Shown: piece after piece, positions 1 to 43,866 of the stretch
Numbering within the stretch: position 1 is the first letter of the stretch
Layout of the letters: each line of letters begins with the position of its first letter
From: a virus
Direction: 5' to 3' (one strand)
DNA: 43,866 bases
Virus record (IMG/VR): IMGVR_UViG_3300049434_000092
Location: 1 to 43,866 of that record
The notes under the pieces: model-generated
Seen by the model: the letters and a program-made list of their open reading frames with translations, nothing else
Told to the model about the DNA's origin: nothing
Database searches by the model: none
Translations under genes and position numbers: made by a program

Positions 1-312
1 CTAGCGGCGGCGCGCTGGCGTCGCAACCGAATAGGTGAGCGGGCCACCGCGGGTCCAGATGGTCCCGGCTTCGGTGCGTAGCTGCCAGCTGTGGTGGGCG
101 CCCAGCTCGAGCTCGACGTCGACGCCATATAGCGGAACCGGCGGCTCGTAACCGAAGCTCGCGCGCTCGGCGTGGCGGCTCCAGCCTTCGGCCTCGATAT
201 TGAGGTGGCGGTAGAGCTCGCTGGTCAGGGTCAAGCGCGCCGGCGTCTCGCCGGCGACGATCGCCGCGAGGATGGTGGGGCCGGCTTCGGCAAAGAATTC
301 TTCGACGCTCAC
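1..312 (-). CDS. hypothetical protein, distal end of the leftward operon
   Basis: 103 aa. The GTG start at 312 overlaps the stop of the upstream gene as GTGA (309-312), the junction used throughout this operon; a longer upstream reading in the same frame is only the shadow of the neighbour. The protein is acidic and mixed alpha/beta, with an N-terminal helix (SVEEFFAEAG) and a C-terminal half rich in W, Y and beta-type residues. No signal peptide, membrane segment or known motif is visible. The stop codon is the first base of the window, so the context downstream is unknown. Function not recognised; probably a phage accessory gene co-transcribed with the integrase. Confidence 0.6.
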   Translation of the reverse strand: MSVEEFFAEAGPTILAAIVAGETPARLTLTSELYRHLNIEAEGWSRHAERASFGYEPPVPLYGVDVELELGAHHSWQLRTEAGTIWTRGGPLTYSVATPARRR

Positions 313-560
313 AGCTGCTCGTGATGGCGGGCATCTGTGCCGATCTGGTGGAAGAGGTAGGGCCATGTGGCGAAGATGCGAGCGAGGATCCGGAGCGGGT
401 CCGTCTCTCCCCGACGATGCATGACGGCCTCGGCGTCGAAAAAATGCTCGTCGACGTAAGTGTACCAGATCCTGCCGGTGCGCAGCCGGATCGCCAAGCG
501 GTTGTGGTGCTCCCGCGCGATCCACCATTCGGAGACCTCGGGGAGGGGATCGTCGCTCAT
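309..560 (-). CDS. hypothetical small phage protein
   Basis: 83 aa from an ATG at 560. It ends in a GTGA overlap with the next gene and begins 5 bp after the gene at 566-727. The sequence is rich in aromatics and histidine (SEWWIAREHHN near the N terminus, WPYLFHQIG near the C terminus) and looks like a compact soluble protein. No signal peptide or membrane span. It is part of the chain of short translationally coupled genes between the integrase and the left end. No family recognised. Confidence 0.6.
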   Translation of the reverse strand: MSDDPLPEVSEWWIAREHHNRLAIRLRTGRIWYTYVDEHFFDAEAVMHRRGETDPLRILARIFATWPYLFHQIGTDARHHEQL

Positions 561-565
561 ACGGG

Positions 566-727
566 CTAAAGCTCCTTGGCGGGCTCGGCGTTACGAGCCT
601 CGATCTTCCAGCGTTTGACGTGCTGATTTCCCTTGGTGTGGGGGAAGCAGTAGATGCTGTCGAGCGCCAGGCAGCATTTGCGCGGGCAACCATAGACGGC
701 GCAGGCGGGCCATTCTTCCCAGGTCAT
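566..727 (-). CDS. small cysteine-rich (putative zinc-binding) protein
   Basis: 53 aa from the ATG at 727, whose ATGA overlap with the upstream gene (724-727) fixes the start. The centre carries a Cys/His cluster: CAVYGCPRKCC followed by YCFPH, that is C-x4-C-x3-CC-x7-C-x2-H. Such spacing suggests a single structural zinc site. The remainder is basic (KRWKIEARN). Small treble-clef-like proteins of this kind are common in early phage operons, where they bind nucleic acid or host proteins, but no specific role can be assigned. Confidence 0.6.
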   Translation of the reverse strand: MTWEEWPACAVYGCPRKCCLALDSIYCFPHTKGNQHVKRWKIEARNAEPAKEL

Positions 728-999
728 GGCTGCTCGCCAGCCCGTGTGGCGAGCCGGAGGCTGGTCAGATGGCGGCGGATGCTGCCGGGTTCCGGGTTCT
801 CCGCCTCCCATGTGCGGATGGCGGTTTCGGCGAGGAGCAGATCGATTGCCATCACCTCGCCCTCGCGCTCGCGAAAGGTCCATCCCCACCGCCTCCGCAT
901 CTCCGCGACTGCGATGGCGGCCTCGGCAAGAGGCGGGCCGTCGAGTGGGGTCTTGCCGCGAGCGTAGAGCGCCCGCAGGGCCGTTGCGCTCATCGTCAC
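724..999 (-). CDS. hypothetical helical protein next to the integrase
   Basis: 91 aa from a GTG at 999 that overlaps the integrase stop as GTGA (996-999); an ATG at 993 is an alternative that gives 89 aa. The protein is helical and basic, with an RRRWGWTFRERE stretch in the middle, and ends in a basic tail. Tight coupling to the integrase might suggest a role near integration, such as an excisionase-like factor, but no helix-turn-helix is evident. Unknown function. Confidence 0.6.
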   Translation of the reverse strand: MTMSATALRALYARGKTPLDGPPLAEAAIAVAEMRRRWGWTFREREGEVMAIDLLLAETAIRTWEAENPEPGSIRRHLTSLRLATRAGEQP

Positions 1000-2342
1000 G
1001 CCTGCTTCTCTCTCTCCGCCGCGGCCGGCGCCCTGGCCTGGCTCAGCGCGATGGCGCGGGCGGCCATGCCGGTGGTGCGGGGGAGGTAGGTGTCGAGGAT
1101 CTTCTGGCCTTCGTCGAGATCGTGGCCGGTGACGGCGACGATCAGGTGGACGGCGATGCCGAGCTCGCCCTGGTAGACCACGGCGGTGCGGCGGAAATCG
1201 CGGAACTGGAGATCCTGGATCTCGGCGGCCAGGGCGTCATCCGCCTCGGCGCGGGTGGCGGCGATCGCGGCGGCGCGGAGCTCGGCGAAGCGGCGGATGA
1301 AATATTCCTGGCCGGTGGCGAGGTTCGGCATCGTCCAGGGGAGGCCGGTGCGCTCGTCGCGGAGCAGGGTGACGAGGCCGAGCGCCTTCGCCTCCTCGAT
1401 CGCCGCCTCGACCCGCGCCCTGGTGAGGCCGACGATCGGCACCTCGACCCAGCGCTTGGTCTTGGCCTGCCGGACGCGGATGCCCCACACGTTGCCGGGC
1501 AGGTAGCCGGGGCGGCCGCCATAAGCGGGCACCGGGACGCGGCTCAAGGTCTCGAAGACGTCGGGATCCATCTTGTAGCCCGGGATCTCGGCATATTGGC
1601 GCAGGCCGATGCGGAGCAGGTCCGCCTCGCGCTGGCCGATCGAGAAAGCGAGATCGACGGCGAGCGCCATGTTGGGCAAAGCGGCCGCGTCCGCGGCGGC
1701 GAGGATGGCCTCGCGCGCGGGAGCCTGCCAGATCTGGTCGCGCGGCGCCGGCGCGGCGAGGGCGAAATCCTCGAAGGGGTTGGCGCCCTTCGGGATCCAG
1801 CGCTTCTGCTCGAACCAGGTGAAGAGGGTGCGGCCGACGCGGAGGGTTTCGTGGGCGTGGTGGTGGCGGACCTCGCCCTTGCGCTGGCCGGCGGCGGCGG
1901 GCCGCATCAGCGCGTCCTTCAGCACGGCGACGCGATCGGCGTCGATCGAGCGCAGGGCGACGTCGCCGGCCCAGCGATCGAGCACCTTCAGCTTCGATTT
2001 ATACTGGCGGGCGGTGGCGGGGGCGACGGTTTCGCCCGGCTTCTTGACCGAGGGATAGCGCTCCGCCTTGAAGGCGGCGATGCCCTGGCCGACGGTGAGG
2101 ATCGGCGCGGGGCGCGGGACCTGGACGGGGAGGGCGCCGCCGTTGCGCCAGGCCTGATATGCGGCGTTGCGGGCGCGGCAGGCGGCGACGATCGCGTCGG
2201 GCGGATCGGCCCCGGGGGAGCGGCCGAGATCGACCTGCTCCCAGCCCTGGGCGCGGACCGTCTTCGAGGGCTGCCAGTACCAGTTGACGATGCCGGCCTT
2301 GTTGGGCTTGCCGACGAGGCGGGGGATGCGGATGTTTGCCAT
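996..2342 (-). CDS. int: tyrosine-family site-specific integrase
   Basis: 448 aa, ATG at 2342. The N-terminal part (about 80-200) looks like a core-binding SAM-like domain. The catalytic domain (about 205-425) shows the tyrosine recombinase set: R238 in SIGQREADLL, a lysine beta-hairpin at K294/K296 (RQAKTKRW), box II RDFRRT with R385, H407 in TGHDLDEGQ and the nucleophile Y419 in ILDTYLP. It catalyses recombination between phage attP and host attB, probably at the tRNA-Gly sequence found at 41461-41505. The usual box II histidine (H-x-x-R) is replaced by R381. It lies at the distal end of the leftward operon, near one end of the window, as expected for a prophage-end integrase. Confidence 0.95.
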   Translation of the reverse strand: MANIRIPRLVGKPNKAGIVNWYWQPSKTVRAQGWEQVDLGRSPGADPPDAIVAACRARNAAYQAWRNGGALPVQVPRPAPILTVGQGIAAFKAERYPSVKKPGETVAPATARQYKSKLKVLDRWAGDVALRSIDADRVAVLKDALMRPAAAGQRKGEVRHHHAHETLRVGRTLFTWFEQKRWIPKGANPFEDFALAAPAPRDQIWQAPAREAILAAADAAALPNMALAVDLAFSIGQREADLLRIGLRQYAEIPGYKMDPDVFETLSRVPVPAYGGRPGYLPGNVWGIRVRQAKTKRWVEVPIVGLTRARVEAAIEEAKALGLVTLLRDERTGLPWTMPNLATGQEYFIRRFAELRAAAIAATRAEADDALAAEIQDLQFRDFRRTAVVYQGELGIAVHLIVAVTGHDLDEGQKILDTYLPRTTGMAARAIALSQARAPAAAEREKQA

Positions 2343-2368
2343 GCAGGTTGGCCTTTCGGGGCGGCGGA

Positions 2369-2977
2369 TTATTGAGCCGCTAGAGAGTCCGCGTCAATCG
2401 GTTGAAGGGCATGGAGCGGCGGCTCTAGATAGCGCCGCAAGATCACGTCGAGCTCCTCGCCGGTGACGAGCATTGCTTCGGGCCAATCGTCGGGCGAGCT
2501 GCGGTCCGGCAGCTCGGCCACGTCACACAAAATCTTTTCGATCATGTGCCCTAACGCGCGTCGAGCATCGGCGAGGGCCGGCAACTGCTCAGCGCGGTCC
2601 CGGTAGAGAAGCGCCAGGATCTCAAGCACGTTGCCGCGGAGGCAGTCGATTTCGAACAGGGCGCTGCTGCGCTTCTGGCCCTCAGGCAGTCGGCGCAGGC
2701 GCGCCTGCTCGGCTTCGATCAGCGCACCAGCGCGCACCAGGTCGCGCTCGGCCGTCTTCGGCTTCCACCATTTGGCTTCCCATGGCCAACGGTGCGGGAC
2801 GTTGTTCTCGTCGACGACTGCGCGCCCAATGGCGTGGCGGTAATAGCAGTTGCCGGCTTTGCCGAGATCGCCATTCACGTGGGCGTCGTCATGCTCGGCG
2901 CCCCAGCCCTCCTCCTCGACCTGGCGCTTGCGTTCGAGCGCGATCGCCTCGACTGCCAGCCCGACGAATTTGCTCAT
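2369..2977 (-). CDS. conserved phage protein, unknown function
   Basis: 202 aa, ATG at 2977. The N-terminal 60 residues match a pattern common in phage early proteins (ERKRQVEEEGW, then AEHDDAH and a short helix with NCYYRHAIG), rich in E, H and D and suggestive of an all-alpha metal-binding fold. The middle (KPKTAERDLVRAGALIEAE) and the C-terminal half are helical. A nucleotide pyrophosphohydrolase-like role can be imagined from the acidic helical motif but is not shown. It is separated from the integrase by 26 bp and from the upstream gene by a hairpin-containing spacer. Confidence 0.75.
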   Translation of the reverse strand: MSKFVGLAVEAIALERKRQVEEEGWGAEHDDAHVNGDLGKAGNCYYRHAIGRAVVDENNVPHRWPWEAKWWKPKTAERDLVRAGALIEAEQARLRRLPEGQKRSSALFEIDCLRGNVLEILALLYRDRAEQLPALADARRALGHMIEKILCDVAELPDRSSPDDWPEAMLVTGEELDVILRRYLEPPLHALQPIDADSLAAQ

Positions 2978-3000
2978 GGTCTCATCCTTCCTCGGTCATG

Positions 3001-3035
3001 CGGGGCGGCGGCAACGCCTCGAAACCGCCGCCCCG
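3001..3035 (-). terminator. GC-rich hairpin between small genes
   Basis: A perfect 11-bp inverted repeat (CGGGGCGGCGG at 3001-3011, its complement at 3025-3035) with a 13-nt loop, lying between the stop at 3065 and the start at 2977 of two leftward genes. There is no T tract, so it is more likely an RNA-stability or pausing element than a strong intrinsic terminator. The same stem sequence recurs at 3377-3413. Confidence 0.45.
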
Positions 3036-3064
3036 ATCGTGCCGCCTCGCGCGGCCGATGTTGT

Positions 3065-3241
3065 TCAGATGACGAGCTCGAAGCGCTCGCCGTTCTTGTC
3101 CGTGGCGACGACCCGCCCGGCCGGCATCGGCTCGATCGTGTCGATATTCGGCCAGCGGCTCGGATGTTCGGTTTCGTCCTTGCCGGTGATCGTGATGCGC
3201 CCTCCGCTGCGGCGCGCCTTCCATTCAATGATCTTTTCCAT
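3065..3241 (-). CDS. hypothetical 58-aa protein
   Basis: 58 aa from the ATG at 3241, chosen because AAGGAG lies just upstream. The protein is short, basic in its first half and beta-rich (GGRITITGKDE, then RVVATDKNGERFELVI), resembling a small beta-barrel. It sits in isolation, flanked on both sides by hairpins. No known family. Confidence 0.6.
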   Translation of the reverse strand: MEKIIEWKARRSGGRITITGKDETEHPSRWPNIDTIEPMPAGRVVATDKNGERFELVI

Positions 3242-3309
3242 GTGCGTTCTCCTTGGGGCCGAAGCGTCGATCGCGGCGGGCCCTGCGCCGGCGAACCTCT
3301 CGAAACAGG

Positions 3310-3342
3310 CGGGTGACGGCCGCTCCTCGGGACCGCCACCCG
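3310..3342 (-). repeat. imperfect hairpin in the 3242-3438 spacer
   Basis: CGGGTG-a-CGG (3310-3319) pairs with CCG-c-CACCCG (3333-3342), one mismatch, 13-nt loop. With the hairpin at 3377-3413 it fills the roughly 200-bp gap between two small leftward genes; I see no convincing gene in this gap. Confidence 0.35.
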
Positions 3343-3376
3343 GCAGGGCACCTCGCGCGCCGTGCCTTTGTATCCG

Positions 3377-3413
3377 CGGGGCGGCGGCAAGAGCCCGAAG
3401 GAACGCCGCCCCG
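3377..3413 (-). terminator. GC-rich hairpin, second copy of the 3001 type
   Basis: A perfect 10-bp stem, CGGGGCGGCG (3377-3386) and its complement (3404-3413), with a 17-nt loop, 26 bp downstream of the stop at 3439 in the leftward direction. It shares its stem and the adjacent GCAA with the 3001-3035 hairpin, so the two look like copies of one element. No T tract follows. Confidence 0.45.
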
Positions 3414-3438
3414 CTCCCGGCGCCGGACGCGCCGGAAC

Positions 3439-3657
3439 TCAGTGCCTCTGATCGTTGGAAAGATCGGCCTCTCTGTAAGCGCGGACACCGTGCCCGTCCC
3501 CGCGGACGACATAGACAATCCCAAGCTTCGCCAATGCCTCGGCAGCGCTGCGATCCGCGCGGCTCACAATCTGCGAGTGCGAGCGGGGACCTTGGCGAAC
3601 GTTGCCGAGCCTGTAGCCCAGCAATTCGCGAAGCATGGTTTTCATGGCGTTGGTCAT
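3439..3657 (-). CDS. hypothetical 72-aa protein
   Basis: 72 aa, ATG at 3657 (an in-frame ATG five codons later is possible), 3 bp after the preceding stop. The reading has a winged-helix-like layout: a basic helical N-terminal half (KTMLRELLGYRLG), SRADRSAAEALAKLG as a possible recognition helix, then two beta strands (IVYVVRGDGHGVRAY). That would suit a small DNA-binding protein, but the assignment is inference only. Confidence 0.55.
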   Translation of the reverse strand: MTNAMKTMLRELLGYRLGNVRQGPRSHSQIVSRADRSAAEALAKLGIVYVVRGDGHGVRAYREADLSNDQRH

Positions 3658-3660
3658 TGC

Positions 3661-3831
3661 TCAGCCCTCTCCTTCGCAGCGCTCGCGGTGGTGCCGCCAT
3701 TCGCTCGCGGCCGCGCTCTTCGCGCCCGTGTTCAACCACATGCTCGACTCCCAACCGCACGAGCACGAGCAGCGTACGCCGATGGTGAAGCTCGCCTTGT
3801 GGTTCGGGTTGGTTTTGGTTCTGCGCGCCAT
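3661..3831 (-). CDS. 56-aa putative zinc-ribbon protein
   Basis: Read directly from the minus strand: ATG at 3831, TGA at 3661-3663, 56 aa. The centre reads VRCSCSCGWESSMW and the C terminus EWRHHRERCEGEG, giving a Cys cluster (C-x-C-x-C), a conserved-looking W, and a His/Cys cluster (HH-x3-C) that could complete a zinc site. It fits between the genes at 3844 (12 bp away) and 3657 (3 bp away) in the same direction, which supports it. Too short for most gene finders. Function unknown; nucleic-acid binding is plausible. Confidence 0.6.
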   Translation of the reverse strand: MARRTKTNPNHKASFTIGVRCSCSCGWESSMWLNTGAKSAAASEWRHHRERCEGEG

Positions 3832-3843
3832 CTCAAATCTCGC

Positions 3844-4518
3844 TCATACCGGCAGCGCCTCCTGCTCTTCGGCTTCATGGGCGGCGGCCTGCGCCGGGGC
3901 GGCGGCGGCGAGCTCGAGCTTCGCGGTGTGCTCGCGGACGTCGGCGCGCCAGGCCGGGGTGCCGACGGCGGCGCCGGTGGGGCTGGTCCAAGTGAACATG
4001 TGCCACCAATATTTGTGGTGGACCGCCTCGAGGCGCTCGAGCTGCTCGCGGGCGGCGGCGGCGGTCATGCGGCCGCGCTTGACGCGCTCCGGATCGTAGG
4101 TGCGGCGGAAATGGAGCTCGCGGCGGAGGACGTGGATCTTCTCCTCCCATGAGGCGCCGCCTTCGCCCGGGGCCGCGGCGGACACGGGCAGCGGATTGTC
4201 GGGCAGCGCGAGCCAGTCGCCGCCGGCGGCGAAGTGGGCGCGGCAGGCGGCGACGTGGGTGCGCTCGACGGTGAGATCGGCGGCGATCGCGCGCAGCACG
4301 GCGGCGGTGCGATCCGCCTCCGCGCGGGTGAGCGTGCCGCGATCGATCCGGCCCGGGGCGGCGCGCGCGGCCTCGGCGATGGTGCGATCGATCTCCTCGA
4401 TCAGCCGGCGGCCGCCCTGGGGCGCGTCGAACGCGGGGTGATCGCCATCGGCCTCGTCGAAATCGAGCAGGGTGCGCGAGCCGGGGGAGTAATCCTGGAA
4501 GTCGTAGCGGAGGGTCAT
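3844..4518 (-). CDS. hypothetical helical protein coupled to the topoisomerase VI-A-like gene
   Basis: 224 aa from the ATG at 4518, set by the ATGA overlap (4515-4518) with the upstream gene. Mostly helical. The region around residues 135-170 (SWEEKIHVLRRELHFRR, then KRGRMTAAAAREQLERLE) resembles a helical motif seen in many small phage proteins of unknown role. The Ala-rich C terminus is probably flexible. Translational coupling suggests it may act with the topoisomerase VI-A-like protein, but nothing in the sequence proves this. Confidence 0.65.
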   Translation of the reverse strand: MTLRYDFQDYSPGSRTLLDFDEADGDHPAFDAPQGGRRLIEEIDRTIAEAARAAPGRIDRGTLTRAEADRTAAVLRAIAADLTVERTHVAACRAHFAAGGDWLALPDNPLPVSAAAPGEGGASWEEKIHVLRRELHFRRTYDPERVKRGRMTAAAAREQLERLEAVHHKYWWHMFTWTSPTGAAVGTPAWRADVREHTAKLELAAAAPAQAAAHEAEEQEALPV

Positions 4519-5414
4519 CGACAGAAATCCTTCACATCTTCCCACCGCGCGGACACGGTTTGGAGGGTGGTGCGGTTCTCGGTTTCGTCGCCAGCGCGCT
4601 CGGCCCATAGCTCATGGTCGACGAGCGACCGGATCTCGACGTCGATGAGCTGATCGATCGTCCGGGGATCGAGCGCATCCAGCTCCCAGCTCGACCCTCC
4701 AAAGCGCGCTACATACGGCCCGGCCCGGCTGTCAGTCATTTTTGCCGGGTTGGGCGGCGGGCGATAGCGCTCAACCTGGTCCCAATTCAGGGCTAGCCGG
4801 CGCACCTCCACCACTCCGCAGGCGAACATGGTGAGGCGGTCGGCATTGTCGCGCGTCATGTCGATCCCGGAAGGATCATGGTCGCCGAGATGCAAGACGA
4901 TCGGCTTGATGTCCTGATCGATCAGATTGCGGAAGCGCCACCCGGCGGCATATTGTTCGGACTGGGAGGAATAGCCGCGGCAGGCAAAGTAGGGCACGCG
5001 CCAGCGATTGCATGCGGGCTCGACAACCCCGATCAAGGCGTCCTTTTCAATCCAGACCTCGACCCGGCAGTCTTGTCCAACCCACAGGTCTTCCTTGTAC
5101 TGGGCAGCGACCGCATCCATGATCGCCTGCGGGTTTTCCCAGACGCTTGGAGACCGGACGTTGCGGGTGCGATCCTCGATCGCGCTCCAATCGATAAGGC
5201 CGGCAAGCCGGGCATCATTGACGATCGATCCGAGCCGATCATAGGATTGTTGCCGGTTCGGGAGCAGGTCACGGGCGACGAACTGGTAATAGAGCTGTCG
5301 CAGGGTCAGGGTGAAGCCTTGGGCGAGATAATCGTCGATGATCTCGATCGCCTGGTCGATGATCGCCCGCGACGATCCGCGGAACTCGCGGGTGATGAAC
5401 TGCTCGCAGGCCAT
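4515..5414 (-). CDS. stand-alone topoisomerase VI subunit A/Spo11-like protein (Mini-A type)
   Basis: 299 aa, ATG at 5414. The N-terminal winged-helix region holds TLRQLYYQFVAR (37-48), matching the R-x-[LI]-Y-Y pattern around the catalytic tyrosine of TopoVI-A and Spo11; Y43 is the candidate nucleophile. It is followed by a Toprim domain: E123 in WIEKDA and D178-x-D180 in HLGDHDPSGID. ELDALDP at about 244-250 is another TopoVI-A-like segment. At about 300 aa it is shorter than TopoVI-A (about 360-390), and no B subunit (GHKL ATPase) is encoded nearby. The family therefore suggests metal-dependent DNA cleavage or topology change without a known ATPase partner. Free TopoVI-A-like proteins (Mini-A) are known from mobile elements; their phage role is unclear. 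The gene overlaps its downstream neighbour by ATGA. Confidence 0.8.
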   Translation of the reverse strand: MACEQFITREFRGSSRAIIDQAIEIIDDYLAQGFTLTLRQLYYQFVARDLLPNRQQSYDRLGSIVNDARLAGLIDWSAIEDRTRNVRSPSVWENPQAIMDAVAAQYKEDLWVGQDCRVEVWIEKDALIGVVEPACNRWRVPYFACRGYSSQSEQYAAGWRFRNLIDQDIKPIVLHLGDHDPSGIDMTRDNADRLTMFACGVVEVRRLALNWDQVERYRPPPNPAKMTDSRAGPYVARFGGSSWELDALDPRTIDQLIDVEIRSLVDHELWAERAGDETENRTTLQTVSARWEDVKDFCR

Positions 5415-5433
5415 TATGCCTCTCGCCCGATGG

Positions 5434-5607
5434 TCACGCCAGGATCCCGTTCTCGCGGGCCGCGTTCCGCACCGCGTCGAGGGTGAGGGTGCCGAGGACG
5501 GTGGCGTGGCGGACGGCGTAGAGGAGGAGGGCGCGGAGCAAGAGGGAGGAGCCGCGCTCCGCCTCCTCGCGCGCGTGATCGATGAACATGGTGGGGGCGC
5601 GGTTCAT
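5434..5607 (-). CDS. hypothetical 57-aa helical protein
   Basis: 57 aa read from the minus strand: ATG at 5607, TGA at 5434-5436. The start overlaps the upstream gene's stop as ATGA (5604-5607). The product is a single amphipathic helical stretch (MFIDHAREEAERG, then LLLRALLLYAVRHATV) with a polar C terminus. The central hydrophobic run is too short and broken for a clear membrane span. Unknown function. Confidence 0.55.
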   Translation of the reverse strand: MNRAPTMFIDHAREEAERGSSLLLRALLLYAVRHATVLGTLTLDAVRNAARENGILA

Positions 5608-6215
5608 CGGGGCTCCTCCGGCAGGGCGGCGCGCTCGGCGGCGATGGCGTCGGCGAGGGCGAGGAGGATGGCGCCGGCGGTGTCGACGGTGCGCGCCGCG
5701 AGATCGAGCGCGTCGCGGCGCGGGCGGCCGCGGAGCCGATCGAGGCTGCTGTTCAGCGCATCATAGGCGTCGCGGGCGAGCGCGTAGGTGCCGCGGGAGA
5801 GATCGGTGCGGGCCGCGGCGCCGTGGGTGCGCTGCAGTTCGAGGCGGCGCTCGAGGAAGCGCTGCGCCGCGGGCGAGGCGTAGAGGCCGGCGGCGAGGCG
5901 GATGAAATCGTTGGTCGCGGGATCCGGCTGCGCCGGGGTAGGCAGGCTTTGGGGCGGGGCGGCGTCGGGATAGGCGCGGAGATGCTCGCAAGAGGTGAGG
6001 CCGCAGAGCGGGCAGGTGGGGGGATCGCCCGGATCGCTCTCGGCGGGATCCATGGCCATGAAATCCTCGGGCGGGTGGCCGAAGGGTCCACGTGGAACAG
6101 CCGGCCCGGGCGGGGTGGAAACAATCCCCGGCGCCGTGGCTGGCGCCGGGGTGTCGGCCGACTGCGGGGATGCGGGGCGGCCGAAATCGAGGGGGAGGCT
6201 GAGGGCGCCAGTCAC
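5604..6215 (-). CDS. hypothetical proline-rich protein with a small Cys/His motif
   Basis: 203 aa from a GTG at 6215 overlapping the upstream stop as GTGA (6212-6215). The first 60 residues are Pro/Ala-rich and probably disordered. Then CPLCGLTSCEH (C-x2-C-x4-C-x-H) forms a likely zinc knuckle at about 78-88. The C-terminal 110 residues are helical, with many Arg/Ala/Leu and an acidic end. Such a layout suits a nucleic-acid or protein adaptor, but no family was recognised. Confidence 0.6.
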   Translation of the reverse strand: MTGALSLPLDFGRPASPQSADTPAPATAPGIVSTPPGPAVPRGPFGHPPEDFMAMDPAESDPGDPPTCPLCGLTSCEHLRAYPDAAPPQSLPTPAQPDPATNDFIRLAAGLYASPAAQRFLERRLELQRTHGAAARTDLSRGTYALARDAYDALNSSLDRLRGRPRRDALDLAARTVDTAGAILLALADAIAAERAALPEEPR

Positions 6216-6388
6216 AACGGGATGCCGTGGCCGAGGGCGAGGATCGCGGCGAAGAGGAGGAAGGCGGCGAGCGCGGACCAGAGCGGCCACCAGCGGCGGC
6301 GGGGCGCGGCGTGCATCGGGAGGATGGTGCCGACGCGCTTGCGCGGCTGGCGCCAGGTGGGGCGGCCCCAGGGGGTTTCGGCGCTCAT
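6212..6388 (-). CDS. small C-terminally anchored membrane protein
   Basis: 58 aa from the ATG at 6388 (ATGA overlap 6385-6388 with the upstream gene). A basic soluble N-terminal segment (about 30 residues) is followed by a hydrophobic C-terminal helix (LWSALAAFLLFAAILALG), so the protein is predicted to be inserted in the inner membrane with a cytoplasmic N terminus. Small tail-anchored phage proteins often affect host envelope or exclusion; no specific role is evident. Confidence 0.6.
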   Translation of the reverse strand: MSAETPWGRPTWRQPRKRVGTILPMHAAPRRRWWPLWSALAAFLLFAAILALGHGIPL

Positions 6389-6696
6389 TGCTTTCCCTTT
6401 CCGCAATCGAGGGTGTCGGCGAGCTGGAGCAGCTGCGTGGCGAGGCCGCGCGCCTGGCCGGGCGCCATCGAGACGTACATGCCGAGGCTTTCGCCGCGGA
6501 AGTCGGTCGCCATGCCGAAGGCGAGGAAGCCGCCGCGCCGGCCCATGACCAAATTGGTGGTGGTTTCCGCGGCGTGGCCGCAGGAGATGAAGCGCTGGCC
6601 GAACAGCAGCTTGAGCATGCTCGGGCCGACCGCCTCGTTGTCGCTGGCCGCTTCGGCGAGGACATCGGCCGGCGCGATCACGTTCTGGCCGCTCAT
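6385..6696 (-). CDS. hypothetical 103-aa protein
   Basis: 103 aa, ATG at 6696, coupled on both sides by ATGA overlaps. Mixed alpha/beta composition. The central part (MGRRGGFLAFGMATDFRG) is beta-type and hydrophobic, and the last 25 residues form a helix ending in DCGKGKQ. No membrane segment long enough, no signal peptide, no recognised motif. Function unknown. Confidence 0.6.
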   Translation of the reverse strand: MSGQNVIAPADVLAEAASDNEAVGPSMLKLLFGQRFISCGHAAETTTNLVMGRRGGFLAFGMATDFRGESLGMYVSMAPGQARGLATQLLQLADTLDCGKGKQ

Positions 6697-6914
6697 GCCG
6701 GCATCTCGACGGCGTGGCCGCGGGCCCAGGACCTCAGCAGCGGCTGCTGCGCCTCGGCGGACAAGCGCGTGAGGCGGCTGCGAATGGCGGCGCCGGTTCG
6801 GCCGCGGCTCTTGACGAGCGAGCCGATCGTGAGCGCGGGCGGGCCGTTCAGCGAGCGATAGCCGGACGGGTAGAGGTAGAAGCTGACGCCTTTCGGCTTG
6901 CGGACCTTGCTCAT
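6693..6914 (-). CDS. small basic hypothetical protein
   Basis: 73 aa, ATG at 6914 (ATGA overlap 6911-6914), coupled downstream by another ATGA. Strongly basic N terminus and centre (MSKVRKPKG, SLVKSRGRTGAAIRSRL), suggesting nucleic-acid binding. The pattern ALTIGSLVKSRGRTGAAIRSRL could be a short helix-turn-helix. Role unknown; probably part of the leftward early regulatory set. Confidence 0.55.
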   Translation of the reverse strand: MSKVRKPKGVSFYLYPSGYRSLNGPPALTIGSLVKSRGRTGAAIRSRLTRLSAEAQQPLLRSWARGHAVEMPA

Positions 6915-7282
6915 GCCGCGATCCGATCGAGGCCGGCGCGGCGGAGGAGATCGGCGAGGGTGTCGGCGGCGAGGGCGCGGCTGCGCAGGGCGTCGTAGCG
7001 CTCGACGTCGGCCGGGCGCGGGCGCTTGGCCGCGCCGTTCCTGGCGTAGAGGGCGAGGCGCTCGGCGCTTTCGGCGGCGGTGAGCGGGGTGCCGTCGATC
7101 AGATCGGCGAGCGGGACCAGCTTGTTGCCGCTGGCGCGCCAGGTGCGGGGCAGCGAGATCGTCGCGTGGGGCTCGCCGAAGCGATCCATGCGGTGCTGGA
7201 TGCGGACGAGGACGGTGCTGCCGTTCTCGACATAGACGGCATAGCTGCCGACCTGGGGGAAGGGAGCGGGGGCGTTCAACAT
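6911..7282 (-). CDS. hypothetical 123-aa protein
   Basis: 123 aa from the ATG at 7282, chosen because AAAGGAAA lies upstream; a longer reading begins in a low-complexity Pro/Ser stretch that belongs to another frame of the neighbour. The first half is beta-rich (SYAVYVENGSTVLVRIQHR, then HATISLPRTW), and the second half is helical and Arg/Ala-rich. The layout suggests a small beta-barrel plus helical tail. No family recognised. Confidence 0.6.
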   Translation of the reverse strand: MLNAPAPFPQVGSYAVYVENGSTVLVRIQHRMDRFGEPHATISLPRTWRASGNKLVPLADLIDGTPLTAAESAERLALYARNGAAKRPRPADVERYDALRSRALAADTLADLLRRAGLDRIAA

Positions 7283-7295
7283 CGGAAGTTTCCTT

Positions 7296-7646
7296 TCAGG
7301 CGGCGGCAAGCTGGGCATTGGCATCGAGCGCCGCGGCATCGCGGGCGGCGCGGCGATCGTCGACGAGGGCGGCGAGCTCGGGCGGCATGCGGCCATCGAA
7401 CCAGGCATCGACCACGGGGCGCGGCCAGCGGCTGCCGCGGTGGACGCCGTCGCGGCGCTTGCTGGACTTCAGGACGAATTCGGGGAGGGGCGGCGGGAAG
7501 CCTTCATGCTCGGTGAGCAGGCGGACCTGGCCGAGGATGTAGGTTTCGGCGCGATCGGAAAGGCCGAGGCGCATCGCGACATACCAGAGCGACACGCCGG
7601 CGGCCTTCTCCGCGGCCATCAGATCGGTTCTGAGAGGGGTGAGCAT
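7296..7646 (-). CDS. putative excisionase/AlpA-like winged-helix DNA-binding protein
   Basis: 116 aa from the ATG at 7646, preceded by AGGGAG at a suitable distance; a TTG two codons upstream is a weaker choice. The centre has a helix-turn-helix look (VSLWYVAMRLGLSDRAETY), followed by WPRPVVDAWFDGRMP, a pattern resembling the recognition helix end of AlpA/excisionase-type winged helices. Such proteins bend DNA at att sites or regulate int. Its place in the int-containing operon is consistent. The inference is from motif shape only. Confidence 0.55.
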   Translation of the reverse strand: MLTPLRTDLMAAEKAAGVSLWYVAMRLGLSDRAETYILGQVRLLTEHEGFPPPLPEFVLKSSKRRDGVHRGSRWPRPVVDAWFDGRMPPELAALVDDRRAARDAAALDANAQLAAA

Positions 7647-7682
7647 GGTCAAGCGCTCCCTGCTGCATTAGGCTGCGCGGCG

Positions 7683-7937
7683 ATGGAGGATGAGGCGATC
7701 AAGGGCCGGTTGATGGCGCAACGGCAGGTCATTGCCTGGCTGGTTCGCCGTGCGGGCGCGCAGGCCATGGTGGAAGCTCTGGCGCGGGACGCCGCGGCGG
7801 CGGGTGCGGTGGAGGAAGACCCGGCGCTGCTCACGCGGATGGTCCACTGTCATTTCGAGATGGAGAAGCTGCTGGAGCTGGTTCGTCGACCTCCCGAAGC
7901 TGAGCCCGGCAGCGATCCCGAAAGGCCGACCGCCTGA
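7683..7937 (+). CDS. plus-strand helical protein embedded in the leftward operon
   Basis: 84 aa, ATG at 7683. The reading has a convincing amphipathic helical composition (LMAQRQVIAWLVRRAG, then MVHCHFEMEKLLELVRR) and an acidic C-terminal tail. No clear Shine-Dalgarno; the 36-bp gap to the divergent gene at 7646 must hold any promoter. Its last 107 bases overlap the 3' end of the opposite gene 7831-8094. It is the only apparent plus-strand gene in this leftward cluster. Function unknown. Confidence 0.55.
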   Translation: MEDEAIKGRLMAQRQVIAWLVRRAGAQAMVEALARDAAAAGAVEEDPALLTRMVHCHFEMEKLLELVRRPPEAEPGSDPERPTA

Positions 7938-8094
7938 CCGCATCCCCGCGGGAGCGCTCAAGGTAATAGTCTTTCCAGAGATCCTCAGCCCAGCGGCGGT
8001 CGTCGACGGCGCGCCGCCAGTTCCACGCCGACGCCGCCAGCGCGAGGCCCGCAACGGCGAGGGCGGCGGCGATCAAGATCAGGGGGGTGAGCAT
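7831..8094 (-). CDS. small inner-membrane protein with an N-terminal TM helix
   Basis: 87 aa from the ATG at 8094, which has GGAGG eight bases upstream. Residues 3-22 form a strong transmembrane helix (LTPLILIAAALAVAGLALAA), followed by a charged cytoplasmic region (VDDRRWAEDLWKDYYLERS) and a Pro/Ser tail. The tail overlaps the plus-strand gene at 7683-7937. Resembles small phage membrane proteins of the superinfection-exclusion or Rz type only in topology; no specific family recognised. Confidence 0.6.
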   Translation of the reverse strand: MLTPLILIAAALAVAGLALAASAWNWRRAVDDRRWAEDLWKDYYLERSRGDAVRRSAFRDRCRAQLREVDEPAPAASPSRNDSGPSA

Positions 8095-8120
8095 CGAGGC
8101 CTCCACGGTGGTGGTAGGCC

Positions 8121-8161
8121 TGCATATGTCGGAGCGTTATTTTATGTCAAGGCGTTATGTT
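8121..8161 (-). promoter_or_regulatory. candidate leftward promoter with TATGTC repeats
   Basis: Reading leftward, a perfect TTGACA -35 (complement of 8145-8150) is followed 18 bp later by TATGCA (complement of 8121-8126), upstream of the gene starting at 8094. The region carries three TATGTC/TATGTT half-sites (8125-8130, 8143-8148, 8156-8161) like those between the Xre repressor and the Cro-like gene at 8898-8931, so it may be a second operator for the same repressor. It overlaps the 3' end of the gene ending at 8147. Confidence 0.4.
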
Positions 8162-8506
8162 CGGGACTTCGACGGGGGCGCCGAGGCCGTAGCGATCGCG
8201 CAGCATCTCGCGGGCATCGGCGGCAGCCCCGGCCAAGACGCGGAGGCCAAGGATTTGGCGCTCGACCTTCAGGAGATTGTGGCGAAGGATAATCGGCCAT
8301 CCGCCCTCGTGCAAAAGGAGGCGGGCTTCGCGCAGCGCGCCGTCGACATAGTCGCGGAAGGCCGTCTCCACTAGCGATGGGCAGTACGTCGTCATGGCCT
8401 TAGCTTCGAGGACGGCGAGGATCTCCAGATCCTGCAGCCAGCGCATGCATTGGGCAATGATCTCGAGCTGGGATTGGCGGGTCCAGCCTCGAGCCAGGTT
8501 GCTCAC
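8147..8506 (-). CDS. hypothetical helical protein downstream of the Xre repressor
   Basis: 119 aa from a GTG at 8506 overlapping the repressor stop as GTGA (8503-8506). Entirely helical by composition (SQLEIIAQCMRWLQDLEILAV near the N terminus, GALREARLLLHEGGWPIILR in the middle). No known motif. Coupling to the repressor suggests it could modulate the lysogeny switch or encode a superinfection function; this is inference. Confidence 0.6.
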   Translation of the reverse strand: MSNLARGWTRQSQLEIIAQCMRWLQDLEILAVLEAKAMTTYCPSLVETAFRDYVDGALREARLLLHEGGWPIILRHNLLKVERQILGLRVLAGAAADAREMLRDRYGLGAPVEVPNITP

Positions 8507-8868
8507 GCAGCCTCTTCGTCCGGTTGCGGCGAGCGATAGGTGGGGATGACGGCCGCGCTGACGCGCTGCAGGGTGTCGCGCTGCGTCTGGTCCGCGGTGC
8601 GGTAGCGGCCGATCAGCGCGCGCTCGTCGTCGGCGAGGCGATCCGGGTTGTCATCCTCGTCGAGCAGATCCGCGACGCTGCAACCAAGCTCGCGAGCAAA
8701 GATCTTCATCCAGTCGAGATTGAGCGGCCGGCGCCCGTTCTCATACTGACTGACGCTTTCCTGGGTCGTGCCGGTGCGATCGGCCAGCTCCCCCTGGGTG
8801 AGCCCCGCTTCCTTACGCATCGTACGAAGTCTGTTGCCTGGTCGCATAACCAGTACAGAATATGCCAT
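8503..8868 (-). CDS. Xre-family phage repressor (CI/C-like)
   Basis: 121 aa if started at the ATG at 8868; an ATG at 8847 gives 114 aa. Neither has a Shine-Dalgarno, and the best promoter would place the transcript start near 8868, so the message may be leaderless. Residues about 10-65 form a classic helix-turn-helix domain (LRTMRKEAGLTQGELADRTG, then TTQESVSQYENGRRPL). There is no S24 peptidase domain, unlike the repressor at 42072. It is divergent from the Cro-like gene at 8965 and heads the leftward operon containing the integrase. Expected role: maintain lysogeny and repress the rightward early promoter. Confidence 0.85.
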   Translation of the reverse strand: MAYSVLVMRPGNRLRTMRKEAGLTQGELADRTGTTQESVSQYENGRRPLNLDWMKIFARELGCSVADLLDEDDNPDRLADDERALIGRYRTADQTQRDTLQRVSAAVIPTYRSPQPDEEAA

Positions 8869-8961
8869 GGCGTGATATTCTGCACCCGCTCTGTCGTTAT
8901 GTCCATTGACGAAATATAACGGGCCGACATAACCCTGCTGTTCTTGCGGACATGGGTGATT
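8856..8961. promoter_or_regulatory. divergent lysogeny switch: operators and early promoters
   Basis: Contains an 8-bp inverted repeat CAGAATAT/ATATTCTG (8856-8863, 8875-8882) and another, GTTATGTC/GACATAAC (8896-8903, 8926-8933). A leftward promoter can be drawn with TGGACA (complement of 8900-8905) and AGAATA (complement of 8876-8881), 18 bp apart. A rightward -35 TTGACG lies at 8907-8912, with a weak -10 overlapping the second operator half near 8929-8935. This is the arrangement expected between a repressor and a Cro-like gene. Confidence 0.6.
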
Positions 8962-8964
8962 TCG

Positions 8965-9267
8965 ATGCGGCTGGCGGAGTGGCGGATAGGGCAGGGCATG
9001 ACGCAAGCGCAGCTCGCCGACCGGCTCGGCTGCGAGCAGAGCTTCATCAGCCAGATCGAGCGCGCCACGGACCCGATGATCCCGCGGCGCCGCTGGATGC
9101 TCGCCATTTACCGGCTGACCTGGGCCGCTGTGACGCCCAACGATTTCTTCGACCTGCCCGAGCTCGAACAACTGGCGCTGCCAATGGATGATCAGGCTGC
9201 GGCGCCGGCCCCGCTGCTCGAAGTGGAGGCGCGCGGCGGCACCCCTCTGTTCGAGGTGGCGGCGTGA
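8965..9267 (+). CDS. Cro-like helix-turn-helix regulator
   Basis: 100 aa from the ATG at 8965 (alternatives: GTG 8956, TTG 8944). Residues about 2-50 are an Xre/Cro helix-turn-helix (LAEWRIGQGMTQAQLADRLG, then CEQSFISQIERA). The acidic C-terminal half (PNDFFDLPELEQLALPMDD) has no known domain. First gene of the rightward operon, divergent from the repressor at 8503, and followed by GTGA-coupled genes. Likely represses the repressor promoter and commits the phage to lytic growth. Confidence 0.8.
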   Translation: MRLAEWRIGQGMTQAQLADRLGCEQSFISQIERATDPMIPRRRWMLAIYRLTWAAVTPNDFFDLPELEQLALPMDDQAAAPAPLLEVEARGGTPLFEVAA

Positions 9268-9380
9268 CGGAGCGCGACTCGGCATCGGACTTGTCCTTTC
9301 ATCGGAGATTTCCGACGTGTTCTGTCTTTGTTCCGACGAGGAGTCAAGCCTCGATCGGCGTGGCGCGGGTGGCGGCGTGA
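9264..9380 (+). CDS. possible 38-aa ORF between coupled genes
   Basis: GTG at 9264 overlaps the Cro-like stop as GTGA, and its own stop overlaps the next GTG start (9377-9380) in the same way. The translation (TERDSASDLSFHRRFPTC at the start) has no recognisable feature. The double GTGA coupling is the only support; it may simply be an untranslated spacer. Confidence 0.3.
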   Translation: MTERDSASDLSFHRRFPTCSVFVPTRSQASIGVARVAA

Positions 9381-9595
9381 CGCGCGCCGCGGATATCGCC
9401 CGGCGATCGGCCGCATCGAAGCGGGGCGCGGAGACGCGGCGGCGGCAGGCGGCGATGCGCGCCTTCATGGCGAACGGCACGCCGATCCCCGACGGCGGGA
9501 CCCGTGGAACCGGGCCGCGCGAGGCGGGTGAGAAGATGGGCTTCAATCCCGCGGCGATCGTCGCGCGGATCAAGGCGCGGGAGGGCCAGGCATGA
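9377..9595 (+). CDS. small basic hypothetical protein
   Basis: 72 aa from a GTG at 9377. Strongly basic N-terminal helix (IARRSAASKRGAETRRRQAA), a Gly/Pro-rich middle, and a C-terminal helix (NPAAIVARIKAREGQ). Resembles short DNA-binding proteins of phage early operons in composition. Coupled by ATGA (9592-9595) to the next gene. Unknown function. Confidence 0.5.
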   Translation: MTRAADIARRSAASKRGAETRRRQAAMRAFMANGTPIPDGGTRGTGPREAGEKMGFNPAAIVARIKAREGQA

Positions 9596-9792
9596 CGGGC
9601 GCGCTGATCCTGCTGCTGATCTCCGCCGCGGCCATGGCGCTGCGGGCGGCGCTGCGGCGGTGGCGGATATTTCAGGCGGCGGCGTTCGACCGGGCGAACC
9701 GGGCGGCGGCGGATGCCGAGCTGGCCCAGTTCGCGCCGGTGCGGCGATCCGAGCAAAGCCGGCTGCGGGCGATGCGGGAGGCGGGGCTGTGA
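9592..9792 (+). CDS. small membrane protein of the early operon
   Basis: 66 aa, ATG at 9592 in an ATGA overlap. Residues 2-18 are a hydrophobic helix (TGALILLLISAAAMALR), probably a membrane anchor, followed by a basic amphipathic region (RRWRIFQAAAFDRANR). Position between two small early genes; downstream GTGA coupling (9789-9792). Function not recognised. Confidence 0.55.
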   Translation: MTGALILLLISAAAMALRAALRRWRIFQAAAFDRANRAAADAELAQFAPVRRSEQSRLRAMREAGL

Positions 9793-10172
9793 GCCGGGCC
9801 CATGCCCTGGCCGCGGCGCCGCTGCCGGCGGCGATCGCCGCGGCGCGCGGGCCGCTGGCGCTCGACGCGCTGAAGGAGATGCATTGCCTGGCGCGGTTCG
9901 GCGTGGGGCGCGAGACGCTGAGCCGGATCGAGGCCGGCGAGGTGGTGGCCGACGCCGAGACCGAGGCGGCGATCCGGCGCGGGCTGGCGCTGCCCGAGGA
10001 TGACGGCACAGGTCCGCGCGGCTTCTTCCTGGTGAACGAGCGGGAGAAGGGGTGGCGGCTCGGCTTCCACTGGCACGGCGCCGCGTTGCGGCTGTCGATC
10101 GAGGAGGCGCGGGCGCTGGCCGAGGGGATCTCCCCGCTGCTCGCCCAATATGACCGGCAGTTCCCGCGATGA
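9789..10172 (+). CDS. hypothetical early protein with possible HTH segment
   Basis: 127 aa from a GTG at 9789 (GTGA overlap). Residues about 30-70 (LKEMHCLARFGVGRETLSRI, then EAGEVVADAETEAAIRRG) could be a helix-turn-helix resembling Xre, though without the conserved Gln. The C-terminal half is beta-rich with WRLGFHWHGAALRLS. Coupled by ATGA at 10169 to the next reading frame. A regulatory role is plausible but unproven. Confidence 0.55.
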   Translation: MSRAHALAAAPLPAAIAAARGPLALDALKEMHCLARFGVGRETLSRIEAGEVVADAETEAAIRRGLALPEDDGTGPRGFFLVNEREKGWRLGFHWHGAALRLSIEEARALAEGISPLLAQYDRQFPR

Positions 10173-10297
10173 CCTGTTTCCACGATCCCCTCCCTGTGCC
10201 GGCGGCGCGCATGACGCCGGCGGAGCGGGCGCCCGCTTCTGCGGTTGGACCCCTTTCCATGGGGGCGGGCGCCTTGGCTTTTGGATGGGTCAGATGA
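10169..10297 (+). CDS. possible 42-aa ORF
   Basis: ATG at 10169 (ATGA overlap with the upstream stop) to TGA at 10295-10297, which itself overlaps the next ATG as ATGA. The translation begins MTCFHDPLPVPAARMTPAER and is otherwise unremarkable. Only the tight double coupling supports it. Confidence 0.35.
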   Translation: MTCFHDPLPVPAARMTPAERAPASAVGPLSMGAGALAFGWVR

Positions 10298-11328
10298 GCC
10301 GGACCGGGATCGCCGACGCCCTGGTGGCCGAGCTGCGCAAGCTGGCGCCCGGGCAGGGCGGCGATCGCGGGGCGCTGCGCGCGGCGATCGGCTGCGGGGC
10401 GGCGGAGCTACGCTGCGCGATCGAGCGGCTGCGCTTCCAGGGGAAATTGCTGTGGGACCGGCTCGAGCTCTCGCCTTCGCAGCGCGCGGCGCCGGCGGCA
10501 GAGAATGAAGATGCGGCGACCGATCGGCCAGGGCTGAAACCACCTGACGATCGGCAAACGCCCGCGAGGGCGCGTGCTACAGCTCACGCGCCGGGGGGAG
10601 AGGAAGCGCAACCAGGGCAGCCCGACAGGACGCAGGAGCCGACTGGGACGAGCGGTGCTAAGCGGGCCCTCCCCCCGCAACCTTCGGGGGCCGAGCTCAA
10701 GGCCGAGGTGCTCGCCTATTGCCAGCGCACCGGCACGCCTCGGACGCGCTTGAGCATGGCGGCGGTCGGGCATGTGAGCCTGCTCGGCGCGCTCGATGCG
10801 ACCGCGCGGCCTAAGGACAAGACGCTGGAAGCCGTGCGGCGGACGATGGCGCTGTGGCCTGAGGGCGTTCCGCCCGATGCGCCGGGGGTGCGGCGCGCGA
10901 GGGCGCCGGCGAAAGCCCCTGACACCGAGGCCCCTCACCCCGCTGCTTCGCAGATGTCCCTCTCCCGAGATGGGAGAAGGGAGGAAGAGGCGCCGGCGCC
11001 CGTGCCGGCGCCGTTCCTCGGTTCGGGCCTGCGCGAGGAGGTCAAGGCGGATGCGATCGAGGAGATGCGGCGCCGCCGGACCGCGGGCATCGCCGGCGGC
11101 GGATCGGGCACGCCGCTGAGCCCGGTCATGCGGCGCGCGGTCGAGGCGATCCAAAGCGAGGCGGTGGCGACGGCCGAGGATTTCGTGCGCGCCATCAACC
11201 GCAAGCACCCCCAGCTCATGCGCCGCGCGGTCCAGCTGAGCCGCGCCCGCGGTACGACGCCGGCGGCGGCGCTCTATGCGGCTCTCGAGGCCGGCTTGTC
11301 ACACGTGGAACAGGAGACATCCCAATGA
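10294..11328 (+). CDS. hypothetical two-part protein with a repeat-rich linker
   Basis: 344 aa from the ATG at 10294 (ATGA overlap). The N-terminal 65 residues are helical (GIADALVAELRKLAPGQGG, then LRCAIERLRFQGKLLWDRLE), like a winged-helix. The middle (about 70-250) is Pro/Ala-rich and partly encoded by repeat-like DNA (10955-10982), with an inner helical block near 130-190 (LKAEVLAYCQRTGTPRTRLS). The C-terminal 90 residues are helical (LREEVKADAIEEMRRRR, RKHPQLMRRAVQLSRARG). The layout suits a replication or regulatory DNA-binding protein, but the family was not recognised. Confidence 0.6.
   Translation: MSRTGIADALVAELRKLAPGQGGDRGALRAAIGCGAAELRCAIERLRFQGKLLWDRLELSPSQRAAPAAENEDAATDRPGLKPPDDRQTPARARATAHAPGGEEAQPGQPDRTQEPTGTSGAKRALPPQPSGAELKAEVLAYCQRTGTPRTRLSMAAVGHVSLLGALDATARPKDKTLEAVRRTMALWPEGVPPDAPGVRRARAPAKAPDTEAPHPAASQMSLSRDGRREEEAPAPVPAPFLGSGLREEVKADAIEEMRRRRTAGIAGGGSGTPLSPVMRRAVEAIQSEAVATAEDFVRAINRKHPQLMRRAVQLSRARGTTPAAALYAALEAGLSHVEQETSQ
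10955..10982. repeat. CTCTCCC/GGGAGA palindromic repeat inside a coding region
   Basis: TCTCCC (10961-10966) and GGGAGA (10972-10977) form a hairpin within a longer CCCTCACCCC-type context (10931-10982) that resembles intergenic repeats of sphingomonad and related genomes. It is read in frame as part of the linker of the 10294-11328 protein. A related sequence forms the terminator at 21018-21047. Confidence 0.4.
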
Positions 11329-12077
11329 GCAGCACGAGCGACGACCTGCTGCGGCAGATCAAGACGGCGCTGGCGCCGCTGACAGGGATGGGCGCCAGCC
11401 AGTATGTCGAGGACGTGGCCGCGGCCGCCGACCCGACCGGGCCGGTGATCATGGCGGTGCGGCGCGACACGCTGAACGCGGCCGAGGTCTCCGCGGACGG
11501 CGACAACATCGCGCTGAAATCGACCAACAAGGGCCAGCTCCACACCAAGGACAGCGACGTCGCGGCGCTGATCGGCGAGGTCCAGGCGAACCCGACCGCC
11601 AACAGCCTGCTCGACCGGGTCAAGGCGCTGCTTACCGGAACGGTCCTCGCGGCGGGCGTTGCGATCATCGGCAAGGTCGGCATCGACCAGACCACGCCGG
11701 GCGTCACCAACGCGGTGCAGATCGTCCCGGCCTACAAGGCGGCGCTTTCGTCGGTTCACGGGGCCTCGGCGGCCACCACCAACGCGCAGCTGCTCGGCTC
11801 GGGAACGAAGATGGTCATGGGGGTGGACGTGAGCAACACCCACGCCACCAATTGGGCCTTCATCAAATTCTTCAACAAGGCGACCACGCCGACACCCGGC
11901 ACGGACACTCCGATCCGGACGATCGCCATTCCGCCGAACTCGTCCCGCTACGTCGTCAACCCGTTCGGGCGCGCCTTTTCGGCGGGGATCGGGATCGCGA
12001 TCACGGGGGCGTTCACGGACCTCGACACCACGGCGGTGCTCCTCAACCAGGTCTATTGGGAAGTCGAATATGTCTAG
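11325..12077 (+). CDS. virion-type beta-rich protein in the early region
   Basis: 250 aa from the ATG at 11325 (ATGA overlap). The N-terminal part (GPVIMAVRRDTLNAAEVS, then ADGDNIALKSTNKGQLHTK) and the C-terminal part (WAFIKFFNKATTPTPGTDT, then PIRTIAIPPNSSRYV) match a beta-sandwich style often seen in phage tail- or capsid-associated proteins. Yet the gene lies between early helical genes and the primase. It overlaps the primase start by 8 bp. It could be a decoration or receptor-binding component expressed early, or a misplaced insertion. No enzyme motif. Confidence 0.6.
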   Translation: MSSTSDDLLRQIKTALAPLTGMGASQYVEDVAAAADPTGPVIMAVRRDTLNAAEVSADGDNIALKSTNKGQLHTKDSDVAALIGEVQANPTANSLLDRVKALLTGTVLAAGVAIIGKVGIDQTTPGVTNAVQIVPAYKAALSSVHGASAATTNAQLLGSGTKMVMGVDVSNTHATNWAFIKFFNKATTPTPGTDTPIRTIAIPPNSSRYVVNPFGRAFSAGIGIAITGAFTDLDTTAVLLNQVYWEVEYV

Positions 12078-13146
12078 GGAGGGCTCCTCCCCGACCTTCG
12101 CGATCTCGATCGACGAGCTGAAAGCGCTGGCCAGCGCGCAGGCGGCGGCGATCGCGCGCTGGTGCCTGCCGAACGGGCGGGAGGATGGGCCCTATTGGCG
12201 GTCCGGATCGATCGCCGACGAACCGGGGCAGAGCCTGGCGGTGACGCTGCAGGGCGCGGACCAGGGGATGTGGTGCGATCACGCCGCCTCCGGGCCGGAG
12301 GGCGGCGGGAACATCCTGCAGCTGATCGCTTGGACCCGCTACGGCGGCAGCATCAAGGATGCGATCGCGGCGGCGATCTCCTTCCTCGGCCTGGACGGGA
12401 TGGATCCGGGGCGGCTGGCGACGGTGCGCGCCGAGGCGCGGGCGAAGGCGGCGCGCTCCGCCGACGCCGGCGAGCGCCAGCGCGAGGACCGGCGGCGATC
12501 GGCGCTCGGCCTCTATTTGCGGGGATTGCCGATCGCGGATACGCCCGCCGAGAATTACTTGAAGGGGCGCGGGATCGACTTGCGGGCGATGGGGCACGCC
12601 CCGCGCTGCCTGGCCTTCTCGCCGAACGTCTACAATGTCGAGGCGGGGCGCGAATTGCCCTGCATGCTCGCGGCCGTCGTCGACCTGGACGGGCGGCATA
12701 TCGCGACCCACCGGACCTGGCTGGCGCCGGATGCGTGGGGCGGGTGGGGCAAGGCGGACCTGGCGGCGCCGAAGATGGCGCTGGGCGGGTTCGGCGGCGG
12801 CTTCATCCCGCTGTGGAAGGGCGCGTGCCGCAAGCCGATGAAGGATCTGGACGCCGGCACCGCGGTGCTGGTGAGCGAGGGGATCGAGGACGGGCTCACC
12901 GCGGCCGCGGCGAGGCCGGAGAGCCGGGTGATCGCGGCGATCAGCCTGGGCAATATCGGCAAGCTGCGGCTGCCCGAGCAGATCGGGCCGCTGGTCATCC
13001 TGGCCCAGCGCGACGCGCCGGGGAGCAAGGCGGTCGACGCGCTCGAGCGCGCGATCGCCGAGCTGCAGGAGCGCGGGATCGATGTGAGGCTGGCGATGCC
13101 GCCGGTGGGGGTGAAGGACGTCAACGAGCTGGTGAGGGCGGCATAG
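12070..13146 (+). CDS. Toprim-domain DNA primase-like protein
   Basis: 358 aa, ATG at 12070. The N-terminal region (WCDHAASGPEGGGNILQLIA, about 68-87) resembles the segment after the zinc finger of phage primases, but no zinc ligand set is seen. The C-terminal half is a Toprim-like domain: AVLVSEGIEDGLT with E270, then LVILAQRDAPGS at about 308-319. The usual D-x-D is reduced to Q313-R-D315. In phage primases this domain binds Mg2+ and synthesises RNA primers for the replicative polymerase. The coupled downstream genes (methyltransferase, helicase) support a replication role. The degenerate motif may mean altered or lost activity. Confidence 0.8.
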   Translation: MSREGSSPTFAISIDELKALASAQAAAIARWCLPNGREDGPYWRSGSIADEPGQSLAVTLQGADQGMWCDHAASGPEGGGNILQLIAWTRYGGSIKDAIAAAISFLGLDGMDPGRLATVRAEARAKAARSADAGERQREDRRRSALGLYLRGLPIADTPAENYLKGRGIDLRAMGHAPRCLAFSPNVYNVEAGRELPCMLAAVVDLDGRHIATHRTWLAPDAWGGWGKADLAAPKMALGGFGGGFIPLWKGACRKPMKDLDAGTAVLVSEGIEDGLTAAAARPESRVIAAISLGNIGKLRLPEQIGPLVILAQRDAPGSKAVDALERAIAELQERGIDVRLAMPPVGVKDVNELVRAA

Positions 13147-14021
13147 TGGACGTCGCGCCCTCCCGGCCTCTGTTGCGATGGCATGGCGGCAAATGGCTGC
13201 TCGCGCCCTGGCTGACGCGACATTTCCCGCCGCACCGCACCTATGTCGAGCCCTACGGGGGGGGGGCATCCGTGCTGCTGCGTAAGGAGCGCTCCTATGC
13301 CGAGGTCTATAATGATCTCGACAATGTGCTGGTCAACCTCTTCCGGCTGTTGCGCGATCCGGTGAAGGCGGCCGAGCTGGTGCGCCAGCTCGAAATGACG
13401 CCGTTCGCGCGGGCGGAGTTCAACGCCGCCTACGAGGTGAGCGGCGACCCGCTCGAGGACGCGCGGCGCGCAATTGTGCGCTCGTTCATGGGTTTCGGCT
13501 CGGACAGCACCGCCGGCCATTATCGCACTGGGTTCCGCTGCAACGTCACGCGCCAGGGCACCACGCCGGCGCGGGACTGGATGGGCTATCCGGCTGCGTT
13601 GCGGCTCGCGATCGAGCGACTGCGCGGGGTCACGATCGAGGCTCGGCCCGCGCTGGAAGTGCTGCAACGCTTCGACGGAGATGAGGCTCTCTTTTACGTG
13701 GATCCGCCCTACCTTCCCGAGACGAGGAGCCAGGGCAACCGGCGGCGCTGCGGACCGGGGACGCAGGCCTATGAAGTTTATACCCACGAGCTCGACACCG
13801 AAGATCATGTGATCCTGCTGGATCGGCTGCGAGGGGTACGGGGGATGGTCTTGCTCTCGGGCTACCCATCCGACCTCTACGACGATGCGCTGGCAGACTG
13901 GCGCCGGGTTGAGCGCCCGCATCTCGCCGATGGCGCCAGACCGCGTACGGAGGTACTCTGGATCAACCCAGCGGCGGATGCCGCGCTGTCTCATGGTCCC
14001 CTGTTCGAGGAGGCCGCATAG
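13146..14021 (+). CDS. N6-adenine DNA methyltransferase (Dam/D12 class)
   Basis: 291 aa from a GTG at 13146 in a TAGTG overlap with the primase. Motifs of the D12 class appear in order: LLRWHGGKW (9-17), YVEPYGGGAS (33-42; SAM-binding motif I), EVYNDLDNVL just after it, and the catalytic DPPY at 186-189. It transfers methyl groups from SAM to adenine N6, probably protecting phage DNA from host restriction or marking it for replication or packaging. A G10 tract (13257-13266) encodes the glycines of motif I, so slippage would switch the gene off. The TAGTG overlap continues into the helicase. Confidence 0.9.
   Translation: MDVAPSRPLLRWHGGKWLLAPWLTRHFPPHRTYVEPYGGGASVLLRKERSYAEVYNDLDNVLVNLFRLLRDPVKAAELVRQLEMTPFARAEFNAAYEVSGDPLEDARRAIVRSFMGFGSDSTAGHYRTGFRCNVTRQGTTPARDWMGYPAALRLAIERLRGVTIEARPALEVLQRFDGDEALFYVDPPYLPETRSQGNRRRCGPGTQAYEVYTHELDTEDHVILLDRLRGVRGMVLLSGYPSDLYDDALADWRRVERPHLADGARPRTEVLWINPAADAALSHGPLFEEAA
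13257..13266 (+). repeat. G10 homopolymer in the methyltransferase SAM motif
   Basis: Ten consecutive G, coding Gly-Gly-Gly of motif I in the adenine methyltransferase. A gain or loss of one G shifts the frame at residue 37 of 291. Confidence 0.9.
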
Positions 14022-15889
14022 TGGCGCCGCGCCCGGGCCTTTCCGTCGTCGGCGATGCGATCGACAGGGCGAAGCCGGCGCCGCAGCTCGGCCGGCGCCG
14101 GCGCGGCGCGCGGGACGAGGAGGAGCAGCGCGAGCTGCCGCTGCTGCCTGCCGGATGCCCGGTGAAGCCGGTCGGCAAGCTGGGGCAGGTCTGCTTCTAC
14201 CTGGACGAGCTCGGCCAGCTGATCTCGCTCAATCCGCGCGACCACGGCAAGACCCATATCCAGAGCCTGTTCGGCCGCAAGGCGGGGCTCTGCCACCAAT
14301 ATTGGCCGCGCTACGGGGCCCCGGACAAGGAGACGGGCGAGCCGAAGATCACCGGCTGGATGCCCGAGCTCGCCGCCGAGCAGCTGCAGAGCGCCGCCGC
14401 CCATGAGGGCCTGTTCGATCCGCAGGGGAAGGTGCGCGGCCGCGGCGCCTGGCGCGACCATGAGGGCGAGATCGTGCTCCATTGCGGCGACCAGGTCTAT
14501 CGATCCGCGACGCCGATCGGCGACCGCTGGGAGGATCCGGGGAAGATCGACGGCTTCATCTATCCGAGCGCGCCGGCGATGCCGCGGCCGGATCCGGCGG
14601 CGGCCGGCGACACGGCCGGCATCGAGCTGCTGGAATTCCTGCGCTGCTGGTATTGGGAGCGGCCGAAGCTGGATCCCTATCTGCTGTTCGGCGCGATCGG
14701 CCATTTCCCGTTCGGCGGCGCCTGCACCTGGCGATCGCACGTCTGGGTGACCGGCGACACGCAGACCGGCAAATCGACGCTGGAGCAGAAGCTCCTCGGC
14801 TGGCTGTTCGAGGGGCTGAGCCTGCGCTGCCACGACGCGACCGAGGCCGCGCTGCGCCAGGTGCTCGGCCAGCAGACCTTGCCGGTGTTCTTCGACGAGC
14901 TCGAGGCGGACACCAACAACGACCGCGGCCTGCGCGTGATCAAGCTGGCGCGGCTGGCGAGCTCGGGCGGCGTGATCTTCCGCGGCGGATCCGACCACAA
15001 GGCGGCCGAATTCACCGCGCGATCGAGCTTCTACTTCACCTCGATCCTGATGCCGCCGCTGCTGGAGCAGGACCGCAACCGGATGGCGATCCTGGAGCTG
15101 AAGCAGATCCCGCCGGACGCGGCCGAGCCGATGCTGCGCAGCGGGCACACGCTGGAGCGGGCGCGGATCGTGGATCTCGGCCGGCGGCTGCGGCGGCGGG
15201 TGATCGACCAGTGGCACCGCTACGAGGCGACGCTGGCCGCCTATCGCCAGGCCCTGGCCCGCAAGGGACACCGGGGGCGCAGCCAGGACCAGTTCGGCAC
15301 CCTGCTCGCCTTCGCCGACCTGCTGCTCTACGATCACGAGCCCGAGCTCGAGCTGCTCGAGGAATGGGGCGAGGCGCTGCGCGCCGACATCCTCGCCGAG
15401 ACGGCCGACAGCGCCAGCGACAGCGAGGAGGCGTGCGAATTCCTCGCGCGATCGATGCTGCAGCTGCGCGGCGGGGACGAGCCGGAGCCGCTGACCCGCT
15501 TCCTGGAGCGCGCGGTGGGGCGGAACAGCTTCATTCCCGGCGGCGACGGCCAGATCGACAAGGCGCGCAAGACGCTCGAGGATCACGGGCTGCGCATCGT
15601 CGCCGCGACCGAGAAGCCGGCCGGGCCCGACGATCCGCCAGGCGCACCGCCGCGGTGGGGCGCGCGGGATCCGCAGCCCGGCGAGCCGATCTATCTCGCG
15701 ATCGCCAACAGCCACGAGGCCCTGGCCCGCATGTTCCGCGACAAGAGGTGGGCGCAAGGGGTCTGGTCGCAGACCTTCGCGCGGGCGCCTGGCGCGATCC
15801 GGCGGGTGCAGGTGAAGTTCGCCGGCAAGGGGAGCAAGGCGACCCTGGTGCCGATCGCCGCCTTCCTGGACGCGGAGGAGGGCAAATGA
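14021..15889 (+). CDS. P-loop replicative helicase-like/ATPase
   Basis: 622 aa from a GTG at 14021 (TAGTG overlap). The central ATPase domain has a Walker A at 245-253 (GDTQTGKST) and a Walker B at 289-293 (VFFDE). A following FTARSSFYFTSIL stretch resembles the sensor region of primase-helicases. The N-terminal 240 residues are unlike known primases. The C-terminal part is helical with a basic end. It stands last in the primase-methyltransferase-helicase set and is probably a replicative helicase or loader. No polymerase is encoded nearby, so host polymerase would be used. Confidence 0.75.
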   Translation: MAPRPGLSVVGDAIDRAKPAPQLGRRRRGARDEEEQRELPLLPAGCPVKPVGKLGQVCFYLDELGQLISLNPRDHGKTHIQSLFGRKAGLCHQYWPRYGAPDKETGEPKITGWMPELAAEQLQSAAAHEGLFDPQGKVRGRGAWRDHEGEIVLHCGDQVYRSATPIGDRWEDPGKIDGFIYPSAPAMPRPDPAAAGDTAGIELLEFLRCWYWERPKLDPYLLFGAIGHFPFGGACTWRSHVWVTGDTQTGKSTLEQKLLGWLFEGLSLRCHDATEAALRQVLGQQTLPVFFDELEADTNNDRGLRVIKLARLASSGGVIFRGGSDHKAAEFTARSSFYFTSILMPPLLEQDRNRMAILELKQIPPDAAEPMLRSGHTLERARIVDLGRRLRRRVIDQWHRYEATLAAYRQALARKGHRGRSQDQFGTLLAFADLLLYDHEPELELLEEWGEALRADILAETADSASDSEEACEFLARSMLQLRGGDEPEPLTRFLERAVGRNSFIPGGDGQIDKARKTLEDHGLRIVAATEKPAGPDDPPGAPPRWGARDPQPGEPIYLAIANSHEALARMFRDKRWAQGVWSQTFARAPGAIRRVQVKFAGKGSKATLVPIAAFLDAEEGK

Positions 15890-16121
15890 TCGCCTTCCCT
15901 GACTGTTCAGGCCCGTCAGGGCTTAGCTCTGCGCGGCCAGCGTTGCGCGCGTCAGCGCGCGGCGCGGTGCGGCCGTGCGCCTCATCCTCTTCTCGCCATC
16001 GGCCGCGCTCCTCGCCCTGGCCCGCGCCCGCTGCTCTTTTTTTTGTGCCCCGCGCCCCGGCCCGATGTGATCAATTAGAGAGGCTGGCCATGGCTTGCCG
16101 GGCCTTCGGGCCGGGGGGAGT

Positions 16122-16207
16122 GGGAACGGGAACGGCTTTGGGAACGGCTTTGGGAACGCTCAAGCCGTTGATATGCTTGAGTTTACGCCACGGTTCCCAC
16201 CGTTCCC
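16122..16207. repeat. GGGAACG iterons around a small palindrome
   Basis: Four GGGAACG units on the plus strand (16122-16128, 16128-16134, 16140-16146, 16152-16158), the last three spaced 12 bp apart, then CTCAAGC/GCTTGAG (16159-16165, 16175-16181), then two inverted units ending in CGTTCCC (16201-16207). The whole is a nested inverted repeat. Confidence 0.7.
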
Positions 16208-16256
16208 AGCGCAGGCGCGCGCACGTGACACGCTCGCGGGCGCGCGCGCCTGCGCT
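16208..16256. repeat. 15-bp-stem hairpin
   Basis: AGCGCAGGCGCGCGC (16208-16222) is perfectly complementary to 16242-16256, with a 19-nt loop. It directly follows an inverted iteron and is one of the strongest dyads found in the window by eye. Confidence 0.75.
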
Positions 16257-16271
16257 TTCCCTCCTCTCCTT

Positions 16272-16370
16272 GGGAACGTGGATACAGAGCTATTATTCCC
16301 TTGTTGCTCAAGGGGTTGGTTCGTTTCATCGGCCGTATCCAGCGGGCGTCGCCTTGGGAACGTGGGAACC
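16272..16370. repeat. further GGGAACG iterons
   Basis: GGGAACG at 16272-16278 and 16356-16362 (both within CCTTGGGAACGTGG), plus GGGAACC at 16364-16370. They belong to the same repeat family as the cluster at 16122. Confidence 0.6.
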
Positions 16371-16899
16371 GAGCGGCGCCTCATGGCTCTCTCCTGACGG
16401 CCTCTGCGCTGCCAGGGCGAATAAAATAGAGGGCGGATATTCGCCGCCGCCGCGCGAGGGCCGGAATGGGGGTGGTTTGCGGGGGGCGGGCGGCGAAACT
16501 TTTGGGGTCGGCGGTCGCGGCCTGGGCGCGATCGCGGCCGCCGGCGACGTCGACCAGGCGCAGCTGCTCGAGCTCGGCGCCGGATCCGCGGCCGAGGGCG
16601 GGAATGGCGGATTTCTGCCGTTTTCCGGGGGCTCGATCGGGCGTGTTGGAAGGGTGGATGTTGGAAGGATCGCAGGAAGCGAGCGTTTTCAGGGTCTTGG
16701 CCGCTGCGCGCAAAAGCTTGGCAGGCTTACCGGGCTCGACCTGGTCGCCGCGGGCCGCGAGCTCGGCCGCGATCGGCTCGAGGCCCCCGGCACCCCCCCC
16801 AGCCGCGGGGCCGGCCTTCCTTGCACCCTCGCGCACGACGCATTCGGCATTTGGATCGGCCTTTTCGTTCAGCAACCGGGCCTGCTTTCTGACCGATCC

Positions 16900-17136
16900 A
16901 TGGTCGAAGGGAAAAAGGGCGCACAATTTCGGAGCGACTGGCGGGGGCCGGGGGGCGCGGGGCTGGTTGGGCCCGGAATGCGTGCGGGCGGGGCTGGGCG
17001 GCGCTCTCTGCGGGAATATGCGCGGGCCGGGGCCGTTGAGGGCCTGCTCGATCCGCGGTTCTGGAATGCCACCTGGTTTCGGACGCTAGGCGCGGCTTTT
17101 GCCCATGTCAATTCGGGCTGGGGAGCGGCGGCATGA
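16900..17136 (+). CDS. hypothetical 78-aa protein upstream of the ASCH gene
   Basis: ATG at 16900; the stop overlaps the ASCH gene start as ATGA (17133-17136). The C-terminal half reads like a real conserved phage protein (SLREYARAGAVEGLLDPRFW, then NATWFRTLGAAFAHVN). The N-terminal third is Gly/Arg-rich and its start is uncertain; no Shine-Dalgarno is present, and an ATG at about 16978 is an alternative. Unknown function; by position it precedes the packaging module. Confidence 0.5.
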   Translation: MVEGKKGAQFRSDWRGPGGAGLVGPGMRAGGAGRRSLREYARAGAVEGLLDPRFWNATWFRTLGAAFAHVNSGWGAAA

Positions 17137-17579
17137 GGGCCTTTTCGCTCTGGCAGCCCTGGGCAACGGCAGTCTGGCTTCGCTGGAAGCTCATCGAGAC
17201 GCGCCATTGGCATACAAGCTATCGCGGCCCGCTCGCGATCCATGCCGCCAAGCGCTGGACGGTCGCGGAACGCGAATTTTGGACTGGAATGTGCGGCGTC
17301 GAACTCTTCGACGCCTCGGATTACCAAATGCCTTTCGGCGCGGTCGTCGCGACGGTTCGCCTGGTCGACGTGGTTCGCACCGAACAATTGGTGGAGAGAA
17401 TTTCCGCGCGGGAGGAAAGGTGGGGCAACTATAGCGGTGGCCGATACGGGTTCGTCTTCGACGATATCCTACCGCTGGCCGCGCCGATCCCCTTCAAGGG
17501 CGCGCAGGGGTTCTTCGAAGTGCCCGATGAGTTGTTTGGCCTGCCAGTCGCGCCTCCTCGGCAGGGGGCTTTACTATGA
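17133..17579 (+). CDS. ASCH-domain protein
   Basis: 148 aa, ATG at 17133 with GGGGAG upstream. The family signature is clear: SLWQPWAT at 5-12, ETRHWHTSYRGPLAIHAAK after it, YSGGRYGFVFDD near residue 100 and PFKGAQGFFEVPDELF near the C terminus. ASCH domains have a beta-barrel related to PUA that binds RNA or modified nucleotides; some members act as ribonucleases or amidohydrolases on modified nucleosides. The phage gene sits just upstream of the terminase with ATGA coupling on both sides. It may bind nucleic acid during takeover or packaging; the exact role is unknown. Confidence 0.85.
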   Translation: MRAFSLWQPWATAVWLRWKLIETRHWHTSYRGPLAIHAAKRWTVAEREFWTGMCGVELFDASDYQMPFGAVVATVRLVDVVRTEQLVERISAREERWGNYSGGRYGFVFDDILPLAAPIPFKGAQGFFEVPDELFGLPVAPPRQGALL

Positions 17580-18196
17580 CTGCCACCAAAACTGGCGGCG
17601 CCGGCGCGGCGGCGGGGATGCTGGCGGAGACCAAGCGGGTGTTCGACGCGGCCTCGGCCGAGGAGGAGCAGCTGGCGCTGCGCGATCCGGTGACCGCGGA
17701 GGAGATGCTCGAGGCGCGCGAGGCGCTCGGGCCCGAGGCTGGGCGGCTGGCGCTGGTGCGGCACGCGCGCGAGGAGCGCGGCCGCGGCCGCCCGCCGGGC
17801 TCGCGGAACAAACGAACCGAGGATTTCGCCCGCTACATCCTCAGCTTCGGCCAGGATCCGGCGATTACGCTGATCCAGATCGCGTCGACGCAGCCGGAGG
17901 TGCTGATCGAGGCCTCGCAGCAGGAAAAGGTCCACAGCTACTCCAAGTACAACGAGCCGCGGATCGTGATCGAGCGGATGACATACGATGCGGCGCAGGC
18001 GCTGCGGGTCCGCTGCGCCGAGGCGTTGATGGGCTTCATCCACGCCAAGAAGCCGGTCGCCGTCGACATCAATGCTTCGGGGGACTTCAACCTGATCGTG
18101 CCGGGGCTGAACATCAGCGAGGAAGGGGCGCAGAAGATCGTCGACGGGGAATTTGCCGAGATCGGCGAATGGAGGGGCGGCGATGAACCCCAATAA
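17576..18196 (+). CDS. putative terminase small subunit
   Basis: 206 aa, ATG at 17576 (ATGA overlap). Immediately upstream of, and overlapping by 14 bp, the large terminase. Contains an AT-hook-like basic motif (RGRGRPPGSRNKRT, about 63-76), a helical central part and a C-terminal region (AVDINASGDFNLIVPGL) suited to oligomer contacts. Small subunits recognise the packaging site and load the large subunit. The assignment rests mainly on position and the DNA-binding motif. The candidate site is the iteron region at 16122-16370. Confidence 0.75.
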   Translation: MTATKTGGAGAAAGMLAETKRVFDAASAEEEQLALRDPVTAEEMLEAREALGPEAGRLALVRHAREERGRGRPPGSRNKRTEDFARYILSFGQDPAITLIQIASTQPEVLIEASQQEKVHSYSKYNEPRIVIERMTYDAAQALRVRCAEALMGFIHAKKPVAVDINASGDFNLIVPGLNISEEGAQKIVDGEFAEIGEWRGGDEPQ

Positions 18197-19763
18197 TCGC
18201 CAGCTCAAGCGGATCGGGCCGGTGGCGGACGCCTTCGTGCGGAGCCGGGCCTTCATCCAGGGGATCATGGGCCCGGTGGGATCCGGCAAGACGATCGCCT
18301 CGGGGCAGAAGATGCTGCTGCTCGCCGCCCGCCAGCGCGGGGTGCGGGACCGCAGCGGCTGCATCATCCGCAAGTCGCGCTTCGCGGTGATCCGCGACAC
18401 CTATCCGAACCTCGACCGCAACACGATCCCGAGCTGGCACAAGGTGGTGCCGAAGGACCGCGGCACGTGGAACGGCGGCAGCCCGCGGCTGCATCGCTTC
18501 TCGATGACGCTGGGCAAGGACGAGCACGGCAATGCCAACGACGTCGCCAATGTCGAGGTCGAGTTCCGCGCGATCGGCGACGCCTCGGTGGAGGACGCGC
18601 TGCGCGGCCTCGAGGTCACGGCGGCGTTCGTGAACGAGGCGGACCGCACCCATCCCGACATCTTGACCTTCCTCGCGGGCCGCGTCGGCCGGTTCGGCGA
18701 CCTGGACGCGGGCATGGTCGTGGATCCGCAGATCATCCTCGATCTCAACGGCAACGACGACGAAAACTGGACGTACAAGGTGCTGATCGAGGAGGTGCTT
18801 TCCGAGGAGCTCGCGCAATTGATCTCCGACGTGTCGGGCGGGCGGCCGCTGATCGAATATTTCGAGCAGCCGGAGGCGGTGGACGAGAACGGCAAGCTCA
18901 ATCCGGACGCCGAGAACGTCGCCAACCTGCCGGAAGGCTATTACGCGCGGCAATATGCGCTCGCCAAGATGCGCGGCGACCATAATTACATCAACCGGAT
19001 GCTGCGCAGCCGCTACGTGCCGCTGCGCTTCGGGCTGCCGGTCTTTCCGGAGTATCGCGACAATATTCACGCGGCCGAATTCGACGCGATCCCCGGCATT
19101 CCACTGTTCATCATGGCCGACCAGGGCCTGCTCGGCGCGGCCCTGGTGGGGCAGGTGGTCAAGGGCCAGCTTTGCATCCTGGAGGAATATTCGCGGGTCT
19201 TCGAGACCGACGACGACGAGATCATCGTCAGCCAGATGGGCGGGGAGGCGTTCGGCGAGCTGATCCGCGAGGATCTGGCGGTGCGCTATGCCGGCTATCG
19301 GATCGCCGACGCGGTGTGCGACCCCGCCGGCGCCGCCGGCGAGGAGGCGATCAACTATCAGAGCTGGCGCCAGGACTTCCAGAAGGGGCTGGGCCACAAG
19401 GTGCGCAAGGCGCGGGTGCCCGGCAACGCGCTCGAGCCGCGGCTGAAGGCGGTGCGCAGGTTCCTCGGGGCGCCGGTCGGCGAGCAGCGGAAGCTGCTGA
19501 TCCACAAACGCTGCAAGATGACGCGCCGGGCCTTCATGACGAAATATTATTACAGCCGGACCTCGAGCCGGCAGGGCGACGGCAGCTACGCCGAGGTGCC
19601 GCAGAAGGTCCAAGGCTACGGGGACCTGATGGACGCCGTCCAATATGGCTGTTTCGAGCTCGACAAGGGGCTGGACCTGACCCCCGAGGCCGCGCGCCGG
19701 ATCGGCGCCGGCGTGCCCAGGGTGACGGTGAACAGCCATTACGACCCGTTTGGAGCGAGGTGA
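18183..19763 (+). CDS. terL: terminase large subunit (packaging ATPase/nuclease)
   Basis: 526 aa from the ATG at 18183. The N-terminal ATPase has Walker A GPVGSGKT (30-37) and a Walker B-like FVNEAD (149-154). The C-terminal RNase H-like nuclease shows acidic residues in IMADQG, AVCDPAG and YGDLMDAVQYG. It powers DNA translocation into the procapsid at the portal and cuts the concatemer. The sequence type is that of podovirus terminases rather than of the lambda or T4 groups. Directly followed by head genes. Confidence 0.93.
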   Translation: MNPNNRQLKRIGPVADAFVRSRAFIQGIMGPVGSGKTIASGQKMLLLAARQRGVRDRSGCIIRKSRFAVIRDTYPNLDRNTIPSWHKVVPKDRGTWNGGSPRLHRFSMTLGKDEHGNANDVANVEVEFRAIGDASVEDALRGLEVTAAFVNEADRTHPDILTFLAGRVGRFGDLDAGMVVDPQIILDLNGNDDENWTYKVLIEEVLSEELAQLISDVSGGRPLIEYFEQPEAVDENGKLNPDAENVANLPEGYYARQYALAKMRGDHNYINRMLRSRYVPLRFGLPVFPEYRDNIHAAEFDAIPGIPLFIMADQGLLGAALVGQVVKGQLCILEEYSRVFETDDDEIIVSQMGGEAFGELIREDLAVRYAGYRIADAVCDPAGAAGEEAINYQSWRQDFQKGLGHKVRKARVPGNALEPRLKAVRRFLGAPVGEQRKLLIHKRCKMTRRAFMTKYYYSRTSSRQGDGSYAEVPQKVQGYGDLMDAVQYGCFELDKGLDLTPEAARRIGAGVPRVTVNSHYDPFGAR

Positions 19764-19774
19764 GGAGAGAGGCG

Positions 19775-20071
19775 ATGGGACCGACAGAAGATCAGCTGCG
19801 CAAATACGAGGCTTTGCTGCACGCCATGCAAACCGGGGTCGCGCACGAACACGCGAATGGCAGCGCGGATGGTTCGCCCAAGCACCTGCGCGTCGGTGTG
19901 AACGCGGCAATGTCCGATCATGCCGCACTTGCCCGGCTTCTCATCGCGAAGGGTGTCATCACCGCCGACGAATATGGGGCCGCCATCATCGAGGGCATGC
20001 AGATGGAGGTCGATCGATACGAGAAGAACTTGTCGGATCGCTCCGGCGGCGCCGTCATCAAGCTGCGATAG
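19775..20071 (+). CDS. hypothetical protein downstream of terL
   Basis: 98 aa, ATG at 19775 preceded by GGAGAGAGGCG, the same leader used by the next gene. Helical (EDQLRKYEALLHAMQTGVA at the N terminus, ALARLLIAKGVITADEYGAA in the middle). Short helical genes often lie between the terminase and portal genes; no family was recognised. Confidence 0.65.
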   Translation: MGPTEDQLRKYEALLHAMQTGVAHEHANGSADGSPKHLRVGVNAAMSDHAALARLLIAKGVITADEYGAAIIEGMQMEVDRYEKNLSDRSGGAVIKLR

Positions 20072-20081
20072 GAGAGAGGCG

Positions 20082-20309
20082 ATGCAAATTCCGGGTAATC
20101 TGATCGGGGGCCTGTTCAAGGCGGTGGGGCTGGTGCCGAAGCGGCCGAAGATCGGGGCTTCGGCGCCGATCCCGACGCGATCGGACGCGGCGGCATCGGC
20201 GCGGATCGATGCGCTGCGGGCGCGGCGGGGCGGCTCGGCCGATTTCCTGACCGGCGCCGCCGGGGCCGAGGCGGCGCCGGTGGGGGTGAAGGAGCTGCTC
20301 GGCCAATAG
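20082..20309 (+). CDS. hypothetical 75-aa protein of the head module
   Basis: 75 aa, ATG at 20082 after the same GGAGAGAGGCG leader. Begins with a hydrophobic amphipathic segment (IPGNLIGGLFKAVGLVPKR) and then is Ala/Arg-rich, like the small minor head proteins found near portals. No specific family. Confidence 0.6.
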   Translation: MQIPGNLIGGLFKAVGLVPKRPKIGASAPIPTRSDAAASARIDALRARRGGSADFLTGAAGAEAAPVGVKELLGQ

Positions 20310-20361
20310 GCCGGCTGAGATTGGTGGCGACCAGAGCGGGTAACTCAAGGAAGGAAAGACG

Positions 20362-20997
20362 ATGGTTACGACGGACACGAAAGCGAACACGGGCGGCGAC
20401 GAGACGATCGATGCGTTCACCGCCCGGGTCGGCGCGGTGAACAGCCAGCGCGAGCTGGCGAAGATGGCGGCGGCGGAGACGGCCGCGGGCGGGCGCAAGC
20501 CCTTCCTGGCGGCGATCGAGCGCCGGCAGTCGGCGCGGGCGCGCGAGGTGCAGGCCGCGCAGCGTTCGAGCCGGGCCAAGCGGCCGGTGAGCCAGGATGC
20601 TGCGACCGGCAAGCGCAACGGCAAGCCGGCGCCGCAGAACGGCACGCCGATCGCGCCGGGATCGTTCGGCGAGGCGGGCGCGCGGCCGCTCGCGGAGGCC
20701 TATTTCGACAAGGCCGGCGAGATGGAGCTCAGCGTCGCGTTCGGCGGCGATCGCGCGATGCTCCGCGACGTCGAGCCGATCGAGGGCGTGACCGTGATCC
20801 CGCGCGGCGGGGACCTGGTCAACAGCTCGGTGGTCGACGTCAACACGGACGGGCTGGGCGGCCGGGTGGAGATCACCCACGCCTATCTGCTCGCGGACGG
20901 GAAGCCGTTCGGCCGGTGCGAGCTGGCGGCGCCGCTGCCGCTCGACCCGAACCAGCGGGCCAGCTTCCCGGTCGGGCATCTGATGTTCCGTTCGTAG
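20362..20997 (+). CDS. hypothetical virion-associated protein
   Basis: 211 aa, ATG at 20362 with AAGGAAGG upstream. The N-terminal half is charged and helical (RQSARAREVQAAQRSSRAK); the C-terminal half is beta-rich (AMLRDVEPIEGVTVIPRGG, then VEITHAYLLADGKPFG). Lies between the terminase and portal genes and is followed by a strong terminator. A head or head-tail accessory is likely; the exact role is not recognised. Confidence 0.6.
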   Translation: MVTTDTKANTGGDETIDAFTARVGAVNSQRELAKMAAAETAAGGRKPFLAAIERRQSARAREVQAAQRSSRAKRPVSQDAATGKRNGKPAPQNGTPIAPGSFGEAGARPLAEAYFDKAGEMELSVAFGGDRAMLRDVEPIEGVTVIPRGGDLVNSSVVDVNTDGLGGRVEITHAYLLADGKPFGRCELAAPLPLDPNQRASFPVGHLMFRS

Positions 20998-21017
20998 GAA
21001 GAAAGACCCTCACCCTA

Positions 21018-21047
21018 CCCTCTCCCGCAAGCGGGAGAGGGGTTTTT
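21018..21047 (+). terminator. intrinsic terminator with T tract
   Basis: CCCTCTCCCGC (21018-21028), an AA loop and GCGGGAGAGGG (21031-21041) followed by TTTTT at 21043-21047. A perfect 11-bp stem. Placed between 20997 and the next gene at 21062, so it probably attenuates expression into the portal block. The stem is related to the CTCTCCC repeat found at 10955. Confidence 0.8.
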
Positions 21048-21061
21048 CCAAGGAAGAAGCA

Positions 21062-21373
21062 ATGAGCGAAGCGGCGTTTGAGGGCTGGGCGGTCCTGGAG
21101 CTGATGGGTCACCGGACGCGGCCGGGCCTCGTGAAGGAAGTGGAGATCGGCGGCGGCAAGATGCTGCGGGTCGATATTCATGGCGAAGAGGATGTCGTGG
21201 TTACCGAGTTCTATGGCACCTCCGCGATCTACAGCATCCGACCAGTCTCGGAGGAGATCGCGCGCGATGCTGCCAAGCGGCTCGATCTGCAGCCGGTGCG
21301 CCCCGTCGAGTATCGCTTGGCCGGCCCGGCGGAAAGCCCGCCATTCGACATCGACGACCTCGACAACGACTGA
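21062..21373 (+). CDS. hypothetical 103-aa protein upstream of the portal
   Basis: 103 aa, ATG at 21062 after AAGGAAG. Acidic and beta-rich in the middle (GKMLRVDIHGEEDVVVTEFY), with a helical end and an acidic tail (FDIDDLDND). The first part (FEGWAVLELMGHRTRPG) suggests a beta-barrel of the kind found in acetyl-lysine- or DNA-interacting proteins, but no family can be named. First gene after the terminator. Confidence 0.6.
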   Translation: MSEAAFEGWAVLELMGHRTRPGLVKEVEIGGGKMLRVDIHGEEDVVVTEFYGTSAIYSIRPVSEEIARDAAKRLDLQPVRPVEYRLAGPAESPPFDIDDLDND

Positions 21374-21399
21374 TCCAGCATTTCAACGGAGCGAGCGAG

Positions 21400-23043
21400 A
21401 TGGCGATGCAAATTCAGGAAAAGGTCGACGACATCCTGCACCTCATGCCGACGCTGGAGAGCGAGCGGATGCCGTGGGAGAATGTGTGGCGGCAGGTGGA
21501 CGAGCGGGTCAATCCGCTGGGCGATGGCGGCTTCCAGCTGCGCTCGACCGGGTCGCAGCGGGGGCTGGAGAATTTCGACCATACGGCCACCCTCGGCCTC
21601 GAGCGGTTCGTCTCGGCGGTCGGCGGGGTGTTCCTGCCGCGCGGCCAGCAATGGGTGTCGCTGGCGACGACGGACGCAGAGCTGAACGAGGTGCCGAAGG
21701 TCAAGGCCTGGCTGCAATCCACCGCCTCGCGGCTTCACGCGGCGCGCTACAATCCGCTCGCCGGGTTCGAGGTCGAGGCCAATAACGGGATCCGCTCGCT
21801 CGGCTCCTATGGCAGCCTTCCGCTCTGGGTGGACCATTGGGAAGGGGTGGGCATGTTCTACAAATGCCACCACCTCTCCGAGATCTACGTGCGCGAGGAT
21901 TTCCGCGGGCGGATCGATACGATCGTGCGCAAATGGACCGATCCGGTGCGCGAGATCGCGCAGCAATTCGGCGGCGAGAATTTGCCGCCTCTGATCTCGA
22001 AGGCCTTTGAGGACAGGAAGTTCGACCAGGAATTCGAGCTGATCCACGTGGTGCGGCCGCGCGGCGACCGCGACATCGAGCGGCTCGATTTCCGGCGGAT
22101 GGCCTTCGAGAGCATCTACATCTCGATCGCCGACAAATGCTGCATCCGCGAGGGCGGCTATCGGACGATGCCGATGGCGTTCTCGCGCTACGTGACCTCG
22201 CCACGGGAGCTGTACGGCCGCTCGCCGGCGATCCAGGTGCTCGGCACGATCAAGACCGCCAACGAGATCGCGCGGACCCTGCTGCGCGCCGGCCACAAGG
22301 CGGTGGATCCGCCGCTGCTGACGCAGGAGGACGGGGTGCTGTCGCAGATCCAGACCATGCCGGGCGGGATCAACGTCGGCGGGCTCGATTTCCTGGGCCG
22401 CGAGATGGTGAAGCCGATGGTGACCGGGGCGAACCTGCCGATCGGCCTGGAGATGCTGAACAACGAGCGCGAGGTGATCCGCGACGCCTTCCTGGAGAAG
22501 GTGTTCAGCCTGGTCATGGAGCGCAAGGACCGGATGACGGCGACCGAGGTGCTGGAGATCACGCGCCTGCAGGGCCTGCTGGCGACGCCGACCGCGGGCC
22601 GGCAGGAGACCGAGTGGCTGGGCGTGCAGGTCCCGCGCGAGCTCGACATCAACATGGACGCGCGCCAGGTGGCGCCGCTGCCCGAGGAGATCAGGGAGGC
22701 GGGGGAGAAGATCCGCACGATCTTCGACAATCCGCTGAACCGGGCGGCCAAGGCCGAGGAGGCGATCGGCTTCTCGCGGCTGGTGGAGATGCTGACGCCG
22801 GCGGCCGGGATCGTCGGCGAGCAGGTGTTCGACGTGATCGATTGGGAAGCGAGCCCGCGCAACCTCGCTTACTCGCTGGGCGTGCCGCAGAAATATCTGT
22901 CGGATCCGGATGCGGTCGCCGCGAAGCAGGAAGCGCGCGCCCAGCAAAAGGCCGTCGAGACGACGCTCGGCGCGCTGCCGGCGGCGGCCGGCGCGGTCAA
23001 GGATCTGGCGACCGCGCGGGCGCAGGAGACGGCCAGTGTTTAG
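21400..23043 (+). CDS. portal (head-tail connector) protein
   Basis: 547 aa, ATG at 21400 with GGAGCGAG upstream. Size, order and sequence style match the T7 gp8/podovirus head-tail connector (LMPTLESERMPWENVWRQVD at the N terminus, then ASRLHAARYNPLAGF). Forms the dodecameric ring at one vertex through which DNA is packaged. The last residues (LPAAAGAVKDLATARAQETA) are repeated in the next gene, see 22975-23296. The downstream gene overlaps by 8 bp. Confidence 0.92.
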   Translation: MAMQIQEKVDDILHLMPTLESERMPWENVWRQVDERVNPLGDGGFQLRSTGSQRGLENFDHTATLGLERFVSAVGGVFLPRGQQWVSLATTDAELNEVPKVKAWLQSTASRLHAARYNPLAGFEVEANNGIRSLGSYGSLPLWVDHWEGVGMFYKCHHLSEIYVREDFRGRIDTIVRKWTDPVREIAQQFGGENLPPLISKAFEDRKFDQEFELIHVVRPRGDRDIERLDFRRMAFESIYISIADKCCIREGGYRTMPMAFSRYVTSPRELYGRSPAIQVLGTIKTANEIARTLLRAGHKAVDPPLLTQEDGVLSQIQTMPGGINVGGLDFLGREMVKPMVTGANLPIGLEMLNNEREVIRDAFLEKVFSLVMERKDRMTATEVLEITRLQGLLATPTAGRQETEWLGVQVPRELDINMDARQVAPLPEEIREAGEKIRTIFDNPLNRAAKAEEAIGFSRLVEMLTPAAGIVGEQVFDVIDWEASPRNLAYSLGVPQKYLSDPDAVAAKQEARAQQKAVETTLGALPAAAGAVKDLATARAQETASV

Positions 23044-23296
23044 GCGCAGGATCGATTACATCGCCGACATCGTAGACGAGCGCGGGATCGACGACTGCCG
23101 GGCCAGGCTGATGAACCGAGCGCTCGCCGTCTGTGCCGACCAGGGCGACGATCCGGGCCTGATCCGAGTCATCGAGACCTGCCGCAGCGGCATGACCCAA
23201 GTCTATGTGTCGTTGCGCGGCGACGGGCCGCTGCCGGCGGCGGCGAGCGCGGTGAAGGATTTGGCGCAGGCGCGGAGCGAGGTGACGGCCAATGTT
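22975..23296 (+). repeat. 66-bp imperfect duplication of the portal 3' end
   Basis: Bases 22975-23040 and 23231-23296 align without gaps (about 53 of 66 identical by eye). Each copy ends at the start codon of the following gene (GTG 23036; ATG 23292), so the unit spans a gene junction and the two copies are 256 bp apart. Confidence 0.8.
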
Positions 23297-23311
23297 CGTC
23301 GCGAGGGTTGA
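23036..23311 (+). CDS. small protein inserted between portal and Bbp19-like genes
   Basis: 91 aa from a GTG at 23036, overlapping the portal end by 8 bp. The N-terminal two-thirds is new (DIVDERGIDDCRARLMNRA, then RVIETCRSGMTQVYVSL). The C-terminal part (LPAAASAVKDLAQARSEVTA) is a copy of the portal tail. It therefore looks like a small gene spliced into the portal end by recombination between repeats. Function unknown. Confidence 0.65.
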   Translation: MFRRRIDYIADIVDERGIDDCRARLMNRALAVCADQGDDPGLIRVIETCRSGMTQVYVSLRGDGPLPAAASAVKDLAQARSEVTANVRREG

Positions 23312-23552
23312 GGGCTGCACCCGCGCGCTCGGTGCGCCGCAGGGTTGGAACCCTGAAACAGACGGCTATTGCGGCATGCTGCCTATCCGCGACGAGCTGC
23401 GCGATGCGATGCCGATAATGACATCGGCTTGGGAGCCGACGCCGGCAGAGCTAGAGGCGCTTCGGGCCGGCGCGAAGGTCCTTCTACGGGTAGTCGGAAC
23501 CGCCCATCCCCCTGTCATGGTCTATGTCGGGGAGGTGCCCGCAAATGGCTGA
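23292..23552 (+). CDS. hypothetical 86-aa protein of the head module
   Basis: 86 aa, ATG at 23292 inside the end of the upstream gene. Mixed alpha/beta, with a central helix (DELRDAMPIMTSAWEPTPAE) and a beta end (VLLRVVGTAHPPVMVYVGEV). Overlaps the Bbp19-like gene by 8 bp. No family recognised. Confidence 0.6.
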   Translation: MFVARVEGCTRALGAPQGWNPETDGYCGMLPIRDELRDAMPIMTSAWEPTPAELEALRAGAKVLLRVVGTAHPPVMVYVGEVPANG

Positions 23553-23844
23553 TCCCGGCCTCGTCGACAGGGCGCTGCAGGAGATGCGGCGGGCGATCAA
23601 TGCGCGGCGGGCGTGGCATTATCGGGCGTGCTTCCTGGGCGAGGACGGGGCGCTGACGATCCATGCCGAAAAGATGCTCGCAGATCTAAATCGCTTCTGC
23701 AGGGGCAATGCCTCGTGCTTCGATCCCGATCCGCGGATCCATGCCCTGATCGAGGGCCGGCGCGAGGTGCTGTTGCGGATCCTGGAATTTCTGAACGTGG
23801 ACAGCGCTGTGCTGGCCCAATTGGTGGAGGTCAAAGATGAGTGA
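23545..23844 (+). CDS. Bbp19-like phage head protein
   Basis: 99 aa, ATG at 23545. The C-terminal half (DPRIHALIEGRREVLLRILE) matches the conserved EGRR-x-V-x-L-R-I pattern of the Bbp19 family, named from Bordetella podovirus BPP-1, where it lies between portal and scaffold as here. It is presumed to be a minor head component. Overlaps the scaffold gene by 8 bp. Confidence 0.8.
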   Translation: MADPGLVDRALQEMRRAINARRAWHYRACFLGEDGALTIHAEKMLADLNRFCRGNASCFDPDPRIHALIEGRREVLLRILEFLNVDSAVLAQLVEVKDE

Positions 23845-24823
23845 CGGTGGACTGGCCGCGGCGATCGCGGAAGGCGGAGCGGGCGAAGGCGGCGGCGCGG
23901 GCGGCGCGGGCGGCGCGGGCGGCGAGGGTGGCGATGCGGCTGCGGTTGCGGCCGCGGCGGCTGCCGCCAAGGCCGGCGGTGGCGAAGGCGGCGGCGATGC
24001 CTGGTATGCGACGCTGCCGGACGAGGCGGCCGAGGGTGCGCTGTCGGACCGCAAATGGGCCGAGAACAAGAAATATGCCGACATCCCCTCGCTGGTGAAG
24101 GCGCACCGCTCGCTCGAGCAGCAGTTCCTCGGCGGCGACAAGATCGTGGTGCCGAAGGAAGGCGCGAGCCCGGAGGAGATCGCGGCGTTCCACGCGAAGC
24201 TCGGCCGCCCCGATGCGCCCGACAAATATGAGATCGCGGTGTCGGAAGGCGCGAAGCTCGACGAGGCGCTGGTGGCGAAGTTCCGGGAGACGGCGTTCAA
24301 GGCCGGGCTGCCGGCGTCGATGGCGGCGCCGCTGGTCGAGATGTTCAACGGTCACGTCCAGGAAACGCTCGAGGCGGCCGAGGCGGCGCGGGCGCAGGCC
24401 TCGCAGGAGGGCGTCAAGGCGATGCGCAAGGAATGGGGCGCGAGCGCGCCGCAGAACCTGGCCGCGGCCAACCGGGCGATGACGATGCTGGGGCTGAGCG
24501 GCGCCGACGTCGAGGCGATGGGGGACGCGCTGCCGCCCGAGCAGGACGATCAGGGCAACGTCAAGCGCAACGGCGCGGCGCGGGCGCTGGCGCTGCTCGC
24601 CAAGCTGGGCGTCGGGATGGGCGAGGACGTGCTTTCGGGCGGCGGCGGCGTGAAGAAGTTCGGGATGTCGCCCTCCGAGGCGCAGGCGAAGCTGGACGCG
24701 ATCGCCGCCGACCCGGCCCAGATGAAGAAGCTCAACGACAAGGATCCGCAGATCACCGCCTATCGCAAGCAGCTGATCGAGATCGTCGCCGCGGGCGAGG
24801 ATGCGCAGGCCCAGAAGGGCTGA
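23837..24823 (+). CDS. capsid scaffolding protein
   Basis: 328 aa, ATG at 23837. An extremely Gly/Ala-rich N terminus (residues 1-50) is followed by a helical, acidic core (PLVEMFNGHVQETLEAAEAA) and a charged C terminus. This composition and its place right before the major capsid protein are typical of scaffolds, which guide procapsid assembly and are removed on maturation. YATLPDEAAEGALSDRKWAE is a segment typical of this phage family. Followed by a hairpin. Confidence 0.88.
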   Translation: MSDGGLAAAIAEGGAGEGGGAGGAGGAGGEGGDAAAVAAAAAAAKAGGGEGGGDAWYATLPDEAAEGALSDRKWAENKKYADIPSLVKAHRSLEQQFLGGDKIVVPKEGASPEEIAAFHAKLGRPDAPDKYEIAVSEGAKLDEALVAKFRETAFKAGLPASMAAPLVEMFNGHVQETLEAAEAARAQASQEGVKAMRKEWGASAPQNLAAANRAMTMLGLSGADVEAMGDALPPEQDDQGNVKRNGAARALALLAKLGVGMGEDVLSGGGGVKKFGMSPSEAQAKLDAIAADPAQMKKLNDKDPQITAYRKQLIEIVAAGEDAQAQKG

Positions 24824-24836
24824 GCGAGGCCCGGAA

Positions 24837-24860
24837 CGACCCCACTTGACGGTGGGGTCG
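24837..24860 (+). terminator. hairpin between scaffold and major capsid genes
   Basis: CGACCCCAC (24837-24845) with its complement at 24852-24860, loop TTGACG. Nine perfect base pairs and no T tract. The spacer 24861-25020 has no gene; a weaker AAATGG/CCATTT hairpin (24990-24995/25002-25007) followed by T residues precedes the strong GGAGGGCACA leader of the capsid gene. Confidence 0.55.
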
Positions 24861-25020
24861 GTTCCATGGGATAGCGGGGCCCACTTTTCGCGGGATACGC
24901 CGGTGGCCCCCGCTCCTGGTCCGATGATGGCTCGCCGACGCAGGCGTTAAACGTCAGATAGGCCCGGCCTCGGCCGATACGCCCTTCGCAAATGGTTCAA
25001 CCCATTTTTCGGAGGGCACA

Positions 25021-25941
25021 ATGTCCACCCAAGTCACCACCGCCCAAAGGGTCACCTACCGCGAAAACCTGCAGCTCGCGCTGCAGCAGAAGACGTCGAA
25101 GCTTCTCCCCACGGTCACCGACATCGATGTCGGCGGCGTCATGGCCGAGGTCAGCGACCTGATCGGCGAGGTCGGCGCCAATTTCATCACCACCCGCCAC
25201 GGCGACACGCTGTACCAGGACACGCCGCACGCGCGGCGCTGGATCGCGCAGCCGCCGGCCATGACCTATGCCGACCTGGTCGACCAGCACGACAAGTTGG
25301 CCACCGGCATCGACCTAACCGGCGCCTATGTGAAGGCCGGCGCGGCGACGATCAACAAGGGCACCGACGACGCCATCCTGGGCGGGATCTTCGGCAACGC
25401 CCAGACCGGCGAGAAGGGCCTGACCCTGACGCCGTTCAACGCCGCCAATGTGATCAACGTCGACGTCGGCGGCGTCGCCTCCGGCCTCAACGTCGCCAAG
25501 GTCCGCGCCGCCAGGAAGATGCTCGGCATCAACTTCGTCGACCTGGACGAGGAGGAGCTCTACATCGTCGTCAACTCGATCGCCGAAGCGCAGCTGCTCG
25601 GCGAGGTCGAGGTCACCAGCTCCGATTTCCGGTCGATGGGCGGCAGGGCGCTCGAGACCGGCAGCATCGGCAAGCTGCTCGGCTTCAATTTCGTCCACCT
25701 CGAGCTGAGCAACCCGCTGTTCACCAACGCGCCGCTGACGCTGACCGGCGGCGGCTCGCGCAAGCTTCCCGTCTATACCAAGTCGGGGGTGATCGCGGCC
25801 TTCTGGGAGCGGCTGTTCAGCGAGGTCGAGCGCCTTCCGACCAAGAACTATTCGACGCAGGTCTATGCCCGCCGCCAGGTGGCCGCGACCCGCACCCAGG
25901 AAGGCATGGTCGGCTATATCGAGATCAACGAGGCCGCCTAA
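25021..25941 (+). CDS. major capsid protein
   Basis: 306 aa, ATG at 25021 with GGAGG six bases upstream. Position after the scaffold and sequence style (NLQLALQQKTSKLLPTVTD at the N terminus, then FITTRHGDTLYQDTPHARR) fit the podovirus HK97-fold major capsid group. Composed of alternating beta strands with few Cys; no signal peptide. It forms the icosahedral shell around the core and connector. The strongest ribosome site of the module fits its high copy number. Followed by a hairpin at 25949. Confidence 0.92.
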   Translation: MSTQVTTAQRVTYRENLQLALQQKTSKLLPTVTDIDVGGVMAEVSDLIGEVGANFITTRHGDTLYQDTPHARRWIAQPPAMTYADLVDQHDKLATGIDLTGAYVKAGAATINKGTDDAILGGIFGNAQTGEKGLTLTPFNAANVINVDVGGVASGLNVAKVRAARKMLGINFVDLDEEELYIVVNSIAEAQLLGEVEVTSSDFRSMGGRALETGSIGKLLGFNFVHLELSNPLFTNAPLTLTGGGSRKLPVYTKSGVIAAFWERLFSEVERLPTKNYSTQVYARRQVAATRTQEGMVGYIEINEAA

Positions 25942-25948
25942 TCCGTGA

Positions 25949-25973
25949 GGGAGGCGCCCTCGCGGCGTCTCCC
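25949..25973 (+). terminator. hairpin after the major capsid gene
   Basis: GGGAGGCGCC (25949-25958) pairs with GGCGTCTCCC (25964-25973), one G-T wobble. No T tract. Probably limits read-through or protects the capsid message. Confidence 0.5.
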
Positions 25974-26005
25974 GCATCGGTTCGGACCCTCATGGGAGAC
26001 AGGAA

Positions 26006-26440
26006 ATGGCGACTTACTACAGCATCGAAACGACCGGCGTCCTCGACGGCTCGCTGCCGGCGACGCGCAATGCGCCGCAGAACTACCGCTCCAAGCTGAA
26101 GCGGGTCCGCTCGACCATCGTCATGAACGGGCAGCTGATCGGCGACCTGATCGTGCTTGGCGACCTTCCGGTCGGCGCCGTCTGGGATCACGGCAAGATC
26201 AATTCCACCGCCACCCTCGGCGCGTCGACGATCGCTGTCGGGCCGGTGGCCACGCCGGCCAAATACAAGGCGGCCGCGGTGTTCACCACGCCCGACACGC
26301 CGACGCTGTTCGGCAAGTGCGCGGCGAGCGCCGGCGCGCCTCTGACCGCGGTCGAGCGGGTCGTCGCCACGATCGCGGGGGCCAACCTGCCGGTCGGAGG
26401 CACGCTCGAGATCGACCTTTACTACAGCGACACGGTCTAG
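26006..26440 (+). CDS. putative head decoration/cement protein
   Basis: 144 aa, ATG at 26006 with GGAGACAGGAA upstream. Beta-rich, with a Thr/Ala/Gly bias (SIETTGVLDGSLPATRNAP at the N terminus, TIAGANLPVGGTLEIDLYYS at the end). In BPP-1-like phages a small cement protein lies just after the capsid gene and stabilises the expanded shell; this fits by place and composition. Bracketed by hairpins on both sides. Confidence 0.65.
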   Translation: MATYYSIETTGVLDGSLPATRNAPQNYRSKLKRVRSTIVMNGQLIGDLIVLGDLPVGAVWDHGKINSTATLGASTIAVGPVATPAKYKAAAVFTTPDTPTLFGKCAASAGAPLTAVERVVATIAGANLPVGGTLEIDLYYSDTV

Positions 26441-26453
26441 GCCGTCGTTCTGT

Positions 26454-26481
26454 CGGGGCGGCCCGCCACCAGGCCGCCCCG
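26454..26481 (+). terminator. strong hairpin after the decoration-like gene
   Basis: CGGGGCGGCC (26454-26463) with its complement at 26472-26481 and an 8-nt loop, followed by TTAGAATTT. Ten perfect base pairs. Confidence 0.6.
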
Positions 26482-26506
26482 TTAGAATTTCTCACGGGAG
26501 GAAGAG

Positions 26507-26704
26507 ATGGCGTTCAACAAGAAGCTCACCTGGGTTCGGGGCCAGCGGCGCGAGAGCATCGCGATCGCCGCCGGCAGCGCCATCGGCGCCCACGACGCGA
26601 TCGAGGTCAATATCGACGCGACCGCGATGACCCGCTTCGAGGCGGCCAAGGCAATGACCCTGATCCGGGACCGCATCATGAAGGGCCCCTGGCCGGTCGC
26701 ATGA
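26507..26704 (+). CDS. hypothetical 65-aa protein of the head module
   Basis: 65 aa, ATG at 26507 after GGGAGGAAGAG. Basic N terminus (KKLTWVRGQRRESIAIAAG) and a helical C-terminal half (TRFEAAKAMTLIRDRIMKG). By place between the decoration-like protein and the tail adaptor it is likely a minor virion component. No family recognised. Confidence 0.6.
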   Translation: MAFNKKLTWVRGQRRESIAIAAGSAIGAHDAIEVNIDATAMTRFEAAKAMTLIRDRIMKGPWPVA

Positions 26705-26774
26705 CCTATTGCCGCGATTTCCGAGCCGCTGGAGCGTCCCGGCCAGCTGGAAATCGCTAGGAGGAAATCCGCCG

Positions 26775-27362
26775 GTGGCCGATCGCGTCTCAGTCTCCAA
26801 TCTGGTTCTCGCCAAGCTCGGCGAACCGAAGAAGATCACCGATCCCAACGACGACACCAGGGCGGCCCGGGCGATCGCGCGAGTGTGGGACGTGACGCGG
26901 GACATGGCGCTGCGCGCCCACCCGTGGAACTTCGCGATGAAGCGGGAGATATTGACCGCCTCGGCGAGCCTGCCGGTCTGGGGATGGGGCTACGCCTTCC
27001 CGCTGCCCAGCGACTTCATCCGCCTCGACCTCGACACGATCGAGCCGTCGACGCTGCGCGGCGAGAACATGTTCCAGATCGAGGGCAATGCGATGCTGTG
27101 CGACGCGCTGGGCCCGGTCTATGTCCGCTACGTCCGGCGGGTGGCGGAGGTGGGGCTGTGGGACCCGATGTTCGTCGAGGCCTTCGCCAACCTGCTCGCC
27201 TGGCAGACCGCCGACGACATCACCGGCGACCTCGCGCGCAAGGACCGCTGCTGGAAGGCGTGGGAAGACAGCCTGCCCGCGGCCAAGGGCGTCGACGGCC
27301 GCGAGAACCCGCCGCAGCCCGCCGAGGACAGCAGCTGGGTGACCGCCCGGTATGGCCGCTAA
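26775..27362 (+). CDS. tail tubular protein A-like adaptor (T7 gp11 type)
   Basis: 195 aa from a GTG at 26775, supported by AGGAGG eleven bases upstream. Contains the pattern typical of podovirus tail adaptors: early SVSNLVLAKLGEPKKITD, then WDVTRDMALRAHPWNFAMKR, and SDFIRLDLDTIEP. The protein docks beneath the portal and joins the nozzle. Followed four bases later by the tail tube B gene, as in T7 and its relatives. Confidence 0.85.
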   Translation: MADRVSVSNLVLAKLGEPKKITDPNDDTRAARAIARVWDVTRDMALRAHPWNFAMKREILTASASLPVWGWGYAFPLPSDFIRLDLDTIEPSTLRGENMFQIEGNAMLCDALGPVYVRYVRRVAEVGLWDPMFVEAFANLLAWQTADDITGDLARKDRCWKAWEDSLPAAKGVDGRENPPQPAEDSSWVTARYGR

Positions 27363-27365
27363 GCG

Positions 27366-29600
27366 GTGGCGATCTCGGCCCACCTGATCCAGACCAGCTT
27401 CAACGGCGGCGAGCTCTCGCGCCGGCTGCACAGCCGCGTCGATGCCGCGATCTACCGGATCGGGGCGAGCGAGATCACCAACATGATCGCGACGATCGAG
27501 GGGCCGCTGGTGAAGACGCCGGGAACGCGGTTCCGCGCGCTGGCGCTGGCCTCGGCGGCGTGGCTGGGGAAGTTCGTGTTCAACGCGACCCAGGCCTATC
27601 TGATCGAATATTCGAACCTCAAGGTCCGCTTCCTGACCAACGACGCGCTGCTCGCGATCGCCGGCGTGCCGGTGGAGGTGGTGACGCCCTACACCGCGGC
27701 GGAGGCGGCCGCGATCAGCACGACGCAGAGCGGCGACGTGCTGTACATGGCGCATGGCAGCCATCCGCCGGCGGCGCTGAGCCGGACCGCGGCCGACGCC
27801 TTCAACCATGCCGCGCTGGCGCTGGCCGGCGGGCCGTTCAAGGACGCCAACACCAACGAGGGGGTGACGGTGACCGCCGCCGGCGCCTTCGCGGTGGGCG
27901 GCGCGATCACGATCACGGCGAGCTCGGCGATCTTCCTGGCCGGCCATGTCGGCGCGCCGTTCCGGATCGAGGGCAAGGATTTCTCGAACATTCCGGCCTG
28001 GGAGGCGGGGATAGACGGGGTCGCGATCGGCAACATCAAGCGATCCGACGACAAGGCCTATGTCGCGGCGACCGCGGGGCGGACCGGATCGATCCAGCCA
28101 ACCCATGTCCGCGGCACCGAATATGACGGCATGGCGACCGGCACCGACGTCAACGCCAAGGGCCCGTTCGGGATCCAGTGGACATACAAGCACGATCGCT
28201 TCGGCACGGCGACGATCACCGCGATCGGCGGCGGCGGCACCACCGCGACCGCGACCGTGACCCGCGCCATCCCCGACAGCGTCGGCAGCGTGGCGACGCA
28301 CCGCTGGGCGCACGGCCTGTTCTCGGCCGCGGAGGGCTGGCCGCACCTGGTGTTCAAGTGGAAGGGGCGGCTTGGCTTCATCAAGGGGTTCGACCTGGTC
28401 CTCTCCGTCGCCGGATCCTATCGCGACTTTTCCGAGGAGAATGAGAGCGGGGCGCCGACGCCCGACCAGGCCATCCGCAAGACGATCGACAGCTCCGACC
28501 CGATATTGTGGGTCAAGCCGGACCGCGAGCTGCTGCTCGGCACGAACCTCGGCGAATATAAGGTTTCGAAGGTCAATCCGAGCGAGCCGCTGAGCGGCGA
28601 CAATATCGAGATCGTGCCGCAGACCTATCACGGATCGGCCGCGGTGGAGCCGCTGCAGATCGGGGGAGTGACGATCTTCGTCCAGCGCGGCGGGCGCAAG
28701 CTGCGCGCCGCGGAATATCGGTTCGAGAACGACCGCTACGCCGCCGCCAACATGACGATCTGGGCGCGGCAGATCACGCGCGGCGGGATCCTGCAGCTCG
28801 CGCACCAGGGCGAGCCCGAGGAGCTGCTGTGGGGGCTGCGCGGCGACGGCGCGCTGGTCGCGCACGCCTATATGCCCGAGCAGGAGGTGAAGGGCTTCAC
28901 GATCGGCAAGCGGATGGAGGATGCGACGATCCTCTCGATCCAGGCCATGCCTTCGACGGACGGGACCCGCGACGACCTGTGGGCGCTGGTCGAGCGCAAT
29001 GGGCTGCGCAGCCACGAATGCCTGGACCGTTGGTGGGACGAGGACGAGGGGCGGGCGGCGAGCAGCGCCTGCTTCGTCGACGGGGCGCTGAGCTATAGCG
29101 GCGCCGCGGCGACGATCTTCACCGGGTTCGATCATCTGGACGGGATGGCGGCGATGGTGCTGGCGGACGGGGCCGAGGTGAGCGGGCTCAGCTTCGGCGC
29201 GGTGACCGGCGGGATCGGCTTCGTGCTGCCGACCGCGGCGGCCGAGGTGACCGGCGGGATGGCCTATACCGCGCGGGTGACGACGCTGAAGCCCGAGGTG
29301 CCGCGGCCGGACGGGACCAGCCAGGGGCGGCTGAAGAAGCTGGTGAAGCTGATCCTGCGCGTGATCGACACGTTCGGGATCCGCGCCGGCGTCGCCGGCG
29401 GCGACACGCTGGAGAATGTGTTCGACCGGCAGGCGACCGACCCGATGGACCGCGGGCCGAGCCTGATCAACGGCGACAGCGACCCGCTGACCGTTGGCGG
29501 CGGCTGGACCAACGACGGCCGCGCCACGATCGAAAGCCGCAGCCCGTTCCCGTGGATCCTGGGGGCGGCGATCTCCGGCGTCGAGGAGGGGGACCGATGA
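27366..29600 (+). CDS. tail tubular protein B-like nozzle (T7 gp12 type)
   Basis: 744 aa from a GTG at 27366. Typical opening of the family (HLIQTSFNGGELSRRLHSRV), then beta-rich over its full length, with QTYHGSAAVEPLQIGG and FVQRGGRKLRAAEYRFEN as characteristic segments. Forms the hexameric nozzle at the base of the short tail. ATGA overlap into the next gene (29597-29600). Confidence 0.88.
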   Translation: MAISAHLIQTSFNGGELSRRLHSRVDAAIYRIGASEITNMIATIEGPLVKTPGTRFRALALASAAWLGKFVFNATQAYLIEYSNLKVRFLTNDALLAIAGVPVEVVTPYTAAEAAAISTTQSGDVLYMAHGSHPPAALSRTAADAFNHAALALAGGPFKDANTNEGVTVTAAGAFAVGGAITITASSAIFLAGHVGAPFRIEGKDFSNIPAWEAGIDGVAIGNIKRSDDKAYVAATAGRTGSIQPTHVRGTEYDGMATGTDVNAKGPFGIQWTYKHDRFGTATITAIGGGGTTATATVTRAIPDSVGSVATHRWAHGLFSAAEGWPHLVFKWKGRLGFIKGFDLVLSVAGSYRDFSEENESGAPTPDQAIRKTIDSSDPILWVKPDRELLLGTNLGEYKVSKVNPSEPLSGDNIEIVPQTYHGSAAVEPLQIGGVTIFVQRGGRKLRAAEYRFENDRYAAANMTIWARQITRGGILQLAHQGEPEELLWGLRGDGALVAHAYMPEQEVKGFTIGKRMEDATILSIQAMPSTDGTRDDLWALVERNGLRSHECLDRWWDEDEGRAASSACFVDGALSYSGAAATIFTGFDHLDGMAAMVLADGAEVSGLSFGAVTGGIGFVLPTAAAEVTGGMAYTARVTTLKPEVPRPDGTSQGRLKKLVKLILRVIDTFGIRAGVAGGDTLENVFDRQATDPMDRGPSLINGDSDPLTVGGGWTNDGRATIESRSPFPWILGAAISGVEEGDR

Positions 29601-30085
29601 CCCGTCACGCCTGGCATCATCGCGGCCACGTCCGCTATCGCGGCATGATCGCATCGGACCTGCCGCGCCTGGTGTTGCAGCCGAGCCAGATCGGGCGGCT
29701 CGGCCTGGTCGCTCCGGCCCACGACGAAAGCCACGGCGCCGAGCTGGTCGCGTCCGGGCCAGCGTGGGTCTGTGAGGACGAGAAAGCGCGGATCCTCTGC
29801 CTCGCCGGCTTCGCCGAGACCTTTCCGGGCCGGCAGGCGGTGGCCTGGGCGCTGATCTCGAGCGCGCTGGCGCGGCGGGCGCATATCGGCCTGCAGGCGT
29901 TCATGCGCCAGCGCCTGGCCGAGCAGCCTTACCGGCGGATCGAGGCGATCGCGCGCGCCGCATCGGCGGCCGAGCTGGGCTGGCTGCGCCGGCTCGGCTT
30001 CGTGCCTGAGGGGATCATGCGCGAATGGGGGCCGCTTTCCGAGGACCACGTCCTGTTCCGCTACGTTCGAGAAGGAGCGGGCTGA
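29597..30085 (+). CDS. GNAT-like protein of the virion core operon (T7 gp13 position)
   Basis: 162 aa, ATG at 29597 (ATGA overlap). The composition and helical order resemble GNAT acyltransferases: ELVASGPAWVCEDEKARIL as beta 3-4 region, RQAVAWALISSALARRAHIG as helix, then AELGWLRRLGFVPEGIM with the typical GF motif. The acetyl-CoA-binding [RQ]-x2-G-x-[GA] loop is not obvious, so it may be inactive. By gene order it replaces T7 gp13, an internal virion protein in assembly. TGATG overlap with the next gene. Confidence 0.65.
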   Translation: MTRHAWHHRGHVRYRGMIASDLPRLVLQPSQIGRLGLVAPAHDESHGAELVASGPAWVCEDEKARILCLAGFAETFPGRQAVAWALISSALARRAHIGLQAFMRQRLAEQPYRRIEAIARAASAAELGWLRRLGFVPEGIMREWGPLSEDHVLFRYVREGAG

Positions 30086-30531
30086 TGGAGGCGGCGATCG
30101 GCAAGGCGGGCGGGCAGCTCATCCAGGGCGCGGCGGGGCAGGAGGCCGCGAAATATAATCGCGACGTGCTGAAGGCGCAGGCGGGCGACGCGCTGGCGAT
30201 GGGCAGCGCGCAGGAGCTGCAGGTGCGCAATGCGGCGCGCGAGCAGATGGGCAAGCAGGTGGCGAGCGCGGCCGAGAGCGGCTTCGCGCCGGGCACCGGA
30301 TCCTCGCTGACGCTGCTCGAGGAGAGCGCGATCAACGCCGAGCTCGACGCGCTGAACCTGCGCCGCGCCGCCGCCGCCAAGGCCTCGGCGCTGAAGGCGC
30401 AGGCGAAGATGGCGAACAATACCGGGATCATGGCGATGCGCGCCGCGATGTTCGAGGCGAGCGCGACCGTGGCCAGCGCGATCGCCGGCGCGCCGGGCGG
30501 CGCCCCCGCCGGGGTGAATTACGGTGGCTGA
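30085..30531 (+). CDS. internal virion core protein (T7 gp14-like)
   Basis: 148 aa, ATG at 30085 (TGATG overlap). Ala/Gly-rich helical sequence (GKQVASAAESGFAPGTGSS, then LLEESAINAELDALNLRRAA) resembling gp14-like core proteins. These are ejected at infection and sit in the outer membrane end of the DNA channel. The downstream GTG gene overlaps by 8 bp. Confidence 0.75.
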   Translation: MEAAIGKAGGQLIQGAAGQEAAKYNRDVLKAQAGDALAMGSAQELQVRNAAREQMGKQVASAAESGFAPGTGSSLTLLEESAINAELDALNLRRAAAAKASALKAQAKMANNTGIMAMRAAMFEASATVASAIAGAPGGAPAGVNYGG

Positions 30532-32611
30532 GCCCTATCGCCAGCAGATCGGCCCTCAGAGCGTGACCGAGGCGCTGCGCGGCGCCTCGCCCGATGCGTT
30601 CGGCGCGCAGGTGGGCGCCGCGGTGGAGCGCGGGGCGGGGCAGATCGAAGAGGCGATGACGCGGGCGCGGGACGAGAGGGCGCAATCGCGGAACGCCGAC
30701 AAGCAGCTCGAGCTGCAGAGCCAGATGGCGGACGCGACCGTGCAGGTCGAGCGGTTCAGCGCCAATCAGGACACGCTCCGCATCCAGGCACGAAACACGG
30801 CCGGCGCCGGCGGGGCCGGATACACGGCCGGGCTGCTGCAGGCCCATGACACGGGCGCGGAAGCGATCGTCGGCGCGATCGATAACGAGCAGGTGCGCGA
30901 CCGGGTCAAGGTGATGCTGGAGCAGCGCCGGGCCCAGACCCTGCATGACGGCGAGGAATATGAGGCGGTCGCCAGCGGCCGCCGGCAGGCGGGCGATGCG
31001 GCCGAGCTGCGCAATCTCGCGGTCGGCAGAGTATCGCGGCCGGGGCTGACCGACGCCGAGCGACTGACGACGCTCGCGCAGGTGCGCGAAAGCGGCCACA
31101 CCTTGCTCGACCATGTTGTCGCGCCCCCGGAGGTGATTGCCGCCAACCGGCGGGAGTTCGACGAAGAGACGGCCAATGCCTTCATCCGCTCGCTCTCGCC
31201 GCAAAGCGCGCGGACGGCGCTCGACGGCGGGCGGTTCGATGCCGACCTGTCGCCGGAGACGCGCCAGTCACTGAACGGATGGATCACCGCGCGCCAGCAG
31301 CACGAAGAGGCGCTGGTGCGGTCGGCGGCGGAGGCGCAGGCCGGCGTAGGGCGCGCGCAAGCCCGCAACATGATCGAGGATGTCGGCCGCGGCGTGCAGG
31401 TCGATCCGGCGCAGATCGACGCCGCGATTGCCGAGGCGCGGGCCGGCGTCGCGAGGGGCGGCGCCGGCGCGGCGGACTATGAGGGCCTGCAGCACGATCT
31501 GGAGCGCGCCAGGGTCGGCAACGCGGCGACGATGCAATATGAGCCGCTGTCGCAGGATGCGCGCCGCGGGGCACTCCGGACGATCGAGGCCAATCCGCAC
31601 TGGCGCCAGCATCCGGACCAGGTCGAGGCGCACACGCAGCTCCAGCGCCTGATCCAGCGCGACGACGGCAGCACCGCGGGCGGGAGGCTGGAACGCTGGA
31701 GCCGCAACACCAATCACCCGCTGGCGCCGTTCGAGCTCGGAAACCCGCAGGCCAGCGCGGGGCGGATCGCGCAAGCGCAGACGGTCGCCGGCTACGATAA
31801 CGGGCCGCCCGAGCTGATGACCGATGACGAGGCGGAGCATTACCGGCAGGAATGGAGGACGGGCGGGCCTGCGGAGAGGGCGGCGATGCTCGCGCAGATG
31901 GGCGCGCACGGCGCCGGGCCTGCTCGGATGCTCATGCGGCAGCTTGCCGGCGCGGCGCGGCCGGAGCTGACCAACCTTCTCGACCTGACGACGATGCGCG
32001 ACCGGCGGGCCGGCGCGGCGATCGCGCGCGACGCGCTGGACGGGGAGGCCGCGCCGCTCGACGCGCGGCTGTTCCCGCAAGCGCGGGCGCAGGCCGTGGT
32101 GCGCGAGCGGTTCGGCGCGGCGATGGGCGGGCGGGACGGCGCGCAGGTCACCGGCATCTGGCGCACCGCCACGGGCATCTACGCGCACCGCGCGCGCCTC
32201 GCCAATCTCGACCGTTTCGATCCGGACCTGTGGGCGGCCAGCTATCGGGCGGCAGGGGGCCAAGCCGGCAACACCGGGGGCTTCGCGGTCGCACACCCCG
32301 GCGGCAGCTTCGCGGTGCCGCGCGGCTTCACCAGCGACGACTTCTATGAGCCGCTGCAGAATTCCCGCGCCATCCTGGTCGGGCGCTTCTCGGGGGGCGT
32401 GGCGCCGGCCTATGGCGGGCGGCTGGTGTCGCCCACCGATCTCGCCGCCAACTTCATCCCAATGTTGGTCTATGACGACAACAGGGTCGCGCAATACCAA
32501 TTCAGGACGGCCAGCGGCGACATCGTGCAGGGCGCGGATGGCCGCGGCCCCTTCACCCTCGACATGCGCGGGCTCCACCACGCCTATATGACCGCGCGGG
32601 GGCATCACTGA
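30524..32611 (+). CDS. internal virion core protein (T7 gp15-like)
   Basis: 695 aa from a GTG at 30524. Long helical rod with few Cys; Gln/Ala/Arg-rich (NADKQLELQSQMADATVQVE near the N terminus). The C-terminal 150 residues are beta-rich (AVPRGFTSDDFYEPLQNSR). In podoviruses this subunit forms the core stack with the transglycosylase core protein and is ejected into the cell to build the periplasmic tube. TGATG overlap with the next gene. Confidence 0.78.
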   Translation: MAEPYRQQIGPQSVTEALRGASPDAFGAQVGAAVERGAGQIEEAMTRARDERAQSRNADKQLELQSQMADATVQVERFSANQDTLRIQARNTAGAGGAGYTAGLLQAHDTGAEAIVGAIDNEQVRDRVKVMLEQRRAQTLHDGEEYEAVASGRRQAGDAAELRNLAVGRVSRPGLTDAERLTTLAQVRESGHTLLDHVVAPPEVIAANRREFDEETANAFIRSLSPQSARTALDGGRFDADLSPETRQSLNGWITARQQHEEALVRSAAEAQAGVGRAQARNMIEDVGRGVQVDPAQIDAAIAEARAGVARGGAGAADYEGLQHDLERARVGNAATMQYEPLSQDARRGALRTIEANPHWRQHPDQVEAHTQLQRLIQRDDGSTAGGRLERWSRNTNHPLAPFELGNPQASAGRIAQAQTVAGYDNGPPELMTDDEAEHYRQEWRTGGPAERAAMLAQMGAHGAGPARMLMRQLAGAARPELTNLLDLTTMRDRRAGAAIARDALDGEAAPLDARLFPQARAQAVVRERFGAAMGGRDGAQVTGIWRTATGIYAHRARLANLDRFDPDLWAASYRAAGGQAGNTGGFAVAHPGGSFAVPRGFTSDDFYEPLQNSRAILVGRFSGGVAPAYGGRLVSPTDLAANFIPMLVYDDNRVAQYQFRTASGDIVQGADGRGPFTLDMRGLHHAYMTARGHH

Positions 32612-35436
32612 TGGCAACGCGCTATCAGGACGTCTGGGGATCGCCGACGCTCGAACAGACGCGGGGCCAGAACGCCGCCGCGCCGGCAGCGCGGCCGGTG
32701 CCCGCGCCGGGCCTGCTCGAAAGCATCGGCCTCGGTTTCCGGCGCGCGGGCGCACAGGAGGATTGGGGGTTCAACCAGACCAGGTGGTCGGCGCGGGCCT
32801 ATGGCGAGATGTACGCCGCGCTGCGCGCGCGCGGCCACGATTTCGGGAATTTGAGCTGGACCGACCTCGCGGTGGACGAGCAGCGGCAGCAGGCGGCCCG
32901 GAACGGGCGGATGATCGGGCCGTGGACCACGCTGCCGAACGTCGCGCGCGCGCGGGAATTCTGGCAGGCGATCGAGGCCGAGCGCGCGCGGGACCATAAT
33001 TTCCTGGCCGGCTATGGCGACGTCCACGACTATTCGAGCTTCGACCGCCACGTCGCGGACATGCGCTCGGCCGAAGTGAACCGGCTCGATGCGCAAGCCG
33101 AAGGCGGCTCGCGGGTCGGCGCCTTCATCGGCCAAATCGCGCATGCGCCTTTCGATCCCTCGTCCTGGGTGCCGATCCCCGGCGCCGCAGAGATGATCGG
33201 CGCGGAGACGGTGGCGCGGGGCGTCCTCGCCGCCGCCGGGCGGACGGCGCTGCGCGAAGGCGCCGCGAATATGGTCATCACGGCGGCGCAGGAGCCACTG
33301 GTCCGGCAGGACGCCGCGCGCCTCGGCCATGAGCGGACGGCGGAGGATTTCATCTATGACGAAGCGACGGCCGGGATCGCGGGCGTCGGGATCGGCGGGG
33401 CGGTTCATCTTGCGCCGCATGCGGCCAGGGCGGCGGCGGACGCGCTGACGCCGTTCGACCGCCGGGTGGCGCGAGAGGTGGCCGCAGCCCCGATCGATCC
33501 GAACGCCCATGCCGACGTGCGGATGGCGCAGCAGTTCGAGGCGATGGTGCCCCGGGAGCAGCGGACGCCCGACCAGCAGATGGCGCTCAACGTCGTGGCC
33601 CGGAACGGCCAGGTCCGGCAAGGGTCGCCGTTCACGGCGGGACCTGCCGGCGACGACGAGCACGCGCATCTGCTCGGCGAGCATGGCCGCGCCGTGGCCC
33701 AGGGCGCGCTGCCATCGGAGGTGGCGCCGCGTGCGATCCGGCGGAGCGAGGTCGAGACCGGCGGCGGAGCGAGCGGCGCGCGGAGCCCGGCCTTCGAGCA
33801 GGTGAAGGCGCGCATCCACCGGGCGGAAGCGCCGGGCCGCGACGATTTCAACGAAAGCTCCGGCGCGACCGGGCCGTACCAGTTCCTCGCTTCCACGTGG
33901 AACAGCTATTACCGGCGCCGCTATCCGCACGATCCGCGCAGCGACACGCAGATCGCAGCGTTGCGCCGCGACCCAGCGCTCAACGAGCAATTGATGAACG
34001 ACATGCTCGCCGACAATGCGCGGGCGCTGCGGCAGGCCGGCGCGCCGGTGACGGCCGGCAATCTCTACCTGATGCACGCGGCCGGCCCCGGCGCGGGCGC
34101 GGCGCTGCTGCACGCGGATCCGCACGCGCGCGCGATCGACGTCTATCGCAGCATCAACCCGCGCAACGCGGACGCCGCCTATCGCGGCAATCCCTGGCTG
34201 CGCGGGACGGCCGGGGAGGCGGTGCAGTGGGCGCACGAGCGGATGGGCGGCGAGGCGCCGGCGCCGATCGAGCGGGCGCCCGACTATGCCGCCGCCGGCG
34301 GCGGGGACGAAATCGCGCGGGGGGAGCTGGATGCGGCGGAGATCGAGCGGCTGGGCGAAGATCACGGCCACGGCCATAGCGATTATGAGGCGTCGCTCGC
34401 GGACGGAGAACAACCGCCGTTCGACACGCGGCCGGTGCTGCGGCCCGAACTGTTCGACAGTCCGGAAGAGCACGCGCGGGCGCAGCTCGCGTTCGAGGCC
34501 GAGCGCGACGGGCGGGACGGGTTCACGCATGTCATCGCCGACGAAGCTGCCCCGGGCCACAAAATGGCGGCTCCGGCGGCCGTGGAGGGGGCGCCTGCGC
34601 GCGAAACGGCGACGGGCGGCGCATCGGGGCCTGCGGCTGAAATCGCATCTGAGGGGGCCGACGTCGCCGGTGTCGTGTTCCACGGCACCAATCGGGCATT
34701 CGACCGCTTCGAGCTCAAGACGGCGATGCGCAACGACGGGGGCCCGGTCGAGGTAGAGCCGCAGGCGCACTTCTTCTCGGACAACCGGGAAAGCGCGATG
34801 ACTTTCGCGCACGATCGCTCGCGTATCGACGCCGAGCTGCGCGGGCTGGATCCGGGCGTTCCGAGGGTCAGCGCCCATCGCCTCAAGATCGAGCAGCCGC
34901 TCGACTTCACCATCGAGCCTCAGGACGCGCCATGGCTGGCTGAGAACGGTTTTGAAAATTGGCACAATTTCGACGCGCCGAACCCGATGCTCGCGCAGGA
35001 GATGGAGCACCTGACCGGCCACACGATCGAGGATTGGCAGGATGTGCAGCGGATGCTGGACGATCCGGCGGCCGTGGCGGCGCTTCGCAAAGACGGTTAT
35101 GACGCGGTGCGGCTGCGCGAGGATGACGGCAGCGACAGCTGGGCGGTGTTCGATCCGAAGCAGATCCAGCCGCCGGCATTCGCCGAGATCGAAGCTGCCG
35201 CGCTCGACCGCGCGGCGGCGGCGCGATTTGCCGATCCGGTCGGGGAGGGGCCGAAGACGCAGCTGGAAAGCGCGGAGCATGACGTGCGGATGCTGCCTGC
35301 GGACGCCGGCACGTTCCGGCTCGACGAAGAGGGCGGCGAGATCAGCGCCGCGGCGCTGCTGAAGGAGATGGACGAAGCGCGGTCGGCGATCAAGGCGATG
35401 CGGGCGTGCATGGCGCCGGCGGGCGGCGCGGCATGA
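32611..35436 (+). CDS. virion core transglycosylase with an ADP-ribosyltransferase-like domain
   Basis: 941 aa, ATG at 32611. The region about 395-520 is a lysozyme-like lytic transglycosylase: catalytic-type E406 in HRAEAPGRDD, then GATGPYQF (418-425) and a long helical end. Residues about 685-850 resemble the ADP-ribosyltransferase fold used in polyvalent phage proteins: HGT at 691-693, HFFSDNRESAM as the second strand set, and FDPKQIQ near 848. The first half (1-390) is helical with hydrophobic stretches (IPGAAEMIGAETVARGVLAA) that could pass through the membrane. So it may cut the wall on entry and carry a modifying domain into the cell. It is coupled by ATGA to the next core gene. Confidence 0.8.
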   Translation: MATRYQDVWGSPTLEQTRGQNAAAPAARPVPAPGLLESIGLGFRRAGAQEDWGFNQTRWSARAYGEMYAALRARGHDFGNLSWTDLAVDEQRQQAARNGRMIGPWTTLPNVARAREFWQAIEAERARDHNFLAGYGDVHDYSSFDRHVADMRSAEVNRLDAQAEGGSRVGAFIGQIAHAPFDPSSWVPIPGAAEMIGAETVARGVLAAAGRTALREGAANMVITAAQEPLVRQDAARLGHERTAEDFIYDEATAGIAGVGIGGAVHLAPHAARAAADALTPFDRRVAREVAAAPIDPNAHADVRMAQQFEAMVPREQRTPDQQMALNVVARNGQVRQGSPFTAGPAGDDEHAHLLGEHGRAVAQGALPSEVAPRAIRRSEVETGGGASGARSPAFEQVKARIHRAEAPGRDDFNESSGATGPYQFLASTWNSYYRRRYPHDPRSDTQIAALRRDPALNEQLMNDMLADNARALRQAGAPVTAGNLYLMHAAGPGAGAALLHADPHARAIDVYRSINPRNADAAYRGNPWLRGTAGEAVQWAHERMGGEAPAPIERAPDYAAAGGGDEIARGELDAAEIERLGEDHGHGHSDYEASLADGEQPPFDTRPVLRPELFDSPEEHARAQLAFEAERDGRDGFTHVIADEAAPGHKMAAPAAVEGAPARETATGGASGPAAEIASEGADVAGVVFHGTNRAFDRFELKTAMRNDGGPVEVEPQAHFFSDNRESAMTFAHDRSRIDAELRGLDPGVPRVSAHRLKIEQPLDFTIEPQDAPWLAENGFENWHNFDAPNPMLAQEMEHLTGHTIEDWQDVQRMLDDPAAVAALRKDGYDAVRLREDDGSDSWAVFDPKQIQPPAFAEIEAAALDRAAAARFADPVGEGPKTQLESAEHDVRMLPADAGTFRLDEEGGEISAAALLKEMDEARSAIKAMRACMAPAGGAA

Positions 35437-37886
35437 GCCTGCCGAGCTGCATCCCCGGCCTGATCGAGGAAGGCGCGATCCGCAAGGGTGACGGCGAGAA
35501 GGCGCAGGCCGCCTATGACCGCCACTATCGCCGGCTCGCCAACGAGATGTCGCCCGAGGCCGCGGCGGCCGAGGCGAGCCGGATCGCGCTCGACGAGCTC
35601 GACTATGACGCGGCGCTGAAGGCGCGTCGCGGCGCCCTGACGATCCTCGCGCAGAGCCGGATGGACGCCGAGACGCGGGCCCATTTCGAGAAAACCGGCG
35701 AGAGCTATGGCGCGCTGATCGGGATGCTCAACGAAGTCGAGGTGGCGCGCCAGCGGATCGAGTTCCAGCAGCATGCCGGGCTGATGGCTTTCATAGAGCG
35801 GCACCGGCGCGACCTGCTCGGCCGGACCAAGGACGCGACGGGGATGCGCGACGTCGTGATCGAGCGGCACGGCGGGGACACCGGCAACGCCAACGCCAAG
35901 CTGTTCTCCGATGCGGTCGGCGAGAGCCAGGAATATCTGCGGGAGCGCTTCAACCGCGCCGGCGGCGATATCGGCCAGCGCGCCGATTACGGGATGACCC
36001 ATTCCCACGACCCTTTGAAGGTCCGCGGCGCGGGCTACGCGCAATGGCGGGCCGACCTGCTCGCGGAGATCGCGCCCGAGCGGATGACCGATCCGCTCTC
36101 GGGGCAGCCGTTCACCGCGGACCGGATCGAGGAGGCGGTGGCGGCGAGCTGGGAAACGATCCGGACCGGCGGGCTCACCGCCAACGGCGGCGGCGCGGCG
36201 GCGAAGATGCTGGCGAACCGGCGCAGCGACCACCGCTTCTTCGTGTTCAAGGACGGCGAAGCCTGGCTGCGCTACAACGACAAATACGGGACCGGCAACC
36301 CGTTCGACGCGATCATGGGCCACATAGGGGGAATGGCCCGCGACATCGCCTTCATGGAGCGGTTCGGGCCCAATCCGGGGGCGAGCTGGAAGCGGGGGAC
36401 GGCGACGGCCGCGGCGCTCGACGCGGGATCGGCCAAGGCGCATTCCGGCTCGGTCGCCGGGACCTCGTTCGGCGCCTATCGCGCGGACAAGATGTGGCGC
36501 TTTCTGAACGGCGACTATTCGGTGCCGGTGCTGCTCGACGGGCGGATCGCGGGGCCGCTTCACCGCGGCGCGACGGGAGCGGTGCATGCGGCGCGCAACG
36601 TCATCACCTCGGCCTTCCTGGGCTCGTCCCAGCTGACCGCGATCAGCGACATCAACACGCAGCTCTTCGCGCGCCATATGAACGGGCTGCCGGTCATGCG
36701 GGGGGTGACCGGCTATCTCTCGCTGCTCAGCCCGCTGAGCCATGCCGACCGGCGGCGCGCGATCCGGCTAGGCCTGGGGATGCGCGACGCCTCGCGGGCG
36801 ATGCTCGGCATCTCGCGCTACGTGGGCGAGCTGGCGGCCCCGCGGTGGAGCGAGACGCTGTCGGACGGCGTGCTGAGGCTGTCCGGCATCAACAAGTTCA
36901 CCGAGGCGGGGCAGCGCGCGTTCGGGCTCGATTTCCTCGGGCAGCTGGCGGAGGAAGCCAGCCTGCCCTGGGCGGGGCTCAGCGACAGCCGGCGGGCGAC
37001 GTTCGAGCGGCACGGCATCGCGCCGGCGGACTGGGACGTGATGCGGCGCCAGACCTTGCATTACGAGGGCAATGCCGCCTGGATGGACTGGCAGGCGGTG
37101 GCCAAGGCGGACCAGCGCGTCTCCGACAAGATGATGAACATGGTGCTCCGCGAGACGCGCGCGGCGGTGCAGGAAGGCGACGCGCAGGCGGTCTCGCTGC
37201 TGCGGTTCGGCCGGCCCGGCACGATCGCCGGCGAGATCGGCGCCAACACCTTCCAGTTCAAGAGCTTCCCGGTGGCGCTGATGATGACGCAGGCGCAACG
37301 CGTGGCCGAGATCGGGCGGCGGCTCGGGCCGGGCGCGGCGGGCGCCTATGCGGCGAGCTTCTTCATCGGCATGACGACATTCGGCGCGATGGCGCTGCAG
37401 CTGCGCGAAATCAGCAAGGGCCGTGACATGCGGCCAATGGACAATCTGGAATTCTGGGCGGACGCGGCCTCGCAGGGCGGCGGGATCGGCATCTTCGGCG
37501 ACCTGATCGGCAGCTTCTTCAACGACCGGCTCAATTCGATCTATGGGTTCTTCGGCGGGCCGATGGTGGGCGCGGCCGAGGATGCGAAGCGGGTGGTGCA
37601 GAGCTTCGTCCCCGACGAGGAGGGGAGGACGCATGGCGGCCGGGAGACGGTGCGGTTCATGCGGCGCTACACGCCGGGCGGCAATCTCTGGTACGCGCGC
37701 GCCGCGATCGAGCACAATATCTTCGACCAGCTCCAGCGCGAGGTGGACCCGAATTACGACCTGTCCTGGCAGCGGATGCAGGACATGTCGGCGCAGCAAG
37801 GGCAGGGCGAATGGTGGCGGCGGGGCGAGGCCCTGCCCGCGCGAGCGCCTCAGCGCGGGCGCGAGCCAGAGGCGGTGGGGCCGTGA
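35433..37886 (+). CDS. large internal core protein (T7 gp16 C-terminal type)
   Basis: 817 aa, ATG at 35433 (ATGA overlap). Predominantly helical, with hydrophobic segments near the C-terminal half (AYAASFFIGMTTFGAMALQL), a pattern of the membrane-penetrating part of T7 gp16-like core proteins. No transglycosylase motif here; this activity is in the preceding gene. So the T7 gp16-like functions appear split over two genes. The end overlaps the minus-strand membrane gene at 37850 by 37 bp. Confidence 0.75.
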   Translation: MSLPSCIPGLIEEGAIRKGDGEKAQAAYDRHYRRLANEMSPEAAAAEASRIALDELDYDAALKARRGALTILAQSRMDAETRAHFEKTGESYGALIGMLNEVEVARQRIEFQQHAGLMAFIERHRRDLLGRTKDATGMRDVVIERHGGDTGNANAKLFSDAVGESQEYLRERFNRAGGDIGQRADYGMTHSHDPLKVRGAGYAQWRADLLAEIAPERMTDPLSGQPFTADRIEEAVAASWETIRTGGLTANGGGAAAKMLANRRSDHRFFVFKDGEAWLRYNDKYGTGNPFDAIMGHIGGMARDIAFMERFGPNPGASWKRGTATAAALDAGSAKAHSGSVAGTSFGAYRADKMWRFLNGDYSVPVLLDGRIAGPLHRGATGAVHAARNVITSAFLGSSQLTAISDINTQLFARHMNGLPVMRGVTGYLSLLSPLSHADRRRAIRLGLGMRDASRAMLGISRYVGELAAPRWSETLSDGVLRLSGINKFTEAGQRAFGLDFLGQLAEEASLPWAGLSDSRRATFERHGIAPADWDVMRRQTLHYEGNAAWMDWQAVAKADQRVSDKMMNMVLRETRAAVQEGDAQAVSLLRFGRPGTIAGEIGANTFQFKSFPVALMMTQAQRVAEIGRRLGPGAAGAYAASFFIGMTTFGAMALQLREISKGRDMRPMDNLEFWADAASQGGGIGIFGDLIGSFFNDRLNSIYGFFGGPMVGAAEDAKRVVQSFVPDEEGRTHGGRETVRFMRRYTPGGNLWYARAAIEHNIFDQLQREVDPNYDLSWQRMQDMSAQQGQGEWWRRGEALPARAPQRGREPEAVGP

Positions 37887-38131
37887 TGGCGACGCAGAAT
37901 AGATGGCCCGAGCAACAGCCCGGCGAATACGACCAGCGCCGTCGCCCGGTTTGCTGTGAAGAACCCGTGGCCGCGTCCGAAAAGGTTCCAATAGTAACCG
38001 CGCTGAATTGCCAAGACCACGGCCAAGGCGCCGACCAAGCCGAGGATGACACGGTCGCCCGGGCGGCGCGCTGCGTGCCACCCGATCAATCCGATCAGGA
38101 GGCAGGCCGGCAGCATTGCCTCCAATCGCAT
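37850..38131 (-). CDS. membrane protein of a minus-strand moron
   Basis: 93 aa from the ATG at 38131 (GGAAG upstream; an ATG at 38116 with GGAGG close by is an alternative). Three hydrophobic segments (MLPACLLIGLIGW; VILGLVGALAVVLAI; ALVVFAGLLLG) predict an inner-membrane protein. It overlaps the 3' end of the late core gene on the other strand. Genes in reverse orientation with their own promoter inside a late operon are typically morons expressed in the lysogen; superinfection exclusion is a common role, not shown here. Confidence 0.65.
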   Translation of the reverse strand: MRLEAMLPACLLIGLIGWHAARRPGDRVILGLVGALAVVLAIQRGYYWNLFGRGHGFFTANRATALVVFAGLLLGPSILRRHHGPTASGSRPR

Positions 38132-38136
38132 GCCAT

Positions 38137-38400
38137 CTATCTTCCGAAAAAGTGCCCGGCGGCGCGCCCGATTAGAAAACCCATGCCGACCACTGCGGCC
38201 TGCGTGGCGAACATCACAGCCATTCCCTGGAAAGCGGCGGCGTTGGTGAGTGGGCGGCCCGAGTTGGTCCAGAATTTCACCGCCTTCGCCCAACCGATTA
38301 GCCCCGTGAGCAGAGTAGCGATCACAATAAAGATCGCGCCGCCCGGCCAGAGCGGAAGGAAAAAACCAACCACGGCGGCGATGGCTATCCAGACCAGCAC
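38137..38400 (-). CDS. membrane protein, first gene of the moron
   Basis: 87 aa from a GTG at 38400, chosen because AAGGAGG lies seven bases upstream; a longer TTG reading to 38463 has no ribosome site. Three membrane spans are predicted (VWIAIAAVVGFFLPLW; GAIFIVIATLLTGLIGW; GMAVMFATQAAVVGMGFLIG). Five bases separate it from the second moron gene. Likely resides in the inner membrane; exclusion or envelope modification is possible. Confidence 0.65.
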   Translation of the reverse strand: MLVWIAIAAVVGFFLPLWPGGAIFIVIATLLTGLIGWAKAVKFWTNSGRPLTNAAAFQGMAVMFATQAAVVGMGFLIGRAAGHFFGR

Positions 38401-38435
38401 TGCCTCCCTCCTTACCGATCGAGTCGAAGGATCGC

Positions 38436-38463
38436 GTTTTAGCAGCCACGGGAGGGCGGTCAA
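38436..38463 (-). promoter_or_regulatory. sigma70-type promoter of the moron
   Basis: TTGACC (complement of 38458-38463), a 16-bp spacer and TAAAAC (complement of 38436-38441), ending about 35 bp before the GTG at 38400. No obvious operator. Confidence 0.55.
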
Positions 38464-38465
38464 CG

Positions 38466-38648
38466 ATGACTAAGCGCGCCGCCGGCTTCTCCGATTTCAT
38501 GATCAGCTACGTGCCTTCGCGCGCGTCCTTGGAGTCGGTCGTGGGCCTCGGGCCTATCCGCTGCGCCGCTCGGCTCGATCCGTACAAGCCGTCCGCCGTG
38601 CCCGTCTCGGTTCCCTTCAGCACCACCGACAAGGATGGAAAGACATGA
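38466..38648 (+). CDS. possible 60-aa ORF upstream of the tail fibre
   Basis: ATG at 38466 with GGAGG about 10 bases upstream; its end overlaps the tail fibre start as ATGA (38645-38648). The translation (AAGFSDFMISYVPSRASLES) has no recognised motif. The ribosome site and coupling speak for it, but the moron promoter lies just in front on the other strand and composition is neutral. Confidence 0.45.
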   Translation: MTKRAAGFSDFMISYVPSRASLESVVGLGPIRCAARLDPYKPSAVPVSVPFSTTDKDGKT

Positions 38649-40321
38649 CCCTGGCAGCCGTCGCGCCGACGATCGAGTATCTGGAGAACGGCGTCTCCGT
38701 GACCTTCGCGGTGCCTTTCCAGTTCCGCGACAGCGGCGACATCGAGGTGACGCGGATCTCCGCGCTGGGCGTGGAGACCGCGGCCGTGCTGGGCGTCGAT
38801 TACAGCGTGACCGGCGGCGCCGGCGCGACCGGATCGGTGACGACGACGGCGGCGATGGCGGCGGGGTGGACGCTGCGGATCCGGCGGGTGACGCCGCGAT
38901 CGCAGGACGCAAACTACGCCGCCGGCGACGCCTTCCCGGCGGAGACGCACGAGGGCGCGCTCGACCGGGCGATGGCGGTGGCGCAGGAGCAGGACGTGGA
39001 GCTCGGCCGCGCTCTGCTGGTGCCGCGCGGCACGACGGCGCCGGCGATGGGGGCGGCGACGGATTATGCCGGCGCCGCGCTGGGGATGGCGGCGGACGGG
39101 AGCGCGATCGTGCCGCTGGCGCTGGACGGGCTTGGCGGGGTGAGCGCGCTGGGATCGCTGGCGCTGTCGACCGGGGGGCTGCTGGTGGGGACGAGCTACG
39201 GCACGGCGCAGGCGGTGCTCGACCAGCTTTTCGCCCAGAACGCGCTCAATCACCGGGCGTTTCCGCCGATGCCGGACGGCAAGAATTATGCCGACGTGTG
39301 GCCGACCTCGACCAATCCGATGGCGGCGGCGCGCGACACCAACACCAAATCCCTTCTCATTCGCGTGCTTCGCACGAGCGGCGGCGTCAACATCGTCAAC
39401 GAGTGGATTTTGCGCGACCCCGATGGGACGAGCGGGATCAATGGCGGCTATCAGATCTGGCACGAACGCGCCTTCGTCGTGAACGGGCGGATGATCCCAT
39501 GGCATACGCAGGCCGACCCGAGCGCGGGCCCCATCACCACCAGCGAGTTCGAGATCATCGCCGGGCCGATGGCGCAGCCCTATGACAGCGCGGGCCCCGG
39601 GCCCGACTGGCGTCAGGCGGGCTTCGGCCACGGCAATATGCTGAACACGCGGGCCGCCAACCAGATCACCCTGAACGGGGTGGGCGCGAACCTCCAGAAC
39701 ATCGCCAATTGGCCGGCCGGCGGGCGGATCAACGGCCAGGTGCTCAACATCGCCTGCACCTTTACGATCGTGGCCGGCGCGGGATCGGCGAGCGCGTTGC
39801 AGATCGTGTTCACGCAGACGTTCGGCGTCCACACGTCGCTGGGCAACCAGGGCATGATCGAGAACGGCGTGATGACGGCGCTGCTGGCCGGCTATGGCTA
39901 TAACGACACCTACACGCTGATGAGCGCGGCGCAGCGTATCTATGCCGATCGCGCGAAGCTGGCCGGCGATCCGCTGGAGATCCCGCTGGTCGGCGACAAT
40001 GGCCAGAAGGGCAATTGGAACACGCAGGATTTGACGACGGTCGTGTTCTACAGTTCGCTCGACCGGCGGTTCACCAAGGAAGCGGTCGCCGTGCTCGGCC
40101 CGCCGACGCGCATCAACGGCTCCAGCACGCCGCATTGGGCGCGCAACAGCTTCGCCCGCACCCACATGCAGGATAGCCCGGACAATTCGAAATTCCGGAT
40201 GTTCGGCGCCTCCTCGATCGCGCCCGCGGTGGGCCGCACCGCATGGGCCTTGCCGCTCGGCGACACGGTCGAGTGGCTGACCTATCGGCGCACCGAATAT
40301 CGCGCTGGGGGGCCGCTATGA
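38645..40321 (+). CDS. tail fibre/spike protein with T7 gp17-like N-terminal domain
   Basis: 558 aa, ATG at 38645. Residues 1-110 (APTIEYLENGVSVTFAVPFQ, then YSVTGGAGATGSVTT) match the gp17-like N-terminal domain that anchors the fibre to the nozzle. The rest, including a Trp-rich segment from about 210 (PPMPDGKNYADVWPTSTN), is a novel beta domain that probably binds the host surface. No pyrophosphatase or lyase motif was identified. Specificity is expected to be carried by the C-terminal 340 residues. Confidence 0.85.
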   Translation: MTLAAVAPTIEYLENGVSVTFAVPFQFRDSGDIEVTRISALGVETAAVLGVDYSVTGGAGATGSVTTTAAMAAGWTLRIRRVTPRSQDANYAAGDAFPAETHEGALDRAMAVAQEQDVELGRALLVPRGTTAPAMGAATDYAGAALGMAADGSAIVPLALDGLGGVSALGSLALSTGGLLVGTSYGTAQAVLDQLFAQNALNHRAFPPMPDGKNYADVWPTSTNPMAAARDTNTKSLLIRVLRTSGGVNIVNEWILRDPDGTSGINGGYQIWHERAFVVNGRMIPWHTQADPSAGPITTSEFEIIAGPMAQPYDSAGPGPDWRQAGFGHGNMLNTRAANQITLNGVGANLQNIANWPAGGRINGQVLNIACTFTIVAGAGSASALQIVFTQTFGVHTSLGNQGMIENGVMTALLAGYGYNDTYTLMSAAQRIYADRAKLAGDPLEIPLVGDNGQKGNWNTQDLTTVVFYSSLDRRFTKEAVAVLGPPTRINGSSTPHWARNSFARTHMQDSPDNSKFRMFGASSIAPAVGRTAWALPLGDTVEWLTYRRTEYRAGGPL

Positions 40322-40340
40322 TGGGCAGCGGGGAGGGCGC

Positions 40341-40763
40341 ATGAACGATCTGCCTGCCTGGGCGGGGACGCTTCCCGGCATGATCACCGCGGCCAGCAGC
40401 AGCGGGGTGTTCGGCCTGGTGCTTTACGCCTTCGTCAAACAGGGCCCCGACTTCCTGCGCGCGCTGAGCGAGCGGCGCCAGCAGGCGAGAGCCGAGGATG
40501 CCGAGCGCCGCGGCGAGAAGCGCGCCGACCTGGTCGATTGCCATCAGCGGCTCGACGCGATGGGGAGGAGGCTGGACACGCTCATGACGGAGGTCGGCGA
40601 GCTGAAGCTCAAGCTGCTCGCGACGATCGCCGCCAACCGGATGCTCGACCTCGAGGTGGAGACCCACCTGCCCGGATCGACCGCGCTTGGGCAGGCGCGG
40701 GCGATCCTCAAGACGGCCTACACCCTGTCACCTTCCACGATGGGCAACGGAGCCAAGCCATGA
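40341..40763 (+). CDS. membrane protein with coiled coil, possible lysis gene
   Basis: 140 aa, ATG at 40341 after GGGGAGGG. One hydrophobic segment at about 13-30 (GMITAASSSGVFGLVLYAFV) followed by a charged coiled-coil region (RRQQARAEDAERRGEKRADL, then QRLDAMGRRLDTLMTEVGE). The topology (membrane anchor plus periplasmic or cytoplasmic coiled coil) is like spanin or holin-associated proteins. Precedes a holin-like gene. Function tentative. Confidence 0.6.
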   Translation: MNDLPAWAGTLPGMITAASSSGVFGLVLYAFVKQGPDFLRALSERRQQARAEDAERRGEKRADLVDCHQRLDAMGRRLDTLMTEVGELKLKLLATIAANRMLDLEVETHLPGSTALGQARAILKTAYTLSPSTMGNGAKP

Positions 40764-41086
40764 GCAATGCGCGCGAGCCCGCTCCGCCGCCGCCGGCGGA
40801 CCCCGGGGCGCAGGTCAAGGTCGAGCATGCCGAGAACGTCAACGTGCCGGCGATGGGCGGGCATCTTCCCTATGTGCGGGTGATCACCGGGGTGACCTTC
40901 GTCATCCTGCTCGCCTTCGCGCTGGTGACCTTCTGGGTGCTGCAGGCTGGGCCGCAGAGCGGCGTGGACGCCGCGACCAAGGGCTCCGTGATCCAGACCT
41001 GGAACAACCTCGCGATCGCCGCGGCGACCTTCTGGGTGGGATCGTCGCTGGCCGGGAAGATGACCAGCGGGAGGGGCGGACAATGA
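40760..41086 (+). CDS. putative holin
   Basis: 108 aa, ATG at 40760 (ATGA overlap). A hydrophilic N-terminal 40 residues, then two membrane segments (VITGVTFVILLAFALVTFWV; NLAIAAATFWVGSSLAGKM). Two-helix topology and place at the end of the late operon are typical of class II holins, which time membrane permeabilisation. No sequence-specific family recognised. Confidence 0.6.
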   Translation: MSNAREPAPPPPADPGAQVKVEHAENVNVPAMGGHLPYVRVITGVTFVILLAFALVTFWVLQAGPQSGVDAATKGSVIQTWNNLAIAAATFWVGSSLAGKMTSGRGGQ

Positions 41087-41373
41087 GCAGGGCCTCCACG
41101 GCGCCGGTGTCGGCCTCAAGCCTGCGGATCATGGCTAACCAGATCGCCAGAGCGGCGATCAGCGCGGCGAGCAACGCCGCGGCGGCGCAGGGGGATATCC
41201 TGGTCACGAACGAGGCCATCTCGCAGCTGAACGCGCAGTTCCTCGGCAGCGCCGGCGCACCGGCGTCGGCGACGGCGCCGGGGGTGCAGGACCAGATCGC
41301 GTGGGACGCGAATTATCTCTACATCTGCGTCGCGCCCGACACCTGGAAGCGGGTCGCGATCGCGACCTGGTGA
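41083..41373 (+). CDS. small distal tail-associated-type protein
   Basis: 96 aa, ATG at 41083 (ATGA overlap). The first half is helical (RIMANQIARAAISAASNAAA), the second ends in WDANYLYICVAPDTWKRVAI, a short motif repeatedly seen at the ends of phage tail or adhesin proteins. Might be a fibre-tip or chaperone module. Last late gene before the hairpin at 41388. No endolysin gene was found in this lysis region. Confidence 0.6.
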   Translation: MSRASTAPVSASSLRIMANQIARAAISAASNAAAAQGDILVTNEAISQLNAQFLGSAGAPASATAPGVQDQIAWDANYLYICVAPDTWKRVAIATW

Positions 41374-41387
41374 GGGCGCGGGCGGCG

Positions 41388-41422
41388 TTCCAACATGACG
41401 GCCGCGGGTGCCGATGTTGGAA
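41388..41422 (+). terminator. hairpin after the last late gene
   Basis: TTCCAACAT (41388-41396) and its complement ATGTTGGAA (41414-41422), 17-nt loop, 14 bp after the stop at 41373. No T tract. Position makes it the likely end of the late transcript. Confidence 0.55.
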
Positions 41423-41460
41423 GGGTTGGGGCTGGCTAAGTGCTTGAAACTACGTAATTC

Positions 41461-41505
41461 CGGGAAGCTTGGGAAGCTTCTGCTCTGCCATTGAGCTACA
41501 CCCGC
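41461..41505 (-). other. 5' half of tRNA-Gly(CCC), likely attachment-site core
   Basis: Reading from 41505 leftward gives the acceptor 5' strand GCGGGTG, the D-arm GCTC/GAGC, and the anticodon arm GAAGC-TTCCCAA-GCTTC with anticodon CCC. The match ends soon after the anticodon stem; no T-arm or acceptor 3' strand follows at the right distance, so this is not a complete tRNA gene. It sits just after the late operon, as expected for an att core of a tRNA-targeting integrase. Confidence 0.8.
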
Positions 41506-41552
41506 GAGGCGCCGCTTTCGATAATCTGGCCCGAGGCGGTTTACAATCGGGT

Positions 41553-41990
41553 TTAACCCAGGGCTTCCAACGCGCGCGCATCGCAGGCGGCGGAGCGGGC
41601 GAGGGCGGCGTGGAGGAGGGCGTCCGCGATCGCGTTCTGGACGGTGCGGCGGCAATGGGCGTCGAACGCGTCGTAATCGCGCGCCGCCTCGCAGGCCGCG
41701 AAGAGGCGCTTCGCCTCCGCCCGGTGGATCGCGTTCAGCCGCCTGACGCGCGCGCCGACATAGTGGCGCGCGTGCCAGGTGCTGAGGTCGACGATCTTGA
41801 CCATGCGCGTTGCCGGCGGGTCGGCGGCGCAGTCGGCGAGGATCGCGGCGGCTTCCGGGAGCGCGGTCCAGTCGCGCCGGGCCGCGGGCCGCACACTTGC
41901 CTGCGGCTCGCGCCGCTCCGGCGGGCGGGATTCGCCCTCCGGCGCGGGCGGCCCGCTCTGGTGCGATTGGACGGTGGCGAGGGCTGGCAT
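41553..41990 (-). CDS. hypothetical protein under S24-repressor control
   Basis: 145 aa, ATG at 41990 with GGGAG upstream. The first 40 residues are Pro/Arg-rich; the remainder is helical (VRRLNAIHRAEAKRLFAACE, then DAHCRRTVQNAIADALLHAA). A promoter 30-50 bp upstream carries a perfect operator palindrome, so the gene should be repressed by the S24 protein at 42072. No family recognised; candidate anti-repressor, excision or toxin function cannot be assigned. Confidence 0.65.
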   Translation of the reverse strand: MPALATVQSHQSGPPAPEGESRPPERREPQASVRPAARRDWTALPEAAAILADCAADPPATRMVKIVDLSTWHARHYVGARVRRLNAIHRAEAKRLFAACEAARDYDAFDAHCRRTVQNAIADALLHAALARSAACDARALEALG

Positions 41991-42023
41991 GAGCGGCTCC
42001 CGGCGGATTGGGGCTCGCTATGC

Positions 42024-42068
42024 ATCGGAATATTCCGATAGTCAAGGAAGATCGTCGGAAATATCCAA
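42024..42068 (-). promoter_or_regulatory. operators for the S24 repressor and promoter for 41553-41990
   Basis: A perfect 16-bp palindrome ATCGGAATATTCCGAT (42024-42039) lies directly next to a -35 TTGACT (complement of 42040-42045), filling the spacer of a leftward promoter. A second site, TCGGAAATATCCAA, lies at 42055-42068. The same motif occurs in front of the repressor gene at 42814. Confidence 0.7.
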
Positions 42069-42071
42069 CAG

Positions 42072-42809
42072 CTAGGACAAGAGCTCCGCCAGCGGAATGA
42101 TCCGATGGATTTCCGCGACCTGGGCCTTGGCGATGCGGAAGGCGAGCGGCGGATTGTGCTGGGCCAGCTCGTAATGGGTGGCGGTGGTGCGGACGAGCTG
42201 CTTGACCAGGACGCTGATCACTTCGGCCGGATCGGCGTCGGCGCGCGCCTCGCCGATGAGCTGGACGATCACGTCCTCGCCGACATGGGGCGCGCGGCGC
42301 GGATCGACATAGACGAGATCGCCGGGCCGGTAGCGATGCTCCATCGAGCTGCCGGTGATGTAGAGCGCGTAGATCTTGCGGTTGCGGACGATCGCCGGGG
42401 GACGCCGGACATAGGCGACCGGCTCGGCCTCGACGAGCGTCTTCTCTATCTTCAGCGAGGTCCCGTCGGTCTCGATCTCGAGCTCGGCGCCGGCGGCGGT
42501 GCCGAGCACGGGCACGTCGCGCGGCAGCTCGCCGGGGTTGAACGAGGCTTCGGCGGGCGCGGCTTCGCTGCGCCGGGCGCCGCCAGGGCCGTCGGCGGCG
42601 TAGAGGTCGACGATCGACAGGCCGATCGCCGCCAGCGCCTTGTTGATGTTCGAGGTGCGCGGGCTCGCGGCGGGAGATTTCTTGATGTCGTTGAACCAGC
42701 CGCGGTTCAGCCCGGCTTTGTCGGCCCACTCATATTCGGAGAGGGTCGGCGGCTTCAGCGCCATCAGCGCCTCATAGAGGGCGGGTCCGCGCAGCTCTTC
42801 ATCTGTCAT
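42072..42809 (-). CDS. S24-family (CI/LexA-like) phage repressor
   Basis: 245 aa from the ATG at 42809; the longer TTG start lies within an operator. N-terminal about 20-70 is a DNA-binding domain (LSEYEWADKAGLNRGWFNDI). The autoproteolysis domain shows an Ala-Gly cleavage site at 106-107 (GTAAGAE), serine S155 in TGSSMEHRY followed by RPGDLVYVDP, and a lysine K203 in VLVKQL. Such repressors cleave themselves with RecA after DNA damage, which induces the prophage. No ribosome site is seen, and the start of transcription falls near the ATG, so the message is probably leaderless. Confidence 0.88.
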   Translation of the reverse strand: MTDEELRGPALYEALMALKPPTLSEYEWADKAGLNRGWFNDIKKSPAASPRTSNINKALAAIGLSIVDLYAADGPGGARRSEAAPAEASFNPGELPRDVPVLGTAAGAELEIETDGTSLKIEKTLVEAEPVAYVRRPPAIVRNRKIYALYITGSSMEHRYRPGDLVYVDPRRAPHVGEDVIVQLIGEARADADPAEVISVLVKQLVRTTATHYELAQHNPPLAFRIAKAQVAEIHRIIPLAELLS

Positions 42810-42813
42810 GCTG

Positions 42814-42891
42814 TCGGATATATCCAATTATTTCGCGCTCGTCAAATCGTGAAATATCCGACATTCTGCTTGCAGAGTCGGAAAATTCATA
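42814..42891. promoter_or_regulatory. autoregulated promoter and operators of the S24 repressor
   Basis: Leftward promoter: TTGACG (complement of 42840-42845), 17-bp spacer, TATATC (complement of 42817-42822). The operator TCGGATATATCCAA (42814-42827) covers the -10. Degenerate half-sites at about 42850-42861 and 42878-42884 would control the rightward gene at 42906. Confidence 0.65.
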
Positions 42892-42905
42892 CTAGACATC
42901 GGCTC

Positions 42906-43268
42906 ATGCTGATTCTCACGAGCGATTCCAGACATTATCGGCCTGCCGTCCGCGGCGAGCCTGCCGCGCCGGAAGGGGAGGGGGCGGGGAACGGCCTCCA
43001 TCGGCCGGGCACGCGGCGCCGGCAGTCCCCGTCCCTGGCGCAGGCGAATGCGCCCGATCCGGAGATGCCGGCGTGCGATGCCGCCAAGGCCAAGGCGGGG
43101 AGCGCCAGGCTCCGCCTCGCACTGCTGCGCTACGGAGCGAAGCATGGCCTTCCCAACCTGTCGCCCGCGGAGTGCCTGTCGACGCTGCGGGCGTTGAGGA
43201 AGAAACCGCGAAAGCGCCGCCCCGACACGACGAGCGGGGAGGGCGAAAAGCATGGCGCGCGCGGGTAG
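42906..43268 (+). CDS. hypothetical protein divergent from the S24 repressor
   Basis: 120 aa, ATG at 42906. The first 60 residues are Pro/Gly/Arg-rich and disordered; the C-terminal half is helical and very basic (RLRLALLRYGAKHGLPNLSP, then RALRKKPRKRR). Placed in the Cro position, so an early regulator or DNA-binding protein is possible, but no helix-turn-helix is clear. Overlaps the next gene by 17 bp. Confidence 0.5.
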   Translation: MLILTSDSRHYRPAVRGEPAAPEGEGAGNGLHRPGTRRRQSPSLAQANAPDPEMPACDAAKAKAGSARLRLALLRYGAKHGLPNLSPAECLSTLRALRKKPRKRRPDTTSGEGEKHGARG

Positions 43269-43866
43269 GCCGGGCAAGTCGGGCAGGCGGTTGAAGAGCG
43301 GCAGGAGGGCCGAGATCGAGCCGTTCGATCATGGCGCCGAGCATGTCCAGCGGCGGCGCGAGCGCTTCGCCCGCTTCCAGGACGGCAAGGCGGCGCAGCA
43401 GGTGTTCGATCCGATCGGGCGGGCCTGGGCGGTCGGCCTGCTCGAGAACGATCGGATCGATCCGGCGGTGCTGCGGGACGCGGGCCGCGATTATGCCGCC
43501 CGCTATTGGGGCTATTATCCCTGGGCAGTCGGAGTCTCGAACTATCTCGACGAGGATCGGGGCCGGGGCGGAGGCTTGGGCGCCGGCGAGGATCCGGGCG
43601 GCGAGCGCTTCAAGGCGCTCGACGCGCGGCTGAAGGACGCCGGCCGCATCTCCTACGACGCCGCGCAGAGCCTGTGCATCGATTTCTACTGGTTTCCCGA
43701 CGACAATCCGGCCTGGCTCGACCGGCTGATCAACGCCCGCCTGACGGCGGCCGAGGTCGCGGCGGCCGGACCGCCCGCCATGCCGGGCGACGCCGCGATC
43801 ATGCAGGCCGCGCTGGCAGGGTTGCTGGCGCTGGCGGACGGAAAAACGGGGGTGAGGCCGCGATAG
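43252..43866 (+). CDS. hypothetical phage-type protein at the right end
   Basis: 204 aa, ATG at 43252. Basic N-terminal tail (RAGRPGKSGRRLKSGRRAEI), then a helical domain with an aromatic segment (YAARYWGYYPWAVGVSNYL) and ICIDFYWFPDDNPAW-type motif near 145-160 (written in the sequence as LCIDFYWFPDDNPAW). This composition is typical of early phage proteins of unknown function. Its stop is the last base of the window, so whatever follows is unseen. Confidence 0.6.
   Translation: MARAGRPGKSGRRLKSGRRAEIEPFDHGAEHVQRRRERFARFQDGKAAQQVFDPIGRAWAVGLLENDRIDPAVLRDAGRDYAARYWGYYPWAVGVSNYLDEDRGRGGGLGAGEDPGGERFKALDARLKDAGRISYDAAQSLCIDFYWFPDDNPAWLDRLINARLTAAEVAAAGPPAMPGDAAIMQAALAGLLALADGKTGVRPR

Follow-up and report, generated by a model that had tools for sequence, protein, structure and literature searches.

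Spo11 is the enzyme that starts meiotic recombination. The Mini-A family reportedly goes back to Takahashi et al. in 2020 (NAR Genom Bioinform 2:lqz021). According to the reviews and later papers from which its description is taken here (PMC7614492, PMC8185306, PMC8084294, PMC11302465), Mini-A proteins are truncated, Top6A-like, about 300 aa long and carried by viruses or mobile elements without a B subunit; the example phage is Pseudomonas phage NP1 (PMC7614492, Fig. 4A). Topoisomerase VIII brings its own B function, a GHKL ATPase, in most cases fused into the same protein (PMC8185306 and background knowledge). Mouse SPO11 dimers cleave DNA in vitro without a partner, with YY137-138, E224, D277 and D279 as catalytic residues (PMC11922746), while in M. 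mazei Top6A active-site roles are assigned to R102, Y106, E202, D254 and D256 (PMC13040014).

Mini-A is an already described family, common in phages and biochemically uncharacterised, and the gene considered here is a new member of it. It lies in IMG/VR record IMGVR_UViG_3300049434_000092, whose whole stretch of 43,866 nucleotides is called the window; Table 1 lists its features.

Table 1. Position of the Mini-A gene, its predicted functional residues and the adjoining ORF in the window.
Feature	Position	Strand	Evidence
Mini-A (TopoVI-A/Spo11-like) gene	4515..5414	-	phrog_6247, E=2.8e-110; NP1 gp49, 49% identity; AF2 pLDDT 94.4; PDB fold matches
R39 codon (= Top6A R102, electrostatic-clasp arginine)	5298..5300	-	115/115; alignment; R102 role PMC13040014
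Y43 codon, predicted catalytic tyrosine (= M. mazei Top6A Y106)	5286..5288	-	115/115; MAFFT alignment; kept in Streptomyces plasmid homologue
E123 codon, Toprim metal-binding glutamate (Top6A E202, mouse SPO11 E224)	5046..5048	-	115/115; alignment; PMC13040014, PMC11922746
D178-H179-D180 codons, Toprim DxD (Top6A D254/D256)	4875..4883	-	both D 115/115; alignment
ELDALDP (244-250) codons	4665..4685	-	E244 and D246 115/115
Downstream overlapping ORF, 224 aa, near-orphan	3844..4518	-	tblastn: no match in other Mini-A loci; none in viral contigs; one weak match

A new member of the Mini-A family

The gene runs from an ATG at 5414 to a stop codon at 4517-4515 and encodes 299 aa; the ORF of the original prediction is real, and its strand is here corrected to minus. 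Conservation at the protein level with homologues in phages and genomes supports the reading frame. A profile search matched the product over its full length to PHROG 6247, 'DNA topoisomerase', and BLASTP gave an alignment of 280 aa with gp49 of phage NP1 (E=4e-87). The NP1 record annotates gp49 only as a DNA topoisomerase, and we infer that it is the Mini-A meant in PMC7614492. Because NP1 is named there as a Mini-A example and gp49 is 49% identical to the window protein, the latter is assigned to Mini-A, of which it is, judged by sequence, a typical member. Its length agrees with the family median of 300 aa, the tyrosine occupies a median position of 43 in the family, and its gene is borne by a phage record in which B-subunit domains were not found.

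Relatives of the protein number at least 509 among 600 viral candidate stretches and at least 190 in species genomes, and tblastn placed them in at least 76 phage and at least 40 plasmid records. A distant branch, sharing about 27-31% identity, is often met on plasmids of Streptomyces, such as that of Streptomyces canus (NZ_CP109448.1). Mini-A is widespread, yet no report on the activity of any Mini-A protein was found in the accessible literature.

Conservation was assessed by aligning 115 sequences taken from phages and genomes, the homologues being 45-71% identical to the window protein. R39, Q40, Y43, E123, K124, D178, D180, K225, D228, R230, E244 and D246 did not vary in any of them, and Y42 was kept in 112, being replaced by F in two and by H in one. 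Given this invariance, the RQLYY and Toprim motifs are not a product of chance. One Streptomyces plasmid homologue that was aligned, 30% identical, has W at the position of Y42 and keeps Y43. Under three MAFFT modes, the R, Y, E, D and D of archaeal Topo VI-A aligned with R39, Y43, E123, D178 and D180, which correspond to M. mazei Top6A R102, Y106, E202, D254 and D256. The protein therefore combines a winged-helix tyrosine preceded by a conserved arginine with a Toprim glutamate and DxD pair, as type IIB A subunits do. The fourth acidic residue, which in Top6A is E342 of the R-E clasp, may correspond to E244 or to D246; the alignment does not place this position.

The fold points in the same direction. 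In a PDB fold search, the AlphaFold2 model, itself confident, gave three matches at E<=0.001, all of them Topo VI A subunits (1d3y, 9o0g). Whole-chain TM-scores were low, at about 0.37, and in hhalign the tyrosine region alone aligned with Topo VI-A, the profile-profile match being weak outside the tyrosine helix; the relation to Topo VI-A is therefore distant, and the domains may be arranged differently. A PDB sequence search with the window protein found nothing, the protein fell below the cut-off of Pfam TP6A_N (which matched 19 of the 115 members weakly), and in a viral fold library the single significant match was partial and concerned an unnamed protein.

The original prediction had read the gene as TopoVI-A/Spo11-type, stand-alone and Mini-A-like, citing RQLYY at residues 39-43, E123, D178-x-D180 and an ELDALDP segment. 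All of these residues are present, with H between the two aspartates and ELDALDP at 244-250. Y43, on whose conservation together with that of Y42 the reading was made to depend, is invariant, and the fold match is to Topo VI-A instead of an unrelated Toprim nuclease. This core reading was right, and with NP1 gp49 49% identical, membership is stronger than 'like'.

Genomic setting of Mini-A

In the window, Mini-A has a repressor-like gene (8503-8877) on one side and an integrase (996-2342) on the other, all on the same strand, while primase-like genes occupy the opposite strand. Upstream of Mini-A, a strong terminator-like hairpin on the minus strand (6151-6126), built of ten all-GC pairs with a T-rich tail behind them, may split the supposed operon, and the placement in an early operon that had been put forward is no more than putative. 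No known recombination gene adjoining Mini-A was found among the genes scanned in the window. On the minus strand, ORF 2369-2977 encodes 202 aa, of which the first ~100 correspond to the C-terminal portion of several larger PHROG families whose function is unknown.

The Mini-A gene, within the segment 4451-5450, is the lowest-GC stretch of the window, with 61.8% against 69.2% (the lowest of 860 segments of 900 bp), which suggests recent acquisition. Its closest relative, at 72% identity, is found in Sphingomonas sp. S2M10, where only one further gene nearby is similar to anything in the window. Together, the low GC content and the changed surroundings of this relative suggest that Mini-A moves between phages.

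Among annotated phages, the context of Mini-A is DNA metabolism: ligase, Sak4 annealase and Cas4 exonuclease in NP1; Cas4 exonuclease, a recombinase, a RuvC-like resolvase and SSB in Fizzles; DNA polymerase in RDJL2; and thymidylate synthase in SPN19. A PHROG tally of near neighbours (top 25 families) included exonucleases, Sak4, primases, HNH, ParB and methyltransferases, with no structural gene; that of distant neighbours included terminase and head genes, both tallies being too sparse for statistics. The YqaJ recombination exonuclease was considered as a regular companion and rejected, as it occurs in 5 of 50 records only. Since neighbours are diverse, any one family being present in 9 of 162 loci at most, the role proposed below draws on the general context.

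Absence of topo VI-B and the overlapping neighbour

Searches for the Topo-VIb transducer (PF09239) and HATPase_c (PF02518) found neither in 50 Mini-A phage records, namely the window phage and 49 others, whereas the controls were detected. Six of these records are complete phage genomes, and many viral records may be fragments; absence from one record is weak evidence, but absence from all 50, six of them complete, is not. PF09239 was likewise missing from the 23 sampled bacterial genomes that carry Mini-A, and was present in one of two sampled archaeal genomes that do. The archaeal MAG of Candidatus Methanimicrococcus labiotermitis holds a Mini-A gene together with its own topo VI-B, and a TP6A_N match was not found in this MAG. 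The GHKL ATPase B subunit or domain that characterises topoisomerase VI and VIII holoenzymes was thus not found in the window phage or its relatives, in agreement with the earlier statement that no GHKL partner is encoded. Mini-A phages and sampled bacterial hosts alike lack a topo VI-B transducer; this is the new evidence contributed here, and it sharpens the test of partner-free function.

The original prediction also held that a partner is needed and that the coupled neighbour at 3844-4518 may supply it. The need for a partner is weakened by the partner-free DNA cleavage of mouse SPO11 dimers (PMC11922746), and the candidate fared poorly. The Mini-A stop codon overlaps the start codon of this ORF in an ATGA, which suggests translational coupling and would suit a B-subunit-like protein forming one complex with Mini-A. 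However, tblastn found no match to the ORF in any other Mini-A locus fetched, none was found in viral contigs, and its sole relative, a weak one, comes from a phage contig in which Mini-A gave no significant match; the protein has no PHROG, Pfam, NCBIfam or PADLOC identity either. On co-occurrence the ORF is rejected as the missing partner, and a complex of the two proteins is highly improbable. Clustering of neighbourhoods was equally unproductive of a universal partner, as no family within 2.5 kb of Mini-A exceeded the same 9 of 162 loci.

Proposed activity and comparison with known systems

On balance, Mini-A probably resembles Spo11 in its action: as a homodimer with no B subunit it would cut DNA through Y43 and so contribute to phage recombination or replication. 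The computed components of this picture are family membership, invariance of the catalytic set, the topo VI-A fold match and the absence of topo VI-B from the tested phages and sampled bacterial hosts. The protein would be a minimal type IIB topoisomerase A subunit, formed by a tyrosine-bearing winged helix and a Toprim domain, and its presumed homodimer would carry two hybrid active sites. With cleavage chemistry predicted from the conserved residues, Y43 of one chain would attack DNA that the other chain binds at its E123/D178/D180 metal site. The products would be nicks or double-strand breaks of the Spo11 kind, with covalent 5' phosphotyrosyl links; they would be reversible and made without an ATPase B subunit, and may feed phage recombination or recombination-dependent replication, as the genomic context suggests. 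It is put forward only tentatively that Mini-A is a self-sufficient Spo11-type break-maker whose covalent protein-linked breaks, made without a B subunit, start phage recombination; if true, a Spo11 core could work in its own right, apart from topo VI holoenzymes.

Mini-A might instead work alone as a topoisomerase, relaxing or decatenating phage DNA through nick swivelling or through strand passage that needs no ATP, and not be a maker of recombination breaks. A Topo VIII reportedly relaxes DNA without ATP (PMC7614492), SPO11 is able to reseal single-strand breaks (PMC11922746), and Mini-A stands among replication genes in phages such as RDJL2 and NP1. This reading is nevertheless unlikely, as the tested phages offer no topo VI-B transducer or ATPase for strand passage and the sampled bacterial hosts no transducer. 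Nuclease activity against competing DNA, be it of other phages, plasmids or the host chromosome, would liken Mini-A to the related Toprim nuclease JetD/MksG of Wadjet, which the NP1 Mini-A matches weakly (E=0.0014), and would accord with a compositionally foreign gene whose surroundings differ even between close relatives. It is an improbable role, since the window protein had no PADLOC match (JetD profile), the neighbour tally (top 25 families) held no SMC-type JetABC genes, and the invariant tyrosine and the PDB matches indicate Topo VI-A over a hydrolytic Toprim nuclease.

With no topo VI-B transducer provided by the phages or by the bacterial hosts sampled, Mini-A offers a clean natural test of the activity of a lone Spo11/Topo VI-A core.

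Set against known systems, Mini-A shows both likenesses and differences. With JetD/MksG of Wadjet/MksBEFG it shares a distant Toprim similarity, seen as a weak match of the NP1 homologue only; JetD, however, works with SMC-type JetABC, which was not seen near Mini-A in the top 25 neighbour families. Topoisomerase VIII is likewise type IIB and carried on mobile elements, but it has a B function, and none was found here. The catalytic set is that of Spo11 (mouse YY137-138, E224, D277/D279), and the proposed partner-free cleavage is that of mouse SPO11, whereas Spo11 belongs to eukaryotic meiosis and in vivo has partners of its own dedicated to it. Top6A shares the fold match (1d3y, 9o0g), the TLR[EQ]xYY helix and the aligned Toprim E and DxD; in contrast, the window Mini-A has at least 50 fewer residues ahead of the tyrosine (Y43 versus 94-110), lacks Top6B and has diverged in sequence. 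The closest likeness is to the Mini-A of NP1, with which the window protein shares 49% identity over nearly its full length, size, catalytic residues, a phage-borne gene and the absence of a B subunit; nothing substantive separates the two, the window gene lying in a high-GC phage beside an unrelated near-orphan gene.
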